Source of the DNA: Nesterenkonia sp. LB17
GTDB lineage: Bacteria > Actinomycetota > Actinomycetes > Actinomycetales > Micrococcaceae
Assembly (NCBI RefSeq): GCF_022565915.1
Contig: NZ_JAJOYX010000002.1
Location: 504,293-568,292 of the forward strand
Length of the DNA stretch: 64,000 bases
Direction of reading: 5' to 3'
Each line of letters begins with the position of its first letter. Positions within the stretch are counted from its first letter, which is position 1. Positions 1 to 64,000 of this stretch are shown one piece after another. The notes beneath the pieces were generated by a model. The model saw only the letters and a list, made by a program, of their open reading frames with translations, was not told the DNA's origin and made no database searches. A program made the position numbers and the translations under genes.

Positions 1-2
1 CC

Positions 3-1835
3 GGGCACCGGGATTGGCTCACGCTGCACCCCGGGCTCTTCCGCCGCCTCGCCGCCCTGGAGTCTGCTCTCGCGGAGGGGCGCACCAGGGCCACCGCGGA
101 GCAGCGGAGGATGTTGCAGAAGACCCTTGACCAGGCCCGGGCCGCCGGTGCTGGGCTTGAGGAGGTCACTCAGGACCAGCTGCGCGCGCTCAACCTCGAG
201 CTCACCGCCGCTGAGACCGCCTATGAACAGCTGCAACGGCATGAGGCTGCCGCCCACGCGGCCTTCTTCTCCGATCCAGCGGAGCTGGAAGGACTCGGCG
301 ACCAGGAGCTGGCCGCCGCGGAGGCAGCGGCGCGGGAGGCAGGCCACAGAAGCGGAGCGCTGCTGCCCCTGAACCTTCCTGTCCAGCAGGGACCTCTGGA
401 ACGGATGTCCCGGCGCTCCTCGCGCCGTCGGCTGCACCAGGCCTCCGTCGCCCGCGGCACGCTGACCGACGCCCAGGGCCGGACGACCAGTCAGATCGGT
501 GGGCAGATCGCTGTGCTGCGGGCGCGCCGCGCGCGGATGCTCGGCTTCGAGCATCACCTGGACAGCGTCTTGCCTTCGCGGACGGCCGAGGACCGCGCCA
601 GCATCGAGGCGATGCTGCGCACCATCGCCGACGGCGCCCTGGCTCGCTTCGACACCGAGATCCTGACGCTGCGTGAGACTGGGGTGCTTGAGGACGGGCA
701 GGCCCACTCGGGGGACCCTGTCGGCGCCCAGTCAGACGGCACCGAAGAGCTCCAGCCCTGGGACATCAGCTTCGGCCTCGCTGCCGCGGCGAAGCAGCGG
801 AACTCGAATGAGATGCACAGCACGAGCCGGCACGCAGCAGCGACTCAGGGGCAGGATGTGCCCCTGGAGGAGGCTCTGCGCCGGGTCTTCGAGGCGGCGT
901 CCCGGCTCTACGGCATCACGGTGGTCGAACGCGATGACCTGCCCGCTTTCGCCCCCGGAGCGCGCTCCTTCGAGGTGTTCGAGCACTCCGCAGTGCAGCG
1001 CCGCGGTGCCGGCATCGGCCTGTTCCTGCTGGACCTCTATGCTCGGCCGAGCAAATCCGGCGGGGCATGGATGAACTCCTTCTCGGTGTCCTCGACCTTG
1101 ACCGGTTCCGCGCCGGTGGTGATCAACGCGCTGAACATCACCGCCCCGGCCCCCGGGGAGAGGGCCGCACTGACACGAACGGCCATGCGCACGCTCTTCC
1201 ATGAGTTCGGCCACGCCTTGCACGGCCTGCTCGCCGAGGCGGAGTTCGAGGAGCTCTCCGGCACTGCGGTGCCGCGCGACAACGTCGAGTTCCCGTCCCA
1301 GGTCAATGAGATCTTCCAGGAGCTCTTCAGCGGGGGCCTCACCGAGGCCGGGCAGGCGCCGGCAGCGGAGGATCTCTGGGGCAAGGGGTTCAGCACGTTC
1401 GAACACGTGGCCGCCGTCGTCCTGGACCTGGCCTGGCACACGCTTTCGGTGGAAGGGGCCGAGGCCGCCGCCGACGATCCTGAAGCCTTCTCCGCCGCCG
1501 CGCTGGCGGCCTGGGGGCTGGATCACCCGCTAGTGCCCCCGCGGTACGGGACCGGCTTCTTCAAACATATCTTCGCCGGATCCGGCTACGCCGCCGGGTA
1601 CTACTCCTACCTGTGGGCCCAGGTGCTCGCCGCCGACGCCTCCCAGTGGTACCGCGAGCAGCTGGGCCCACACGACAGCTCCGAGCAGAGTCACCAGGCG
1701 CTGGCTGCGGCCGGATCCCATGTGCGCCGCGAGCTGCTGGCACGCGGGAACACTCGGGACCCGCTGGAGTCCTACCGGATCACCTTCGGCAGGAAGCCTG
1801 GGATGGAAGCCCTGATGCGCCAGCTGGGACTCTGA
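3..1835 (+). CDS. M3 family metallopeptidase (oligopeptidase A / dipeptidyl carboxypeptidase type), 5' end missing
   Basis: Cytosolic zinc peptidase of the M3 (thimet/Dcp) family that degrades short peptides. The frame is open back to the window edge, so the visible 610 codons lack roughly the first 70 of a typical 680-residue protein; the ATG at 111 is internal. The zinc motif HEFGH is at bases 1200-1214, followed by the family's third-ligand segment VEFPSQVNE near 1285. The stretch before the motif (SKSGGAWMNSF) and the C-terminal part (YAAGYYSYLWAQV) are typical of bacterial Dcp/OpdA. Exact substrate preference cannot be read from sequence. Confidence 0.93.
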   Translation, partial: GHRDWLTLHPGLFRRLAALESALAEGRTRATAEQRRMLQKTLDQARAAGAGLEEVTQDQLRALNLELTAAETAYEQLQRHEAAAHAAFFSDPAELEGLGDQELAAAEAAAREAGHRSGALLPLNLPVQQGPLERMSRRSSRRRLHQASVARGTLTDAQGRTTSQIGGQIAVLRARRARMLGFEHHLDSVLPSRTAEDRASIEAMLRTIADGALARFDTEILTLRETGVLEDGQAHSGDPVGAQSDGTEELQPWDISFGLAAAAKQRNSNEMHSTSRHAAATQGQDVPLEEALRRVFEAASRLYGITVVERDDLPAFAPGARSFEVFEHSAVQRRGAGIGLFLLDLYARPSKSGGAWMNSFSVSSTLTGSAPVVINALNITAPAPGERAALTRTAMRTLFHEFGHALHGLLAEAEFEELSGTAVPRDNVEFPSQVNEIFQELFSGGLTEAGQAPAAEDLWGKGFSTFEHVAAVVLDLAWHTLSVEGAEAAADDPEAFSAAALAAWGLDHPLVPPRYGTGFFKHIFAGSGYAAGYYSYLWAQVLAADASQWYREQLGPHDSSEQSHQALAAAGSHVRRELLARGNTRDPLESYRITFGRKPGMEALMRQLGL

Positions 1836-2143
1836 GGCTGGGACCCTGAAGCTGGGTCGGCGGTGTGGAGTACCGGGGTCGGACCTTCATGCGCAAGGGG
1901 GAGCGCACCGAGCCGAAATGGACGGCGGAGTGCCTCCTGGTGGCAAGCCGCGGGAGCATGTCCCGTGACGCTCGCGCTCACTGCCGGCCGGACCAGCCGC
2001 TGCGCCGGACGACGCAGCCCCGTCCAGCGCCGTTCCCTAATCCTCGGGCCCACGCTACTGTGTCTCCGACGGCATGCTTCGAAGCCGCCGAGCACCAGAT
2101 CCTTATACCGCCTGAGCCGCAGTGTGAGAGAAGGAGCAGCACC
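1836..2143. other. Intergenic region between the M3 peptidase and the cysteine-rich protein
   Basis: About 308 bases without a supported gene. The frame of the downstream protein is open back to 1865, but that extension has no family resemblance and the downstream ATG at 2144 has a good ribosome site. A TTATAC hexamer near 2103 could be a -10 element. No terminator or convincing operator was seen. Confidence 0.5.
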
Positions 2144-2554
2144 ATGACTCACCACGTGACATCAATGCTGGACACCCACCCCAGAACCATTGAGTGGGTG
2201 GACGAGCAGAAGCTTGCTGAGTGCATCGAAGCGTGTTTCGAGTGCGCTCAAACCTGTACTGCCTGCGCCGACGCGTGCCTCGCCGAAGACATGGTCGCAG
2301 AGCTGACCACCTGCATCAGGAGAAACGCCGACTGCGCCGATATCTGCACGGCGACCGGCAACGTCCTCTTGCGGCAGACCGGCAACAACATCGATGCCGT
2401 CCGCGCCATCCTGGAAGCGTGCGGCATTGCGTGCAGATCCTGCGCAGACGAGTGCTCCCAGCACGCAGACCACCACGATCACTGCCGCATCTGCGCCGAG
2501 GCGTGCCGACGCTGCGAGCAGGCCTGCGCCGACCTGCTGGCCTCCCTGGGGTAG
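2144..2554 (+). CDS. Four-helix bundle copper-binding / storage protein (Csp, DUF326 type)
   Basis: 136-residue cytosolic protein with 18 cysteines, mostly in the CxxxC and CxxC spacing of the DUF326/Csp family, in which a four-helix bundle lined with Cys thiolates binds many Cu(I) ions. No signal peptide, so it resembles the cytosolic Csp3-like class. The His-rich turn around residues 109-114 (HADHHDH) could help metal entry. The ATG at 2144 is chosen because GAAGGAG lies just upstream. No copper exporter or CsoR-like regulator is adjacent, so the copper role rests on the family only. Confidence 0.85.
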   Translation: MTHHVTSMLDTHPRTIEWVDEQKLAECIEACFECAQTCTACADACLAEDMVAELTTCIRRNADCADICTATGNVLLRQTGNNIDAVRAILEACGIACRSCADECSQHADHHDHCRICAEACRRCEQACADLLASLG

Positions 2555-2696
2555 GTGACATACCGGGCATCTCCCACGGGCGGACTGGCGCGGCCTTCCC
2601 GGGGCCCAAGTCGCAGAACCCGAAGAACACATACCTGCGATTCGGTCCCAGTGCCCTAGGCCGGAACGGTGGTGTCTTTCGCGTCCTCGACCGCCG

Positions 2697-3494
2697 TCAG
2701 GTCACGGTGTAGGACAACGGTCGTTCTGAGGCGTGTGGAGGTGAGAGCAAGGCGCCGAGCGCACAGGACGGGAGCACGATCCAGCCCTCCCGCTCGGCTC
2801 GCTCCTGATGCTTCGACGGCGGAGGCTCATACCGTCCGACTGCGGCAGCGCGTGCGGCGAGGGCGGCTACGACAGCGTCGAAGGCGTCGGTGGACTCCAC
2901 CATGAGCTCCGCGTGCTCACCGAGATCGAACCAGGGCGCATCCCGCTGCATCCGCCGGACCAGTGAGCGGCGCACCTGCGGATCTGTCCGGTATCCCCGA
3001 ATCTCCCACTGCCACAGCCGCAGCGTCGCGCCGGGGTACACCTCCACGACGACGCCGTCCCGTCCCGACCTGTTGACGACCAGTCCGCTGGCCGCGAGTC
3101 GACCGAGGAGACCGGCGCAGCGCATCGCGGTCAGACCTATCCGGTCGGTCGAGACGCTGAGCGGCCACCGACCGATCTTCTCGCGGACATGCCGGTCGGT
3201 CTCACGAAACGCGAGCGTTCGCCTCCATGCCATCCGCCCGTCCGGCACTTGAGGCTGCGCGAGGTTCGCGTGGTCGGCGATGAATGCGACGAACTCATCG
3301 GGCCAGCCGAATGCACAATCAATCCCGATCTTCGCGACCCCCGCTGCGGCGTCCGTGATCTCCGCGTCGTCGACATTGAGAGTCAGCTGCTCCAAGCGGG
3401 CACGTTCGGGGGTCCACGCGATGAGGGCGAGGGCCGTCCCCTTGTTCTCGGCGGCCAGATCGACTCCGGCTGTACGCATAGGGAGATCGCTCAT
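2697..3494 (-). CDS. DUF429 family protein (predicted RNase H-like fold nuclease)
   Basis: 265 residues from the ATG at 3494; an alternative in-frame start at 3512 adds six residues. DUF429 proteins have a predicted RNase H-like fold. The acidic positions are visible: GVDLA near the N-terminus, KIGIDCAFGWPDEF near residue 55, EVYPGATLRLW in the middle and DAFDAVVAALAARA near the end. It lies 35 bases after pgsA on the same strand, so it may be co-transcribed with thrS-HIT-pgsA, although it has no known connection to phospholipids. Biochemical function is unknown. Confidence 0.8.
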   Translation of the reverse strand: MSDLPMRTAGVDLAAENKGTALALIAWTPERARLEQLTLNVDDAEITDAAAGVAKIGIDCAFGWPDEFVAFIADHANLAQPQVPDGRMAWRRTLAFRETDRHVREKIGRWPLSVSTDRIGLTAMRCAGLLGRLAASGLVVNRSGRDGVVVEVYPGATLRLWQWEIRGYRTDPQVRRSLVRRMQRDAPWFDLGEHAELMVESTDAFDAVVAALAARAAAVGRYEPPPSKHQERAEREGWIVLPSCALGALLSPPHASERPLSYTVT

Positions 3495-3529
3495 GACCAC
3501 GACGCTACCCAATCACCCCGCCTGAGGGG

Positions 3530-4144
3530 TCAGTCGGTCGCGGCGGCGGTCTGCGCGATGACGGCGCGGAAGCGCTGGGCGATGGTGACCACCGAGGCGA
3601 TTCCGAGCAGGGTCAGCACCACCAGCAGCACCGAGGAGTGCAGGCCCAGACCGGTGAAGCCGGTGAACACCAGGGTCAGGACCATGCGCTCGGAGCGTTC
3701 GGCGATGCCGACGTCGGCGGTGTAGCCCAACGCCTCAGCCTTTGCCCGCACATAGGAGACCAGATTGCCCGCCAGCAGGCAGAATGCCGAGGCGATGCCG
3801 AGCCAGATGTGGTCTCCGCCGGTGAAGAACCAGATCAGCAGTCCTAAGAACACCGCGCCGTCCTGGACCCGATCCAGGCAGGAGTCCAGGAAGCCGCCCA
3901 GCACAGAGCCCTTGCCGCTGATCCTGGCCATCAGACCATCGATGAGATCGGAGAAGACGAAGACGGTGATGAACACCGTGCCCCAGAACAGCTCCCCCAT
4001 CGGATAGAAGACCAGTGCGCCCAGGCAGACCCCGATAGTGCCGATCACCGTGACCATGTTCGGGGTCATGCCAAGTCTCAGCAGAGCCTTGGCGATCGGG
4101 GTGAACAGCCCGCCGAAGAAGGCGCGCGCGTATCGGTTCAGCAT
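3530..4144 (-). CDS. pgsA: Phosphatidylinositol phosphate synthase (CDP-alcohol phosphatidyltransferase)
   Basis: Integral membrane enzyme that joins CDP-diacylglycerol and inositol 3-phosphate, the first step to phosphatidylinositol and PIM lipids. The full CDP-alcohol phosphatidyltransferase signature D66-x2-D69-G70-x2-A73-R74-x8-G83-x3-D87-x3-D91 is present, with several hydrophobic helices over 204 residues. The assignment to the PIP-synthase branch comes from context: thrS, HIT phosphorylase and this gene are in the same order as in mycobacteria. The start ATG follows the HIT stop codon directly with no gap. The PatA acyltransferase and PimA mannosyltransferase that usually follow are absent here. 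Confidence 0.9.
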   Translation of the reverse strand: MLNRYARAFFGGLFTPIAKALLRLGMTPNMVTVIGTIGVCLGALVFYPMGELFWGTVFITVFVFSDLIDGLMARISGKGSVLGGFLDSCLDRVQDGAVFLGLLIWFFTGGDHIWLGIASAFCLLAGNLVSYVRAKAEALGYTADVGIAERSERMVLTLVFTGFTGLGLHSSVLLVVLTLLGIASVVTIAQRFRAVIAQTAAATD

Positions 4145-4687
4145 CTAGCGGTTCGCCTCCCAGGCCTCGGCCACCATGGCGCGGGTCTCCCCCAGCGTCT
4201 GCGAGATGTTCTTCGTATGCGCGACGATCGGCATGAAGTTGGTGTCCCCGTTCCAGCGCGGGATCACATGCTGATGCAGGTGAACCGCGATGCCCGCCCC
4301 GCCGACCTTGCCCTGGTTCACCCCGAGGTTGAACCCCCCAGGGTTCGCCGTCGCGCGCAGCACGCGCATGCACTGCTGGGTCAGGGCGATGAACTCCCCG
4401 GCTTCCTCGGCGTCGAGGTCGGTGAGATCCGGGACGTGCCGATAGGGACAGACCATCAGATGACCGGGGTTGTACGGATAGAGGTTCAGCAGCACGAAGC
4501 ACCGCTCGCCGCGGTGGACGATCAGTGACTCCTCGTCGCTGCGCTGAGGACCCTGGCAGAAGGGACAGTCCTCGGAACCACTGACCTGGTCCTGGCCGCG
4601 CTTCTGATAGGCGGCACGGTGCGGGGTCCAGAGGCGCTGGAAGGCGTCGGGCACGCCTGCCAGTTCAAACTCGTCTTCGGACCCCAC
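4145..4687 (-). CDS. HIT domain protein (Ap4A phosphorylase type)
   Basis: 180-residue histidine-triad nucleotide hydrolase/phosphorylase with the catalytic motif H136-L-H138-Q-H140-V-I and an N-terminal CPFC (41-44) that probably contributes to a zinc site. Its position between thrS and pgsA is that of mycobacterial Rv2613c, which cleaves diadenosine tetraphosphate by phosphorolysis. ThrRS is a source of Ap4A in bacteria, which makes the coupling sensible (inference). The GTG start is six bases after the thrS stop and the stop abuts the pgsA ATG, so the three genes form a tight operon. Confidence 0.92.
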   Translation of the reverse strand: MGSEDEFELAGVPDAFQRLWTPHRAAYQKRGQDQVSGSEDCPFCQGPQRSDEESLIVHRGERCFVLLNLYPYNPGHLMVCPYRHVPDLTDLDAEEAGEFIALTQQCMRVLRATANPGGFNLGVNQGKVGGAGIAVHLHQHVIPRWNGDTNFMPIVAHTKNISQTLGETRAMVAEAWEANR

Positions 4688-4693
4688 GCCGGT

Positions 4694-6781
4694 TCAGCCT
4701 TCCTTGGATTCGATGGCCGCGAGGATCCGGGCCACGGCCTCATCCACCGGCACCTGGTTGTCCTGGCTGCCGTCACGGAAGCGGAACGAGACCGCGCCGG
4801 CGTCGACGTCATCGCCTCCGGCGATCAGCACGAACGGAATCTTGTCCTTCGAGGCGGTGCGGATCTTCTTCGGGAAGCGGTCGCTGCTGTCCTCGAGCTC
4901 GGCGCGCACGCCGGCGGCCTGCAGCTTGGAGACGACCTCGGTGAGGTAGTCGTTGAACGGCTCCGCGACCGGGATCGCGCGGACCTGGACCGGTGAGAGC
5001 CAGACCGGGAACGCTCCGGCGTAGTGCTCGGTGAGCACGCCGAGGAACCGTTCGATCGAGCCGAACTTCGCGGCGTGGATCATCACCGGCTCCTGGCGGG
5101 TGCCGTCGGCGGCCTGGTACTCCAGGCCGAAGCGCTCGGGCTGGTTGAAGTCGTACTGCACGGTGGACATCTGCCAGGTCCGGCCGATCGCATCGCGGGC
5201 CTGCACGGAGATCTTCGGGCCATAGTAGGCCGCACCGCCGGGATCGGCCACCAGTTCCAGACCGGTCTCGTTGGCGACGTCCTCGAGCACCTTGGTGGCC
5301 TCGGCCCACTGCTCGGCGCTGCCGATGAACTTCTCCGAATCCTCGTCCCGGGTGGAGAGCTCCAGGTAGAAGTCATCGAGGCCGAAGTCGCGCAGCAGCG
5401 AGAGCACGAAGCTCAGCAGGTGGCGGACCTCATCGGGGGCCTGTTCCTTGGTGACATAGGAGTGGGAGTCATCCTGGGCGAAGCCGCGAACGCGGGTCAG
5501 GCCGTGGATCACGCCGGACTTCTCGTACCGGTAGACCGAGCCGAACTCGAAGAGCCGCATGGGCAGCTCCCGGTAAGAGCGTCCGCGGGAACGGTAGATG
5601 AGGTTGTGCATCGGGCAGTTCATCGCCTTGAGCCGGTAGTCCTGGCCCTGTTTGGTGATGTTGCCCTCGGCGTCGCGCTCCTCATCCACATGCAGCGGCG
5701 GGAACATGGTGTCGGCGTAGTAGGGCAGGTGTCCCGAGGTGTGGAACAGGCCGTCCTTGGAGATGTGCGGGGTGCCCACGTACTGGAAGCCGGCCTCGAT
5801 GTGCCGGGTTCTGACGTAGTCCTCCATCTCGCGCTTGATGATGCCGCCCTTGGGGTGGAACAGCGGCAGCCCCGAGCCCAGCTCGTCGGGGAAGCTGAAG
5901 AGGTCCAGCTCCGAGCCCAGCCGGCGGTGGTCGCGACGCTCGGCCTCGGCCAGCCGCTCCTTGTACGCCTTCAGGTCATCCTTGGTGGGCCAGGCGGTGC
6001 CGTAGAGGCGCTGGAGCTGCGGGTTGGACTCCTTGCCGCGCCAGTAGGCGGCGGCGGAGCGCATCACGGCGTAGGCGTTGGCGATGAGCTTGGTGTTGGG
6101 CAGGTGCGGTCCGCGGCACAGGTCGGACCAGACCCGCTCGCCGTGGCGATCGACGTTGTGGTAGATCGTGATCTCCCCGCCGCCGACCTCGATGCTGGCA
6201 CCTTCGGCGGCCTCAGCGGCACCGTTTGGGCTGTTGGAATCGCTGGCGACGCCGAGCAGCTCGAGCTTGTACGGCTCACTCGCCATCGCGGTCCTGGCCT
6301 GCTCCTCGCTGACCACCTCGCGCTCGAAGTGCTGGGTCTGGTTGATCAGCTTCTGCATGGCCTTCTCGATCTTCTTCAGATCGTCCGGCGTGAAGGGCTC
6401 GGCGACGTCGAAGTCGAAGTAGAACCCGTCGGTGATGTAGGGGCCGATGCCGAGCTTGGCCTCAGGGTAGAGCTGCTGGACCGTCTGGGCCATCACGTGG
6501 GCGGTGGAGTGGCGCAGCACGTTGAGCCCGTCGGGGCTGGAGATGTCCACGGCCTCGACGGCGGAGCCGGCAGGGATCTCGCGGGAGAGGTCCCAGAGCT
6601 CACCGTCGACCCGCATGACCACGGTGCTCTTGTCCGCGGCGAAGAGCGTGGTGCCGGTGGTGCCGCGCTCGATGCTCGCCGTCTCGCCGTCGCGGGTGAT
6701 GCTGATGGATTCAGCCGGCGCTGACGCCTGGGACGGGGCTTCCGATGCTGCGTTTTCGGACACTTGGGATGTACTCCTCAT
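4694..6781 (-). CDS. thrS: Threonine-tRNA ligase
   Basis: Class II aminoacyl-tRNA synthetase of 695 residues in the cytosol. Domain order: a short Ala/Ser/Pro-rich N-terminal tail, TGS domain (residues about 25-95), editing/SAD domain with HSTAHVMAQ and DFDV, class II catalytic core with the motif 2 region and the zinc-binding MNCPMH segment, then the C-terminal anticodon-binding domain. The ATG at 6781 gives the usual family length; the frame is open to 6862 but that extension looks non-conserved. No T-box leader was recognised upstream. First gene of the thrS-HIT-pgsA operon. Confidence 0.97.
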
Positions 6782-6837
6782 GGATGTTCTGCGGACCCAG
6801 GTGATTCTACGGGAACCCCGGCGGAACTGGCGCGGGC

Positions 6838-7761
6838 TCAGCCGCGCTGGCACCCCGGACACCAGTAGAGCCGGCGGCCCTGCAGCTCAGCCGCCTCGAT
6901 GACCGCCCCGCAGCGCGGACAGGCGGTGCCCTGATGCTTATAGACCCAGTGGCGCCGCGAGCCGCCGGTGCGCACGGTGCGGATCCGACCCTCAGCCACG
7001 CCGTCGCGCAGCTGCTCGGTGAGCCGGTCCCAGAGCGCGGTGGCGCGTTCGGGGTCAATCTGGTTGCTGGGCGTGTGCGGGTCGAGCTGCTCGAGGAACA
7101 GCGATTCGGCCCGGTAGATGTTGCCCACCCCGGCGATGACCGCCTGGTCCATCAGGGCCGCGGCGATGCTGATCCGGCGCCGGCTGAGGTTGCGCAGGAA
7201 GGTCTCGCGCGGGTGCTGATCCTTCTGGGCGCGGTCGGTCTGTGCCGATCCCGCATGACCCTGGTCAGTGCTCATCCGGTCAGGAGGGCCCTGGCGCAGC
7301 GGATCAGGACCCAGCCGGGCGATGATCTTGTGGTAGTCCGCGACCTCGAGCACCGCGCAGGTGGCGGGACCGCGCAGATCCGCCCAGCCGTGCCGGGCGC
7401 TGACCCTGGCTCGCACGGCCCCCTGCGCAGGCTCGGGGATGAGCCAGCCGTCGTCGTCGTACTGCGGCTCGAAGGTGACTGCCGCGGCTCGAGGAGCGCC
7501 TATGGTGGCCTCGGCCGTGAATTCCTGATCCCCGCGGAAGCTGAACGCGCCGTAGAGCCCCAGATGGACCTGCCAGACCTCGGGCCCGAGGTGCACGAAC
7601 AGGTGCTTGCCCCAGGCCTCGGCGTGCTGCGGAACCTGCCCGTCCAGCCGCTCCGCGCCGGCGGCGAACCGCCCCTGCGGAGAGCTGACCCGCCACGGGC
7701 TCCCCACGAAGACCGTGTTGATCTGCGCGGCGAGCCGGTGGAGGGTATGACCTTCAGGCAT
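6838..7761 (-). CDS. Fpg/Nei family DNA glycosylase (endonuclease VIII-like)
   Basis: 307-residue base-excision repair enzyme that removes oxidised bases by a beta/delta-elimination lyase. The protein begins MPEGHTLHR, where Pro2 is the catalytic nucleophile after Met removal and Glu3 the proton donor; the Leu after Thr is typical of actinobacterial Nei2/Nei1. The C-terminal zinc finger CPRC-x~16-CPGC is intact. The linker around residues 165-190 (Gln/Asp/Arg-rich, just before the helix-two-turn-helix) looks longer than usual. It starts three bases after the rpiB stop, so the two are co-transcribed. Confidence 0.92.
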
Positions 7762-7764
7762 TTC

Positions 7765-8250
7765 TCAGTCGAGGATCTCGCCGGTCAGCTCATAGTGGGA
7801 GATCTTCCCGATCCGGCGGGCGTGGCGCTCATCCTTGGTGAAATCGGCGCGCAAGAAGGCCTCCACGATCCCGGTGGCCTCTTCGAGGCTGTGCTGGCGT
7901 CCGCCGAGGGCGACCACATTGGCGTCGTTGTGCTCCCTGGCGAGGACCGCGGTGTCGTGGCTCCAGGCCAGGGCTGCGCGGACGCCGGTGACCTTGTTCG
8001 CGGCGATCTGCTCGCCGTTGCCGGATCCGCCCAGCACGATGCCCAGCGCGTTCTTGCCGGCGCTGCGGGCGGCCACCACGGCCGCGGCCGCTCGGATGCA
8101 GAAGGCTGGGTAGTCGTCCAGCGCGTCATACTCCTGCGGCCCGTGATCGATGAGGGTGTAGCCGAGACCGCGCAGGTGATCTGCCAGGTGGGCGGAGAGC
8201 TCCATCCCTGCGTGATCGGTGGCGATGTGGACTTCCATGCTGTCTACCAT
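7765..8250 (-). CDS. rpiB: Ribose-5-phosphate isomerase B
   Basis: 161-residue RpiB/LacAB-family sugar isomerase interconverting ribose 5-phosphate and ribulose 5-phosphate in the pentose phosphate pathway. Motifs: ATDHAG near the N-terminus, [14 protein letters not shown] (phosphate and substrate loop, actinobacterial RpiB type with Ser-Gly-Asn in place of the Cys of enterobacterial RpiB) and [14 protein letters not shown]. An ATG at 8238 (MEVHIATDH) is an alternative start. Works with gnd and gluconokinase, which are also in the window. Followed directly by the Nei-type glycosylase. Confidence 0.95.
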
Positions 8251-8406
8251 GATCTCTTCTCAGACCTTTCGGGGCGAGGACGCGGGTGGCCGGGGGCCGG
8301 GTCAATCCTACGGGGCTCAGGCAGGTGCCGGCAGTGGCTGCGTGGCCGACGGGGAACATGGGGTGAGCGAGTATCGTTGCACCCTGCACCGCGCAAGAGG
8401 AGGAAC

Positions 8407-8982
8407 ATGTCTGACGAAGAGTCCAAGCCCGCCCGTGAGCTTCCGAAGTTCTCGAACCGCCTGGGGGCGCCGATCGCCACCGTGCGGCCCGTCGGACGGC
8501 CTCCGTCCCAGGTCTCCGGCCTGCCCGGCCGCCCCGCCGCGGCGACGCCTGCACCAGCAGCTGCCGCGCCGTCCAGCCCCCCGCCCGGCAGCTCTGAGCC
8601 GTCAGGCGCTGAGCAGCAGAGCTTCTATGATGCGGTCGGTGGACGCAGGACCTTCGAGACCATCGTCGAGGTCTTCTACGACCATGTCGCGCAGGACGAG
8701 GACTTTCGGGCGATGTACCCGGAGGCGGACCTGGAACCGGCGAAGGAGCGTCTGCTGATGTTCCTGGAGCAGTACTGGGGCGGGCCGCGCACCTATCAGG
8801 AGCAGCGCGGGCACCCTCGGCTGCGGATGCGGCACATGCCCTTCGCCGTGGATGCTGAGGCTCGGGACAAGTGGCTGACGTTCATGCGCGCCGGAGTCGA
8901 CGCCGCAGAGCTCTCCCCGTTGCACGAACAGATCCTGTGGGACTACCTCGAGCGCGCCGCGCACTCGATGGTCAACAGCTGA
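8407..8982 (+). CDS. glbO: Group II truncated haemoglobin with Pro/Ala-rich N-terminal extension
   Basis: 191 residues; the last ~120 form a group II (TrHbO) globin: [22 protein letters not shown], then the haem pocket with [25 protein letters not shown] and the proximal-His segment RHMPF. The first ~70 residues are a low-complexity Pro/Ala/Ser extension preceded by a short basic segment; TrHbO proteins usually begin near the globin fold, so this tail is unusual in length. The start ATG at 8407 has AAGAGGAGG upstream. Likely roles are oxygen handling or NO/peroxide chemistry near the membrane, by family only. Confidence 0.93.
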
Positions 8983-9001
8983 CCCTCAGCGGGTCAGACC
9001 T

Positions 9002-9718
9002 TCACAGAATCGCGGGCTCCCGGGTGCTGCGGCACAGGATGTAGCCGCCCTGCGAGCTGAGCCGGACCCAGCGGCCCCTCCGGTGCACGGCGGTGGATCC
9101 GCTGGCTCCCTCGGCGGCGAGGAAGTTCAGCGCGTGGGCGCCGAAGGCCGCGCCGGCGGGGATGGCGGCCTCGTGGAGCTGCTGAGCGTCCTCGGCCGAT
9201 GAGGCGTTCTCGGTCTCCAGGTCCCGCCCCCAGACCTGTTCCCGGACCTGCTCGACGACGGCGGCGCCCGCCGTGGTCGGCACCGCCTCGGTGATCTGGG
9301 CGATGCCGGACTGGGCCTGGGCGCGCAGGTGGTCATCGGGCACACTGCCCAGCGGCTCCCAGCCGGAGCGCGGGGGCGTGACCGCCGCCCAGGGCACGCT
9401 GAGCCGGCTCGGCGGCAGCGAGAGCTCGGTCTCGGCAGGGTTCATCCGGGCGATGCGCTCGCTGATGGAGCTCAGCTCCGTGGTGACGTCGGCGCGCGAC
9501 GCCTCGGCGAGGGCGACGGTGCGCAGTCCCAGCACCGCCGGCAGCTGGCTCGTCAGCGAACCCGGGGTCATCACCGGCACCCAGGCGGCGAGCACCTGGC
9601 CCACGGCCTGGAGCCGGATGCCCTGCTCCTGGATGCGGCGGGCTCGTTTGATGTAGGTGGAGAGGTCCTGGAGCGAGACGGCTTCAGCGAATCGCAGCGA
9701 GTCAGTCATGGGGCTCAT
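9002..9718 (-). CDS. Conserved hypothetical protein
   Basis: 238-residue protein that I do not recognise. It has no clear membrane segments or signal peptide; the N-terminal half is helical in character (SLQDLSTYIKRARRIQEQGIR) and the C-terminus ends in a beta-rich segment with RRGRWVRLSSQGGYILC. Its ATG overlaps the stop codon of the upstream gntR-type gene in an ATGA arrangement, so translation is probably coupled. Despite that, nothing in the protein suggests gluconate metabolism. Confidence 0.7.
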   Translation of the reverse strand: MSPMTDSLRFAEAVSLQDLSTYIKRARRIQEQGIRLQAVGQVLAAWVPVMTPGSLTSQLPAVLGLRTVALAEASRADVTTELSSISERIARMNPAETELSLPPSRLSVPWAAVTPPRSGWEPLGSVPDDHLRAQAQSGIAQITEAVPTTAGAAVVEQVREQVWGRDLETENASSAEDAQQLHEAAIPAGAAFGAHALNFLAAEGASGSTAVHRRGRWVRLSSQGGYILCRSTREPAIL

Positions 9719-10413
9719 TCTTCCAGAGCAGAGCGCACCTCATCGACCAGGACCTCCATGCAGCGCCGGGCCTCGCGCGGGTCCTTGCCCGCGATCGCTC
9801 GGGCCACGCCGTCGTGGGCGTCGAGAGCCTCGGGCATAGGACGGGTCGGCATCAGGCCGTGCTTGGTGCGTCCGGTGAGGACCTCCGCGACGACGTCGGC
9901 CAGTGCCGCGAACATCGAGTTTCCGCCGGCCTCGAGCATCAGCCGGTGGAAGGCGATGTCTGCCGCGATGAACTCCTCGAGCTGCTCGGACTCGCCGAGC
10001 CGCCGCATGGTGGCGGCCAGATCCAGCATCTGGTGGGCCTGAACCTCGGTCCGCCGGGCGGCAGCCAGAGCTGCCGCTTCGGTCTCCACCGCGATGCGCA
10101 GCTGCGTGAGTTCGATGAACGCCCCGCGCGCGTCGGCCGAGGCCAGCCGCCAGCCGATCACGGCGGGAGACATCACGTCCCAGTGCTCCGCGGCGGTCAC
10201 CACCAGGCCGATGCGTCGCTTCGAATAGAGCAGACCATGGGACTCCAGCACCTTGACGCTGTCGCGGGCCACGGTGCGCGAGATGCCGAAGCGCTGCTGC
10301 AGCGACTCCAGGGTCAGCACAGCTCCGGGTCGATGCGCCCCGTCGACGATCTCGCGCCCGAGGGTCTCGGAGATCGCGTCCCGGCCCACGCGGGCCACGG
10401 AAGAGTTCGCCAC
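9715..10413 (-). CDS. gntR: GntR-family (FadR/FCD subfamily) transcriptional regulator of gluconate genes
   Basis: 232 residues: an N-terminal winged helix (about 14-75, with LQQRFGISRTVARDSVKVLESHGLL) followed by an all-helical FCD ligand domain (about 95-225) with metal/ligand-binding His and Asp positions. GTG start preceded by a near-perfect AAGGAGG. Divergent from gntK-gntP, so by position it is the local gluconate regulator; the operator candidate at 10448-10468 supports this. Gluconate or 6-phosphogluconate as effector is inferred from the context, not shown. Confidence 0.88.
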   Translation of the reverse strand: MANSSVARVGRDAISETLGREIVDGAHRPGAVLTLESLQQRFGISRTVARDSVKVLESHGLLYSKRRIGLVVTAAEHWDVMSPAVIGWRLASADARGAFIELTQLRIAVETEAAALAAARRTEVQAHQMLDLAATMRRLGESEQLEEFIAADIAFHRLMLEAGGNSMFAALADVVAEVLTGRTKHGLMPTRPMPEALDAHDGVARAIAGKDPREARRCMEVLVDEVRSALEE

Positions 10414-10447
10414 ACAGCCTCCTTCATCAACACAGAAACAAACATCA

Positions 10448-10468
10448 CACCTTTCATGCTGAAAGGTG
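10448..10468. promoter_or_regulatory. Palindromic operator candidate between gntR and gntK
   Basis: A perfect inverted repeat with 9-base arms (CACCTTTCA / TGAAAGGTG) around a 3-base centre in the 124-base divergent intergenic region. A TATCTT hexamer at 10470-10475, just to its right, could be the gntK -10, so a bound repressor would block it. It is the only such symmetrical element in the region. Binding by the adjacent GntR-family protein is inferred. Confidence 0.65.
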
Positions 10469-10537
10469 CTATCTTAGCTGGCACGTGGTCCCCGTCACAG
10501 GGAATCCGAGAACCAGCCCTCAGCACAAAGGAATTCG

Positions 10538-11116
10538 ATGACGAATCCCCCACCTCAGCCTAGCCCGGGTGAACCGGCTCCCCCTTGTCACCTGGTGGTG
10601 ATGGGAGTCTCCGGCTCAGGGAAGTCCACGCTGGCCGCAGCCCTGGCAGCCGAGCTGAACCTGCCGATGGCCGAAGCCGATGAGTTCCATCCGGTCGAGA
10701 ACATCGCCAAGATGGCGTCGCAGACGCCGCTGACCGATGAGGATCGCTGGCCCTGGCTCGACGCCCTGCGGGACTGGATGTCCGCCCAGGTGGAGACCGG
10801 CAGCGTGATCACCTGCTCCGCGCTGCGCCGCAGCTACCGAGATGTGCTGCGCACCGCTGCCGGACGCGTGGTGTTCCTCCATGTGGATGTGGAGATCCCG
10901 CGGCTGAACACCAGACTGGCCCACCGCAGCGGCCATTTCATGCCCCCGGCGCTGCTGGAGTCCCAGCTCAACACGCTGGAGTCCCTCGATCCGGAGGAGG
11001 ACGGCGTCGTGCTCACCAATGACGCCACGATCGAGGACCTCCTCGAGGCCGCCCGGACCTGGCTCCGCACCAACACCGACACTTCTGACCAGAGCGAAGA
11101 ACGGAATCACTCATGA
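10538..11116 (+). CDS. gntK: Gluconokinase
   Basis: 192-residue P-loop kinase that phosphorylates gluconate to 6-phosphogluconate. The Walker A motif GVSGSGKST is at about residues 27-35, followed by the substrate-contact segment EADEFHP and the conserved LTDEDRWPWL that identify the GntK family, and CSALRRSYRDVLR further on. RBS AAAGGA lies upstream of ATG 10538. The stop overlaps the gntP start (ATGA), giving a coupled kinase-permease operon behind the divergent repressor. Confidence 0.97.
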   Translation: MTNPPPQPSPGEPAPPCHLVVMGVSGSGKSTLAAALAAELNLPMAEADEFHPVENIAKMASQTPLTDEDRWPWLDALRDWMSAQVETGSVITCSALRRSYRDVLRTAAGRVVFLHVDVEIPRLNTRLAHRSGHFMPPALLESQLNTLESLDPEEDGVVLTNDATIEDLLEAARTWLRTNTDTSDQSEERNHS

Positions 11117-12513
11117 CCCTCGAAGGCTGGGAACAGACCCTCGGCACCGGCCCGCTGCTCGGCATCGCCGCCGGCTCCATCGCGGTGCTCCTCGTGCTCA
11201 TCATCCGCTTCAAGGTCCACGCCTTCGTGGCCCTGATCCTGGTCTCGCTGCTCACCGCAGCCGCGGCCGGGATTCCGACCGCAGACATCGTCCCGGTGCT
11301 CACCTCCGGCTTCGGCTCCACCCTGGCCTCGGTGGCCCTGCTCGTCGGCCTCGGCGCGATGCTCGGCCGGATCGTCGAGGTCTCAGGCGGCGCCAAGGTC
11401 CTGGCCGACAAGCTGGTCAACAGGTTCGGGGAGAAGCGCGCTCCCTTCGCGCTCGGCGTCGCCTCGCTGCTCTTCGGCTTCCCGATCTTCTTCGACGCCG
11501 GACTCGTGGTCATGCTTCCGGTGGTCTTCGCCGTGGGTCGACGCCTCGGCGGATCGGTGCTGCTCTACGGGCTTCCCGTGGCCGGCGCATTCTCCGTCAT
11601 GCACGTGTTCGTGCCTCCGCACCCGGGCCCCGTGGCAGCCAGTGAGTTCTTCGAGGCCAACGTCGGCATCCTGCTGCTGGTGGCGCTGCCGATCGCGGTG
11701 CTCACCTGGTATGTGACCAGCTACCTCTTCGGCAAGTGGGCCGGACGCCGCTGGGAGCTGCCGATCCCGCTGCTGCTGGGCCAGGCCGATGAGGCCGCCG
11801 AGAAGAACCCGCCGAGGTTCGGCACCGTGGTGATGATCCTGTTGCTGCCGATGCTGCTGATCTTCCTCAACACCGGACTGAGCACCCTGGCCACCGCTGG
11901 CGTGGTCTCCGCGGAGCAGACCGAATCCGCCTGGTACAGCATCCTGGTCACCCTGGGCCAGACCCCGGTCGCGCTGCTCATCACGCTCTTCGTCGCCCTG
12001 GCAACCATGGGGACCCGGGGTGGTCGCGGCATGAAGGGCGCCCAGGACATCATGGACCAGGCGCTGGGTCCGGTCTGCGCGGTCATCCTGATCACCGGCG
12101 CCGGTGGCATGTTCGGCGGAGTGCTGCGCGAATCAGGCATCGGTGAGGCTCTCTCCGAGTCGCTCTCCGGCGTCGGGATCCCGCTGATCCTCGCCGGGTT
12201 CGTCATCGCCGGCGTGCTGCGCATCGCCCAGGGCTCCGCGACCGTCGCGCTGACCACCGCGGCCGGGCTGCTGGCCACCGGTGTCGCCGCCGCGGACTTC
12301 AACGAGCTCCAGCTCGCCGCCATGGTCATCTCCGTCGCCGCCGGCTCGGTGATCGCCTCCCACGTCAACGATTCAGGATTCTGGCTGGTCTCGAAGTTCT
12401 TCGGCATGGACGTGAAGACCACGCTGAAGACCTGGACCGTGCTGGAGACCCTGATCGGCATCATGGCCTTCCTGCTGGCCTGGGCCGTGTTCGGGGTGGG
12501 CACGCTGATCTGA
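11113..12513 (+). CDS. gntP: Gluconate:H+ symporter, GntP family
   Basis: 466-residue inner-membrane transporter with about 12 hydrophobic segments, importing gluconate. Family landmarks are GLGAMLGRIVEVSGGA (residues about 77-92), the FGFPIFFDAGLVVMLPV region (about 120-137), HVFVPPHPGP (about 164-173) and the C-terminal SHVNDSGFWLVSKFF (about 416-430). It is coupled to gntK by an ATGA overlap, so uptake and phosphorylation are co-expressed under the divergent regulator. The GntP family also carries related sugar acids, but the kinase partner favours gluconate. Confidence 0.96.
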   Translation: MTLEGWEQTLGTGPLLGIAAGSIAVLLVLIIRFKVHAFVALILVSLLTAAAAGIPTADIVPVLTSGFGSTLASVALLVGLGAMLGRIVEVSGGAKVLADKLVNRFGEKRAPFALGVASLLFGFPIFFDAGLVVMLPVVFAVGRRLGGSVLLYGLPVAGAFSVMHVFVPPHPGPVAASEFFEANVGILLLVALPIAVLTWYVTSYLFGKWAGRRWELPIPLLLGQADEAAEKNPPRFGTVVMILLLPMLLIFLNTGLSTLATAGVVSAEQTESAWYSILVTLGQTPVALLITLFVALATMGTRGGRGMKGAQDIMDQALGPVCAVILITGAGGMFGGVLRESGIGEALSESLSGVGIPLILAGFVIAGVLRIAQGSATVALTTAAGLLATGVAAADFNELQLAAMVISVAAGSVIASHVNDSGFWLVSKFFGMDVKTTLKTWTVLETLIGIMAFLLAWAVFGVGTLI

Positions 12514-12591
12514 CCCGGCTCCCCCTATATGGGGCTGAAGGGCCGTTAGAGTGGAGGCACCTGACCCAGTCCACGCCCGAAAGGACGTCGC

Positions 12592-13629
12592 ATGCCTGAT
12601 CGCCGTTATGAGGTGCCTGCCGCCGCCGAGTCGGTGCAGCAGCTCGTGGACATGCTGCAGCTGAAGCACCTGAAGCCCGATGACGATGAAGCAGCGGCGG
12701 GACGCAGCGGCGAGGACCACTTCCTCGGTCCGGTCTTCAAGCAGGCCTACTGGCGGGTCTTCGGCGGGCAGGTGCTGGCCCAGGCCGCCACGGCCGCCAT
12801 GGCCACGGTGGAACCTGACCGACTGATCCATTCGGTGCACGGCTACTTCCTGCGCCCCGGTGACGCGAGCAAACCGATCCAGGTCTCGGTGGAGCGGCTG
12901 CGCGACGGCGGCTCCTTCTCCGCGCGGCGCAGCCAGGCCTATCAGGACGGGACCCCGATCCTGTCCATGATCGCGTCCTTCCAGCGGCCCTCGGCCGGAG
13001 TGTCACATCAGCGCAGGATGCCTGAGGGGGTCCCGGATCCGGAGGATCTGGCACCCCCTCAGGAGCTGGTGGGACACGTGAAGCACCCGATCGTGCATGA
13101 ATGGGCGCACGGCCGCCCCTTCGACATCCGTCATGTGGACCGCCCGATCTACCTCGAGGCGGATCAGGATCCGCATGCCACCAGCGCGGTGTGGCTCAAG
13201 ACCAAGGCCGCGCTGCCCGATGACCCCAACATCCACCGGGCCGCGATCCTCTACGCCTCTGACTACACGCTGCTGGAACCGGTGCTGCGCCGCCACGGCC
13301 TGTACTGGGCCAAGCCGGAGATGAAGGTCGCCTCGCTGGATCACGCCATGTGGTGGCATCGCGATGCCCGCGCCGACGAGTGGCTGCTCTACGTCCAGCA
13401 GAGCCCGAGCGCGCAGAACGCGCGCGGCCTCGCCCAGGGGTCCATCTACAGCCGCGACGGCGCCCTGGTCGCCTCGGTGGCCCAGGAGGGCATGGTGCGA
13501 CCTCCCGAGGGACTGCGACCGAAGCTCTCCGAGAAGATGCAGCAGACCCTGGTGCACAGCTCTCGTGCCACCCGGGCGCTCAACAAGAAGTACTCCCAGA
13601 CCTGGTCGTCGCGCTACCTGGAGACCTGA
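12592..13629 (+). CDS. tesB: Acyl-CoA thioesterase II (TesB family)
   Basis: 345-residue double-hotdog thioesterase that hydrolyses medium- and long-chain acyl-CoA. The N-terminal hotdog carries FGGQVLAQA and HSVHGYFLRPGD; the C-terminal hotdog has the catalytic Asp region SLDHAMWWHRD and the Gln/Thr segments near RGLAQGSIYSRDG. Start ATG follows GAAAGGACG. It is monocistronic between gntP and the convergent mshA. It may matter for acyl-CoA levels in a cell that also carries an ole pathway (inference). Confidence 0.94.
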   Translation: MPDRRYEVPAAAESVQQLVDMLQLKHLKPDDDEAAAGRSGEDHFLGPVFKQAYWRVFGGQVLAQAATAAMATVEPDRLIHSVHGYFLRPGDASKPIQVSVERLRDGGSFSARRSQAYQDGTPILSMIASFQRPSAGVSHQRRMPEGVPDPEDLAPPQELVGHVKHPIVHEWAHGRPFDIRHVDRPIYLEADQDPHATSAVWLKTKAALPDDPNIHRAAILYASDYTLLEPVLRRHGLYWAKPEMKVASLDHAMWWHRDARADEWLLYVQQSPSAQNARGLAQGSIYSRDGALVASVAQEGMVRPPEGLRPKLSEKMQQTLVHSSRATRALNKKYSQTWSSRYLET

Positions 13630-13652
13630 GCCGGGCAGGCGACACCGGCTCA
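13627..13652. terminator. Short inverted repeat spanning the two stop codons of tesB and mshA
   Basis: TGAGCCGG and CCGGCTCA (8-base arms, 10-base loop) fill the 20-base gap between the convergent genes. Each arm contains the stop codon of one gene. There is no T-run, so termination efficiency is uncertain; it could act as a compact bidirectional terminator. Confidence 0.4.
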
Positions 13653-14936
13653 GCGGCTGGTGATCAGAGTCAGGCTGCGGTACGCCTGCCGTGTCGCGGC
13701 CGCGGTGGCGTCCCAGGAATAATTTCTCGCCAGCGTCGCCGCCGTCGTGCTGTAGCGGCCCCAGGCCCGCCGGTGCAGCACCAGCCAGCGCAGCTGCTCG
13801 GCCCACAGGACCGGGTCCAGGCTCGGGATCAGCCGCCCGCTGCGGCGGTGGGTGATCAAGGACGAGAGGCCCCCGACATCGTGGGCGATCACCGGGGTGC
13901 CGCAGGCCATGGCTTCCAGGGCGACCAGGCCGAAGGACTCGCTGAAGGAGGGCACCAGCACCGCGTCGCTGCGGCGGAAGAGGTCGGCGAGCTCACTGTG
14001 TGGCAGCGGGGGCAGCGCCTGCACAGCATCGGCGACGCCGGCCCGCTCTGCCAGCGCCTGGAGGTCCAGCACGTCGTCACCGCTCTGGCTTCCCGCGACG
14101 ACCAGCTGCACCGGCACCTCGGGCATCCTCCTGCGCAGCTCGCCGAGGGCTTCGACGGCGACCTGCGGTCCTTTGTGCGGCTGCAGCCTGCCGGCGAAGG
14201 CCAGCCGCAGGGCGCGCCCGGCCAGCGGCCCGCAGCGGGGGTCCTGTCCCATGGGCGGGTGGAAGACCTCGAGGTCGACGCCTGGCCGGACGAGCGCGAT
14301 CGAGGCGTCGTCGAGGCCGAAGAGGCGTTTGAGGTCGGCGATCTCGCGTTCGGTGTTGGCGGTGACCAGATCGGCAGCACGGGCGATCATCGCCTCGGCG
14401 AGGCTGCGCCGGGGGCTCTCCGGTGTGGTGGGGTCGAGCTCCTGCTTCACCGCGGCGATCGTGTGCATGGTGTGCACCAGCGGCGCCGACAGCGCCCGAG
14501 CCAGCTGAATCCCGGCCAGCCCGGAGATCCAGTAGTGCGAGTGGACCGTGGTGACCCGGCTGATGTCGATCGATTCCAGGCTGCGCAGCGCCCGGGCGGC
14601 CAGCTCATCGACCCGTTCGGGCAGCAGCGACTTCTCCGACCGCGCCTGCTCGCCGACGGCGAGGGTGTGGATCCGCCGACCATCGTCGAGCACGGTGACG
14701 CTGTCTGCGCCTGCGGGAGCCTCGGCGTCGACGTCGGTGGTGACGATGTCCACCGTGATGCCGCCCTGGGCGAGCGCTGCGCTGAGCGCGTTGACGTAGA
14801 CGTTGAGGCCGCCGGCGTCCCGGTTGCCGGCCTGGGCCAGCGGGGAGGTGTGCAGACTGACCATGACCACGCGCGCCGAGTCGGGGTCGGTCTGCGGGGC
14901 TCCGCAGACGCCCGCAGGGACGCAGTCGGTGGACAT
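13650..14936 (-). CDS. mshA: D-inositol-3-phosphate glycosyltransferase (mycothiol biosynthesis)
   Basis: GT4-family retaining glycosyltransferase, 428 residues, which transfers GlcNAc from UDP-GlcNAc to inositol 3-phosphate, the first step of mycothiol synthesis. The N-terminal signature SLHTSPLAQAGNRDAGGLNVYV is MshA-type, followed by HSHYWISGLAG and HTMHTIAAVK; the C-terminal GT-B domain has FAGRLQPHKGP and the E-x7-E loop near PSFSESFGLVALEA. The ATG at 14936 is chosen because GGAG lies five bases upstream; ATGs at 14948 and 14963 lack a site. Inositol phosphate for this enzyme and for PgsA comes from the same pool. Confidence 0.88.
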   Translation of the reverse strand: MSTDCVPAGVCGAPQTDPDSARVVMVSLHTSPLAQAGNRDAGGLNVYVNALSAALAQGGITVDIVTTDVDAEAPAGADSVTVLDDGRRIHTLAVGEQARSEKSLLPERVDELAARALRSLESIDISRVTTVHSHYWISGLAGIQLARALSAPLVHTMHTIAAVKQELDPTTPESPRRSLAEAMIARAADLVTANTEREIADLKRLFGLDDASIALVRPGVDLEVFHPPMGQDPRCGPLAGRALRLAFAGRLQPHKGPQVAVEALGELRRRMPEVPVQLVVAGSQSGDDVLDLQALAERAGVADAVQALPPLPHSELADLFRRSDAVLVPSFSESFGLVALEAMACGTPVIAHDVGGLSSLITHRRSGRLIPSLDPVLWAEQLRWLVLHRRAWGRYSTTAATLARNYSWDATAAATRQAYRSLTLITSR

Positions 14937-15013
14937 GTGGCTCTCCATGACGCCGCGCGGCATCGCGACGCAGCTGAGGGGTGGGGTGGTTCGATCCTTA
15001 TGCTACAGCGCGG

Positions 15014-16471
15014 TCATCGCCGCAGGTATTCCGCACACTCGCTCGCGGCGGCGCTGTCGACCGCAGATGCACGGTGCATCAGCCAGAGACCCTCGGCGTC
15101 CTCGATGACCGGTTCAAAGCCCAGCCGCTCGGCGCGGACGAAGGCCTCCTCGGGGCTCAGCGGGTTCGACCCGCCGAGCTCCTCCACGGTGTCATCGATG
15201 ATGATCCAGGTCAGCGCGTCCTCATCGGTGGTGCCGTTGAGACCGACCGAGGTGCGGTCCACCAGGTGCGGCACTGCGGTATCGGCGGCCTCCACACAGA
15301 CGCCATCGGGGACGGCGTCGGTGACCTGCTGGTGTGCCAGCGCCCGCTCCCCCATGGTCCAGTTGTCAGCGGTCATCGTGCGCTGGAGCGGGAAGACCCC
15401 GGGGAACGCCAGGGTGCCGACCAGGCCGACGGCGATGACCGTGCCGGGCAGCCCGACGGCGAGGGGTCTGAGCCGCGGCCACCGTGCGATGATCCGGCGG
15501 GCGACGTCGAAGCCGGCGAGCAGGAAGATCGGGGCGAGGATCGCATCGTACTGATAGATCACAGACCAGACGTTCGCCCGGTCGTTGAACAGCCGGGAGA
15601 GCAGGATCGGAGCCCCGAGGATCGCATACGGCGAGGCTAAGGGAAGCAGCAGCAGCGGCAGGAAGTGCAGCGCCCACAGGCCCACCTTGGTGGGGTGATC
15701 GAAGAGGATCACGACCGCGTTCCAGGGCTGGGTCAGCAGGAAGACGATGGCCGCACCTGCGCTGGGTCCCAGGGCGGTGAACTCCCAGTAGCCGAACTCC
15801 CCGGCGGCGGAGAAGTGTGGGATCACCAGCTCCACGGCGAACCAATAGCCGAAGACCCCCAGCGCGGCGGTCACCAGCGCGGGCAGCCAGGCGCGTTTGA
15901 GCGCGAAGACCAGGCTGAGGGCGATGAGGGTGACGCCCATGTCCTCGCGGACCAGCAGCAGCACCGCGCCGAGCCCCACGGCCAGCCACATCCGCCGCCG
16001 TTCGATGGCCCAGATCACCCAGGCGACGAGCGGGACACCGAAGGCGATCTCATGGAAGTCCCAGTTCACCAGCGCCTGGAAGGGCCAGAAGAGCAGCAGT
16101 GCGACGGCGGCCAGCAGGGCGGGCAGGTGGCTGAACCACCCGCGGACCACCAGGTAGACCGGCAGCGCCGTGGAGACCAGCAGCGCGATCATGCCGATGT
16201 TGAGCACCCGCGGGTCGTCCCAGATCCAATAGAGCGGGGCGAAGGCCGCAATGATCGGGTGGAAGTGATCCCCCAGCAGGTGGAAGTCCTCGCCCTTGAT
16301 CGGCACGATGGGGGCCTTCAACAGCGAGTATTGACGCACCGCCTGATCGAAGATGCCCAGATCGTAACCCTTGGCCTCGAAGTTGCGGAAGCGCAGCAGG
16401 GAGTGGGCAAGATACAGCAGAGCGGCCGCCGTCATGACGGCGGCCAGCTGGAGTCTATGCGATATGGACAA
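15014..16471 (-). CDS. DUF2079 family polytopic membrane protein
   Basis: Up to 485 residues with about ten hydrophobic segments and the DUF2079 signature YDLGIFDQAVRQYS (about 36-49) followed by GDHFHPIIA. The family resembles GT-C type membrane glycosyltransferases, but no donor or acceptor is known. The longest frame uses a TTG two bases beyond the 3' end of tRNA-Arg, with no ribosome site; the ATG at 16435 (residue 13) is a plausible alternative and would leave an N-terminal membrane segment intact. It may be transcribed from the tRNA promoter. Confidence 0.85.
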   Translation of the reverse strand: MSISHRLQLAAVMTAAALLYLAHSLLRFRNFEAKGYDLGIFDQAVRQYSLLKAPIVPIKGEDFHLLGDHFHPIIAAFAPLYWIWDDPRVLNIGMIALLVSTALPVYLVVRGWFSHLPALLAAVALLLFWPFQALVNWDFHEIAFGVPLVAWVIWAIERRRMWLAVGLGAVLLLVREDMGVTLIALSLVFALKRAWLPALVTAALGVFGYWFAVELVIPHFSAAGEFGYWEFTALGPSAGAAIVFLLTQPWNAVVILFDHPTKVGLWALHFLPLLLLPLASPYAILGAPILLSRLFNDRANVWSVIYQYDAILAPIFLLAGFDVARRIIARWPRLRPLAVGLPGTVIAVGLVGTLAFPGVFPLQRTMTADNWTMGERALAHQQVTDAVPDGVCVEAADTAVPHLVDRTSVGLNGTTDEDALTWIIIDDTVEELGGSNPLSPEEAFVRAERLGFEPVIEDAEGLWLMHRASAVDSAAASECAEYLRR

Positions 16472-16472
16472 G

Positions 16473-16545
16473 TGCCCCGGGAGGGATTCGAACCCCCGAC
16501 CGGCGGATTAGAAGGCCGCTGCTCTATCCCCTGAGCTACCGAGGC
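16473..16545 (-). tRNA. tRNA-Arg (anticodon TCT)
   Basis: Cloverleaf folds with exactly 73 bases: acceptor GCCTCGG / CCGGGGC with one G-T pair, D-arm GCTC/GAGC, anticodon loop CTTCTAA giving TCT, and T-loop TTCGAAT with a GGGGG/CCCTC stem. The innermost anticodon-stem pair (C31 with T39) is a mismatch. The CCA end is not encoded. Decodes the rare AGA/AGG codons of this high-GC genome. Confidence 0.96.
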
Positions 16546-16797
16546 GTGGACGCGCAGAGTCTCAGCATCCTGAGCAGGTCCAGGCAGAGAGTCTACCTGC
16601 TCAGCCGCGCCGGTTTTCCCCCGCACCGCTCGACTCGCCGCTGGCGCCTTGCTCATCCACAACCGTACGAGATCACCCCGCCGCGGAGGCGCCACGACGA
16701 ACACTGGCAGGACCCCGTCATCGCCTGCCACGGCCTGCGGCGGGGCAGGGCACGCCGTGCCGATCAAGAGTGGCCGTGACAGAGATGGAGGAGAGCA

Positions 16798-17343
16798 ATG
16801 AGCGAAACGATCACCGTCCGCGGGTTCCTGGGCGGCGAGGTGGAGGAGTTCACCACGCTCCAGGGTCTGCCGATCTCGAACTTCCGGCTCGGCTGCACTC
16901 CGCGGCGCTATGACCGCAAGTCGGAGCAATGGGTCAACGGGGACACCAACTGGTACACCGTCTCGGCCTTCCGTCAGCTGGCCCAGAACGTCAAGAGCAG
17001 CCTGAACAAGGGAGACCCGGTGCTGGTGACCGGACGGCTGCGAGTGAGGCAGTGGGAGAACGACAAGGGTCAGCGCGGCACCTCGGTGGAGATCGACGCG
17101 GAGGCGATCGGCTATGACCTGACCTTCGGTTCGGGGTCCTTCACCCGGCTCGGCGGCTCCGGGTCCGGGGAGGAGAACGCGCGCGGAGCGGCGGAGTCGA
17201 ACACGGATTCCCCCAGCGACTCCCCCAGCTCCGCCGCGGACTCTGTCTGGGGCGGATCGACGGGTCCCTCAAGCTCATCAGGCACACAGAACGGCGCCGC
17301 GCGCGCCGAGACCGTCGATTCCGCGGAGAAAGCCCCGTTCTGA
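16798..17343 (+). CDS. ssb: Single-stranded DNA-binding protein (second, non-replicative type)
   Basis: 181 residues. Residues 1-110 form an OB fold of the SSB family (ITVRGFLGG, NWYTVSAFRQLAQNV, DPVLVTGRLRVRQWE). The tail is Ser/Asn/Gly-rich and ends in EKAPF rather than the acidic DDDIPF tip of the main replicative SSB, so partner recruitment may be weak. It is not next to rpsF/rpsR/rplI, where the main ssb normally lies, which supports a paralogue, perhaps for competence or repair. Start ATG has GGAGGAGAG upstream. Confidence 0.9.
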   Translation: MSETITVRGFLGGEVEEFTTLQGLPISNFRLGCTPRRYDRKSEQWVNGDTNWYTVSAFRQLAQNVKSSLNKGDPVLVTGRLRVRQWENDKGQRGTSVEIDAEAIGYDLTFGSGSFTRLGGSGSGEENARGAAESNTDSPSDSPSSAADSVWGGSTGPSSSSGTQNGAARAETVDSAEKAPF

Positions 17344-17385
17344 GTCCGCACAGGCAATCGCAGGCGGCGGGAGGGGATACGACTC

Positions 17386-17425
17386 GGCCCGCCCGCGGTC
17401 ACCGAGGTGGTGTCGCGGGCGGGCC
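17386..17425. terminator. GC-rich hairpin between ssb and ettA
   Basis: Perfect 11-base arms (GGCCCGCCCGC / GCGGGCGGGCC) with an 18-base loop lie between the convergent ssb and ettA genes. No T-run follows on either strand, as is common in actinobacterial terminators; probably serves both genes. Confidence 0.65.
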
Positions 17426-17489
17426 GGGTCGATGCCGCTGGTCGAGCTCAGGACCGGCTCACGGCTCAGTCCGTGGCTGAGCGGTGAGA

Positions 17490-19172
17490 TCAGTCGCGGG
17501 TGAGCCTGCGGTGGGTCACACGGTGCGGACGAGCCGCATCTGCACCGAGGCGCTCGACCTTGTTCTGCTCGTAGGACTCGAAGTTGCCTTCGAACCAGTA
17601 CCAGTCGGCCGGCTTCTCGTCGGTGCCCTCCCAGGCCAGGATGTGGGTGGCCACCCGGTCGAGGAACCAGCGATCGTGCGAGATGACCACGGCGCAGCCG
17701 GGGAAGTCCAGCAGCGCGTTCTCCAGGGAGCCCAGGGTCTCGACGTCCAGGTCGTTGGTGGGCTCATCGAGCAGCAGCAGGTTGCCGCCCTGCTTCAGCG
17801 TCAGCGCGAGGTTCAGCCGGTTGCGCTCACCGCCGGAGAGCACGCCGGCCTTCTTCTGCTGGTCCGGTCCCTTGAACCCGAAGGCTGAGACGTAGGCACG
17901 GGATGACATCTCCACGGCACCGACGTGGATGAAGTCCAACCCGTCGGAGACGACCTCCCAGAGGCTCTTCTCCGAATCGATGCCGGCACGCGACTGATCC
18001 ACGTAGGAGAGCTTCACGGAGTCACCCACGGCGAGCTTGCCGCCGTCGAGCTCTTCCATGCCCACGATGGTCTTGAACAGCGTGGACTTGCCGACGCCGT
18101 TGGGACCGATGACCCCGACGATTCCGTTGCGCGGCAGCGAGAAGGAGAGCCCGTCGATGAGCTGGCGGTCGTCGAAGCCCTTCTGCAGGTTCTCGGCCTC
18201 GATGACCTGGGTGCCCAGGCGCGGGCCCGGCGGGATCTGGATCTCGTCCATGTCGAGCTTCTTGGTGCGCTCGGCCTCGGCGGCCATCTCCTCGTAGCGG
18301 TTCAGACGGGCCTTGGACTTGGTCTGGCGTCCCTTGGCGTTGGAGCGCACCCAGTCCAGCTCCTCGGAGAGTCGCTTGGCCATCTTGACGTCTTTCTTGC
18401 CCTGGACCTTCAGGCGGGCCTGCTTCTTCTCCAGGTAGGTGGAGTAGTTGCCCTCGTAGGGGTAGAGCCGACCACGGTCGACCTCACAGATCCACTGGGC
18501 GACGTGGTCGAGGAAGTACCGATCGTGCGTCACGGCCAGCACGGCGCCCTCGTAGGCGGCCAGGTGCTGCTCGAGCCAGAGCACCGACTCGGCGTCGAGG
18601 TGGTTCGTGGGCTCATCGAGCAGCAGCAGGTCCGGCTTGGAGAGCAGCAGCTTGCACAGCGCCACACGGCGGCGTTCACCACCGGAGAGGATGCTGACGT
18701 CGGCCTCCGGAGGCGGGCAGCGCAGTGCGTCCATGGCCTGCTCGAGCTGGGAGTCGAGATCCCAGGCGTTGGCGGCGTCGATGGCCTCCTGCAGCGTGCC
18801 CATCTCGGCCATCAGCGCGTCGAAGTCAGCGTCGGGGTTGGCCATCTCTTCGGAGATCTGGTTGAAGCGCTGAAGCTTCTCGTAGATCTCGCCGACGCCC
18901 TCCTGGACGTTGCCGAGCACGGTCTTGTCCTCGTTCAGGGCAGGCTCCTGCATCAGGATTCCGACGGAGTAGCCCGGGGAGAGACGTGCCTCGCCGTTGG
19001 AGGGCTCATCGAGCCCCGCCATGATCTTGAGGATGGTGGACTTGCCCGAACCGTTGGGTCCGACCACGCCGATCTTGGCGCCGGGGTAGAAGGACATGGT
19101 GACGTCATCGAGGATGACCTTGTCGCCCACTTTTTTGCGGGCGCTGATCATGGTGTAAATAAACTCTGCCAT
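17490..19172 (-). CDS. ettA: Energy-dependent translational throttle protein EttA (ABC-F ATPase)
   Basis: 560-residue soluble ABC-F protein that binds the ribosomal E site and gates the first elongation step according to ATP/ADP ratio. Two ABC cassettes are intact: Walker A GPNGSGKST (about 38-46) and GPNGVGKST (about 358-366), signatures LSGGERRRVAL and LSGGERNRLNL, and Walker B with LLLLDEPTNHLD and LLLLDEPTNDLD. The N-terminal MAEFIYTMISARKKVGDK and the basic linker are characteristic of EttA rather than of antibiotic-resistance ABC-F proteins. Single gene. Confidence 0.96.
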   Translation of the reverse strand: MAEFIYTMISARKKVGDKVILDDVTMSFYPGAKIGVVGPNGSGKSTILKIMAGLDEPSNGEARLSPGYSVGILMQEPALNEDKTVLGNVQEGVGEIYEKLQRFNQISEEMANPDADFDALMAEMGTLQEAIDAANAWDLDSQLEQAMDALRCPPPEADVSILSGGERRRVALCKLLLSKPDLLLLDEPTNHLDAESVLWLEQHLAAYEGAVLAVTHDRYFLDHVAQWICEVDRGRLYPYEGNYSTYLEKKQARLKVQGKKDVKMAKRLSEELDWVRSNAKGRQTKSKARLNRYEEMAAEAERTKKLDMDEIQIPPGPRLGTQVIEAENLQKGFDDRQLIDGLSFSLPRNGIVGVIGPNGVGKSTLFKTIVGMEELDGGKLAVGDSVKLSYVDQSRAGIDSEKSLWEVVSDGLDFIHVGAVEMSSRAYVSAFGFKGPDQQKKAGVLSGGERNRLNLALTLKQGGNLLLLDEPTNDLDVETLGSLENALLDFPGCAVVISHDRWFLDRVATHILAWEGTDEKPADWYWFEGNFESYEQNKVERLGADAARPHRVTHRRLTRD

Positions 19173-19262
19173 GGTCCCCAGGCTAGTCGGCAGGGCCGAG
19201 AATCTGCTAATGGACCGGCTGCGCTGACCGGCTCGGGGCGACGCGCCGCGGCCTGCCGGGGG

Positions 19263-20072
19263 TCAGTCGATCAGGTCCAGCTGGTGCGGGGTCCGCCCGG
19301 TGGCCGGACGCAGCTCCACGCGCCACCGCCGGGAGGCGAGCTCGGCGACGTCGTCCACGGTTTCAGGCGCCGGGCCCTGGGCGCGCAGCAGCATCCCGGT
19401 GAGCAGTCCGCGGGCGTGCTTGGCGAAGTGGGTGACGACCTTCCGCTGCCCGTCGCGCTCGGTGAAGCTGTTGACCATCAGAGTCTGTTCCGGTGCGGGC
19501 CGATGCGCCTGCCCGTAGGAGCTGGAGCGGCAGTCCACGACCAGCTGATCCCCGATGAGCCGACTCAGCGGCTCGTCCAGGGCGGCCTTCCAGAAGCTGC
19601 CCAGACGTCCGGGAGCCTGCTGCGCCGGGGCGGCACCTGGGCCCTGACCGGTGCCCTGCGCGCTGAGGCTGACCCCCATGGAGAGCCGGTAGGCCGGGAT
19701 CCTGTCGGTCAACGAGGTCACGCCGAAGAGCCCGGAGAAGACCAGCACCTGCCGGGAGGCCCGGTCCAGCTGCTCGGGGCTCAACGATGCCGGGTCGAGG
19801 GCTTCGAAGAGCACCCCGGTGTAGATCTCGTGCGCCGGCGCCGTGGGGGCGCTGACTAGCCGAGCGTTGGCGCGCACCTGGGGCATCACGGTCTTGCCCA
19901 CGTTGAGCATCTGCTGAGCCTGCTCGTGGCCGCTGACCTGGATCAGGGCATCCATCACGGTGGCGCGTACGAGGTCGAGCTCGGGCAGGGTCAGGCTGCG
20001 CAGGTCCACCGGGGGCGCACCGGGATCGGTCGGGGGTGTCTTGCCCTCTGAGGGCGGCAGGAAGATCAGCAC
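19263..20072 (-). CDS. yaaA: Peroxide stress protein YaaA family (DUF328)
   Basis: 269 residues with the N-terminal family signature MLIFLPPSEGKTPP and the later FSGLFGVTSLTDRIPAYRLSMG and SFWKAALDEPL segments. YaaA lowers free intracellular iron after peroxide stress in Escherichia coli and has a DNA-binding fold; that role is transferred by family. GTG start. An insertion of Gln/Gly/Ala residues around 145-160 is not typical. The gene ends 90 bases before ettA starts on the same strand. Confidence 0.9.
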   Translation of the reverse strand: MLIFLPPSEGKTPPTDPGAPPVDLRSLTLPELDLVRATVMDALIQVSGHEQAQQMLNVGKTVMPQVRANARLVSAPTAPAHEIYTGVLFEALDPASLSPEQLDRASRQVLVFSGLFGVTSLTDRIPAYRLSMGVSLSAQGTGQGPGAAPAQQAPGRLGSFWKAALDEPLSRLIGDQLVVDCRSSSYGQAHRPAPEQTLMVNSFTERDGQRKVVTHFAKHARGLLTGMLLRAQGPAPETVDDVAELASRRWRVELRPATGRTPHQLDLID

Positions 20073-20173
20073 CGGGCAAGGCTAGCAAGCGGCTGGGGCG
20101 GCGATCACCTCGATCAGCCGCTCCGCCGATGCGCCCGGAGCCGGTGTCACGATCCCGTAGCATGGTGAGCCGG

Positions 20174-20580
20174 GACGGGTCGGCCAGACCATCGCGGCTC
20201 GAGACTGAGGCCCGCCGGAGACGGTGGATAACTGCCTCGGGCCGAGGAAAGTCCGGGCTCCACAGGGCAGGATGGTGGGTAACGCCCACTCGGGGAGACC
20301 CGCAGGCCAGTGCCACAGAAAACAGACCGCCGGCGGCGCTCGTCGTCGCCGGTAAGGGTGAAACGGTGGTGTAAGAGACCACCAGCGCTCCAGGTGACTG
20401 GGGCGGCTAGGCAAACCCCATCCGGTGCAAGGTCGAACAGGATGTGCTCGAGGGCTGCCCGCCCGAGCATCCGGGTTGATCGCTTGAGGTCCGTGGTAAC
20501 ACGAGGCCCAGATGGATGATGGTCAGGCTCGGTGAGCAATCACCGCGGCCTACAGAACCCGGCTTATCGACCGGCCCGTC
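20174..20580 (+). ncRNA. rnpB: RNase P RNA, bacterial class A
   Basis: Catalytic RNA of RNase P, which trims tRNA 5' leaders. The universal 5' core GAGGAAAGTCCGGGCTCC is at 20244-20261 and the 3' core ACAGAACCCGGCTTATCG at 20552-20569. The ends are set by helix P1: GACGGGTCGG at 20174-20183 pairs with CCGGCCCGTC at 20571-20580 (one G-T pair). About 407 nt, the usual size for actinobacteria. Open frames across it are not genes. Confidence 0.96.
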
Positions 20581-20730
20581 CCCCCACCCGCTCCCCCGTG
20601 CCCCTAGGCGCCGGGTGAGTGGGTTTCGGCTAGACTCAGCCACGGACACATCGCGGTGTTCGCCACGAACCGAGCTCACGATGGGTCCACGTAGACAATG
20701 ACGTCTAGACGAGTGAGGACACGTCCAACA

Positions 20731-22260
20731 ATGACCACTGAAGCAGACGAACACCTGCACAGCTGGATCGACCGAGAGTCCCAGGCTGAGGCCATGATCC
20801 CGCTGCTGGGACAGCTCTACCGAGAGAACAACGTGGTCACCGGGATCTACGGTCGCCGACTGGTCAACCGGTCCGCCATCGAGATCCTCAAGGCGCACCG
20901 CTTCGCACGCCAGGTCGACGAGACCGAGCTGCCAGTCTCACAGACGCTTCCCCTGGTGAGGGCGCTTACCACGCTGGATCTCGGCGCCGCCAGCATCGAC
21001 ATCGCCCGGCTGAACTCTCGCTATCGGGCCTCCGCGCATGCCGCCGCCGGGGACATGGACTCCTTCCTGCGTGAGGAGCTCGCGGAAGTTCTCGGCCGCG
21101 GCGGTGAGGGACTCTCTGAGCCGCGCGACGTCGTGCTCTACGGCTTCGGCCGGATCGGTCGGCTGCTGGCCCGGATCATCGTCGGCAACGCCTCGTCGGC
21201 CTCCGGGCTGCGGCTGCGCGCGATCGTGGTGCGTCAGGGCGCCGAGGACGATCTCGCCAAGCGCGCCTCGCTGCTGCGCCGAGACTCGGTCCACGGGCCC
21301 TTCGAGGGCTCCATCCGGGTCGACGTGGAGAACCAGGCGATCATCGCCAACGGCACCTTCATCAAGGTCATCTACGCCTCGGACCCCGCCGCAGTGGACT
21401 ACACCGCCCATGGCATCTCTGACGCGGTGGTCGTGGACAACACCGGCCGCTGGCGCGATGAGGAAGGCCTCAGCCAGCACCTGCAGGCCAAGGGCGTCTC
21501 CCGGGTGCTGCTGACTGCTCCGGGCAAGGGAGACCTGAAGAACATCGTCTTCGGCGTCAACCACGAGCAGATCACCGCGCAGGACAAGATCGTCTCTGCG
21601 GCGTCCTGCACCACCAACGCCATCACCCCGGTGGCCAAGCTCATGGACGAGGCCTACGGGATCGACCATGGGCACGTGGAGACGGTGCACTCCTACACCA
21701 ATGACCAGAACCTGATCGATAACTTCCACCCCGGTGAGCGTCGCGGTCGTTCGGCGGCGCTGAACATGGTGATCAGCGAGACCGGTGCCGCGAAGGCGGT
21801 TGCCAAGGCGCTGCCCCAGCTGGCCGGGAAGCTGTCCGGGAACGCCATCCGCGTCCCGACCCCGGATGTCTCGATGGCGATCCTGAATCTGGAGCTGGAT
21901 CGGGAGACCACCAAGGAGGAGCTCAACAAGTTCCTGCGCCGTGAATCCCTCGAGGGCCCGCTGCACAAGCAGGTGGACTACATCGATTCCGCCGAGGTGG
22001 TCTCCACCGATTTCGTGGGCACCCGGGCTGCGGGGATCGTGGACGGTTTGGCGACCATCGTCAACGGCCGCCAGGCGATCCTCTACGTCTGGTACGACAA
22101 CGAGTTCGGCTACTCCGCCCAGGTGGTCCGGGTGCTGGAGCACATGACCGGCAGCGCCCCGGTGAAGTACCCGAAGGTGCAGCCGCGCAACGCCGCCAGC
22201 AACGGCGCCGCCGAAAGCCCCGCCGGATCTGAGACGAAGACCGCGCTGCCCGCCAGCTGA
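20731..22260 (+). CDS. gapB: Glyceraldehyde-3-phosphate dehydrogenase, long (GapB-like) form
   Basis: 509 residues, far longer than glycolytic GAPDH (about 335) because of an N-terminal helical domain of about 130 residues. Then follow the NAD(P)-binding site VVLYGFGRIGRLLARI, the catalytic motif SAASCTTNAITPV with the active Cys, and the C-terminal WYDNEFGYS. This architecture matches corynebacterial GapB, which is NADP-dependent and works in gluconeogenesis; the direction here is inferred. ATG 20731 is preferred over 20698 because the extra residues look like leader. A Ser/Ala-rich tail of about 30 residues follows the fold. Confidence 0.92.
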   Translation: MTTEADEHLHSWIDRESQAEAMIPLLGQLYRENNVVTGIYGRRLVNRSAIEILKAHRFARQVDETELPVSQTLPLVRALTTLDLGAASIDIARLNSRYRASAHAAAGDMDSFLREELAEVLGRGGEGLSEPRDVVLYGFGRIGRLLARIIVGNASSASGLRLRAIVVRQGAEDDLAKRASLLRRDSVHGPFEGSIRVDVENQAIIANGTFIKVIYASDPAAVDYTAHGISDAVVVDNTGRWRDEEGLSQHLQAKGVSRVLLTAPGKGDLKNIVFGVNHEQITAQDKIVSAASCTTNAITPVAKLMDEAYGIDHGHVETVHSYTNDQNLIDNFHPGERRGRSAALNMVISETGAAKAVAKALPQLAGKLSGNAIRVPTPDVSMAILNLELDRETTKEELNKFLRRESLEGPLHKQVDYIDSAEVVSTDFVGTRAAGIVDGLATIVNGRQAILYVWYDNEFGYSAQVVRVLEHMTGSAPVKYPKVQPRNAASNGAAESPAGSETKTALPAS

Positions 22261-22304
22261 GCGCCCGGTTCAGCCCACCGGCTGAGACCACGCTCCACTC
22301 GTGA

Positions 22305-22358
22305 CAGCACGACGACGGCGGCCCTCCCCTGCTGGGGTGGGCCGCCGTCGTCGTGCTG
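22305..22358 (+). terminator. Very long hairpin downstream of gapB
   Basis: Perfect 20-base arms (22305-22324 and 22339-22358) with an inner CCCC/GGGG extension around a TGCT loop, about 45 bases after the gapB stop. Its predicted stability is very high; no T-run follows. The only plausible job is gapB termination, possibly also protecting the mRNA 3' end. Confidence 0.8.
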
Positions 22359-22695
22359 GTCCCAGGTGTGCCCCGGGGTCACATGGAGATATGAGGCAAC
22401 GAGATGGTCCAGGAATTCAGTTCCTGGCGCGCGGGGGCCCATCCCGCGGTCCCTGCCGGCTGAACGCCCGTTGAGAGCCGATGCACCGGATGCTGCGTCC
22501 CTGCGGTGGAGCACCCACGGCGCGCTTCTGCAGGTTCGAGGTCGACCCGATGGTGTTGTCCGGCATTCTTCAGTGCTGCTGTCGCAGCCGGGACGTCGTG
22601 CCTGCCGTGCCGACTTCCCGTTCCCATTAAGGTGGTTCGGAGCAGCTGCGGAGGTTGCGCTGAGTATCCGTTCCTCCAGTCCCAGGGGTGGAGTC
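22359..22695. other. Non-coding stretch between the gapB terminator and the ECF sigma gene
   Basis: About 340 bases with lower GC and no credible complete gene. On the minus strand a frame starting at ATG 22724, overlapping the sigma-factor 3' end, is open across the region; only its first ~30 codons resemble anything, namely the linker of RskA-like anti-sigma factors (PPLGLEERILSATSAA). No zinc-binding HxxxCxxC or membrane segment follows. It may be a decayed anti-sigma gene or chance. Confidence 0.35.
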
Positions 22696-23229
22696 TCATC
22701 CCGCCGCGAAGACATTGCGCTCATCGTGCGTATGACCCCCCAGTGCCGTCCGCAGTGATTTCAGCCCGTAGTACATCCGAGTCCGCAAGGTCGCGACCGG
22801 AACCCCTGTCCTCTCCGAAAGCTCCTGGTACCCCACGCCGTCGAGTTGAACAGCGGCGATCACCTGTCGGTGCTCGGAGGTGAGCGTGGCCAACGACTCG
22901 TAGAGGACCAGCCGCTCCACTGCGAGCGGGTCCTCCGTCACCGGATCGCTCGCCCCCTCGATCTTCTCCGGATCCGCCGGGGGACGGGCACGAGCCCGCA
23001 GAGAATCCGTGACGAGGTCGCGCACGATGGCGAACAGCCCTGTCCGGATCGAACCACGCGATCTGCTGAACCATTCTCTGCTTCGCCAGGCACGGATGAA
23101 GGCCTCCTGAACACAGTCCTCCGCCTCGGCTCGGTCACCTAACGCGTTGACCGCGTACGCGAAGAGAGCCCCACCGTGCTCGGCAAAGGCCTCACGAACG
23201 TCGAATACCGGGTCACCTTCCTGGTGCAT
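22696..23229 (-). CDS. ECF-type RNA polymerase sigma factor
   Basis: 177 residues with both sigma-70 domains: region 2 (about 10-80, including GDRAEAEDCVQEAFIRAWRS and RTGLFAIVRDLVTDSLRAR) and region 4 (about 112-165, LTSEHRQVIAAVQLDGVGYQELSERTGVPVATLRTRMYYGLKSLR). The subgroup resembles SigK/SigL-like ECF factors, which are normally paired with a downstream RskA/RslA membrane anti-sigma factor; no intact one follows here. ATG 23229 has an AGGAAGGTG-like site. Its transcription may start at the unusual promoter about 430 bases upstream. Confidence 0.9.
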   Translation of the reverse strand: MHQEGDPVFDVREAFAEHGGALFAYAVNALGDRAEAEDCVQEAFIRAWRSREWFSRSRGSIRTGLFAIVRDLVTDSLRARARPPADPEKIEGASDPVTEDPLAVERLVLYESLATLTSEHRQVIAAVQLDGVGYQELSERTGVPVATLRTRMYYGLKSLRTALGGHTHDERNVFAAG

Positions 23230-23654
23230 AGGAAGCCCCGATCACGCGTTCAGCACACCGGGAATCGGCTCTGGGAGCCGAACACCCCACGGCGTCACAC
23301 CCTGGATGGGCACGCAAGGGATGAACGCACCCTGTCCTCGGTCTCCGGACCACCGGAACAGCGTGAAACCTGGAACCGGCCCACAACGGGGGCAAACGGC
23401 CCCCAGAGGCGGGTGCGAGAGCCGCTCCTGCCCCCAAGACTCCCACCGGCGCCCCCGCCGATCGTCTCAGGCCGGTCAGCAGCTCCTGGGCGGGTGACCT
23501 GTGCGTTCTGGTCGCGACGGTGAGCAGATTCCCGCACAAGCTTTTCTTCGTGTTCGGGCAGACAAGCATCGGAACGGACCTTCCCGTTGCCAGGGCCGGA
23601 CTCCGTGCAAGGAGGCTGACTGACAACGATCATCTGGTAAACCCTTGAAGTAGT

Positions 23655-23675
23655 TTAATTAGACTATCTAATTAA
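23655..23675. promoter_or_regulatory. AT-rich palindrome overlapping a leftward -10 element
   Basis: Perfect inverted repeat TTAATTAGA-CTA-TCTAATTAA. It covers the TAGTCT hexamer (minus strand, 23666-23661) that would be the -10 of the promoter whose -35 is at 23683-23688. A regulator bound here would be expected to repress. The regulator is unknown. Confidence 0.55.
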
Positions 23676-23688
23676 CATTTAGTGTCAA
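23661..23688 (-). promoter_or_regulatory. Sigma-70-like promoter reading toward the ECF sigma gene
   Basis: On the minus strand TTGACA (23688-23683), a perfect -35, is followed after 16 bases by TAGTCT (23666-23661) as a TAnnnT -10. The start point would be near 23654, some 20 bases before the ATG at 23633 and about 425 bases before the sigma factor start. Confidence 0.55.
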
Positions 23689-23693
23689 CTAGA

Positions 23694-23709
23694 TGTGATC
23701 TAGATCACA
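23694..23709. promoter_or_regulatory. CRP/GlxR-type binding site
   Basis: TGTGATCTAGATCACA is a perfect 16-base palindrome matching the CRP-family consensus TGTGA-N6-TCACA and the GlxR form with a central TA. Its centre is about 47 bases upstream of the inferred start point of the leftward promoter, a position compatible with activation. Confidence 0.65.
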
Positions 23710-23950
23710 ACAAAGGTGCCTGAGATGGAGCGTCCTCGCGAGATGCTGGCTTGGTGGTTCTGCCGGAGCTCAGCGCGATGGTCACCTGGATTCCTGTCGC
23801 CGTGCTGTTGGCCGACTCAGCGCCGGCCACCGCAGCCGGGGATCCGGTCAAGTCGGGAAAGCTGATCGGTCGCGCAGTGCGCACCACCACGGTCTGCACG
23901 GTTGACCCCGACGTGCCGAACAGACCGGCCCCTGCGCCGGGCCGGCAGAT

Positions 23951-24403
23951 TCAACGCGCGGGGCGGATCCGACTGCGACTCGGGTCCCAGGGGATCCCGG
24001 CGGCGCAGGCGTCCATCGCCTCGTTGCTCAGCGCATCGGCGTCACCGTTGTCCTTGCGCGGGATCCAGGTGTAGCGCACCTGCATCGGCGGCAGGATGGT
24101 GGAGGCCTCTGCGGCGAGCCGCTTCATGTCCTCGTGCTTGATCTTCCAGCGCCCGCTCATCTGCTCCACCACGAGCTTGGAGTCCAGCTTGACCTCGACG
24201 AAGGCCTGCGGGTCCAGGTCACGGGCCAGTCGCAGACCCTCGATGAGTCCGGTGTACTCGGCGACGTTGTTGCTCGCCTTCCCCAGCGGGGTGGCCTTGG
24301 TGGCGAGGATCTGACCCGCCTCATCACGGACCAGGGCGCCGGAGCCGGCGATTCCAGGATTGCCGCGGCTTCCGCCGTCGGCCTCGACGAACAGAGTGGT
24401 CAT
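23951..24403 (-). CDS. RNase HI-like protein (reverse-transcriptase-type RNase H fold)
   Basis: 150 residues of the actinobacterial RNase HI group: VEADGGSRGNPGIAGSGAL carries the first catalytic Asp, NNVAEYTGLIEGLRLA the Glu, LDSKLVVEQMSGRWKIK the second Asp, and WIPRKDNGDADALSNEAM the last Asp. It removes RNA from RNA-DNA hybrids. In mycobacteria the same domain (Rv2228c) is fused to a CobC-like phosphatase; here the protein stops after the RNase H fold. It follows the Nif3-like gene on the same strand, without the zinc-ribbon gene often found between them. Confidence 0.92.
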   Translation of the reverse strand: MTTLFVEADGGSRGNPGIAGSGALVRDEAGQILATKATPLGKASNNVAEYTGLIEGLRLARDLDPQAFVEVKLDSKLVVEQMSGRWKIKHEDMKRLAAEASTILPPMQVRYTWIPRKDNGDADALSNEAMDACAAGIPWDPSRSRIRPAR

Positions 24404-24464
24404 GGCTCACGCACCTTCAAGTCAGTACAGGTCTTGGTCACGGTGTCTCGAGCCCACGGGCGCC

Positions 24465-25352
24465 TCAGCGGCCCGGGGTGAGCACGAAGTCCCAAGGATC
24501 GGTGTTGATGCCGCTCACGGCAACCTCCACATCGTAGCCGCGATCGGTCAGCGCTCGGTGGAGCGCCTGCGCGGCGGTGGGCAGCCAGAGCCATTCCGAG
24601 GCGAAGTGTGAGACATCGATCAGATAGGGGCGTCCCTCGGCGGCTGATTCGCGGGCCTCCGAGGCCGGGTGGTGGCGCAGATCGGCGGTGAGGAAGACAT
24701 CAGCGCCGGCGTCCGCGGCAGCCTGGAGCAGCGAGTCCCCGGCCCCGCCGCACAGCGCCACCCGCTGGATCAGGTCTTCCCGGTCACCCGCCACCCGCAC
24801 GCCTCCCGCCACGGCGGGCAGCACCGAGAACACCCGGGCGGCGAACTCCCCGAGCGTCAGCGGCTCGGCCAGCATCCCGATGCGCCCCAGTCCCTCCGAG
24901 GCCAGGCCCTCCGCCGCGATGGCCAGCGGTGCGGTGTCCTGAAGACCCAGCGCGCCGGCGAGGACATCGTTGACCCCGCCGATCGCGGAATCCCCATTGG
25001 TGTGAGCAGTCAGCAGGGCGCAGCCGGATTCGATCAGCCGGTGGACCATCTCTCCCTTGAACTGTCCGGCCTCCACGGAGGTGACTCCGCGAAGCAGCAG
25101 CGGGTGGTGGGTGATCAGCAGATCGGTCCCGGAGCTCGCGGCCTCTTCGATGACCGGCCGCACCGGGTCCACGGCGAAGTGGATCCGCCGCACGAGCGCG
25201 TCGCGACGGCCGGTGACCAGCCCGACGGCGTCCCAGGACTCTGCCAGTGAGCGAGGCCAGAGCTCTTCGGCGGTCTCCAGCACCTCATCGAGGGTGGGGA
25301 CCTGGGAATCGGTGGTGGTCTCATCTGGACGCGGAGCGGGGCTGGGAGACAT
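24465..25352 (-). CDS. Nif3-like dinuclear metal centre protein (GTP cyclohydrolase I type 2 / YbgI family)
   Basis: 295 residues; conserved metal-ligand segments are the DPVRPVIEEA region, LLITHHPLLLRGV with the His pair, TAHTNGDSAIGGVND, and near the C-terminus DVSHFASEW with His and Glu. Family members form toroidal hexamers with two metals per subunit; the cellular role is not established despite the cyclohydrolase label. Upstream of the RNase HI-like gene in the same orientation, 61 bases apart, and divergent from msrA. Confidence 0.9.
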   Translation of the reverse strand: MSPSPAPRPDETTTDSQVPTLDEVLETAEELWPRSLAESWDAVGLVTGRRDALVRRIHFAVDPVRPVIEEAASSGTDLLITHHPLLLRGVTSVEAGQFKGEMVHRLIESGCALLTAHTNGDSAIGGVNDVLAGALGLQDTAPLAIAAEGLASEGLGRIGMLAEPLTLGEFAARVFSVLPAVAGGVRVAGDREDLIQRVALCGGAGDSLLQAAADAGADVFLTADLRHHPASEARESAAEGRPYLIDVSHFASEWLWLPTAAQALHRALTDRGYDVEVAVSGINTDPWDFVLTPGR

Positions 25353-25414
25353 GTCTCATTTCTACAGGCCATGATTCAGGAATAGAGCCCGGGACACGGA
25401 CGGTTGTGCTGGTC

Positions 25415-25969
25415 ATGGACAATTCCCTCAAGACCGTGGTGCTCGCCGCCGGCTGCTTCTGGTGCCTGGACTCCCTCGCGCGCAGACTGCGCGGGGTTCA
25501 TCACGTGCGCAGCGTCTACACCGGAGGATCCGGTCCGGCCATCTACGAAGCCGTGGCCTCCGGCGGCACCGGACACGCAGAAGCCGTGGAGATCGGCTAT
25601 GACCCGAGCGTGCTCCCGGACCAGGTGCTCTACGCCGTGTTCTTCTCCAGCCACGACCCGACCACGCTGAACCGGCAGGGCTACGACGTCGGGGACCAGT
25701 ACCGCTCCGCGATGTTCTACACCGATGAGGCCCAGCACGATGAGTTCGCCGCCGCGATCGCGCAGGCGCAGAACTCCTTCGACCGGCCGGTCGTCACCAC
25801 GCTGGAGCCCCTGGGCCGAGTGTTCGAGGCCGAGGAGGTCCACCAGGACTTCCACTCCCGACGTCCTGATGTCGGATACTGTCGGGTCATCATCGATCCC
25901 AAGGTCACAAAGCTCCGCAGAGACTATGCTTCATGGTTGAAACCCGAGGAAGAAAGGTCCACTCACTAA
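25415..25969 (+). CDS. msrA: Peptide-methionine (S)-S-oxide reductase MsrA
   Basis: 184 residues with the catalytic GCFWC motif at about residues 13-17 (Cys14 nucleophile), the YTGG turn, the HAEAVEIGYDP segment and EEVHQDFHSRRPD. Repairs the S-form of methionine sulfoxide in proteins. ATG 25415 is chosen as the frame upstream has no homology; GTG 25406 is possible. The stop overlaps the cysK start by one base (TAATG), so it leads a sulfur operon. Compared with E. coli MsrA the C-terminal Cys pair is not obvious; one Cys lies near residue 166 (GYCRV). Confidence 0.94.
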   Translation: MDNSLKTVVLAAGCFWCLDSLARRLRGVHHVRSVYTGGSGPAIYEAVASGGTGHAEAVEIGYDPSVLPDQVLYAVFFSSHDPTTLNRQGYDVGDQYRSAMFYTDEAQHDEFAAAIAQAQNSFDRPVVTTLEPLGRVFEAEEVHQDFHSRRPDVGYCRVIIDPKVTKLRRDYASWLKPEEERSTH

Positions 25970-26904
25970 TGGCCAAAATTCTGGACAACATCACCCAGGC
26001 AGTCGGCAACACCCCACTGGTGCGGCTCAACCGGCTGGGCGCAGACCTTCCGGGCAACATCGCGATGAAGCTGGAGTTCTACTCCCCCGCCAGCTCGATC
26101 AAGGACCGCATCGGTGCCGCCATCGTCGACGCCGCCGAAGAGTCCGGGATGCTCAAGCCCGGCGGGACCATCGTGGAGGGCACCTCGGGCAACACCGGGA
26201 TCGCGCTGGCTATGGTGGGCGCCGCCCGCGGCTACCGCGTGGTGCTCACCATGCCGGAGACCATGTCCACCGAGCGTCGTGTGATGCTGCGCGCCTACGG
26301 CGCCGAGATCGTGCTCACTCCCGGAGCCGAGGGAATGCGCGGCGCGGTGGAGCGGGCCAAGGCCATCGTGGCGGAGACCGAGAACTCCATCTGGGCCCGG
26401 CAGTTCGCCAACGAGGCCAACCCGGCCACCCACTACCGGACCACCGGCGAGGAGATCTGGCAGGACACCGACGGCGAGGTGGACGTCTTCATCGCCGGCA
26501 TCGGCACCGGTGGCACCATCACCGGCGCCGGGCGCCGGCTCAAGGAGTACAAGCCCAGCATCCACCTGGTCGCCGTGGAGCCCGAGGACTCCCCGATCCT
26601 CTCCGGCGGCACCGCCGGTCCGCACAAGATCCAGGGCATCGGCCCGAACTTCATCCCCGACATCCTGGACCAGGGCATCTACGACGAGGTCTACCAGGCC
26701 AACCTCGAGAAGGCCGTGAGCTGCGCCCGCGACCTCGGCACCCAGGAAGGCATCCTCGGTGGGATCTCCACCGGCGCCAATGTCGCGGCCGCCCTGGAGC
26801 TGGCCTCCCGCGAAGAGAACCGGGACAAGCTCATCGTGACCATCGCGTGTGACTTCGGAGAGCGCTACATCTCCACGTTGCTCTACGAAGACATCCGCGG
26901 CTGA
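25969..26904 (+). CDS. cysK: Cysteine synthase A (O-acetylserine sulfhydrylase)
   Basis: 311-residue PLP enzyme converting O-acetylserine and sulfide to cysteine. PLP-Lys is in SSIKDRIGAAI (about residue 44), the substrate loop is EGTSGNTGIALAM (about 70-82), and the phosphate loop GIGTGGTITGAG is near 178-189. The start overlaps the msrA stop by one base, and cysE, which makes the O-acetylserine, follows 49 bases on. CysK and CysE normally form the cysteine synthase complex through the CysE C-terminal Ile, which is present here. Confidence 0.97.
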   Translation: MAKILDNITQAVGNTPLVRLNRLGADLPGNIAMKLEFYSPASSIKDRIGAAIVDAAEESGMLKPGGTIVEGTSGNTGIALAMVGAARGYRVVLTMPETMSTERRVMLRAYGAEIVLTPGAEGMRGAVERAKAIVAETENSIWARQFANEANPATHYRTTGEEIWQDTDGEVDVFIAGIGTGGTITGAGRRLKEYKPSIHLVAVEPEDSPILSGGTAGPHKIQGIGPNFIPDILDQGIYDEVYQANLEKAVSCARDLGTQEGILGGISTGANVAAALELASREENRDKLIVTIACDFGERYISTLLYEDIRG

Positions 26905-26953
26905 TCCGCCCACGAGCCGTGAAGTTCGATCCCTGTGAAAGGTTGGTTCCCCC

Positions 26954-27541
26954 TTGGGACCTCTGAAACGTCTGCGTGAGGACATCAAAGCCGCGCGTGA
27001 ACATGATCCCGCCGCGCGCAGCACAGCCGAGGTGGTGCTGGTCTACTCCGGCCTGCACGCCGTCTGGTCCTACCGGGTTGCCCACCGGATGTGGCAGACC
27101 CGGCCGCTGAAGACCCCGGCTCGCGCACTGTCTCAGGTGACCCGAGGCCTGACCGGCGTCGAGATCCACCCGGGCGCCCAGATCGGGCGTCGCTTCTTCA
27201 TCGACCACGGCATGGGCGTGGTCATCGGCGAGACCGCCGAGATCGGTGACGATTGCATGCTCTACCAGGGCGTCACCCTCGGCGGACGATCCCTGGAACA
27301 GACCAAGCGCCACCCGACGCTGCGCGACGGGGTCGTCGTGGGCGCCGGCGCGAAGGTCATCGGACCCGTCGAGATCGGTGCAGGCTCCGCCGTGGGCGCC
27401 AACGCCGTGGTCGTGAAGTCCTCCCCGCCCAACTCGATCCTCACCGGTATCCCGGCAAAGGCGCGTCAGCGCGGAGTCGCTGAGCGGAAACCCCACGTGG
27501 ACCCGGCCGAGTACGCGCTGGATCCGGCGATCTTCATCTAG
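26954..27541 (+). CDS. cysE: Serine O-acetyltransferase
   Basis: 195-residue short (EpsC-type) CysE with a left-handed beta-helix of hexapeptide repeats. The catalytic [19 protein letters not shown] and GVTLGG...[20 protein letters not shown] segments are intact. TTG start with GAAAGG upstream. The last residue is Ile (DPAIFI), the anchor that docks into the CysK active site. Its 3' end overlaps the convergent nitronate monooxygenase gene by four bases. Confidence 0.95.
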
Positions 27542-28677
27542 AGGCTGTGGCTGCCCGCCAGGCGGCGCATGACCTCGGCGGCCGGCTCCTGCGTCGCAGC
27601 CGCGAAGCCGGTGCCCGCCCAGAGGTTGAGTCCCTGCGGGTCTGAGGCCGCGCCGGCGGCTCGGCGCAGCCCGCTGCTCAGCTGATGCAGGGCGGGGAAA
27701 CCCGACGGCGCGGACATGGTCAGTGCGTCGGTGAAGCTGTTTCGCAGCGCCCGCGCCGGTCGCCCCGAGAACGCCGTGGTGATGATGGTCTCCGGCTCCC
27801 CCGGTGGAGTCACCAGGGCCTGTTGGTGAGCCAGATTAGTCCCGCTCTCGGGACACCTCAGCAGCGCAGTGCCCAGCACCGCGGCCTCCGCCCCTGCGCT
27901 CAGTGCGGCACTGACCCCCTCGGCGTCGGCAATGCCGCCGGCGGCCCACAGCGGCAGCTCGGTGAGCCCGGCGACTGCCTGCAGCAGCTCGAGAAGATCG
28001 ATGTCTGCAGGCACCTGCTGCGGAGTCCAGGTTCCGGAGTGACCTCCGGCCGATGATGCTTGGACGATCAATCCGTCGACCCCGGCGCTGGCAGCCGTCA
28101 CGGCCTCCTCCACGGAGGTGACCGTCTGCAGCACCCGCGTCCCGGTGGCCTTCATCCGCTCGATGTCCTGGATCTGCGGCAGACCGAAGGTCAGGCTGAT
28201 CAGCGGCACCGGATTCGCCTCGAGCTCCGCAAGCTTCTGCTCCCAGGAGTCGTCCCAGAGCCGAGCCGGTGACCCGACGCCCGTGGTGCCACTGATGCCG
28301 GCTTCCCAGGTGACGCCGGCGAGGCTGCTGATCCCCGGAAGCTCCACCTCAGCCGCCCAGTGCGTCGCGTCCCGCGCGTGCTCATCCAGCCAGGCCTGGA
28401 CCGCGTCACGGTGCCGGGTGAGGTCCTCGGCGCTGATCGGGACCGGGTTCGGCACGAAGAGATTGACCCCGAAGCGCGGGGTGGACTGCCGCACCCGGTG
28501 GATCTGTGCGGCCAGGTCCTGGGCGCTCTTGTATCCGGCCGCGAGGAAGCCGATGCCCCCTGCCTCGGAGGCGGCGATCACAAGCTCAGGACGGCTCGGT
28601 CCGCCGGCCATCGGGGCAGCGACCATGGGAATGGTGGCGCCTGACGAGGCCAGCAGTCCGGCCGTCCTGGTGCTCAT
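27538..28677 (-). CDS. Nitronate monooxygenase (2-nitropropane dioxygenase family)
   Basis: 379-residue FMN-dependent TIM-barrel enzyme. N-terminal [34 protein letters not shown] is typical, as are [17 protein letters not shown] (with the catalytic-site His region) and [14 protein letters not shown] plus [17 protein letters not shown] for the FMN phosphate. Oxidises alkyl nitronates such as propionate 3-nitronate. It stands alone, 44 bases downstream of gnd on the same strand, and overlaps cysE at the 3' end. Confidence 0.92.
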
Positions 28678-28721
28678 GCGCTCAGCTCTGCAAGGTCGGA
28701 GTCGACATCTGGTTCAGCGGA

Positions 28722-30182
28722 TCAGGCGTCGATCTCGCTGCGGTCACCGGACCACATCGTGTGGAAGGTGCCTTCCTTGTCCACGCGCTTGTAGGTGTGT
28801 GCCCCGAAGTAGTCGCGCAGCCCCTGGGTCAGCGCGGCCGGCAGCCGTTCGCGGCGCAGGCTGTCGTAATAAGACAGCGAGGAGGAGAACACCGGGGCGG
28901 GGACGCCGTAGGTCGCGGCGGCCGCGACCACGCGGCGCCAGGCCGGGAGGCATTCGTTGATGGCCTCGTTGAACTCCGAAGCCAGCAGCAGGTTCTTGGG
29001 CTGCTGGTCGCGGGGCGCGTCGTAGGCCTTCATGATGGTGTCCAGCAGGTCGGCGCGGATGATGCAGCCGGCGCGCCAGAGCGAGGCGATGGCCTTCAGG
29101 TCCAGGTCCCAGCCGAACTCTTCGCCGGCGGCGACGAGCATGTCCAGGCCCTGGGCGTAGGCGACGAGCTTGGAGGCGTAGAGGGCCTTGCGCACGTCTT
29201 CGACGAGGTCCTGGCGATCTTCGGGGCTGCCATACTTCTCCGTGGCAGAGAGGGTCTCATCGACTCCGGCGCTGAAGGTGGCGTTGGTGACGGCGCGCAG
29301 CTCGCGCTGGGAGGAGATCGAGCGGGCGAAGACCGACTCGGCGATGGCGGTGACCGGTGAGCCCACCTCCAGGCCGGAGATCGCGGTCCAGCGGCCGGTG
29401 CCCTTCTGGCCGGCGGAGTCCACGACCACGTCCACCAGCGGACGGCCGGTGGTCTCATCCTCCTGCTCGAGCACCTCGGCGGTGATCTCGATCAGGTAGG
29501 AGGCCAGGTCGGTGGTGTTCCATTCGCGGAACACACCTGCCTGCTCGCGGGGTTCGATGCCGGCGAGGGACCGCATCAGGTCGAAGGCTTCACCGATGAC
29601 CTGCATGTCGGCGTATTCGATGCCGTTGTGGACCATCTTCACGTAGTGGCCGGCGCCGTCGGTGCCGACCCAGGCGCAGCAGGGCTCGCCGTTGTACTTC
29701 GCCGAGATCTTCTCCAGCATCGGGCCCAGGGAGTCGTAGGACTCCTTGGAGCCGCCGGGCATGATCGAGGGGCCGTTGAGCGCTCCCTCTTCGCCCCCGG
29801 AGACGCCGACACCGACGAAGTGCAGGTTCTTCGCGCGCAGGCTCTCCTCACGGCGTCGGGTCTCTTCATAGAAGGAGTTGCCCCCGTCGATGATGATGTC
29901 GCCCTCATCGAGCAGGGGCACCAGATCCGCGATCACCGAGTCCACCGGCGCGCCGGCCTGGACCATGATCAGCACGCGGCGGGGGCGCTCGAGCGACTCC
30001 ACGAGCTCGGCCAGGGTCTCGGTGCGCACGAAGTCCCCGTCGCCCCCGTGGGCCTGGAGAAGGGCGTCCGTGCGGGCGACCGAGCGGTTGTGCAGCGCGA
30101 CGGTGTAGCCGTTGCGGGCCAGATTGCGAGCCAGATTGGCTCCCATGACGGCCAGGCCGGTCACTCCGATATGTGCACTCAT
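28722..30182 (-). CDS. gnd: 6-phosphogluconate dehydrogenase, decarboxylating (NADP+)
   Basis: 486 residues, the full length of the bacterial long form. NADP fold GVTGLAVMGANLARN at the N-terminus, then GGNSFYEET, the signature VSGGEEGALNGPSIMPGG (about 129-146) and the catalytic KMVHNGIEYADMQ (Lys and His-Asn). Produces ribulose 5-phosphate and NADPH; with gntK-gntP and rpiB in this window it completes a gluconate-to-pentose route. ATG preceded by AAGGAG. Confidence 0.97.
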   Translation of the reverse strand: MSAHIGVTGLAVMGANLARNLARNGYTVALHNRSVARTDALLQAHGGDGDFVRTETLAELVESLERPRRVLIMVQAGAPVDSVIADLVPLLDEGDIIIDGGNSFYEETRRREESLRAKNLHFVGVGVSGGEEGALNGPSIMPGGSKESYDSLGPMLEKISAKYNGEPCCAWVGTDGAGHYVKMVHNGIEYADMQVIGEAFDLMRSLAGIEPREQAGVFREWNTTDLASYLIEITAEVLEQEDETTGRPLVDVVVDSAGQKGTGRWTAISGLEVGSPVTAIAESVFARSISSQRELRAVTNATFSAGVDETLSATEKYGSPEDRQDLVEDVRKALYASKLVAYAQGLDMLVAAGEEFGWDLDLKAIASLWRAGCIIRADLLDTIMKAYDAPRDQQPKNLLLASEFNEAINECLPAWRRVVAAAATYGVPAPVFSSSLSYYDSLRRERLPAALTQGLRDYFGAHTYKRVDKEGTFHTMWSGDRSEIDA

Positions 30183-30416
30183 GCGTTCTCCTTCGTCGAG
30201 GTCAGTCAGACATTCTCACAGCGCAGCATGATCCCTGACGGCACGCGCGAACCGCAGTGACGCGGCCTCGCTGCAGCGTGCACGCAGCAGGCGCGCTGGA
30301 GGTCGGACATGGGATCCCGCCGTCGTGAACCTCGGTGTTCCCGAGGCGAGCACTGCAACTCTACCGCTTCGGCTCCACCGTCGGTCCGGGTCAGCCCTGA
30401 AGATGCGAGGTCGGGC

Positions 30417-31340
30417 TCAGTCACCCACCGCGTCGCGGCCGCGGCGCACGATCAGCGGATCAGGCTCTCCGACGACCTCGTGGTCCTTGCCCTCATATTC
30501 GAACTGGGCGAGGAAGCACTTCATCGCGTTGAGCCGGGCCCGCTTCTTGTCGTTGGACTTGATCGTCATCCACGGCGCGTGGTCGGTGTCGGTGCGCAGG
30601 AACATCTCTTCCTTGGCCTCGGTGTAGGCCTCCCAGCGGTCCAGGGACTCCAGGTCCATGGGAGAGAGCTTCCACTGCCGGACCGGATCGATCTGACGGA
30701 TCGCGAAGCGGGTGCGCTGCTCCTGCTGGGTCACCGAGAACCAGAACTTGGTCACGTGGATCCCGGCGTCGACCAGCATCTGCTCGAACTGCGGAGCCTG
30801 GCGCATGAAGAGCTCATACTCCTGTTCGGAGGAGAACCCCATCACGCGCTCGACCCCGGCCCGGTTGTACCAGGAGCGGTCGAAGAGCACCATCTCCCCG
30901 GCGGTGGGCAGATGATCCACATAGCGCTGGAAGTACCACTGGCCGAGCTCCCGGTCCGAGGGCCGGTTCAGCGCCACGACCCGCGCGGTCCGCGGGTTCA
31001 GGTGCTCGGTGAACCGCTTGATGGTGCCGCCCTTGCCGGCGGCGTCGCGGCCCTCGAAGACGACCACGTGCTTGAGCCCATAGTCCTCGGCCCAGTACTG
31101 GAACTTCAGCAGCTCCACCTGCAGGTGATACTTCTCGATCTCGTAGACATCACGGGAGAGTCGGTTCTCGTACGGGTAGTTCTCGTGCCAGGTCTCGACG
31201 GCGCGGCCCTGCGGATCGATCAGGTCCGGGTCAGGCGTATGACCGTCCAAGACCGTGTATCCGCCTTCGCGGAGCTCATCGATGAACTCACGGAGGTTCT
31301 TGCGCGCGGTGCCGTCGACCTGGAAGATCGGGTCATTCAT
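30417..31340 (-). CDS. ppk2: Polyphosphate kinase 2
   Basis: 307-residue PPK2-family enzyme that transfers phosphate between polyphosphate and nucleotides. Walker A-like GRDAAGKGGTIKRF (about 97-110), lid RPSDRELGQWYFQRYVDHLP, and Walker B-like FDRSWYNRAGVERVMGF. Single domain, with a long N-terminal segment (YTVLDGHTPDPDLIDPQGR) typical of the actinobacterial class I group. Direction (NTP synthesis or polyP synthesis) is not decidable from the sequence. Confidence 0.94.
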   Translation of the reverse strand: MNDPIFQVDGTARKNLREFIDELREGGYTVLDGHTPDPDLIDPQGRAVETWHENYPYENRLSRDVYEIEKYHLQVELLKFQYWAEDYGLKHVVVFEGRDAAGKGGTIKRFTEHLNPRTARVVALNRPSDRELGQWYFQRYVDHLPTAGEMVLFDRSWYNRAGVERVMGFSSEQEYELFMRQAPQFEQMLVDAGIHVTKFWFSVTQQEQRTRFAIRQIDPVRQWKLSPMDLESLDRWEAYTEAKEEMFLRTDTDHAPWMTIKSNDKKRARLNAMKCFLAQFEYEGKDHEVVGEPDPLIVRRGRDAVGD

Positions 31341-31448
31341 CAGATCAGCCTTTCTCGAGAGGCGGCTGCTGCCAGCTCATCAGTAATTCATGAACACATT
31401 GTTAACCGTCTCGGCCCGATCTGGAAGTCTGCGTCCAGCCGCAGCTGC

Positions 31449-32504
31449 TCAGAGCGCCTTCTCCCCCATCTGGCCGGCGCGGGCGAGCGCGGTCAGGCGC
31501 GAGACCGTGCGGTGATATTTCTTCATATAGCCGCCGGACATCATCTCTTCGGTGAAGAGCTGGTCGAAGGGCTTCCCGGAGGCCACGATCTTGATGTCCT
31601 GGTCGTAGAGCCGGTCGGCGAGCACCACGAAGCGCAGCGCCAGCGCCTGGGCTTCGATGGTCTCGACATCCTTGAGCACCAGCACATCCATGTCGGTGAC
31701 CAGCTGCCGGTACCGGCTGGGATGCACCCCGGTGATGTGCTTGCAGAGTGCGTCGAAGTCATCCACCGCGATGCGGGCGTCGGGGTACTGACGTGCAGCG
31801 AAGTCTTCGATCTCGTCGGAGCCCAGCGGAGCGGGCGCCTCAGGCAGCCCACGGTGGCGGTAGTCCTCACCGTCGACCTTGATCACGGAGAACTGGTCCG
31901 AGAGCACCTGGATCTCGCGCTGGAAGTCTGCCGCGGCGAAGCGACCCTCTCCCAAGGAGCCGGGCAGCGTGTTCGACGTCGCGGCGAGCTTGACCCCGGC
32001 GTCGGCCAGTTCGCGCATCAGCCGGGACATCAGCACCGTGTCGCCCGGGTCGTCGAGCTCGAACTCATCGATGCAGACCAGCGAGTAGTCGCTGAGCACG
32101 TCCACGGTGCGGCGGAAGGACAGCGCCCCGACGAGGTTGGTGTACTCCACGAAGGTGCCGAAGGCGCGCTGGCCCTCGACCGAGTGGTACAGCGAGGCCA
32201 GCAGGTGGGTCTTGCCCACGCCGAAGCCGCCGTCGAGGTAGATCCCGCTGGACACCTTGGAACGGGCCGGCGCCCGGCCGAAGAGCTTGCCGAAGAACCC
32301 GCCGCCGCTCTGGCTGGCGCCCACGGTCGCGGAGAACTCACGCAGCGCGGTGACCGCCTTCTCCTGCGAGGGGTGCGCCGGGTCTGGAATGTAGGAGTCG
32401 AAGGAGACTTCGGCGAAGCGGAAGGACGGCCGCAGGCCCTCCAGCAGCTGACCGACTCCGAGCTGAGGGGTCCGCTGGCTCAGCGGAGTGGCGTTGGACG
32501 GCAT
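31449..32504 (-). CDS. zapE: Cell division protein ZapE (AFG1-like AAA ATPase)
   Basis: 351 residues. Walker A GGFGVGKTHLLASLYH at about 95-110, Walker B LVCIDEFELDDPGD at about 150-163 and sensor region AATSNTLPGSLGEGRF. ZapE binds FtsZ at the late divisome in E. coli; whether this holds for actinobacteria is unknown. ATG start; divergent from the rhodanese-sufE pair with about 90 bases between. Confidence 0.92.
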   Translation of the reverse strand: MPSNATPLSQRTPQLGVGQLLEGLRPSFRFAEVSFDSYIPDPAHPSQEKAVTALREFSATVGASQSGGGFFGKLFGRAPARSKVSSGIYLDGGFGVGKTHLLASLYHSVEGQRAFGTFVEYTNLVGALSFRRTVDVLSDYSLVCIDEFELDDPGDTVLMSRLMRELADAGVKLAATSNTLPGSLGEGRFAAADFQREIQVLSDQFSVIKVDGEDYRHRGLPEAPAPLGSDEIEDFAARQYPDARIAVDDFDALCKHITGVHPSRYRQLVTDMDVLVLKDVETIEAQALALRFVVLADRLYDQDIKIVASGKPFDQLFTEEMMSGGYMKKYHRTVSRLTALARAGQMGEKAL

Positions 32505-32592
32505 GTGACCACTCTACCCACGACTGCGCGTTTCACCGGCTGATTCCCTATCCTGGAAGGTGACCCAGTGACGACGGAAGGTTCTGTTCACC

Positions 32593-33483
32593 ATGACCGA
32601 AGAAAAAGACTTCTCCCAGTACGCCCACCCCGACGCCCTGGTCTCCACCGACTGGGTGGCGCAGCACAAGGACGACCCGTCCGTGGTGCTGCTGGAATCG
32701 AATGAAGATGTGCTGCTCTACGAGACCGGTCACATCCCCGGTGCGCAGAAGATCGACTGGCACACCGATCTCAACGATCCGGTCACCCGAGACTTCCTGG
32801 GCCCGCAGCAGTTCGCCGCGTTCGCCTCCGCCAAGGGGATCACCCCGGACACCACCGTGGTCTTCTACGGTGACAAGTCGAACTGGTGGGCCGCCTACGC
32901 CCTCTGGGTGTTCACCCTCTTCGGCCACCGGGACCTGCGCCTGATGGACGGCGGCCGGCAGAAATGGGCCGCCGAGGGCCGCGAGCTGGTCACCGAGGTG
33001 CAGACCCCGGCCTCGGTGAGCTACCCGACGCCGGCGCAGCGCGATGACTCCACCTTCCGCGCCTTCCGCGAGGATGTGCTCGCCCACTTCGGCAAGCCGA
33101 TGATCGATGTCCGCTCGCCTCTGGAGTACTCCGGTGAGCGCACCCACATGGAGGGCTACGAGCAGGAGGGTGCGCTGCGCGGCGGCCACATCCCCTCCGC
33201 CGCCTCGGTGCCGTGGGCCAAGGCCGCCAATGAGGACGGGACCTTCCGCTCGCGTGCCGAGCTGGAGGCGATCTACACCGAGCAGGCGGGTCTTGGTCAG
33301 GCCGAAGAGGTCATCGCCTACTGCCGGATCGGTGAGCGCTCCTCGCACACCTGGTTCGTGCTGCAGCACCTGCTCGGCTACGACAACGTCCGCAACTACG
33401 ACGGCTCCTGGACCGAGTGGGGCAACGCGGTGCGGCTGCCCATCGCCACCGGCGAAGAGCCCGGCGAGGTGCCCGGCGCATGA
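32593..33483 (+). CDS. Thiosulfate / 3-mercaptopyruvate sulfurtransferase (tandem rhodanese)
   Basis: 296 residues with two rhodanese domains: the inactive N-terminal one ([30 protein letters not shown]) and the active C-terminal one with [11 protein letters not shown] and the catalytic loop [12 protein letters not shown] (Cys near residue 244). The CRxGER loop favours thiosulfate as donor. Overlaps sufE by four bases (ATGA), indicating transfer of persulfide sulfur toward the SufE acceptor. Confidence 0.94.
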
Positions 33484-33974
33484 GCCAGGCCCCCACCCCG
33501 CAGGGCGACGCCGCGGCCCGGCGGCTCCCGGAGCAGCTCGCCGAGGTTGTCGAGGAGTTCGCCGAGTTGGAGGACCGGCAGAAGCTGGAGCTGCTGCTTG
33601 AGTTCTCCCGCGAGCTGCCGGAGCTGCCCGCGCGCTACCTCAACAGCTATGACCAGATGGAAGAGGTGGTGGAGTGCCAGTCCCCGCTCTTCCTCACCCT
33701 GGAGTACGACGACGCCGCTGGGACCGCCGCGATCTTCTTCGCGGCTCCCCCGGAGGCCCCGACCACGCGAGGCTTCGCGGCGATCCTGCACGAGGGGCTG
33801 AGCGGGCTGCGCTTCGAGGAGATCCTCGCCGTGCCGGAGGACCTCTCGGAGCGGCTCGGACTGTCCAAGGCGATCACCCCGCTGCGGCTGCGCGGGATGA
33901 CGGCGATGCTGGGCCGGATCAAGCGTAATATCCGAGTTCACCTGGCCGCGTCTGCCCCGGTGCAGGGCGGCTGA
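33480..33974 (+). CDS. sufE: SufE family sulfur acceptor protein
   Basis: 164 residues. Catalytic Cys lies in [13 protein letters not shown] (about residue 64), followed by the conserved [20 protein letters not shown] and the C-terminal [15 protein letters not shown]. In this arrangement, coupled to a rhodanese rather than to sufS, it probably accepts persulfide from the sulfurtransferase. ATG 33480 is inside the upstream stop; the longer frame from 33417 is not supported. The 3' end overlaps the convergent hydrolase gene by 56 bases. Confidence 0.93.
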
Positions 33975-35289
33975 ACAGGTCGGTGACCCAGTCGATCACG
34001 GTGGCGTCCCAGCGCTTCGGATCGTGGTTCCACTCCTTGACGTGGCGGGCCTGGGCGAAGGAGACATAGGTGACCTTCGGGTTCTTCCGGGCGAGATCCC
34101 GGGAGGGCCCGTAGGGCACGATGTTGTCATCGACGCTGTGCATGATCAGCGCATGGGCCCTCAGCTGGTCCGCCCGGTCGATCCAGTTCATCGCCTGAAG
34201 ATCCACCGGGGCGGCGAGCCCGGTGACCCGGCGGCCGCCCGGGTTGGAGATGAACCACTGGCCCAGGCGGCCTACCACGTCGGGGATCCGGTTGGCCTTC
34301 GCCTGGTGGGCGAGCACGTCCATCCAGTCGATCACCGGCCCGGTCAGCACCAGGCCGCGGATATATTCGGCGTAGCGGGACCGGTCTGCCGTCTGCAGGC
34401 AGATCGCTCCCCCCATGGACCAGCCGAAGAGGATGATGTCCTGAGCGCCGCGCGCCAGCGCGAACTCGATGGCGGCCTCGACGTCCTCCCATTCGGTGAC
34501 CCCCAGGCCGTAGCGGCCGTCCTCGGCTGCCGGGGCCTCGCCGTCGTTGCGGTAGGAGATCAGCAGCGTCTCGGCGCCCAGCGCGGAGGTGGCGGCCAGG
34601 GCGCGGATCCCCTCCGTGCGGTTGCTGCCCCGTCCGTGGACCCCGATGGCCCACACGTTGCGTCCGCTCAGCGGGCCCTGGTGATCTGCGGACAGGCCGG
34701 CGGCCAGGGGCTGCGGCGCCACGTACCAGGCCGGTGACGGGCCACCCGGCAGCGTGATGACCACCTCGTCGCTGTCGAACCCGGCGTCGGCCGGGTTCAG
34801 AAAGACCACCGAGGTCCACCAGCCGCGCACTGCGGTGCGCAGGTCCCCGCCATAGACCTTCTCCACCGGGCGGGTGACGGTGCCGCCCTTGGGCTCCAGC
34901 GTGGTGATCGGCCCGATCCGCGCCAGCGACCGCCCGCCGTGGAAGAACAACCCGTAGGTGCCGTCCACCACGGTCTCCGCGGTGATCGGCAGGATCACCT
35001 CGTCGCCGTCTGGTCCTCTGGTAACCGCGAGGATCTCGAGATCTTCGGCACGTTCGCGCACCGGGGTGACCACGGCGCGGGCGAAGTACCCGGCGAGCCC
35101 GGAACCGGCGGCGGCCAGCGTCATCCCGGCCGCGAGCCCGGTGCCCACCCCCAAGGTCGTGGCGCGGATCCATGGCGTGTGCACCGCCGACTCACGCCGA
35201 AACCTGCTGGTCCAGGTGGGGGCCGCGCGGCGGAGCAGGGCCTTCGCCCGGGCGGCTGCGGCACCGGGTTCATTCAACCGTGGCGTCAT
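33919..35289 (-). CDS. Alpha/beta hydrolase (membrane-anchored esterase-like)
   Basis: 456 residues from ATG 35289 (the frame upstream to 35451 runs into the msrB side and is not supported). A hydrophobic segment at about 35-60 (GVGTGLAAGMTLAAAGSGLAGYF) suggests an N-terminal anchor. The C-terminal half is an alpha/beta hydrolase with nucleophile elbow FGWSMGGAI, an Asp near SVDDNIVP and a His near FAQARHVKEWN. Substrate unknown. Its 3' end overlaps sufE by 56 bases, an unusually long convergent overlap. Confidence 0.86.
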   Translation of the reverse strand: MTPRLNEPGAAAARAKALLRRAAPTWTSRFRRESAVHTPWIRATTLGVGTGLAAGMTLAAAGSGLAGYFARAVVTPVRERAEDLEILAVTRGPDGDEVILPITAETVVDGTYGLFFHGGRSLARIGPITTLEPKGGTVTRPVEKVYGGDLRTAVRGWWTSVVFLNPADAGFDSDEVVITLPGGPSPAWYVAPQPLAAGLSADHQGPLSGRNVWAIGVHGRGSNRTEGIRALAATSALGAETLLISYRNDGEAPAAEDGRYGLGVTEWEDVEAAIEFALARGAQDIILFGWSMGGAICLQTADRSRYAEYIRGLVLTGPVIDWMDVLAHQAKANRIPDVVGRLGQWFISNPGGRRVTGLAAPVDLQAMNWIDRADQLRAHALIMHSVDDNIVPYGPSRDLARKNPKVTYVSFAQARHVKEWNHDPKRWDATVIDWVTDLFSRPAPGQTRPGELGYYA

Positions 35290-35334
35290 GCGTCTCAGCT
35301 TACGCGGGCGCACGGAACGTGATGAGATAGGAAC

Positions 35335-35751
35335 ATGAGTGCGAACCAGAACACCGGAACCGGCGCCGACCCGTGGCGCGAGAAGCTCAGCCCGCAGGAG
35401 TTTCAGGTGCTGCGCCAGGGCGGCACCGAACGCGCGTACACCGGCGAGCACTGGAACAACAAGACGGAGGGCACCTACGCCTGTCGGGCCTGCGGCGCGG
35501 CGCTGTTCACCTCCACCGAGAAGTTCGATTCACGCTGCGGCTGGCCCAGCTTCTTCGAACCCGCCGCCGACGCGAACATCCGCTACCTCACCGATACCTC
35601 CATGGGGATGGAGCGCACCGAGGTGCGCTGCGGCTCCTGCGACTCCCACCTGGGACATCTCTTCACCGGCGAGGGCTTCGACACCCCCACCGACCAGCGC
35701 TACTGCATCAACTCCATCTCGATGGACTTCACCGAATCCGCAGAGAGCTGA
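35335..35751 (+). CDS. msrB: Peptide-methionine (R)-S-oxide reductase MsrB
   Basis: 138 residues. Zinc-binding CRAC (about 42-45) and CGSC (about 98-101), the SRCGWPSFFEP segment, HLGHLF and catalytic RYCINSISMDF (Cys near 122). Reduces the R-form of methionine sulfoxide; complements MsrA at 25.4 kb. The threonine aldolase GTG follows its stop by three bases, so the two genes are co-transcribed. Confidence 0.97.
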   Translation: MSANQNTGTGADPWREKLSPQEFQVLRQGGTERAYTGEHWNNKTEGTYACRACGAALFTSTEKFDSRCGWPSFFEPAADANIRYLTDTSMGMERTEVRCGSCDSHLGHLFTGEGFDTPTDQRYCINSISMDFTESAES

Positions 35752-35754
35752 GCC

Positions 35755-36813
35755 GTGCCGGCCACCGAGACGCAGCCGCGGCTGCTCGATGCCTCCTTCG
35801 CCTCTGACAACGTCGCCGGGGTCGCCCCAGAGATCCTGCAGGCGCTGACCCGGGTCAACGCCGACGCGGCCCTGCCCTACGGGGCCGATCCGGTGACTGC
35901 ACAGCTGCGCGAGGTGATCAAGGAGACCTTCGGTGAGCGCGCGGAGATACTGCCGGTCTTCAACGGCACCGGCGCCAATGTGGTGGCGCTGCAGGCGCTG
36001 CTGCCGCGCTGGGGCGCCGCGATCTGCTCCGCCCAGGCCCACGTGAACAATGACGAGGGCGCCGCTCCGGAGCGCCTCGGGGCGCTCAAGCTGCTGCCGC
36101 GCCCGACCGCCGCAGGGAAGCTGACTCCCTCCGACGTGCACGCCGAGCTGAAGGCGCTGGGCTTCGTCCACGCCGCGCAGCCGCTGGCGGTCACGCTCAC
36201 CCAGTCCACCGAGCTCGGCACGGTCTACACCGCCGAGGAGATCGCCGAGGTCGCCGAGGCAGCCCACGCCCACGGGCTCGGGGTCCACCTCGACGGAGCC
36301 CGGATCTCGAATGCGGCCGCCGCCCTGGGCTGTTCGCTGGGTGAGTTCACCACCGCCGCCGGCGTCGACGTCCTGAGCCTCGGCGGCACCAAGAACGGAG
36401 CCATGGCCGCGGAGGCCGTGGTGGTGATCAACCCCGACCGCGTCGCGGGCACCGACTTCATCCAGAAGTTCTCGATGCAGCTCGCGAGCAAGCAGCGCTT
36501 CGTCTCGGCCCAGCTGCTGGAACTCTTCGGCACCGACCTCTGGCGACGCAACGCCACCCATGCCAACGCTGCGGCCGCGAAGCTCGGACGCACACTCGCA
36601 GAGATCCCTGGGGTCACGCTGTCCCGGCCCACCGAGGTCAACGCCACCTTCCCCGAGGTCCCGACGAAGATCGCCGAAGCCATCCGGGACCGGTACCTGG
36701 TCCATGTCTGGGACACCGCCGCCGGCGGCAACCCGGTGCTGCGGATCATGTGCTCCTTCCAGACCACCGATGCGCAGATCGAGGCGCTGGTGGAGTGCGC
36801 CCGGCGCGCCTAG
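35755..36813 (+). CDS. Low-specificity L-threonine aldolase (beta-eliminating lyase family)
   Basis: 352-residue PLP enzyme splitting threonine (and allo-threonine) into glycine and acetaldehyde. N-terminal SFASDNVAGVAPEI, the GLGVHLDGARISNAAAALG Asp/Arg contacts and the PLP-Lys in VLSLGGTKNGAMAAE (about residue 213). GTG start, three bases after msrB. The protein is of the short type found widely in actinobacteria; it supplies glycine and one-carbon units. Confidence 0.94.
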   Translation: MPATETQPRLLDASFASDNVAGVAPEILQALTRVNADAALPYGADPVTAQLREVIKETFGERAEILPVFNGTGANVVALQALLPRWGAAICSAQAHVNNDEGAAPERLGALKLLPRPTAAGKLTPSDVHAELKALGFVHAAQPLAVTLTQSTELGTVYTAEEIAEVAEAAHAHGLGVHLDGARISNAAAALGCSLGEFTTAAGVDVLSLGGTKNGAMAAEAVVVINPDRVAGTDFIQKFSMQLASKQRFVSAQLLELFGTDLWRRNATHANAAAAKLGRTLAEIPGVTLSRPTEVNATFPEVPTKIAEAIRDRYLVHVWDTAAGGNPVLRIMCSFQTTDAQIEALVECARRA

Positions 36814-36848
36814 CACGTCAGACTCACCGAAGTTCCTAATCTTGGGGC

Positions 36849-37550
36849 GTGACAGCTTTCGGTCCCCTTGGCGGACCCGACCAGCAGGGCGCAGCGCGAG
36901 ACGCATCCCAGCCGCCCCACGGTGCCAGCGGCATCGAGGGGCTGCCTGACTCTTTCCTGCAGGCGCTGAGCAGTCTGCGCCGGGCCTCCCCGCGCGCCGA
37001 GGCGCTGGTCCAGGAGGTCCCGGCGCCGTCGAAGCTGGCGCCCTTCGCGGTCGCGCTGCGCGCCGAGGTCCACTCGCACGGCGGCGTCGCACTGGGAGCC
37101 CATCCGGTCACCCGACTCCGGCCGCAGCCCGAAGACACCGAGGTCCTGGCCACCGGTCGTTTCATCCTGCTCCACGACCCCGCAGGTCAGCAGGCCTGGG
37201 GCGGGACCTTCAGGGTAGTGATCTATATCCGCGCGGAGCTCGACGCCGAGATGGGCAATGATCCGCTGCTCGCCTCCGTGGCCTGGACCTGGCTCTGTGA
37301 TTCCCTCGCCCAGCACGGGGTGGAGTACAGTCATGCGGGCGGCACGGCCACCCGGATCCTCTCCGAGAGCTTCGGCAGCATGGAGAACCGGATGCCGAGC
37401 AACGATGTGGAGCTGCGCGCCTCGTGGAGCCCCACCGGAATCGGATTCGGATCCCACCTGCAGGCGTGGGCCGATATGGTCTGTTCCTTCGCGGGACTGC
37501 CGCCGCTGCCCGATGGAGTGATCGCCCTGCCACATATCAGGAGGAGCTGA
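36849..37550 (+). CDS. DUF3000 domain protein
   Basis: 233 residues, GTG start. Actinobacteria-only family with conserved RAEVHSHGGVALG..HPVTRLRPQPEDTEVLATGRFILLHDPAGQ and WTWLCDSLAQHGVEYSHAGGTATRILSESFG. Function unknown. It precedes a ribonuclease D gene by four bases, as in mycobacteria (Rv2680-Rv2681), so the pair is conserved and probably linked in function. A variable N-terminal tail of about 45 residues precedes the domain. Confidence 0.92.
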   Translation: MTAFGPLGGPDQQGAARDASQPPHGASGIEGLPDSFLQALSSLRRASPRAEALVQEVPAPSKLAPFAVALRAEVHSHGGVALGAHPVTRLRPQPEDTEVLATGRFILLHDPAGQQAWGGTFRVVIYIRAELDAEMGNDPLLASVAWTWLCDSLAQHGVEYSHAGGTATRILSESFGSMENRMPSNDVELRASWSPTGIGFGSHLQAWADMVCSFAGLPPLPDGVIALPHIRRS

Positions 37551-37554
37551 CGAA

Positions 37555-38799
37555 GTGCCGGAGACCTCGATGGACTCTCCCGAGGAGGGGCCGCCGCCCC
37601 TGCTGACCGAACCCGAGGACGGGGTTCCCTTCGTCATCGACACCGATCGCGGCCTGCAGCGCTGCGCTGAGGCGCTTGCCGCCGGCACCGGCCCCGTCGC
37701 GGTGGACGCCGAGCGAGCATCGGGCTTCCGCTACGGACAGCGCGCGTTCCTGGTCCAGCTCAAACGCGAAGGCTCCGGGCTCTGGCTCATCGACCCTGAA
37801 CCGTTCACCACCCTGGCCCCGGCCCAGGAGGCCCTCGACGGCGTCGAGTGGATCCTGCACGCGGCCACCCAGGACCTCCCCTGCCTCGCGGAGCTGGGCA
37901 TGCACCCGCACAGCCTCTTCGACACCGAGCTCGCCGCACGGCTGGGCGGAGTGCCCCGAGTCAGCCTCGGGGCGGTGGTGGAGTCCCTGCTGGGCGTGCG
38001 CCTCGCCAAGGAACACTCAGCAGCAGACTGGTCGCGGCGTCCGCTGCCGCAGGACTGGCTGCGCTACGCGGCCCTCGACGTCGAACTGCTGATCCCGCTG
38101 CGCGAGAGCCTCACCGAGCTGCTGCGCGAGCAGGAGAAGCTGGGCTGGGCCGAGCAGGAGTTCGAACATCTGCGCACCCACCGGCCGATCACGGTCCCGC
38201 GCAGCGAACGCTGGCGCAAGGCCACCGGGGTCAACCGACTCAAGACACCGCGGAAGCTCGCGGTGCTGCGTGAACTCTGGGCAGCCAGGGAGAACATGGC
38301 CGAGACCAAGGACATCGCCCCCGGACACATCCTGCCCGACTCGGCGCTGGTCGCCGCGGCCGACGCGGTGCCGCGCACTGTTCCCCAGCTGCTCTCGGTC
38401 AAGGGCTTCTACGGCCGGGCAGCCAAGCGCGAGGCGCCCAAGTGGCTGCGCGCGATCGAATCCGGGGCCCAGAACACCGATGCTCCGGAGTCCAAGCGGC
38501 GCGCCGCCGGTCCCCCGCCGCCACGGACCTGGAAGGACCGCAACCCGCTGGCATTCCGCCGCTACCGCACCGCCCGGGACTGGCTGACCCACCGCGCCGA
38601 CGAGCTCGACCTCATGCCCGAGACCCTGCTGACCCCGGCCGTGCTCAAGCAGCTCTGCTGGACCCCGCCGAAGGTCATGGACCTGGACGGCGTCAGCGCC
38701 GCACTGCGCGAGCTCGGCGCCAGGCCATGGCAGATCGAGCAGTGCGCCGCCATCGTCACCGTGGCCCTGCTCGACCCGGAGCCGCTCGAGTCCTTCTGA
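37555..38799 (+). CDS. rnd: Ribonuclease D-like 3'-5' exoribonuclease with HRDC domain
   Basis: 414 residues. DEDD exonuclease domain at about 25-205 with GPVAVDAERASGFRYGQRAFLVQL (first Asp-x-Glu), WILHAATQDLPCLAELG (second Asp region) and LRYAALDVELLIPL (last Tyr/Asp). An HRDC domain lies at about 225-300, and a conserved actinobacterial C-terminal region follows. Trims tRNA and other stable RNA 3' ends. GTG start within a strong AGGAGG context that overlaps the DUF3000 end. Confidence 0.94.
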   Translation: MPETSMDSPEEGPPPLLTEPEDGVPFVIDTDRGLQRCAEALAAGTGPVAVDAERASGFRYGQRAFLVQLKREGSGLWLIDPEPFTTLAPAQEALDGVEWILHAATQDLPCLAELGMHPHSLFDTELAARLGGVPRVSLGAVVESLLGVRLAKEHSAADWSRRPLPQDWLRYAALDVELLIPLRESLTELLREQEKLGWAEQEFEHLRTHRPITVPRSERWRKATGVNRLKTPRKLAVLRELWAARENMAETKDIAPGHILPDSALVAAADAVPRTVPQLLSVKGFYGRAAKREAPKWLRAIESGAQNTDAPESKRRAAGPPPPRTWKDRNPLAFRRYRTARDWLTHRADELDLMPETLLTPAVLKQLCWTPPKVMDLDGVSAALRELGARPWQIEQCAAIVTVALLDPEPLESF

Positions 38800-38906
38800 C
38801 ACCCACGGCGGCGGTTTCCTCCTTGGTTACTCATGGGTAGGATGTGAGCTGAGACTCACCCGAGGCGCGGTTGCCCCGCGCCGACCCCACGTCACGGAGG
38901 CAGCAC

Positions 38907-41066
38907 ATGACATCAGCGCACTCACCCGAGATCCCGACAGAGGCTCTGGACTTCTCCCACTTCGCGGACCTCGCGGAAGCCTTCAGCGACGAGGTCATCA
39001 CGCACTCTCGCGCCGAGGACATCGCACTGCCCGACGGCGCGGGCACGCTGGTGCTCGTGCGCCTGGACAATGACCAGCCCAAGCGCCCCTCCACCCTGGG
39101 CCCGAGCAGCCTCATCGGGTTCGGCGAGGTCCTCGCCGCCCAGCTGCCCCGGGCCCGCGCCGGAGAGATCGCCGGCATCGCGGTGATCGGCAAACCCGGG
39201 GTGCTCGCCGCCGGCGCAGACTTGGGCGCCGCCGAACGGGTGGAATCCCGCGACCACTCCACCGCCATGGCCGATCTGGGCCACCACGCCTACCGGCTGC
39301 TCGAGGACTTCCCGGTGCCCAGCTTCGCCTTCATCAACGGCACCGCACTGGGCGGCGGGCTTGAGATCGCCCTGGCCGCCCAGCACCGCACCGTCTCCAC
39401 GGCGGCCAAGGGCATCGGACTGCCCGAGGCCTTCCTGGGCCTGGTCCCGGGCTGGGGCGGCATCTACCGGCTCCCGCGCCTGATCGGCCCCGAGGCCGCC
39501 GCCGAGGTCATCTTCACCAACGCGCTGAACAACAACCGCACCCTGACCGGGAAGAAGGTCCACGCCTTGGGGCTCGCCGATCAGCTCCTCGAGGCCGAGC
39601 AGTTCGAGGCCGAGAGCATCGCCTACGCGGGGAGGATCATCACCGGTGATGCCGCCACCGCGGAGCAGCTCGCCGCGCACCGCAGCCATGACGACTCCCC
39701 CGAGGCCTGGACCCGCGCGATCGAAGCCGCCGAGCGCACCGTGGCGACCAAGCTTGGCCCCTCCGCCCCCGCCCCGCGCCGCGCGCTGGACCTGTTCACC
39801 CAGGTGCCTGAGCGCACCCGGGAGCAGAGCCGCGCCGCCGAGTGCGAGGCGCTGGGCGATCTGATGCTCACCGATGAGTTCCGCAACACCGTCTACGCGT
39901 TCCTGAACCTGCTGCAGAAGCGGGCCAAGCGTCCCGCCGGGGTGCCCGAGGTCCAGCCGCGCAGCATCGGCAAGGTCGGCGTGGTCGGGGCAGGACTCAT
40001 GGCCTCCCAGCTCGCGATGGTCTTCGCCGCGCAGCTGCAGGTTCCGGTGGTGCTCACCGATATCGACCAGGCCCGAGTGGACAAGGGGCTGGACCACATC
40101 GCGGCCCAGCTCGAGAAGCAGGCCAGCAGGGGCCGGATCACGCAGGAGCAGGCCGCCGGGCTGCGCGGACTGATCACCGGCTCCACCGACAAGTCCGTCT
40201 ACGCCGACGCGGACTTCGTCATCGAGGCGGTCTTCGAGGAGATCGGCGTGAAGAAGCAGGTCTTCGCCGAGCTGGAGCAGATCGTGCCGGCTGAGACGAT
40301 CCTCGCGACGAACACCTCCTCGCTCTCGGTCACCGAGATGGCAGCTGACCTCTCCCACCCCGAGCGGGTCATCGGCTTCCACTTCTTCAACCCGGTGGCC
40401 GCCATGCCGCTGGTCGAGATCGCCCGGGCCCCGCAGACCGCTGATGAGCCCATCGCCACGGCCTTCGCCCTCGCCGCGGGACTGCGCAAGACCCCGGTGC
40501 TGACCAGCGACGCGACGGCGTTCGTGGTCAACCGGGTGCTGCTGCGGCTGATGGCCGAGGTGCAGAAGGCCTTCGACGAGGGCACCGACGCGGCCACGGC
40601 TGACGCCGCGCTGAAGCCCATCGGCCTGCCGATGAGCCCGTTCACGCTGCTGGCGATGGTGGGCATCCCGGTGGCCCAGCACGTGACCGAGTCGCTGCAC
40701 ACCAGCTTCGGGGACCGATTCCACGTCTCGGCCAACCTGCAGCGCCTCATCGACGCGGGCGTCACCGAGATCTGGAGCACCGACGACGCCGGGCAGCCGT
40801 TCATCAAGGACAGCACCATCGGCCTGATGAGCTTCGGCAGCGCACCCCGCACCGCGGAGCAGCTGCTCACCACGGTCCAGGACGCCCTCGCCGAGGAGAT
40901 CGGGATGATGCTCGATGAGGGCGTCGTCGCCTCCCGCCAGGATGTGGACCTGTGCATGATCCTGGGGGCCGGCTGGCCGCTGCACCGCGGTGGGATCACC
41001 CCCTACCTGGATCAGGTCGGCGCCAGCGAGCGGGTCAATGGTCGTACGTTCAGCGCGCGCGACTGA
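38907..41066 (+). CDS. Multifunctional fatty-acid oxidation protein (enoyl-CoA hydratase / 3-hydroxyacyl-CoA dehydrogenase)
   Basis: 719 residues. Crotonase domain (about 20-300) with GTALGGGLEIALAAQHR and GLPEAFLGLVPGWGG providing the two catalytic Glu; then the NAD-binding domain GKVGVVGAGLMASQLAMVFA (about 354-373), the dehydrogenase His in IGFHFFNPVAAMPLVE, and two C-terminal helical domains. Carries out hydration and oxidation steps of beta-oxidation. No thiolase gene is adjacent, although one usually accompanies it. ATG 38907 has CACGGAGG upstream. Confidence 0.93.
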   Translation: MTSAHSPEIPTEALDFSHFADLAEAFSDEVITHSRAEDIALPDGAGTLVLVRLDNDQPKRPSTLGPSSLIGFGEVLAAQLPRARAGEIAGIAVIGKPGVLAAGADLGAAERVESRDHSTAMADLGHHAYRLLEDFPVPSFAFINGTALGGGLEIALAAQHRTVSTAAKGIGLPEAFLGLVPGWGGIYRLPRLIGPEAAAEVIFTNALNNNRTLTGKKVHALGLADQLLEAEQFEAESIAYAGRIITGDAATAEQLAAHRSHDDSPEAWTRAIEAAERTVATKLGPSAPAPRRALDLFTQVPERTREQSRAAECEALGDLMLTDEFRNTVYAFLNLLQKRAKRPAGVPEVQPRSIGKVGVVGAGLMASQLAMVFAAQLQVPVVLTDIDQARVDKGLDHIAAQLEKQASRGRITQEQAAGLRGLITGSTDKSVYADADFVIEAVFEEIGVKKQVFAELEQIVPAETILATNTSSLSVTEMAADLSHPERVIGFHFFNPVAAMPLVEIARAPQTADEPIATAFALAAGLRKTPVLTSDATAFVVNRVLLRLMAEVQKAFDEGTDAATADAALKPIGLPMSPFTLLAMVGIPVAQHVTESLHTSFGDRFHVSANLQRLIDAGVTEIWSTDDAGQPFIKDSTIGLMSFGSAPRTAEQLLTTVQDALAEEIGMMLDEGVVASRQDVDLCMILGAGWPLHRGGITPYLDQVGASERVNGRTFSARD

Positions 41067-41233
41067 GCCGCTGCCGGGTCCGCGCTGAGCTCCGGGGCTG
41101 ATGAGCTCCGGGGCCAGCGGGATCCGGGCCAGCTGGTCCAGGTCAGCGGTCCGGGCCAGCTGTTGGATCAGCCCCGGTACAGGGTGCTGACACAGAGGCT
41201 GGTCCCGGACCGATCACTCGTAGACTGGGCCCC

Positions 41234-41665
41234 ATGACTTCGCCATGCTGTGACCGCCGTCGATTCCTGCACGCCTCAGCCCTGACTGCGGGCTCGGCGG
41301 CGCTGCTCACCGCCTGCGGGACTGATGAGTCGCCCGAGCCTGCCACGCCGACCCGGGCCGAGGGCGGCTCCTGGACCGAGGTCATGCCGCTTGCCGACCT
41401 GGAGGTGGGGGCCAGCAGCACAGCCGAGATCGGTGAGACGCAGCTGTTGCTGCACCGCAGCGATGAGGACACGGTCCACGCCTTCTCCGCGGTCTGCACG
41501 CATGAGGGATGCGCGGTGGGCACCGAGCCGGAGCGCTTCGCCTGCCCGTGCCACGGCTCGATCTTCAATCTGGAGACCGGGGCCGCCGAGGGCGGCCCGG
41601 CGCGTGATCCGCTGACCCGCTACCCCGCCGAGATCGACGGGGAAGCCATCCGGGTCCAGGCGTAG
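41234..41665 (+). CDS. Rieske [2Fe-2S] lipoprotein, Tat-type signal
   Basis: 143 residues. The signal CCDRRRFLHASALTAGSAALLTAC has a twin-arginine start and ends in a lipobox (LLTAC), so the mature protein is probably a membrane-anchored lipoprotein exported folded by Tat. Cluster-binding motifs CTHEGC and CPCHGS are intact. Too small for the cytochrome bc1 Rieske subunit; resembles soluble Rieske proteins with unknown partner. Not linked to any oxidase gene here. Confidence 0.92.
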   Translation: MTSPCCDRRRFLHASALTAGSAALLTACGTDESPEPATPTRAEGGSWTEVMPLADLEVGASSTAEIGETQLLLHRSDEDTVHAFSAVCTHEGCAVGTEPERFACPCHGSIFNLETGAAEGGPARDPLTRYPAEIDGEAIRVQA

Positions 41666-41680
41666 CGTCCGCCTCCGGGC

Positions 41681-42172
41681 TCAGCCGACGCGCAGCTCGA
41701 TCTTCGAGGCAGGGACGTCGCCGGCGCGCATGGCGGCCTTCACGGCCTCCTTCGCCTTGCCCTGGTGCAGCGTCTTGATGCGCATCACCGAGGCGTGACC
41801 GCCGGCGTGGGGCTCGGTCACCGGGTCGCTGAGCAGACCCAGGCCGCGCCAGGCCAGCGTGGCGAGCACCTCACGGTGCACGGCGCCGATGTTGCGCTCC
41901 TCAGACGCGCTGGGCTGTGCGCCCTTCAGCGGGTAGAGCAGGCGCATCTCGATCTGGGCCTCGGCGGGAGGTTCGGTGAAGCCGTCGGCCCGGCACTGGG
42001 CGGTGAAGCTCTCGAGCAGCTGCTCGGCCTCCTCCGCGCTGGCACCCTCCGAGGAGAGCTTGCCGTTGGCGCCCAGCACCCCGTGGTGGATGACGAACTC
42101 TCCGGTCGCTTCGTCGTACCAGGCTTCACGATAGTTCCAGGCCTGCTCGTCGCGGCGGTAGAGAGTGATCAA
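41681..42172 (-). CDS. Conserved hypothetical protein downstream of dxs
   Basis: 163 residues with no domain that I can name; the N-terminus (MITLYRRDEQAWNYREAWYDEATGEFVIHHGVLG) has a WGR-like look, but the rest does not confirm it. TTG start, two bases after the dxs stop, so expression is likely coupled to dxs. No membrane segment or signal peptide. No link to isoprenoids is visible in the protein. Confidence 0.7.
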   Translation of the reverse strand: MITLYRRDEQAWNYREAWYDEATGEFVIHHGVLGANGKLSSEGASAEEAEQLLESFTAQCRADGFTEPPAEAQIEMRLLYPLKGAQPSASEERNIGAVHREVLATLAWRGLGLLSDPVTEPHAGGHASVMRIKTLHQGKAKEAVKAAMRAGDVPASKIELRVG

Positions 42173-42174
42173 TG

Positions 42175-44178
42175 TCAGACCTTTCGGGTGCGGAGACTGG
42201 GGATCTGGCCGGTGGGAAACGGTTCACCGGGCAGCGGACGGGCGTAGGGGACCTTCGTGCCGAGGACCTGTCCGACGGCGTCCTGGGTGATCTTCTGTGC
42301 CGTGAGGCCCACGCGTTCGAGGACCTCGCCGCGGGTGCCGTGGCGGAGGAACTCCACCGGCAGTCCCACCTCGTTCAGGCCGGTGTCAACGCCGGCCTCG
42401 CGCATGCTCTGTCGAATGCGCGAACCCACGCCGCCGGCCTTGACGCCGTCCTCGATGCAGATCACGGTCCGGTGCCGAGCGGCCAGCGAGACCACCGAGT
42501 CCGGCACCGGCAGCACCCAGCGCGGGTCTACCACGGTGGCGCTGATGCCTTGATCGGCGAGCCGCTGAGCGACGTCGAGGGAAAGTTCGGCCATGGTGCC
42601 GACGGAGACGATGAGCACGTCGTGCGCGTAGGGCTTCTGCGCCTCGGAGCTGGCCGCGGAGCGCCAGAGCACGTCCACGCCATCCTCAAGACGTTCGAGC
42701 GCATCGATCTCACCGTTGACCGAGCCCTTGGAGAAGCGCAGCACCGTCGGAGCGTCGTCCACAGCCACCGCCTCGCGCAGCTCCTCGCGCAGCCGGGTGG
42801 AGTCACGTGGGGCGGCGATCCGCAGGCCCGGGACGATCTGGAGCAGCGAGAGGTCCCACATGCCGTGGTGGCTGGGCCCGTCGGGTCCGGTGACTCCGGC
42901 CCGGTCGAGGACCACCGTGACACCTGCTCGGTGCAGGGCGACATCCATCAGCAGCTGATCGAAGGCGCGGTTGAGGAAGGTCGCGTAGATCGCGACCACC
43001 GGGTGAAGTCCCCCGAAGGCGAGTCCGGCGGCGGAGGTCAGCGCGTGCTGCTCGGCGATGCCGACGTCGAAGACGCGTTCCGGATGCTTCTGCGCGAAGC
43101 TGCGCAGACCGACCGGGATCATCATCGCACCGGTGAGCGCGACGATGTCCTCACGCTCATCAGCGATGGCGGTGATCTCTTCTTCGAACACCGAGGTCCA
43201 GGAGCGTGCGCCGCCGCGGTGCACCGGCTCCCCGGTCTCCGGGTCGATGACGCCGACGGCGTGGAACTGGTCGTTCTCATCGGCCCGGGCGGGAGCGTAT
43301 CCCTTGCCCTTCTCGGTCAGCGCGTGCACGATCACCGGTCCGCCGTAGTTCTTCGCGTCGGTGAGCGCCTCTTCCAGGGCGCCCTGATCGTGGCCGTCCA
43401 CCGGCCCGATGTACTTCATGCCGAGGTCCTCGAAGAGTCCCTGGGGGGCCCAGAAGTCCTTGGCGCCCTTCTTGGCGGCGTGCAGGCTGCGGTAGACCAT
43501 CTTGCCGACCGGTCCGCCGTTCTGCAGCCTGGTCTTGGTGCCGTCCATGACGTTCTCATAGGTGCGGTGGGTCCGCACCTTGTCCAGGAAGTTCCGGCGC
43601 AGCCGGCCCAGCTGATCGGCCAGACCCCCGACGGTGGGCGCATAGGAGCGCCCGTTGTCGTTGACCACGATGATCACGCGGCGGTCTTTGTCGGCTGCGA
43701 TGTTGTTCAGCGCCTCCCAGGCCATGCCGCCGGTGAGCGCGCCGTCGCCGATCACCGGGATGACGCAGCGGTCAGCTTCCCCTGCGAGCACGCGGGCCTT
43801 GGAGATCCCGTCGGCCCAGGAGAGCGAGGAGGAGGCGTGGGAGGACTCGACGATGTCATGCACCGATTCGGCCCGCTCCGGGTACCCGGCGATGCCGCCG
43901 GTCTGGCGCAGCGTGGAGAAGTCCTGCCGCCCGGTGACCAGCTTGTGCACATAGGACTGGTGGCCGGTGTCGAAGATGATGGAGTCCCGCGGGGAGTCGA
44001 AGACCCGGTGGATCGCCAGGGACAGCTCGACCACGCCGAGGTTGGGTCCGAGATGCCCGCCGGTCTTGGAGACGTTGGCGATGAGGAACTGCCGAATCTC
44101 TGCCGAGAGCCTCTCCATCTGCTCGTCGCTGAGCTTGGACAGCTCCTGCGGAGACGTGATTGTCTGCAGAATACTCAT
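42175..44178 (-). CDS. dxs: 1-deoxy-D-xylulose-5-phosphate synthase
   Basis: 667-residue thiamine diphosphate transketolase-type enzyme, first step of the MEP isoprenoid pathway. N-terminal [37 protein letters not shown], ThDP loop [16 protein letters not shown] (about 145-160), [16 protein letters not shown], then the pyrimidine domain with [18 protein letters not shown] and the C-terminal transketolase domain. Full length. In the same place relative to RNase D and the TRAM methyltransferase as in mycobacteria. Confidence 0.97.
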
Positions 44179-44230
44179 TGGTGCATTCTACCTCTCGCGT
44201 CCTGCGCGGACGGACCTTGACGGTTCTCCG

Positions 44231-44296
44231 ACACTTTCTCTGACACATTCCCAAGACACATTCCCGAGACATATTCCCAGACACATTCCCAGACAC
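44231..44296. repeat. Degenerate tandem repeat, about 12-13-base unit
   Basis: Four to five head-to-tail copies of GACACATTCCC(A/G)(A) lie between dxs and acnA. Units differ by a base or two and by one base in length. They are non-coding, although a minus-strand frame reads through them. Adjacent to the acnA terminator. Confidence 0.85.
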
Positions 44297-44298
44297 GG

Positions 44299-44332
44299 AG
44301 GGGCGCTCCGATCCGTGGATCGAAGCGCCCCT
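44299..44332 (-). terminator. Hairpin downstream of acnA
   Basis: Arms AGGGGCGCT / AGCGCCCCT with a further CGATCC/GGATCG inner stem and one mismatch form a strong hairpin about 50 bases after the acnA stop. No T-run. The tandem repeat follows it. Confidence 0.65.
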
Positions 44333-44380
44333 TCGCGGATGAGACGACCGGAGCCGCTCAACAGCCCAGGATCAGGCTGA

Positions 44381-47200
<2,820 letters not shown>

Positions 47201-47326
47201 TCGGGACTCCTTGTTAGTTGCCAGTCGTGCCAGCCCGCGCCGATGAACAGCCGGGCCGATGGATCGATGTTCAGTCTACTCTTTCAGCTTTCTGAGACGC
47301 ACGTCATAGGGAGCGTGGCGCGCCGT

Positions 47327-48856
47327 TCACCTGCGATGAGGTGCTCGGAACAGAGCGACCGATTCCATGTGGTGGGTGTTGGGGTACAGATCGAAGACCT
47401 TGAGGTCTGCCAGCTCCCAGCCCCGGGTCATCAGAGACTTGGCGTCCCGGGCGAAGGAGGAGGGTTCGCAGGAGACGTAGAGGACCTCCCGCGGGCCCGC
47501 GGCGTCGATCCCCGTGATGACGCGTTCACCGGCTCCGGTGCGCGGAGGGTCCAGCAGGATCAGGTCACGTTGGGCGAGACGATCCAGGACCGCCTCCACC
47601 GGCGCCTGCAGCACTTCGACCTGCGGGGACCCTGCGAAGAGCTGTGCTGCACTGGCGCTGGAGCCGGGTGCCCCTTCAACGCTGAGCACCGACCCGGCTG
47701 CGCCTGCGAGCTCGGCCGCCCAGGCGCTGAAGAGGCCGGCCCCGGCGTAGAGGTCTGCCACCGAGGCGCCGGAGGGCACCTGTGTCATCGTGTTCACGGC
47801 TTCGACCAGGCAGCGCGGGGCATTGCGGTGGATCTGCCAGAAATCCTCGGGCTGGATCTCCACCGTGGAGAACGTCCCCGCAGGTGACGCTGAATCCGCG
47901 GTTGGGGGCTGCGGCAGGGGCAGCGGTTCGGTGACCGTGCGGGACCCGGCGACCACGGTGTAGCTGATCCGCTCCGGGCGCGGCGCGGACGCCTGATCCT
48001 GGGCGCGTGCCCCGGGGCCGGATCGCTCGCCGCGACCCCGACGTCCGGCGCCGCGGGCACCGGCGCGACCCCGGCTGGGGTTGGGTTCCGGCGCGGAGGT
48101 GGCCAGCACGATGTTGGCGATGGCCGGCTCCCGCTGGTGCAGGTGCAGCAGCCGCTCGTTGAGCTCCTCACGCTCGACTGCGGGAAGCCCGCGCCGGACG
48201 TGCACCACCAGAGTGACCTGTGGGCCGGCGCCGGCGGCCACGGCGTCGACCCGGTCGACGCCCTTGAAGTTGAAGCCGAAGATGCCGCTCTCATGGATCG
48301 ATGACACTGCCAGCGGCATCCCGCGCAGCTCGATGAGCTCGTTGCTGCGGTGCGGCTTCATGCTCAGCGCACCCAGGGCGCTGACCGCGAAGCTGGCCCG
48401 GGTCCGCCAGTGCAGCCCGTGGTAGGGCCCGTCGGAGAGCACGTCGTGGACGTGGACCTCTCCGTCGCCGGAGGCCAGCGGCAGGCGCTGATCGTGGATC
48501 GAGAATCCCCCGATCCGCTGCATGGTGTCGCGGAAGACCTGGCCCTTGAGCCGGCGCTGGTGCTGGTCGGTGATGTGGCCGAACTCGGCACCGCCCACCG
48601 GGAGCCGATCGTTCTCGTGGGCGCGCAGCGAGTCCGCGAGCTTCCAGATGTGCCGGCGGCGGTAGTCGGAGGGACTCAACACCTCGACGACGTCGGCTCG
48701 CCAGTATTTGGCGCCCGGTCCTCCCTCGGTCACGCGGGCTCGCACGGTCTCCCCCGGGATGGCGTGGCGCACGAAGACGACGCGACCCTCGTGGCGGGCG
48801 ACACAGTGGCCGCCATGGGCCATCGGTCCGATGTCCAGCGTCAGGGTCTGCGTCAT
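47327..48856 (-). CDS. TrmA/RlmD-family class I RNA (uracil-5) methyltransferase with TRAM domain
   Basis: 509 residues. TRAM domain at 1-60 (LDIGPMAHGGHCVARHEGRVVFVRHAIPGE), SAM-binding region VADLYAGAGLFSAWAAEL (about 370-387), DPPRTGAGE and the catalytic Cys in LYVSCEPSSFARDAK. No N-terminal four-Cys iron-sulfur motif is visible, unlike RlmD. A basic Arg/Gly-rich insertion (about 262-300) sits between TRAM/central and SAM domains. Positional counterpart of mycobacterial Rv2689c. Target uridine unknown. Confidence 0.92.
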   Translation of the reverse strand: MTQTLTLDIGPMAHGGHCVARHEGRVVFVRHAIPGETVRARVTEGGPGAKYWRADVVEVLSPSDYRRRHIWKLADSLRAHENDRLPVGGAEFGHITDQHQRRLKGQVFRDTMQRIGGFSIHDQRLPLASGDGEVHVHDVLSDGPYHGLHWRTRASFAVSALGALSMKPHRSNELIELRGMPLAVSSIHESGIFGFNFKGVDRVDAVAAGAGPQVTLVVHVRRGLPAVEREELNERLLHLHQREPAIANIVLATSAPEPNPSRGRAGARGAGRRGRGERSGPGARAQDQASAPRPERISYTVVAGSRTVTEPLPLPQPPTADSASPAGTFSTVEIQPEDFWQIHRNAPRCLVEAVNTMTQVPSGASVADLYAGAGLFSAWAAELAGAAGSVLSVEGAPGSSASAAQLFAGSPQVEVLQAPVEAVLDRLAQRDLILLDPPRTGAGERVITGIDAAGPREVLYVSCEPSSFARDAKSLMTRGWELADLKVFDLYPNTHHMESVALFRAPHRR

Positions 48857-48863
48857 CGCGGAA

Positions 48864-49634
48864 TCACCATCTCTTTTCTTGTTCGGCCTCTTCTGCGGGC
48901 TCTTGTTCGGCCTCTGCTGCGGAGGGCTCGAGCGGACTCTGCGCCGGTCGTGAGATGAGCCACCCTACCCACAGCGCCAGCGCATAGAGCGGGATGCCCA
49001 TGACCAGGCGCGCGGTGCCCAGTCCGGCCACATCGTCGGCCAGGTAGAGCGGGACCTGGACGATCAGGCGCAGCGCGGGGACGGCGAGGAGCAGCCAGGT
49101 GGCCAGCGAGTATCGCCGACGACGCGCCGGGTCCTTGCGCCAGTCCAGCCCCTCACCCCGAACCACGCCGAAGAGCAGGCCCAGGAACGGCCACTTGACC
49201 AGGATCGAGATGAGGAATGCCAACAGGTAGCCGGCGTTGATCAGGAAGCCCCAGGCGTAGAAGTCGCGGGCGTCCCCGGTCCGGTAGGCGACCAGGGCGC
49301 AGATCAGGATGCCGGCGAGTCCGGCCAGGGACTGAACCAGCGAGCCCTTCTGCACCAGCCGGACGATGGCGAATCCGACGCCGATCGCCACCGAGATGAT
49401 CAGCGCGGTGATCAGCTCTTCGGTGACCAGGAAGGCGATCAGGAAGGCCGCGGCGGGCAGCGAGGACTCGACGAGTCCGCGCACCCCGCCCACCGAGGCC
49501 AGCACGTCGATGGAGCCGTCATCACCGGTGCGCACCCGGGAGGCGGCGGCAGTCGAGAACTGCGCCGCGGGATCACGGGTGGAGTCCGGGTGGGAGTCCG
49601 GCTCGGAGCGTGGCTGGCCTGGGTCAGCGGTCAT
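48864..49634 (-). CDS. DUF3159 membrane protein
   Basis: 256 residues, actinobacterial integral membrane family of unknown function with about six hydrophobic segments from residue 55 on (SSLPAAAFLIAFLVTEE, ALIISVAIGVGFAIVRLV, and others) and a Glu/Ala-rich cytoplasmic tail. The N-terminal 45 residues are polar and variable. Its ATG lies inside the last codons of the DUF3710 gene (11-base overlap), so translation is coupled. Equivalent to mycobacterial Rv2693c by position. Confidence 0.9.
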   Translation of the reverse strand: MTADPGQPRSEPDSHPDSTRDPAAQFSTAAASRVRTGDDGSIDVLASVGGVRGLVESSLPAAAFLIAFLVTEELITALIISVAIGVGFAIVRLVQKGSLVQSLAGLAGILICALVAYRTGDARDFYAWGFLINAGYLLAFLISILVKWPFLGLLFGVVRGEGLDWRKDPARRRRYSLATWLLLAVPALRLIVQVPLYLADDVAGLGTARLVMGIPLYALALWVGWLISRPAQSPLEPSAAEAEQEPAEEAEQEKRW

Positions 49635-50490
49635 CGCTCACCGGTGCCGCAGCAGGATTGGGACTGGGGGAATCATCGCGACGCTGGGCCCGGTTGCGCG
49701 GGACCACCACCCGCTTCGCCCCTTCCGGAGGCTGCAGGCGCAGCAGCTCGCGCGGGGGCAGCGGGTCGTCGCCCCGGACGACCACGATCTTGGCGAACAG
49801 GTCTTCGACCGCACGGGCTGCGGAGGCGTCGATGGCGCCGCGGCCGCCGACCACCCCGCGCAGGAACCAGCGCGGGCCCTCGAAGCCGATGAAGCGGGCC
49901 ACCCGCCAGCCTTTGCGTCCGTCTTTCAGGACGGTCGGCACGCGTGCCGCCAGCTCCATGCCGAAACGACCGTCGACTCGCTTGACCTTGCCGTCCTGCT
50001 TGAGCACCGACTCTTCGATCTGGTCGAGCACCTCACCCCAGGTGCCGCCGGACTTCGGGGCCGAGAAGGGCTGGACCTGGATGCTCGCCTGGTCGACCAT
50101 GACGGTCAGCGCGACCACGCGCTTGGTCTTCTGATCGATGTCCAGACGCACCTGCTGGTTCTTCGCCGCGGGGACCAGCAGCGCCCCGAAGTCCAGATAG
50201 CCCTTCTTGGACTCCAGCTCACGGAAGTCGCGCGGCACCGCCAGCGGAGTGGACTCGGTGACCGGCTGCGCCACGGAGGTGACCGGTGACGACGGGGCGT
50301 CGGCGGCCGTCGCCGTGGCTGAAGCGTCAGGGGCCGCCGCGTCGGTGGCCGAGACGTCTGGGGGCGCGACGTCAGTCGGCGGGCTCTGTGGCGACTCTGC
50401 CTGTGGTGATTCTGTCTGTGCTGACTCTGCCGGGGCCGCGTCTGTCTCCGGTGCCTGCGTCGCTGGGGTCTTCTTCTTGCCGAAGAGCAT
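49624..50490 (-). CDS. DUF3710 protein
   Basis: 288 residues: an N-terminal MLFGKKK followed by a low-complexity Ala/Ser/Pro/Asp stretch (about 8-85), then the conserved DUF3710 domain (YLDFGALLVPAAKNQQVRLDIDQ..., SGGTWGEVLDQIEESVLKQDGKVKRVDGRFGMEL, RFIGFEGPRWFLRGVV). Function unknown; it follows dut in most actinobacteria. The OB-fold gene that normally comes next (Rv2694c type) is missing and DUF3159 follows directly. Confidence 0.93.
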   Translation of the reverse strand: MLFGKKKTPATQAPETDAAPAESAQTESPQAESPQSPPTDVAPPDVSATDAAAPDASATATAADAPSSPVTSVAQPVTESTPLAVPRDFRELESKKGYLDFGALLVPAAKNQQVRLDIDQKTKRVVALTVMVDQASIQVQPFSAPKSGGTWGEVLDQIEESVLKQDGKVKRVDGRFGMELAARVPTVLKDGRKGWRVARFIGFEGPRWFLRGVVGGRGAIDASAARAVEDLFAKIVVVRGDDPLPPRELLRLQPPEGAKRVVVPRNRAQRRDDSPSPNPAAAPVSDDR

Positions 50491-50520
50491 GCCTGTCCTC
50501 CTGGTCGGTTCTGCGCTGTT

Positions 50521-50961
50521 CTATCGCCCGGTGGACCCGAAGCCGCCTGCGCCGCGATCACTGGTCTCGAGATCGTCCACCAGGGTGAAATCAGCCTGCT
50601 CCACCTTCTGCAGAAGCAGCTGAGCTATCCGGTCCCCACGGGCGAAGTGGACCGCCTCGTGGCGATCCGTGTTGAGCAGGCACACCTTGATCTCCCCACG
50701 ATACCCAGCGTCCACGGTCCCTGGGGCATTGACCACGGTGATCCCGTGGCGCACGGCGAGTCCGCTGCGCGGATGGACCAGGCCGACCCAGCCCTGCGGC
50801 AGCGCCAGCGCGACTCCGGTGGGGACCAGCCGGCGCTCCCCCGGTTCGAGCGTGAACTCCTCGGCGGTCAGCAGATCAGCCCCGGCATCACCGGGATGGG
50901 AATAGCGCGGGACGTCTAAGCCCGGGTCCAGCTGCTTGAGAGGTACTGAGATGCGATTCAC
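50521..50961 (-). CDS. dut: Deoxyuridine 5'-triphosphate nucleotidohydrolase
   Basis: 146 residues, trimeric dUTPase that keeps uracil out of DNA and supplies dUMP. Five motifs are visible: GDAGADLLT, HPRSGLAVRHGI, GTVDAGYRGEIKV, RGDRIAQLLLQK and the Gly-rich C-terminal RGAGGFGSTGR that closes the site. GTG 50961 is chosen since the conserved N-terminus begins there; upstream ATGs at 51024 and 51042 would overlap the divergent DUF3093 gene. Heads the dut-DUF3710-DUF3159 unit. Confidence 0.96.
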   Translation of the reverse strand: MNRISVPLKQLDPGLDVPRYSHPGDAGADLLTAEEFTLEPGERRLVPTGVALALPQGWVGLVHPRSGLAVRHGITVVNAPGTVDAGYRGEIKVCLLNTDRHEAVHFARGDRIAQLLLQKVEQADFTLVDDLETSDRGAGGFGSTGR

Positions 50962-51022
50962 AGCCCCGAGTGTACCGTCGCGGTCGAGTCGAGTCCTCAG
51001 CCGGACATGCGACGATAGTGCC

Positions 51023-51550
51023 ATGAGTGACGAGAGTGCCAAGAATGGCGAAGCTTCCTCCCCGAGCGTGGACAGCGAGACCGCCCCGATCTACACCGAG
51101 AAGCTCTGGCCGGCCTGGTGGCTGTGGGTCGCCGGGGTCATGCTGGGGGCGTCGATCTCACTGATCTTCTTCCCGATCAGCATCACCTTCGGGTTGCTGA
51201 CCGTGTTCATCGGCATCGGCCTGGTCATCTTCGGCCTGGTCATCACCACCCCGACGCTGGAGGTCACTCCGGGGTGGCTGCGTGTGGGCCGGGCCCGCAT
51301 CCAGACGGTGCATCTGGGCCGGGTCGTGGCGCACCGCGGGGATGCCGCCCGCGAACAGCTGGGACCGGGTTTCGACGCAAGCTCCTACCAGTGCATCCGT
51401 GGCTGGATCGATCCGGTCATCACCGCGCAGATCATCGATCCCAAGGACGCCACCCCGTATTGGATCTTCTCCACCAGAAAGCCAAACGCCGTGCTCTCCG
51501 CATTGGGCTCCGCGGAGCCCGTGCAGGAGCACGGCGTCAGTTTCGAATGA
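51023..51550 (+). CDS. DUF3093 membrane protein
   Basis: 175 residues from ATG 51023, two adjacent transmembrane helices (WPAWWLWVAGVMLGASISLIF and ITFGLLTVFIGIGLVIFGLVI) followed by a conserved cytoplasmic domain ending with CIRGWIDPVITAQIIDPKDATPYWIFSTRKP. Actinobacterial family of unknown function, always near dut and divergent from it (Rv2698 position). Only 61 bases separate the two starts, so the promoters overlap. Confidence 0.93.
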   Translation: MSDESAKNGEASSPSVDSETAPIYTEKLWPAWWLWVAGVMLGASISLIFFPISITFGLLTVFIGIGLVIFGLVITTPTLEVTPGWLRVGRARIQTVHLGRVVAHRGDAAREQLGPGFDASSYQCIRGWIDPVITAQIIDPKDATPYWIFSTRKPNAVLSALGSAEPVQEHGVSFE

Positions 51551-51610
51551 CGTGGATCCCCTCGGGCCGCCAGTGGCTGAGGGTCTCCAGGTCTGTTCAC
51601 TGCGGAGCGA

Positions 51611-51910
51611 TCAGCCCTCGCAGTCCTTGCAGAAGAACATGCCGTTCTCCTCGCGAGCCACCTGGGAGCGATGACGCACCAGGAAGCAGGATGAGCACGT
51701 GAACTCATCCGACTGGGCGGGCAGCACGCGGACCTGCAGCTCCTCGTCGGAGAGATCCGCTCCGGGGAGCTCGAATCCTTCAGCGGCCTCGGTCTCGTCC
51801 TCGTCCACCACAGAGGACTGTCGCGAGGTGTTCCGGTTCTTCAGCTCCTCGATGGAATCTTCGCTGGTTTCGTCGTCGTTCTTCCGCGGGGCGTCGTAAT
51901 CGGTTGCCAT
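51611..51910 (-). CDS. DUF4193 zinc-ribbon-like protein
   Basis: 99 residues, acidic N-terminal half and a C-terminal CSSC-x~17-CKDC pair that should bind zinc. DUF4193 proteins are actinobacteria-specific and neighbour dut/sepH (Rv2699c position); some resemble RNA-polymerase-associated small proteins but no function is established. The ATG at 51910 is the family start; the longer frame up to 52078 is unsupported. Confidence 0.93.
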   Translation of the reverse strand: MATDYDAPRKNDDETSEDSIEELKNRNTSRQSSVVDEDETEAAEGFELPGADLSDEELQVRVLPAQSDEFTCSSCFLVRHRSQVAREENGMFFCKDCEG

Positions 51911-52297
51911 AAGAGGTGCTCCACACTCCGAATTCTTGAGATCGAAGCGCTCGTTGACCGGCTTCGGGATGAAGCTGATTGAGCGCGATTTCCCTGTGGC
52001 GTGGCCCCCTGCCGGTCCGGGCTGTTGCCCGGTCCGCAGAACACGTGGGAAATTCTGGTCGGACAGATTGTGTCCCATCCGGATCGCAGGACCAAATCCT
52101 GATCAATCGTTGAGCCCTGGGCTGACACGGAGGGGCTCGGGACACAGCTGGTAGGTGGGGATGAGGACCAAAGAATGTCACGGGCGGCCCGATTGAGCAA
52201 TCCTTCCAGGAGTGGTTGAGCACCTCGGTAGTTTTTACACCTCCCCGCGATACAGTGTCCGGAATAACCACCAGCTCGTTCTTCGGAGGAAGCACCA
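51911..52297. other. Divergent promoter region between DUF4193 and sepH
   Basis: 387 bases without a gene. GC is lower than around it, particularly near 52225-52265 (GTAGTTTTTACACC, GATACAGTG), where the sepH promoter probably lies; TACAGT near 52252 could be a -10. No palindrome or riboswitch was recognised. Confidence 0.5.
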
Positions 52298-53806
52298 ATG
52301 CAGCACCTGCGCATCGTCGGGGTCAATGACGAGGAGAACGTGCCGCAGCTCATCCTCTCCGACGAATCAGGGCAGGAGTTCGCGCTGCCGATGGATGAAG
52401 CGCTGCGCCACGCCGCGACCCGACCCCCAGTCCGTCCGGCCAGGGCCAGCCCCGGCAGAAGTCCGCTGACTCCGCGCGAGATCCAGGCACGGCTGCGCGC
52501 TGGCGCCACGGTGGACCAGGTGGTCGCGGCCTCGGGGCTGACCACCGCCCACGTGGACCGCTACGCCGGTCCGGTGCACGCGGAGCGGGAGTACATGGCC
52601 CAGCAGGCTCGGGGCACCCAGGTCGCACCCGCGTCGGCCGCAGAGGCGCACCGGAGGGCCTTCGGCGATGAACCCGCCAACCTCGAGGCCATGGTGAAGG
52701 TCCGGCTGCGCGCGATGGAGGTGGACCTCAGCTCACTGAGCTGGGACTCCTGGCGCCGGGAGGACGGCCTCTGGCAGGTCACCTGCGTGTTCGACGTCGA
52801 CTCCTCGGCCACCCACGGTGCGGGCATCGGGCTCAGGCCTCCTGCCGAGTGGACCTTTCAACCGGAGACTCGCCACCTGCGGGCGGTGAACCGCTGGGCC
52901 GAGGCGCTCAGCGCGCTCTCCACGTCGGTGCCGACGCCGGGGAGTTCCGAGACTGACCCGCAGACCTCCGCCGCGGGCCCCGGGAGGCGACTGAGCGCCG
53001 TCGACTCCGTCTTCAATGTGGAAGACTCCAACGACCCGCGCGGGCTCGGAGCGACCTCTGCAGCCGACAGCGGAGCCGCGGGGCGCCGGCAGCCGGAATC
53101 CAGCACCCGCGGCTCGCGGGACTCCGCGCCCCGGCCGCAGACCCCGACTCGCGGCGACGCGGCATCCCGTGGTGAAGGACACGAGCACGAGGACCTGCTC
53201 GACGTCCTGCGGGCCCGTCGCGGTCAGCGCCTGGGCGCGGACGCCGAGGCCGACGACCGCCTCGCCCTGATGCTCAATCGGCAGGATCCGCAGGATCGCG
53301 ACAGCTCCGCCGCCTCCTCGGACCGGTCCCCCGCTCCGGCGGGCCAGGATGACGAGGAACATTCCACCGTTCCGATCCCACGGCTGCGACCGGTCCAGAA
53401 CGCACCAGCCTCCGACGACGCCGCGCAGGACGAAGGCGTCGATGCTCCTGCGCCCGAGGTGCGCGGCGCCACGGCGGCCGAGAGCTCTGCGGGCACAGCG
53501 GATGCGACCGAGCGGGCGACCGGTGACCGGTCCGCCGACGCGGCCGGATCCGACGGAGAGGGAACCGGCGCGACAGGCTCCGGCGCGGCCCCGAACGATG
53601 GCCGGCTCGACGCCTGGGGCTTCGCCTACGAGGGCGAGTCTGAGGAGCGCGGCGGCGCGGCAGGTCAGGCACCGGCACCCCCGGCGGAGGACGCTGAGCC
53701 GACCGAGCCTGATGCCGTGGCAGAGAAGCCGCGGAAGCGAGCGCCCGCGCGTCGGGCGAGCATGCCGAAATGGGATGACATCCTCTTCGGATCCAAGAAC
53801 GACTGA
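52298..53806 (+). CDS. sepH: SepH-type septation protein (DUF3071)
   Basis: 502 residues. The N-terminal SepH domain (about 1-170) has MQHLRIVGVNDEENVPQLIL, the helix-turn-helix-like TPREIQARLRAGATVDQVVAASG and the SLSWDSWRREDGLWQV motif. A long disordered Ser/Asp/Ala-rich linker follows, and the C-terminus ends with the conserved MPKWDDILFGSK. In Streptomyces SepH binds FtsZ and promotes ring assembly. ATG preceded by CGGAGGAAG. Confidence 0.94.
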   Translation: MQHLRIVGVNDEENVPQLILSDESGQEFALPMDEALRHAATRPPVRPARASPGRSPLTPREIQARLRAGATVDQVVAASGLTTAHVDRYAGPVHAEREYMAQQARGTQVAPASAAEAHRRAFGDEPANLEAMVKVRLRAMEVDLSSLSWDSWRREDGLWQVTCVFDVDSSATHGAGIGLRPPAEWTFQPETRHLRAVNRWAEALSALSTSVPTPGSSETDPQTSAAGPGRRLSAVDSVFNVEDSNDPRGLGATSAADSGAAGRRQPESSTRGSRDSAPRPQTPTRGDAASRGEGHEHEDLLDVLRARRGQRLGADAEADDRLALMLNRQDPQDRDSSAASSDRSPAPAGQDDEEHSTVPIPRLRPVQNAPASDDAAQDEGVDAPAPEVRGATAAESSAGTADATERATGDRSADAAGSDGEGTGATGSGAAPNDGRLDAWGFAYEGESEERGGAAGQAPAPPAEDAEPTEPDAVAEKPRKRAPARRASMPKWDDILFGSKND

Positions 53807-53823
53807 ACAAGGGGCGGGAGCTG

Positions 53824-55023
53824 CTAGGCGCCCAGGCGCAGCAGCGGCACCCGACGTTCAGCCTCGGTGAGGGAGCCGTGCTGGCCCACCATGTCCATCG
53901 GGGCCTGGCCCACCCTGTCACAGTGGTAGAGCGCGATGTCGCTGTGCGTGGCCACCAGCACGTCACCGATGCGCCCGGCGACCCGATCCTCCACCGGCCC
54001 GAACCACCCCGCCTCGCGGGCCTGCTCGCGGGTCAGGATCCAGGCCCGGTCACCGTACTCCTGCTCCCAGGCTGCGGCGATGGTCTCGGGGTCGGAGCCC
54101 GGTTCGGCATAGAGCTGCACCAGCCGCGGCTCGCCTCCGGTATGCCGCACCCCGTCGAGCAGGTGCGCCTGCGCCGAGAAGTCCAGCCGGTTCTGCGGCG
54201 CGACGTCGATCATCCCGTGGTCCGCGGTGAGCAGCACAGAGACCTGCTGGCCGTAGCGGCGGCGCAGATCGGTGGTGAAGCGTTCGGCCTCGGCGTCGAG
54301 CATCTCCAGCATCTGCAGCCACTGCGGGGAGTCTACGCCGTAGCGATGACCCGTCTTGTCCAGCTCATCGACGTAGAGGTAGACCAGCTGGCGTGGGGCG
54401 GGCCCCTGCCGCACGGCGCCGCTGCCGGGGCGCTGCTGCTGGATCCAGTCCGCGGTGAGGCGGAACCGGGCGTCCATCCGGGCGGCGCCCCGGAACTCGC
54501 CGCCGCGCAGCACCGCCCGGGTGAGCCCGGAGTCGATGAACTTCGGCCGCGAGGCGGTGAGCACACCGGCGCCGGCCTCCGCGGCGCGGTGCAGCACCGA
54601 GGGGTGCCGCTGCCACTGCGCCGGATCGACCTCGTCGTCCCAGCCGCCGAGCATGTTGACCATCCGGTCCAGCTCGGGCGCCAGGATGTCGTAGCCGACG
54701 AGTCCGTGCTCCCCCGGTGTGGTGCCGGTGCCCAGCGAGGCCAGGGAGGCCGCCGTCGTCGTCGGCACCCCGACGTCGAGGATCTCCGCGCTGGAGCTGC
54801 GCCAGGCGGAGGCGAGGAAGCGGGCGTGGCCTGAGTAGCGGGCGAGCAGCGCATCGCCGAGCCCGTCGACCATCAGCACCACCGTGGTGGCGGCCTCGGG
54901 CAGGCCCAGCCGATTCTCGAAGCCCTCCAGGCCAAGCGACGCCGCGGCGGAGGTCAGCACATGGCGCAGGTGTGCGCCGTCGTAGTCGGGGGCGACCGGC
55001 AGCGGGCGGGTGTTCGGGGTCAT
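53824..55023 (-). CDS. Alkaline phosphatase-superfamily phosphodiesterase (nucleotide pyrophosphatase-like)
   Basis: 399 residues. Metal-ligand Asp in TTVVLMVDGLGDALL (about 45-59), nucleophile Thr in VGVPTTTAASLASLGTG (about 85-101), and further metal ligands in YVDELDKTGHRYGVDSP and LLTADHGMIDV. Hydrolyses phosphodiester or pyrophosphate substrates; specificity unknown. No signal peptide is evident. The start codon sits in the last unit of a 13-base tandem repeat. Convergent with sepH. Confidence 0.92.
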   Translation of the reverse strand: MTPNTRPLPVAPDYDGAHLRHVLTSAAASLGLEGFENRLGLPEAATTVVLMVDGLGDALLARYSGHARFLASAWRSSSAEILDVGVPTTTAASLASLGTGTTPGEHGLVGYDILAPELDRMVNMLGGWDDEVDPAQWQRHPSVLHRAAEAGAGVLTASRPKFIDSGLTRAVLRGGEFRGAARMDARFRLTADWIQQQRPGSGAVRQGPAPRQLVYLYVDELDKTGHRYGVDSPQWLQMLEMLDAEAERFTTDLRRRYGQQVSVLLTADHGMIDVAPQNRLDFSAQAHLLDGVRHTGGEPRLVQLYAEPGSDPETIAAAWEQEYGDRAWILTREQAREAGWFGPVEDRVAGRIGDVLVATHSDIALYHCDRVGQAPMDMVGQHGSLTEAERRVPLLRLGA

Positions 55024-55066
55024 CTCAGCGGGTCATCTCAGCGGGTCATCTCAGCGGGTCATCTCG
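55016..55066 (-). repeat. 13-base tandem repeat carrying successive ATG start codons
   Basis: On the minus strand the unit GATGACCCGCTGA is repeated three times, followed by the true start. Each unit encodes ATG-ACC-CGC-TGA, and the TGA of one is separated by a single G from the next ATG; the fourth ATG (55023) opens the phosphodiesterase. The repeats fill most of the 52-base gap after DUF5998. Confidence 0.8.
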
Positions 55067-55075
55067 GAGAACGGC

Positions 55076-55744
55076 TCAGCGGGCGTGCTTGATGCTGGCT
55101 CGGCGCAGCGCGCGGACGAATCCGCGGGCCTCGTCCACGGCGGTGTCACCCTCGGCGGTGGCCGCGATCCGCAGCGCGATGTCCTCGGGCACCCAGTTTC
55201 CGGTGTCGCCGTGATCGGCCACGCACTCCGGGTTCCCGCACTCCGCCGGGTAGGTGTCGAAACGTGCACCCCCGGTCCAGGTCAGGTTCAGGGAGACCTC
55301 AGCCAGTGACCGGTCTGGGGTGAAGTTCTCGGGGCTGCGGTGGACCTCGGAGAGGATCAGTGAGCGGATCCTGCTGACCGGGACGACCTCGGTGGAGATC
55401 CGCGCCACGGTGTCGGCTCGGCGCGGATGCGGGGAATCACCGTGGCCGAAGGCGGGGCCGTCGTCGTCCTCCAGATCGTGGTCATCGAGGTGAGCGACGA
55501 CGATCACGTCCTCGGCCAGCGCCAGCACCGTGATGTGCCGGTGGACCTCCTCCATGTCGAAATGGGTGTCCACGTGCACGATCTGATGGCTGGCCTCGCG
55601 CTCATCGAGCGCCTCGCTGAGCGTGTGCAGCACCAGGGAGGGGTAGAAGCCTCCGCGCTCGACCGCTTCCTTGAGGCTGTAGGTGGAGGCGGCGCCGCGG
55701 CGGTGCTCACCGGACCCGTGCTGGCTTAACGTCATGGAACTCAT
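55076..55744 (-). CDS. DUF5998 protein
   Basis: 222 residues, conserved actinobacterial family of unknown function. Segments such as AVERGGFYPSLVLHTLSEALDEREA, HVDTHFDMEEVHRHITVLALAEDVIVVAHLDDHD and WTGGARFDTYPAECGNPEC are characteristic. A second in-frame ATG at 55735 is an alternative start. It precedes the phosphodiesterase on the same strand and is divergent from oleA with only 53 bases between the two starts. Confidence 0.9.
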   Translation of the reverse strand: MSSMTLSQHGSGEHRRGAASTYSLKEAVERGGFYPSLVLHTLSEALDEREASHQIVHVDTHFDMEEVHRHITVLALAEDVIVVAHLDDHDLEDDDGPAFGHGDSPHPRRADTVARISTEVVPVSRIRSLILSEVHRSPENFTPDRSLAEVSLNLTWTGGARFDTYPAECGNPECVADHGDTGNWVPEDIALRIAATAEGDTAVDEARGFVRALRRASIKHAR

Positions 55745-55797
55745 GCTATCCGGTACTGGGATTCGCCGGTGCGCCCCACATACGGGATACTGGTCCG

Positions 55798-56826
55798 GTG
55801 CCAGGAAACGCGACTTTTCACCACCGCAACGCCGCCCTCCTCTCCGTGACGGAGGTGCAGGCCCCGGAGGTCCTTACGTCAAAGGACCTTGACCGGCGTC
55901 TGGCGGATGCGCTCAAACGTCTCAGGCTGCCCACCGGGCTGCTCCAACGAGTCGCGGGGGTGAAGGCGCGGCGGCACTGGTCTGGACCAGGTGACGTCCG
56001 TGCCGGAACCGCGGAGGCCGGGCGCAGGGCGCTCGCCGCCGCCGGCATCGCGCCGGAGGACGTCTCGATGTTGATCAACACGTCGGTCTCCCGCGAACAC
56101 CTGGAACCCTCGGTGGCGGTGGGGATCCACCATGACCTCGGGCTGCCCACCTCGGCGATGAACTTCGACATCACCAATGCCTGCCTGGGCTTCGTCAACG
56201 CCATCACGCTCGCAAGCTCCATGATCGACGCCGGTCAGGCCAGATACGTGCTGATCGTCAACGGTGAGGACACCAGGAAGGTCCAGGACGCCACGATCAA
56301 GCGGATCAACTCGCTCGAGAAGATGGCCTCCAGGGATGACTTCATGGCGGAGTTCGCCTCGCTCACCCTGGGCTGCGGGGCCGCCGCGGCAGTGATCGGG
56401 CCCGCGGATCAGCACCCGGAGGGTCACCGGATCATCGGCGGGGTCACCCGGGCCGCGTCCCAGCACCACGGGCTCTGTGTGGGCGACCACAACGGCATGT
56501 TCACCGACGCCCGCGGTCTGCTCGAAGGCGGCCTGGAGCTGGTGATGGACGCCTTCAACGATGCCCGCGAGCACTTCGACTGGGACTCGATGGACTCCTA
56601 CATCACCCACCAGGTGTCCCAGCTGCACACCTCCTCGATCGTGAAGGCCGCGAAGCTGGACAAGAAGCGCGTCCCGGTCACCTATCCAGAGCTGGGCAAT
56701 GTCGGGCCGGCCTCGCTGCCGATCACCCTGGCGAGGGAATCCGACCGGCTCCAGCCCGGAGACCGGGTGCTGTGCATGGGCGTCGGCTCCGGAATAAACA
56801 CCGCGATGTTGGAGATCCAATGGTGA
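55798..56826 (+). CDS. oleA: OleA, long-chain acyl-CoA condensing enzyme (thiolase superfamily)
   Basis: 342 residues, GTG start. OleA performs head-to-head Claisen condensation of two fatty acyl-CoAs to a 2-alkyl-3-ketoacid. The nucleophile Cys129 is in FDITNACLGFVNAI; Glu103 in SREHLEPS is the base specific to OleA; His near 267 (YITHQVSQLH) and Asn near 299 (ELGNVGPAS) complete the oxyanion site. These features and the following genes separate it from FabH. It overlaps oleBC by seven bases. Confidence 0.95.
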   Translation: MPGNATFHHRNAALLSVTEVQAPEVLTSKDLDRRLADALKRLRLPTGLLQRVAGVKARRHWSGPGDVRAGTAEAGRRALAAAGIAPEDVSMLINTSVSREHLEPSVAVGIHHDLGLPTSAMNFDITNACLGFVNAITLASSMIDAGQARYVLIVNGEDTRKVQDATIKRINSLEKMASRDDFMAEFASLTLGCGAAAAVIGPADQHPEGHRIIGGVTRAASQHHGLCVGDHNGMFTDARGLLEGGLELVMDAFNDAREHFDWDSMDSYITHQVSQLHTSSIVKAAKLDKKRVPVTYPELGNVGPASLPITLARESDRLQPGDRVLCMGVGSGINTAMLEIQW

Positions 56827-59606
56827 GCATCAGTGACCTGACCGGCCGCTTCGCGCCGATCCCCGCCGCCCCCGCACGGCTGCCCCTCGACCACGCCCCC
56901 GGCACGGTCTTCCCCGGGCTGGATCCCGCCTGGTCCCGGCTGGTCACCGCCAAGACCGACGACGGCGCCCGGACCTTCCACGTGCTGGACACCGGCCCGG
57001 AGCTCGCCGCCCGCGGGATCACCCCGACCGGCACGATCCTCGCCGTGCACGGAAACCCCACCTGGTCCTACCTGTGGCGGCACGTGCTCTCCGGGTCTCT
57101 GGAGCGCGCCCGCAGCGGCGCCGCCTGGCGGGTGATCGCCCCGGACCAGCTGGACATGGGCTTCTCCGACAGGCTCTCGCACCCGGTGCCGCCCGCCGCC
57201 GACGCTCCCAGCTACCGCCGGCTCCCGGCGCGCCTGGGTGATCTGGACGCGCTCATGGACGCCCTGGACGTGGACACCAGCTCCCGGCTGGTCACCCTGG
57301 GGCACGACTGGGGCGGGATCATCTCGCTGGGCTGGGCCGTGCGTCAGGCCGGGCAGGTGGACGCCGCGATCACGCTCAACACCGCGGTGCACCATCCGGA
57401 AACAGATCAGGTCCCTGCCGCGCTGCGCGCCGCGATGGCCCCGGCGGTGCTTCCCGCCGCCACGATCGCCAGTGAGGGCTTCCTGAAGGTGACCCTCGGA
57501 CTCACCGAGGACCCGCTCCCCGAGGAGGTCCGCGAGGCCTACCGGGCCCCGTACACCTCTCGGCGCGGACGCGGAGGCATCGGCGGCTTCGTCGCCGACA
57601 TCCCTGCGGAGACCTCGCATGTCTCCCGCGCGGCGCTGACCGCGATCTCCTCCGGGCTGCGCGACTGGGACAAGCCCACGCTGCTGCTCTGGGGACCCAA
57701 GGACCCGGTCTTCCAGGACCGGTATCTGGCAGACCTGCAGTCCAGGGTGCCCCACGCCGACCTGCACCGCTTCGAAGGCGCCGGCCACATGCTCGCCGAG
57801 GACCGGGACATCAGCACCCCGATCTTCACCTGGCTCGATGACCACTTCGGCGCCGGCACAGCCCGCGCCGCGCTGGAATCCCCGGCTCCTGCGGGCCGGG
57901 TGCTCGGACTCCACGAGCAGCTGGCCGAACTGGCCGGCTCCGAACGGCGGACCAGCCCCGCCGTCGTCGACATGACCGCCGAGCCCGAGGCCTGGAGCAG
58001 TGCCGAGGATGCCGCCACCGGTGACCGCGCACTGAGCTGGGCGGAGCTCTCCGCCCAGGTGGACGCACTGGCCGTGGGCCTGTCGTATACCGGGGTGCGC
58101 CGCGGGGACCGGGTCTCGCTGCTGGTCCAGCCGGGCGCCTCGCTGACCGTGATCCTCTACGCCTGCATGCGCCTCGGCGCCGTGGCCGTGGTCGCCGACG
58201 CCGGCCTGGGGGTGCGCGGGATGACCCGCGCCGTCCGCGCCGCCCGGCCAGACTGGGTCATCGGGGCGCTGCCCGGACTCACCCTGGCGCGAAGCCTCGG
58301 CTGGCCCGGAAAGCTGATCAGCGCCCAGGCGCTCTCCCCCCGCCGCGCCCGCCTGCTGGGCACCGTGGCCTCGGTGGAGTCGCTGCTGAGCCGCCACGAG
58401 GGCGCCACCCCCGATCAGCTGGCGGCCCCCGCCGCAGATGACCCGGTGGCGATCCTGTTCACCTCCGGCTCCACCGGACCGGCAAAGGGCGTCATGTATA
58501 CCCACGGCCGGCTCGGCGCGCTGGTCGCGCTGCTGGTGGAGCAGTTCGACATCCGCCCTGGAGCCTCGCTGATCGCCGGCTTCGCACCGTTCGCCCTGCT
58601 GGGCCCCGCCATCGGCGCCACCTCGGTGACCCCGGACATGTCGGTGACCCGACCCGCCACGCTCACCGCCCAGGCCGTCGCGGATGCGGCCCTTGCCGGG
58701 AGCGCGACCATGTTCTTCGGCTCCCCCGCAGCGCTGCGCAACGTGGTCGCCACCGCGGGCCAGCTCACCGCGCTGCAGCGCCGGGGGCTCTCCGAGATCA
58801 CGCTGGTGCTCTCCGCCGGAGCCCCGGTGCACCCGGACCTGCTGAACGCCGTCCAGGAGATCTTCCCCGCGGCCGAGATCCACACCCCCTACGGGATGAC
58901 CGAGGGCCTGCTCCAGGCCGACATCGAACGCCGCCAGGTGCTCGAGGCGGCCGCCACCGGCCAGTCCGGGGTCTGCGTGGGCACACCGGTCGCGGGCGTG
59001 CGCTTCGCGCTGGCCCCGCTGGACGGCGTGGGACGACCCGCCGAGGAGCTGCTGGACCCCGCCGAGGCCGTCGGCGTGCTCGGCGAGATCGTGGTCTCCG
59101 CAGCGCATCTGAAGGCCGGCTACGACAGGCTCTGGCAGACCGAGCGGGCCTCCCGCCGGGACACCTTGGACGGGCTGATCTGGCACCGCACCAATGACAT
59201 CGGACACTTCGACGCCGAGAACCGGCTCTGGATCGAGGGCCGGCTGCAGCACGTGCTGACCACGCCCGCCGGGCCGCTTGGTCCGGGCACCGTGGAGACC
59301 CCGGTGGACGCGCTCGAAGAGGTGGCCCGCAGCGCCGCGGTGCCGGTGGGACCGCGAGGCACCCAGGCCGTCGTCGTGATCGTGGAACCGGCGCCGGACC
59401 GCAGCCTGCGCACCGGCCGGTCCCCGGTGGCCGAGATCAGCTTCGCCGCCCGGGTCCGCGAGGCCGCCGGCGAGGTTCCGGTCGCCGCCGTGCTGGTGCT
59501 CGACGAGCTGCCCACCGATGTTCGACACAACTCCAAGATCGATCGCACCCGACTGGCCGGCTGGGCCGAGAAGGTCCTCGCCGGCGAGAAGGTCGGGGCC
59601 CCATGA
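56820..59606 (+). CDS. oleBC: OleBC fusion: beta-lactone decarboxylase and beta-lactone synthetase
   Basis: 928 residues. Residues about 1-335 are OleB, an alpha/beta hydrolase of the haloalkane-dehalogenase type with HGNPTWSYLW, nucleophile Asp163 in LGHDWGGIISL and His near 322 in GAGHMLAED; it decarboxylates the beta-lactone to a cis-olefin. Residues about 350-928 are OleC, an acyl-AMP-ligase-fold enzyme with ILFTSGSTGPAKGVMYTHG and TPYGMTEGLLQ that closes the beta-lactone from the beta-hydroxy acid using ATP. The fusion is the form known from Micrococcus and relatives. Start overlaps oleA; end overlaps oleD (ATGA). Confidence 0.95.
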   Translation: MVSISDLTGRFAPIPAAPARLPLDHAPGTVFPGLDPAWSRLVTAKTDDGARTFHVLDTGPELAARGITPTGTILAVHGNPTWSYLWRHVLSGSLERARSGAAWRVIAPDQLDMGFSDRLSHPVPPAADAPSYRRLPARLGDLDALMDALDVDTSSRLVTLGHDWGGIISLGWAVRQAGQVDAAITLNTAVHHPETDQVPAALRAAMAPAVLPAATIASEGFLKVTLGLTEDPLPEEVREAYRAPYTSRRGRGGIGGFVADIPAETSHVSRAALTAISSGLRDWDKPTLLLWGPKDPVFQDRYLADLQSRVPHADLHRFEGAGHMLAEDRDISTPIFTWLDDHFGAGTARAALESPAPAGRVLGLHEQLAELAGSERRTSPAVVDMTAEPEAWSSAEDAATGDRALSWAELSAQVDALAVGLSYTGVRRGDRVSLLVQPGASLTVILYACMRLGAVAVVADAGLGVRGMTRAVRAARPDWVIGALPGLTLARSLGWPGKLISAQALSPRRARLLGTVASVESLLSRHEGATPDQLAAPAADDPVAILFTSGSTGPAKGVMYTHGRLGALVALLVEQFDIRPGASLIAGFAPFALLGPAIGATSVTPDMSVTRPATLTAQAVADAALAGSATMFFGSPAALRNVVATAGQLTALQRRGLSEITLVLSAGAPVHPDLLNAVQEIFPAAEIHTPYGMTEGLLQADIERRQVLEAAATGQSGVCVGTPVAGVRFALAPLDGVGRPAEELLDPAEAVGVLGEIVVSAAHLKAGYDRLWQTERASRRDTLDGLIWHRTNDIGHFDAENRLWIEGRLQHVLTTPAGPLGPGTVETPVDALEEVARSAAVPVGPRGTQAVVVIVEPAPDRSLRTGRSPVAEISFAARVREAAGEVPVAAVLVLDELPTDVRHNSKIDRTRLAGWAEKVLAGEKVGAP

Positions 59607-60625
59607 GCCGACTCATCGAACCCGGCGCCCGGGTGCTGGTCACCGGCGCCTCCGGGCTGCTGGGCCGCAGCGTGGCGCAGCGGCTGGTGGGCCAGGGCTA
59701 TCAGGTCACGGTGCTCCAGCGCGGCGCCTCCGGTCTGGACGGCGTGCACGAGGTGCGCGGCTCGCTCAGTGATCCGGCCGCCGTCGCGCGCGCCGTTCAG
59801 GGCCAGGACGCGGTGATCCACATGGCCGCGAAGGTCTCGGTCTCTGGTCGGCATGAGGACTTCGTGGAGGTCAACGTGCGCGGCACCCAGCGGCTGCTCG
59901 ACGCTGCGGTGGCCGCCGGGGTGACAGATTTCCTGCATGTGTCCTCCCCCTCGGTGGCCCACGCCGGGGCTTCGCTCATCGGCGCCGGCGCCGGGCCGGC
60001 GGATCCGCAGCACGCCGTGGGCAGCTATGCCAAGACCAAGGCGGAGGCCGAGCTGATCGCGCAGGCTCGCGGCGCCGCGGACATCAACGTGCTGATCCTG
60101 CGCCCGCATCTGGTCTGGGGCCCCGGCGACGGACAGCTGACCAGCCGGATCATCGACCGGGCCCGCTCCGGGCGGATGCCGATCCTCGGCTCCGGAGCCG
60201 CCCTGGTGGACACCCTCTACATCGACAACGCCGTGGACGCCTTCGTCGCCGGGCTGCGCCGGCTGCCGCAGATCGCCGGGCAGCGGCTGGTGCTCACCAA
60301 CGGTGAGCCGCGCCCGATCGGCGAGCTGATCACCGGCATCGCCGCCGCCGGCGGGGCCCCCGCTCCGCGGCTGCGCCTGGCGCCCGGGCTCGCCAAAGGG
60401 CTGGGCGCCGTCGTGGAACGTCTCTGGGCGCTCAGCGAGAAGCTCGCCGGCCCGCGCGCCGACGAGCCGCCGATGACGAAGTTCCTCGCCGAGCAGCTCT
60501 CCACGGCCCACTGGTTCGACCAGCGCACCACCCAGCACGCCCTCGACTGGACCCCCGAGGTCAGCCTGGACCAGGGCCTGGCGCTGCTGCGCGAGCATAT
60601 CCAGTCCACCGGCAAGGTCCTCTGA
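59603..60625 (+). CDS. oleD: OleD, 2-alkyl-3-ketoacid reductase (SDR family)
   Basis: 340 residues of the extended SDR / 3-beta-HSD type. NADPH-binding ARVLVTGASGLLGRSVA (about 9-25), catalytic Tyr/Lys in SYAKTKAEAE (about 141-150), and LVDTLYIDNAVDAF typical of the family. Reduces the OleA product to the beta-hydroxy acid used by OleC. Coupled to oleBC by ATGA. Its TGA stop is immediately followed by the left palindromic repeat. Confidence 0.94.
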   Translation: MSRLIEPGARVLVTGASGLLGRSVAQRLVGQGYQVTVLQRGASGLDGVHEVRGSLSDPAAVARAVQGQDAVIHMAAKVSVSGRHEDFVEVNVRGTQRLLDAAVAAGVTDFLHVSSPSVAHAGASLIGAGAGPADPQHAVGSYAKTKAEAELIAQARGAADINVLILRPHLVWGPGDGQLTSRIIDRARSGRMPILGSGAALVDTLYIDNAVDAFVAGLRRLPQIAGQRLVLTNGEPRPIGELITGIAAAGGAPAPRLRLAPGLAKGLGAVVERLWALSEKLAGPRADEPPMTKFLAEQLSTAHWFDQRTTQHALDWTPEVSLDQGLALLREHIQSTGKVL

Positions 60626-60631
60626 CCCTCC

Positions 60632-60660
60632 CCCCTCCTGGGTGGTTGAGTTCTCCGGTC
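60632..60660 (+). repeat. Left copy of 29-base inverted repeat
   Basis: Matches, inverted and with one mismatch, the copy at 62046-62074. With the TGACCC before it, shared by both copies, similarity extends to about 36 bases. It begins six bases after the oleD stop codon and contains the 5' arm of the hairpin at 60645-60686. Confidence 0.85.
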
Positions 60661-60686
60661 GGTACGTATCCACCGGAGAACTCAAC
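60645..60686. repeat. Palindromic hairpin downstream of oleD
   Basis: Perfect 15-base arms (GTTGAGTTCTCCGGT / ACCGGAGAACTCAAC) with a 12-base loop, 20 bases after the oleD stop. Could terminate the ole transcript, or be a REP-like element. Related to the hairpin at 62017-62064. Confidence 0.8.
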
Positions 60687-60793
60687 TGCCTTGGATAGGC
60701 GTGCCCGTGATGGGCGTCCCCAGGACAGGTGGCGCTCTCCACAGTTGCGCATCGGACGTGGTGGGCGGGTGAGTGCTCCGGCACGGTGTAGCC

Positions 60794-62092
60794 ATGACTT
60801 TCGAGACTCCCGCCGCTCCCGGTCCGATCCGGCTGATCCGCTCGGCCTGGCAGCCCGATGACCTGCACAGCGCCACCCGACTCTCGGCGCTGGTCGCCTC
60901 GGCGGCGCTGCTGCGGGTGCGCCGCGGGGTCTATGTCGACGCGGCCGCGTGGATCACGTCCCCGCCGTGGATACGCGCGCAGATCGCGGTCGCCGCCATG
61001 GCGCACCGCCGGCCGAACTCGCTGTTCTGCCGTGAATCGGCCCTGCTGCTCCACGGGCTCCCGCTGACGACGACGCCTCCGCACATCACCCTGCGCACGA
61101 ACGACGCCAGCCTGGTCGGTATCGGCCGCCGCGAACCGATGACCGGGACCACGATTGCCGAGAACTGGCTCGCCGCCTACCGGACCAGATTCCACGATGA
61201 CCACACGACGACGGCTGCTCTGCTGAACGTCCCGACCCGCCGCTTCGAGACGGTGCTGCCGCGCGGGATGACCCGCGGCGCCGCCCGGGAGGCCCAGCGG
61301 CGCGGCGCAGGCCCACAAGCGCAGGTGCGGCTCCCCGCGTCGGCCCTGCCCGCGGTGGCCGGGCCCGAGCCGGGGTACCTGGTGGAGCCGCTGGAACTGG
61401 TCCTGCCCGACGCCGTCTCGCGCATGCCCTTCCCCGACGCGGTGGCGGTCCTGGACGCGTTCCTGGCTCATCAGGCTCGGGGGAACCTCGCGGCGCCGCC
61501 TGACCCCGCTCCTGATCCCGCGACCTGGGGCGAGGCGTTCCTCTCGCACCGGCTCACCGGGCGCTGGAAGGCTGCGCTGAGCTTCGCCGATGCCCATGCC
61601 GAGTCCCCCGGCGAATCGGTCTCCCGAGCGCTGATCCACCAGCTAGGCTTCGCCGCCCCGACGCTGCAGGTGTGGATCGCCACGGATGTCGGGGATCAGC
61701 GCGTGGACTTCGAATGGACCGTGCAGGGCTCCTCCCGGACGTCACCCGCGGTGCACCGGATCGTCGGCGAGTTCGACGGGCGCGGGAAGTACTTCGACGA
61801 GGCGCTGCTGCGGGGCCGCCCCGCCAAGGAGGTGCACTACGCCGAGAAGCTCCGTGAGGACGCGATCCGCCGCACCGGACGCGGCATGGTGCGCTGGGAC
61901 TGGACCAACCTCTCCCACCCGGAGATGCTCGCGGCGAAGCTCGGCCAGGCCGGGGTGCCCCGGGTCCGACCCGAATCCCGACCTACCACGGTGATGATGC
62001 CCGGCACCTCTCCCCCGTGGTTGAGTCTTCCGGCCGAAACGTCAGGACCGGATAACTCAACCACCCAGGAGGGGTGGGTCAGTAGCGGCTGA
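60794..62092 (+). CDS. AbiEi-like / DUF559-type protein with PD-(D/E)XK-like C-terminal domain
   Basis: 432 residues. The N-terminal half (about 10-120) resembles the winged-helix antitoxin domain of AbiEi-type proteins (RLSALVASAALLRVRRGVYVDA...). The C-terminal part has the features of the DUF559/Vsr-like nuclease fold common in actinobacteria: RVDFEW, GEFDGRGKYFDE (E-x-D...K) and REDAIRRTGRGMVRWDW. Which DNA or RNA it acts on is unknown, and no toxin partner is adjacent. The last ~25 residues are encoded by the right palindromic repeat. It overlaps the convergent acyl-CoA synthetase gene by 14 bases. Confidence 0.75.
   Translation: MTFETPAAPGPIRLIRSAWQPDDLHSATRLSALVASAALLRVRRGVYVDAAAWITSPPWIRAQIAVAAMAHRRPNSLFCRESALLLHGLPLTTTPPHITLRTNDASLVGIGRREPMTGTTIAENWLAAYRTRFHDDHTTTAALLNVPTRRFETVLPRGMTRGAAREAQRRGAGPQAQVRLPASALPAVAGPEPGYLVEPLELVLPDAVSRMPFPDAVAVLDAFLAHQARGNLAAPPDPAPDPATWGEAFLSHRLTGRWKAALSFADAHAESPGESVSRALIHQLGFAAPTLQVWIATDVGDQRVDFEWTVQGSSRTSPAVHRIVGEFDGRGKYFDEALLRGRPAKEVHYAEKLREDAIRRTGRGMVRWDWTNLSHPEMLAAKLGQAGVPRVRPESRPTTVMMPGTSPPWLSLPAETSGPDNSTTQEGWVSSG
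62017..62064. repeat. Palindromic hairpin at the 3' end of the nuclease-like gene
   Basis: 17-base arms (starting GTGGTTGAGT at 62017 and ending ACTCAACCAC at 62064) with two mismatches and a 14-base loop. It lies within the coding sequence of the nuclease-like gene and downstream of the convergent acyl-CoA synthetase gene, which it could terminate. Confidence 0.75.
62046..62074 (-). repeat. Right copy of 29-base inverted repeat
   Basis: Reverse complement of 60632-60660 except for one base. Seen from the minus strand it follows the acyl-CoA synthetase stop codon (TGACCC) by four bases, just as the left copy follows oleD. Confidence 0.85.
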
Positions 62093-64000
62093 TCGCGCGG
62101 CGGGCTGAGTCGGTGCGCTGCTCCGGGTTCGCGATCTCGATCGCGGCGTGCAGCACCTGCACGCCCTCCGGCGAGGCCAGCACCGGGGTCAGCTCCAGCG
62201 ATGCCACCTGGGGGTGGTTGTCCTTGAGCGTGGCGACCCGCTGCAGCGTGTCCTCCAGTGCGACGATGTCCACCGCCGGGACGCCCTTATAGCCGAAGAG
62301 CCGCTTCGCCGCGCGCGGGCGGCGGACCAGCCCGCGCACGTCCTGATCGGTCAGCGGCGGCACCGCATGCGCCCAGTCGTCCAGCAGCTCCACCGCGTCG
62401 CCGGAGAGTCCGAAGGAGACCACCGGGCCCATCAGCGGGTCCTCGATCGCGCGGATCACGCAGCCCTGTCCGGCCGGCGCCATGGACTGCAGCTCCAGGC
62501 CCCCGGCCCCGTAGTCGGCCAGGACCCGGCGCATCTCAGCGATCGTGCGGCGCAGCGCCTCGGGGTCCTCGATGTTCAGCTGGACCCCGCCGAGGTCCAG
62601 GCGGTGACGCAGGTAGGTGTTGGTGGACTTCACCGCCACCGGATAGCCCAGCGTCTCCGCCGCGGCCAGGGCCTCCTCCTCAGTGGAGAACACCACCGAG
62701 CGCAGCATGGACAGCCCGTAGGCCTCCAGCAGCTCGGCGCAGCGCTCGGGCTCGAGCTGACGCAGCGTCGCGCCCTCGACACCGTCGAGCCAGCCGTCGA
62801 GCAGCTCGTCGCCGCGCCGGGACACCGTGGTGCCCTCCAGCCCGACCGGCACATAGGGCTCCCCGATCCCCTCGGAGCGCCAACGCTGATAGCGCACGAT
62901 CTTCGCCAGCGCGGTCAGCGAGCGTTCCGGGGAGGAGAACACCGGGAAGCCCTGCTGCAGCGACCCCTTCTCGATCACCGGCGCCGCGTTGCCGATGTGG
63001 TTCAGCGGCACGCTGGTGTCCAGCACCCCGATCCAGGAGGCCACCATCGGTTTGGTGTGCTGGCGCGCTGTCTGCGAGATCAGTCGGCTGTGGTCATAGT
63101 GCTCCCCGGTGACCGCCGGCTCCAGGCACAGCGCCACCGCGTCCACGTCCTCGGCGGTGAACAGCTTCTGCAGCGCTCCGGCCAGCGCGGCGTCGGCCTC
63201 GGCGCGGGGAAGATCAAGGTCCAGGTCCCCGACGACGTGGGTCGCGGTCAGGTCCAGGGTGCCGGCGGTGTCGGCCAGGATCCGGCTCATCGAGGGTGAG
63301 TTCGAGAGGATCCCGACGCGCCCGCCGCCGGGCAGCGGCTGGGTGGCGAGCACCTGGAGCACATCCATGAGCGAATCATGGTTGCCCACCTGGATCACCC
63401 CTGAATGCTCCAGCATCGAGTCCACCGCGCCCATCGGCGCCCTGGTGGTGCGGACCTCGTGGCCCGGGGGCAGGCTGCGCCCCATGACGTCGGACTTCGC
63501 CACGACGACCGGCTTGGTGCGCGAGAGCCTGCGCGCGATGCGGGAGAACTTGCGCGGATTGCCGAAGCTCTCCAGATAGACCCCGACGGCGCGGGTGGAG
63601 TCGTCGTCCTCGAAGTACTGCATCGCGTCATTGCCGGAGAGATCCGCGCGGTTGCCCGCGGAGATCACCGAGGACAGTCCCAGCTCGCGCCGGTTGGCCT
63701 GGGCGAAGAGCGAGACCCCGATCGAGGCGGACTGGCTGAACAGGCCCACGCCCCCGCGCAGCGGCATGGTCGGCGAGAGCGAGGCGTTCAGCGAGACGTC
63801 CGGATCGGTGTTCAGCAGCCCGACCGAGGCCGGACCGATCACGCGCATCCCCCAGCGCCGGGCCAGGCGGACCAGCTCGCGCTGATCCAGCCGCTGATGG
63901 TCCTCCTCCTCGGAGTCGCGGCCAAGGTCGGGGGCGGTGATGATCAGGATCCCCTTGACTCCGTTGCGTCCGCAGTCGGCCACCACCTCGGTCAGGTGCT
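62079..64000 (-). CDS. Acetate-CoA ligase (ADP-forming) family protein, N-terminus beyond the window
   Basis: At least 640 codons, open to the window edge. Visible parts: end of the CoA-binding domain (GMRVIGPASVGLLNT), the succinyl-CoA-ligase-like flavodoxin domain (GGVGLFSQSASIGVSLFAQA, VGILSNSPSMSRILAD), and an ATP-grasp domain at the C-terminus (LGYPVAVKSTNTYLRHRLDLGGVQLNI, FGYKGVPAVDIVALED). Makes acyl-CoA from an acid with ATP to ADP. In related Micrococcales the protein often carries an N-terminal GNAT domain; whether it does here is outside the window. The phosphorylated His loop region resembles non-catalytic members, so activity is uncertain. Confidence 0.88.
   Translation of the reverse strand, partial: HLTEVVADCGRNGVKGILIITAPDLGRDSEEEDHQRLDQRELVRLARRWGMRVIGPASVGLLNTDPDVSLNASLSPTMPLRGGVGLFSQSASIGVSLFAQANRRELGLSSVISAGNRADLSGNDAMQYFEDDDSTRAVGVYLESFGNPRKFSRIARRLSRTKPVVVAKSDVMGRSLPPGHEVRTTRAPMGAVDSMLEHSGVIQVGNHDSLMDVLQVLATQPLPGGGRVGILSNSPSMSRILADTAGTLDLTATHVVGDLDLDLPRAEADAALAGALQKLFTAEDVDAVALCLEPAVTGEHYDHSRLISQTARQHTKPMVASWIGVLDTSVPLNHIGNAAPVIEKGSLQQGFPVFSSPERSLTALAKIVRYQRWRSEGIGEPYVPVGLEGTTVSRRGDELLDGWLDGVEGATLRQLEPERCAELLEAYGLSMLRSVVFSTEEEALAAAETLGYPVAVKSTNTYLRHRLDLGGVQLNIEDPEALRRTIAEMRRVLADYGAGGLELQSMAPAGQGCVIRAIEDPLMGPVVSFGLSGDAVELLDDWAHAVPPLTDQDVRGLVRRPRAAKRLFGYKGVPAVDIVALEDTLQRVATLKDNHPQVASLELTPVLASPEGVQVLHAAIEIANPEQRTDSARRAISRY

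Follow-up and report, generated by a model that had tools for sequence, protein, structure and literature searches.

Does the nuclease-like gene that separates an oleD-like gene from an acyl-CoA synthetase-like gene (ACS) in Nesterenkonia sp. LB17 form one system with the two palindromes that bracket it, or are these palindromes operators, terminators or the ends of a mobile element? To our knowledge, no enzyme other than RAYT is dedicated to a dispersed family of bacterial palindromes. The window analysed here, that is, the whole stretch of 64,000 nt, comprises positions 504,293-568,292 of contig NZ_JAJOYX010000002.1 (assembly GCF_022565915.1, forward strand). An earlier note, made from these letters alone, had compared the locus with REP/RAYT arrangements built around an unrelated enzyme, and this layout is supported by the 12 copies in the genome, by the palindromes that many homologues have of their own, and by a copy number and intactness that follow the gene. 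On this comparative sequence evidence, we lean towards gene and palindrome being one system, in which a single-copy chromosomal nuclease would recognise a small population of palindromes.

Two palindromes bracket a nuclease-like gene

The features of the locus are collected in Table 1. The 29-nt sequence at 60632-60660 matches the reverse complement of 62046-62074 with one mismatch, and each copy forms a hairpin of its own, GTTGAGT-N28-ACTCAAC, at 60645-60686 and 62020-62061, both as first described. This pattern, with spacers of 15-40 nt allowed, has two matches in the window vs 0.00 in 100 shuffles, and a repeat search merges the two copies into a 68-nt inverted repeat that is 78% complementary. 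Two further details hold at this locus but are not general: the shared TGACCC is present at 60623-60628 and, reversed, at 62076-62081, but copies elsewhere lie at varying distances past stop codons; and the C-terminus of the nuclease is written in the right repeat (the last ~20 codons), as in only some of its orthologues. RNA-folding z-scores mark the four folded copies as strong hairpins. At the gathering score, Rfam gives no match at nine homologue loci and, in the window stretch, only two sub-threshold chance matches within the gene; the Micrococcales repeat GGTTGAGCNNGTCGAAACC was not found at any locus examined.

Table 1 Features of the locus, in window coordinates
Feature	Position	Strand	Evidence
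oleD-like NAD-dependent epimerase/3-beta-HSD gene, left neighbour	59603-60625	+	ORF list, Pfam
Stop codon of left neighbour (oleD-like)	60623-60625	+	ORF list, Pfam
Left palindrome; core 60644-60687, 44 nt, outer stem beyond core	60636-60695	.	Repeat and pattern searches, RNA fold z -5.97
Nuclease gene, 432 aa from ATG 60794; GTG 60773 is another possible start	60794-62092	+	ORF list, alignment, AlphaFold
AbiEi-like winged-helix N-terminal region, residues about 26-96	60869-61081	+	PADLOC, Foldseek
DUF559/PD-(D/E)XK-like domain, residues about 250-391	61541-61966	+	Alignment, Pfam of family, Foldseek
Right palindrome; core 62019-62062; overlaps last ~20 codons of nuclease gene	62005-62076	.	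Repeat and pattern searches, RNA fold z -6.02
Stop codon of right neighbour (ACS)	62079-62081	-	ORF list, Pfam
Acyl-CoA synthetase-like gene, ATP-grasp_5 and Succ_CoA_lig	62079-63986	-	ORF list, Pfam

The proposed joining of an AbiEi-like N-terminus to a PD-(D/E)XK-type domain is consistent with profiles, with Pfam matches in the family and with AlphaFold/Foldseek comparison, the nuclease-fold matches being weak. The N-terminal region matches the PADLOC AbiEi profile (E 2.3e-8), and its top Foldseek match is Rv2827c (1zel; E 2.6e-3, probability 0.93). For the C-terminal domain, Foldseek ranks MspJI, AF1548 and the R2 protein at the top, with a best E of only 0.03 and unrelated folds such as cofilin intermixed. 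The window protein itself matches no Pfam family, DUF559 included; in a 26-member family, AbiEi_4 is matched by 16 members, DUF559 by 7 and MTES_1575 by 2, with two stray matches, and no transposase family is matched by the window protein or by any of the 26. E274, D305, E326, D328 and K332 are among the invariant columns of the alignment (26/26 sequences), which omits L037 (from genome G027, with an in-frame TAA), L055, L059 and L060. Searches of PHROGs, NCBIfam and PDB sequences gave no useful match. The open reading frames and Pfam place no DUF1814/AbiEii toxin gene beside the nuclease, whose neighbours are the oleD-like and ACS genes.

The palindrome is dispersed, mostly at gene ends

The palindrome recurs beyond its two sites in the window, as the note's proposal required. 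The GTTGAGT-type pattern occurs at 10 places in the genome vs none for a backward control, and relaxing it brings in one more. A covariance model finds 12 places (24 strand-hits), all but one situated at gene ends. With codon-based gene calls, a stop codon is found no more than 100 nt from 44 of 47 copies; the flanking genes are convergent at 27 copies and in tandem at 17. It would nevertheless be untrue to place the copies always at gene ends, because the one at C5:177355 of genome G000, like its orthologue in G020, is intergenic between divergent genes with no stop ahead. The centre reads exactly ACGT in 34 of 46 copies, and searches admitting other spacer lengths found one length only; since part of the 46 copies came from a fixed-spacing scan, the lack of indels rests on these variable-spacer searches.

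Stable RNA folds and positions between convergent or tandem genes are also what ordinary bidirectional intrinsic terminators, flanking the gene by chance, would display, and unrelated hairpins do stand behind fumC in several other lineages, at the position of this clade's palindrome. We nonetheless regard this explanation as very improbable: a T-run follows the stem in only 4 of 46 copies, no palindrome passes a terminator scan of the window stretch, a terminator needs neither the single spacer length nor the ACGT centre, and matching flank repeats bracket homologues whose palindrome sequences are unrelated. Nor do ordinary terminators account for the link to the nuclease gene. Behaviour independent of the gene, which the note had set against its own proposal, was not borne out, as copy number and intactness are not independent of gene presence across the 30 genomes surveyed.

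Copies dwindle and decay where the gene is lost

These 30 genomes comprise six with an orthologue, three nested without one and 21 other Nesterenkonia. The orthologue occupies the same oleD-ACS junction in all six, which have about 12-16 copies each (24-32 strand-hits). The three gene-less genomes, nested among the gene holders in the tree, give 14, 10 and 8 strand-hits, corresponding to 7 (G012), 6 (G016) and 4 (G011) places; the covariance model has no match in the other 21. Its training set of 46 copies included two from G012 and lacked copies from G011 and G016, a composition that may depress the scores of these genomes.

Loss of the gene is accompanied by decay. Genome means of arm mismatches, among the copies read, are 2.8-3.9 after gene loss vs 0.5-1.6 with the gene. 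The copies read were 12/12 (G000), 12/~13 (G018), 15/15 (G020), 13/~15 (G021), 13/13 (G022) and 13/~16 (G027) in gene holders, and 7/7 (G012), 5/6 (G016) and 4/4 (G011) in gene-less genomes. For G018, G021 and G027 the means are biased downwards because their unread copies are weaker matches (limit ~60 bits); assigning six mismatches to each of these copies raises them, by arithmetic, to ~1.3, ~1.6 and ~2.3, still under the three gene-less genomes. One G012 value of 11 mismatches, the effect of a 1-nt indel, was retained, and a spurious G020 match (L021:2700) was excluded from the arm counts. Copy number and intactness thus track gene presence in nine genomes of one clade. It is worth noting that gene-less G012 keeps four copies above 60 bits, and that the G027 orthologue has an in-frame TAA, yet G027 yields the most strand-hits.

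The two arms also change together: two-sided arm changes fill 104 cells vs 65.6 ± 6.1 when shuffled. In G021, TTGC replaces TTGA in 20 of 26 arms (0 of 162 in the other eight genomes), with the site-specific spacers retained, a pattern that fits selection on binding sites at least as well as copying. Such selection is central to the main rival explanation, in which the protein would act as a DNA-binding regulator of the AbiEi type, with the palindromes as its operators or termination/insulation sites; binding would maintain each site, and the nuclease domain would copy nothing. AbiEi antitoxins autoregulate through inverted repeats in their own promoters (PMC7319586), and the change of recognition positions in place, the proximity of copies to stops, their strong hairpins and the decay following gene loss would all be expected of such a regulator. 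Against it, the nuclease-motif residues are invariant, and one would not expect operators to flank the gene on both sides or to lie behind unrelated house-keeping genes. We consider the regulator a possible but rather unlikely explanation, further weakened by the homologues described below.

Many of the Nesterenkonia copies occupy orthologous sites, so the spreading envisaged by the preferred one-system reading must be slow; none was seen to be a clean recent insertion matched by an exact empty site.

Homologues elsewhere carry palindromes of their own

Homologues were compared at 80 loci in members of the Micrococcales and a small number of other actinobacteria. That they lack the palindrome, the other outcome that the note had weighed against itself, was likewise not found: many have one of their own, a long palindrome lying within ~300 bp of the gene at 53/80 loci (27/80 have none at the threshold used). 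The 300-bp bin adjoining the gene holds a palindrome scoring at least 14 at 34/80 loci on the upstream side and at 38/79 on the downstream side; each of eight further bins, out to 1.5 kb, has one at 0-2 of 77-79 loci. A repeat common to both flanks (score at least 18) brackets the gene at 47/80 loci vs 15 of 2000 cross-locus pairs, and is missing at 33/80; this count uses 80 usable rows of 81 (the 80 loci and the window). In the flank-repeat, bin and palindrome-similarity counts, the N-terminal gene limits were estimated from the query range.

The palindrome sequence varies between homologues, and a third of the palindromes share a geometry: an arm motif of at least 5 nt is repeated at exactly 19 nt in 18 of 52, other offsets from 8 to 30 accounting for at most 4 of 53. 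Similarity between palindromes is found mainly where the nucleases are also alike (Mantel r 0.46, p 0.0005), a result that is no independent proof because the flanking palindromes and the gene share descent. The local palindrome is dispersed in Gordonia soli (15 whole and 2 single arms) and in Nesterenkonia alba (5 whole and 2 single arms), with controls of 0 in each.

Behind ACS, two distinct, non-monophyletic nuclease clades are found, with one member reversed (p-AU 0.0015). Such units behind the same gene point to mobility, which a regulator would not predict. They could instead suggest an IS-like element, with the nuclease as transposase, the palindromes as its ends and the dispersed copies as solo ends or miniature derivatives; the palindrome-gene-palindrome unit measures about 1.4 kb, and copies form close pairs: in each of four genomes, 8 of the 12-14 listed lie no more than 3 kb from another (random expectation 0.3-0.4). 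This explanation appears improbable, since the genome holds one full-length copy of the gene, the same site is occupied in six genomes, the nuclease has one partial match in 72,556 plasmid records and no match among 50,697 phage records, the junctions read have no target duplication, and no transposase family is matched.

A candidate mechanism and its relation to known systems

Under the preferred reading of gene and palindrome as one system, we infer that the nuclease binds and cleaves the palindromes directly and drives their copying. The AbiEi-like winged helix would read a short motif, present in many families twice per arm, and the PD-(D/E)XK-like domain would cut the palindrome, or the hairpin extruded from it, near the conserved centre. 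On rare occasions, repair or copying could then place and keep copies, mostly just past stop codons, where hairpins would be tolerated, and every nuclease lineage would have drifted to a palindrome sequence of its own. We hold in even balance the broader proposition of a widespread, RAYT-independent class of actinobacterial repeat nucleases, in which AbiEi_4-DUF559 proteins, often several paralogues per genome, would each maintain and occasionally spread a dispersed palindrome, with a common four-motif 19-nt geometry and a specificity drifting freely between lineages.

The arrangement resembles REP/REPIN-RAYT systems ('REPtrons') as described in three papers (PMC8049555, PMC3116915, PMC3733652): the gene adjoining the palindromes is chromosomal, single-copy and vertically inherited (here, in its own genome and clade), the palindromes are family-specific and dispersed outside genes, and gene-holding genomes have more copies than gene-less ones. 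It differs in its enzyme, AbiEi_4 plus a DUF559/PD-(D/E)XK-like domain and not a Y1/HUH transposase with a catalytic Tyr, and in its palindromes, which are longer (about 60-70 bp counting the outer stem), in many cases have the 19-nt motif repeat, and lack a GTAG tag at their end in the 46-copy consensus. Copies are also fewer, 5-16 in the gene-holding genomes looked at vs 69-235 REPINs in E. coli (PMC8049555, PMC3116915). One large REP group reportedly has no dedicated transposase (PMC3733652).

With type IV AbiEi proteins (S. agalactiae AbiEi, M. tuberculosis Rv2827c), the nuclease shares the N-terminal profile and structure matches; AbiEi proteins bind inverted repeats (PMC7319586). Unlike them, it has a nuclease-like C-terminal half, no DUF1814 toxin neighbour, and repeats on both sides and genome-wide. 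Its family matches also liken it to DUF559/MTES_1575/Vsr-like nucleases, for which our literature search (without preprints and most subscription journals) found no palindrome association, nor any account of palindromes tied to AbiEi/DUF559 nucleases. A nuclease with its own repeat set thus looks like an undescribed partnership. If correct, the enzyme-palindrome arrangement would have arisen at least twice, the second time with an unrelated enzyme class, and a role would fall to AbiEi_4-DUF559 proteins, whose domains Pfam labels only as an antitoxin regulator and as being of unknown function. Common geometry with free sequence makes specificity testable, as a presumed binding site lies beside many of these genes, in dozens of natural variants.

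Three minor observations concern the paired copies. An 11.7-kb pair on C3 with mirrored spacers was considered as an invertible segment and rejected, the pentose-phosphate genes inside it having the same orientation with respect to their flanks in G000, G018, G020 and G027. The G020 pair at 532405/532861 is not the fumC site. Lastly, palindromes frequently bracket one small gene, which raised the idea of a mobile cassette, and many such pairs lie at orthologous sites.

Two palindromes around the nuclease gene and their dispersal

The two palindromes that the earlier note had read around the nuclease gene are indeed placed there: the 44-nt core of the left copy starts 18 nt past the oleD stop codon, and that of the right copy lies 16 nt short of the stop codon of the acyl-CoA synthetase-like gene (ACS) and overlaps the end of the nuclease gene, as the note had also described. 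In the window the pattern GTTGAGT-N15,40-ACTCAAC matches these two copies, against zero matches over 100 shuffles. Across the own genome (G000; 2.82 Mb, 10 contigs) it occurs at 10 places, with a spacer of 28 nt in every one, and at 0 places in the backward control. Allowing mismatches adds one further place, and a covariance model trained on 46 palindrome copies finds 12 (24 strand-hits), which answers the note's question of whether the palindrome recurs elsewhere.

Positions of the nuclease gene and of palindrome sites in the own genome (C, contig; L, locus)
Feature	Position	Strand	Context
Nuclease gene	window 60794-62092	+	between oleD-like gene (+) and acyl-CoA synthetase-like gene (-)
Close palindrome pair	C6:77171/77906		around one or a few genes
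Close palindrome pair	C5:176202/177355		around one or a few genes
Close palindrome pair	C1:606020/608777		around one or a few genes
Palindrome between divergent genes	C5:177355 (L017:7365)		same site as L194:1899 in G020; >130 nt from either predicted start

The 47 copies, from seven genomes, whose gene context was called lie mainly between convergent (27) or tandem (17) genes, with two between divergent genes, at what is a single site in G000 and G020, and one at a locus edge; 44 of them, including 11 of the 12 in the own genome, either have a stop codon no more than 100 nt away or extend into a gene end. Aligning 46 copies shows strong conservation of the GTTGAGT block, the TCCGG block and the centre, which is exactly ACGT in 34 copies; a T-run follows the stem in just 4. 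Variable positions co-change across both arms (104 two-sided cells vs 65.6 ± 6.1 after shuffling, 0/500), although this count takes in orthologous copies and the 0/500 is therefore no probability. For 8 of the 12-14 listed copies per genome a neighbour is found within 3 kb, vs 0.3-0.4 expected; close pairs like those of the own genome also occur in G020, G022 and G027. For two copies 11.7 kb apart on contig C3 (L014:6860 and L015:6601), the spacers in G000, G018 and G020 are almost identical in mirror orientation, which suggests exchange between the two copies; the interval holds an ordinary pentose-phosphate cluster and its neighbours.

Palindromes beside homologous genes

The arrangement of palindromes by the gene is general among homologues. 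The best 80 of at least 568 confirmed homologue stretches from a GTDB genome scan come mostly from Nesterenkonia, Sinomonas, Arthrobacter and Microbacteriaceae; a small number are from elsewhere, Gordonia soli being one source. Among these 80, long palindromes (score of at least 14) fall in the 300-bp bin adjoining the gene at 34/80 loci upstream and 38/79 downstream, compared with 0-2 of 77-79 loci in each of the eight outer bins. Whether homologues carry palindromes had been left as a check by the earlier note; it holds for the 53 of these 80 loci with one on one side or both, and not for the remainder, which show none at that score. In a palindrome-blind test the two flanks share a repeat (local score of at least 18) at 47/80 loci vs 15/2000 cross-locus pairs, the best of the latter including related loci and three long matches.

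The palindrome sequences of distant homologues are unrelated: a score of at least 20 is reached by 3/1344 pairs whose nuclease domains share <60% identity and by 12/34 pairs above 60%, a comparison to which shared descent of the flanks is a caveat. What recurs between them is geometry: an exact arm repeat of at least 5 nt has an offset of 19 in 18/52 palindromes, vs at most 4/53 for every other offset from 8 to 30. In the Nesterenkonia GTTGAG family itself the fit to this geometry is loose, with TCC.GG recurring after about 18 nt.

Two further families are dispersed. In Gordonia soli, 16 forward and 16 reverse arms form 15 whole palindromes of 68 nt, two of which bracket the gene, and 2 single arms; in Nesterenkonia alba (G004 and G119, identical in coordinates and taken as one) there are five whole copies, of which two flank the gene, and two single arms. 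Backward controls gave 0 for both palindromes. Behind fumC in N. alba (L221) a different long palindrome, TTTTCATCACCTGATGTAC..., which may represent a further repeat family, occupies the junction that carries the GTTGAG palindrome in the other clade.

Dependence of the palindromes on the nuclease gene

Within Nesterenkonia the palindromes depend on the nuclease gene. Among 30 genomes, the six with an orthologue at the oleD-ACS junction (G000, G018, G020, G021, G022 and G027) give 24, 26, 30, 30, 26 and 32 strand-hits (about 12-16 copies, two hits each); G012, G016 and G011, which lack the gene, give 14, 10 and 8 (7, 6 and 4 places), and the remaining 21 have no match to the covariance model. 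In a tree of oleD and ACS, G012 groups with G018 (100/100) and G016 with G027 (99/98); G011 joins both (100/100). The history with the fewest events therefore has three gene losses. G012 retains a short hairpin at the junction. Copies of at least 60 bits number 12, 11, 14, 13, 13 and 13 in the six gene-holding genomes, vs 4, 1 and 0 in G012, G016 and G011. In the copies read, the arms differ on average at 0.5-1.6 positions in genomes that hold the gene and at 2.8-3.9 in those that lack it (Mann-Whitney over copies, p 2e-6), means that omit weaker copies of three gene-holding genomes. Each of the three genome means without the gene exceeds each of the six with it (permutation, 1 in 84, with relatedness still in). 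The G027 orthologue (L037) is interrupted by an in-frame TAA and probably defective; most palindromes of this genome are nonetheless intact, as would be expected if the lesion were recent.

In G021 the arm motif has shifted genome-wide from TTGAGTT towards TTGCGTT (copies L258-L267), in most cases with a matching change in the partner arm. TTGC stands in 20/26 arms, at unlinked sites, vs 0/162 arms in the other eight genomes. Spacers at the fumC and nuclease-downstream sites continue to resemble the same-site spacers of other species. This concerted change points to a sequence-specific partner and is better explained by selection or short-tract conversion than by wholesale copying.

The protein and its relation to known systems

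Pfam and NCBIfam name no family for the window protein, and PHROGs matches it at chance level only. The AbiEi-like N-terminal domain noted earlier is recovered by the PADLOC AbiEi model (residues 26-96, E 2.3e-8) and by Foldseek, for which the top match of the whole AlphaFold model (mean pLDDT 85) is Rv2827c (E 2.6e-3), described in PMC7319586 as an AbiEi-family antitoxin. A scan of 26 family members (E <= 0.1) finds AbiEi_4 in 16, DUF559 in 7 and MTES_1575 in 2, and E274, D305, E326, D328 and K332 are invariant in 26/26 aligned sequences. The C-terminal domain modelled alone (pLDDT 90) has MspJI, AF1548 and R2 retrotransposon proteins as top matches, with N.BspD6I and BamHI lower down; several of these are PD-(D/E)XK enzymes, and the matches are weak (E >= 0.03) and interspersed with unrelated folds such as cofilin. 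The gene is constrained yet fast-evolving: its dN/dS between G000 and four orthologues is 0.26-0.38, vs 0.07-0.10 for the neighbouring synthetase gene.

RAYT genes are characterized, in passages of PMC8049555 and PMC3116915, as single-copy, vertically inherited and adjoining their own REPs, with REPINs in E. coli more numerous in genomes with a RAYT gene than in those without. All of these features are found here; the earlier note had likened the arrangement to REP/RAYT with an unrelated enzyme. Neither the enzyme nor the repeat design is that of REP/RAYT, however, and the Nesterenkonia system is therefore no RAYT. The promoters of AbiEi antitoxins hold inverted repeats to which these proteins bind (PMC7319586), which makes it plausible that the N-terminal part of the protein binds the palindromes. 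Unlike an AbiEi toxin-antitoxin pair, the nuclease gene has no toxin among its neighbours, and its repeats lie on both sides and genome-wide. The association of gene and palindrome is well supported, and recognition of the palindromes by the protein is very likely. The best single account, albeit unproven, has the nuclease domain both maintaining and spreading the palindromes; a regulator-operator network, in place of nuclease-driven spread, is a serious rival.

Mobility

Many palindrome copies are old within the clade, because their partners stand at orthologous sites. The palindrome-gene unit seems to have moved over a longer timescale. Phage records (n=50,697) hold no match to the nuclease gene and plasmid records (n=72,556) a single partial one. 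A different nuclease clade stands immediately behind ACS in G002, G015 and G001 (L175, L176 and L177), with oleD on its far side in G002 and no oleD in the stretch examined in G015 and G001; the two nuclease groups found behind ACS do not form one clade (p-AU 0.0015). This second clade has different hairpins there and is reversed in G015. Only fragments remain behind ACS in G019 (L173), and the place looks like a hotspot.
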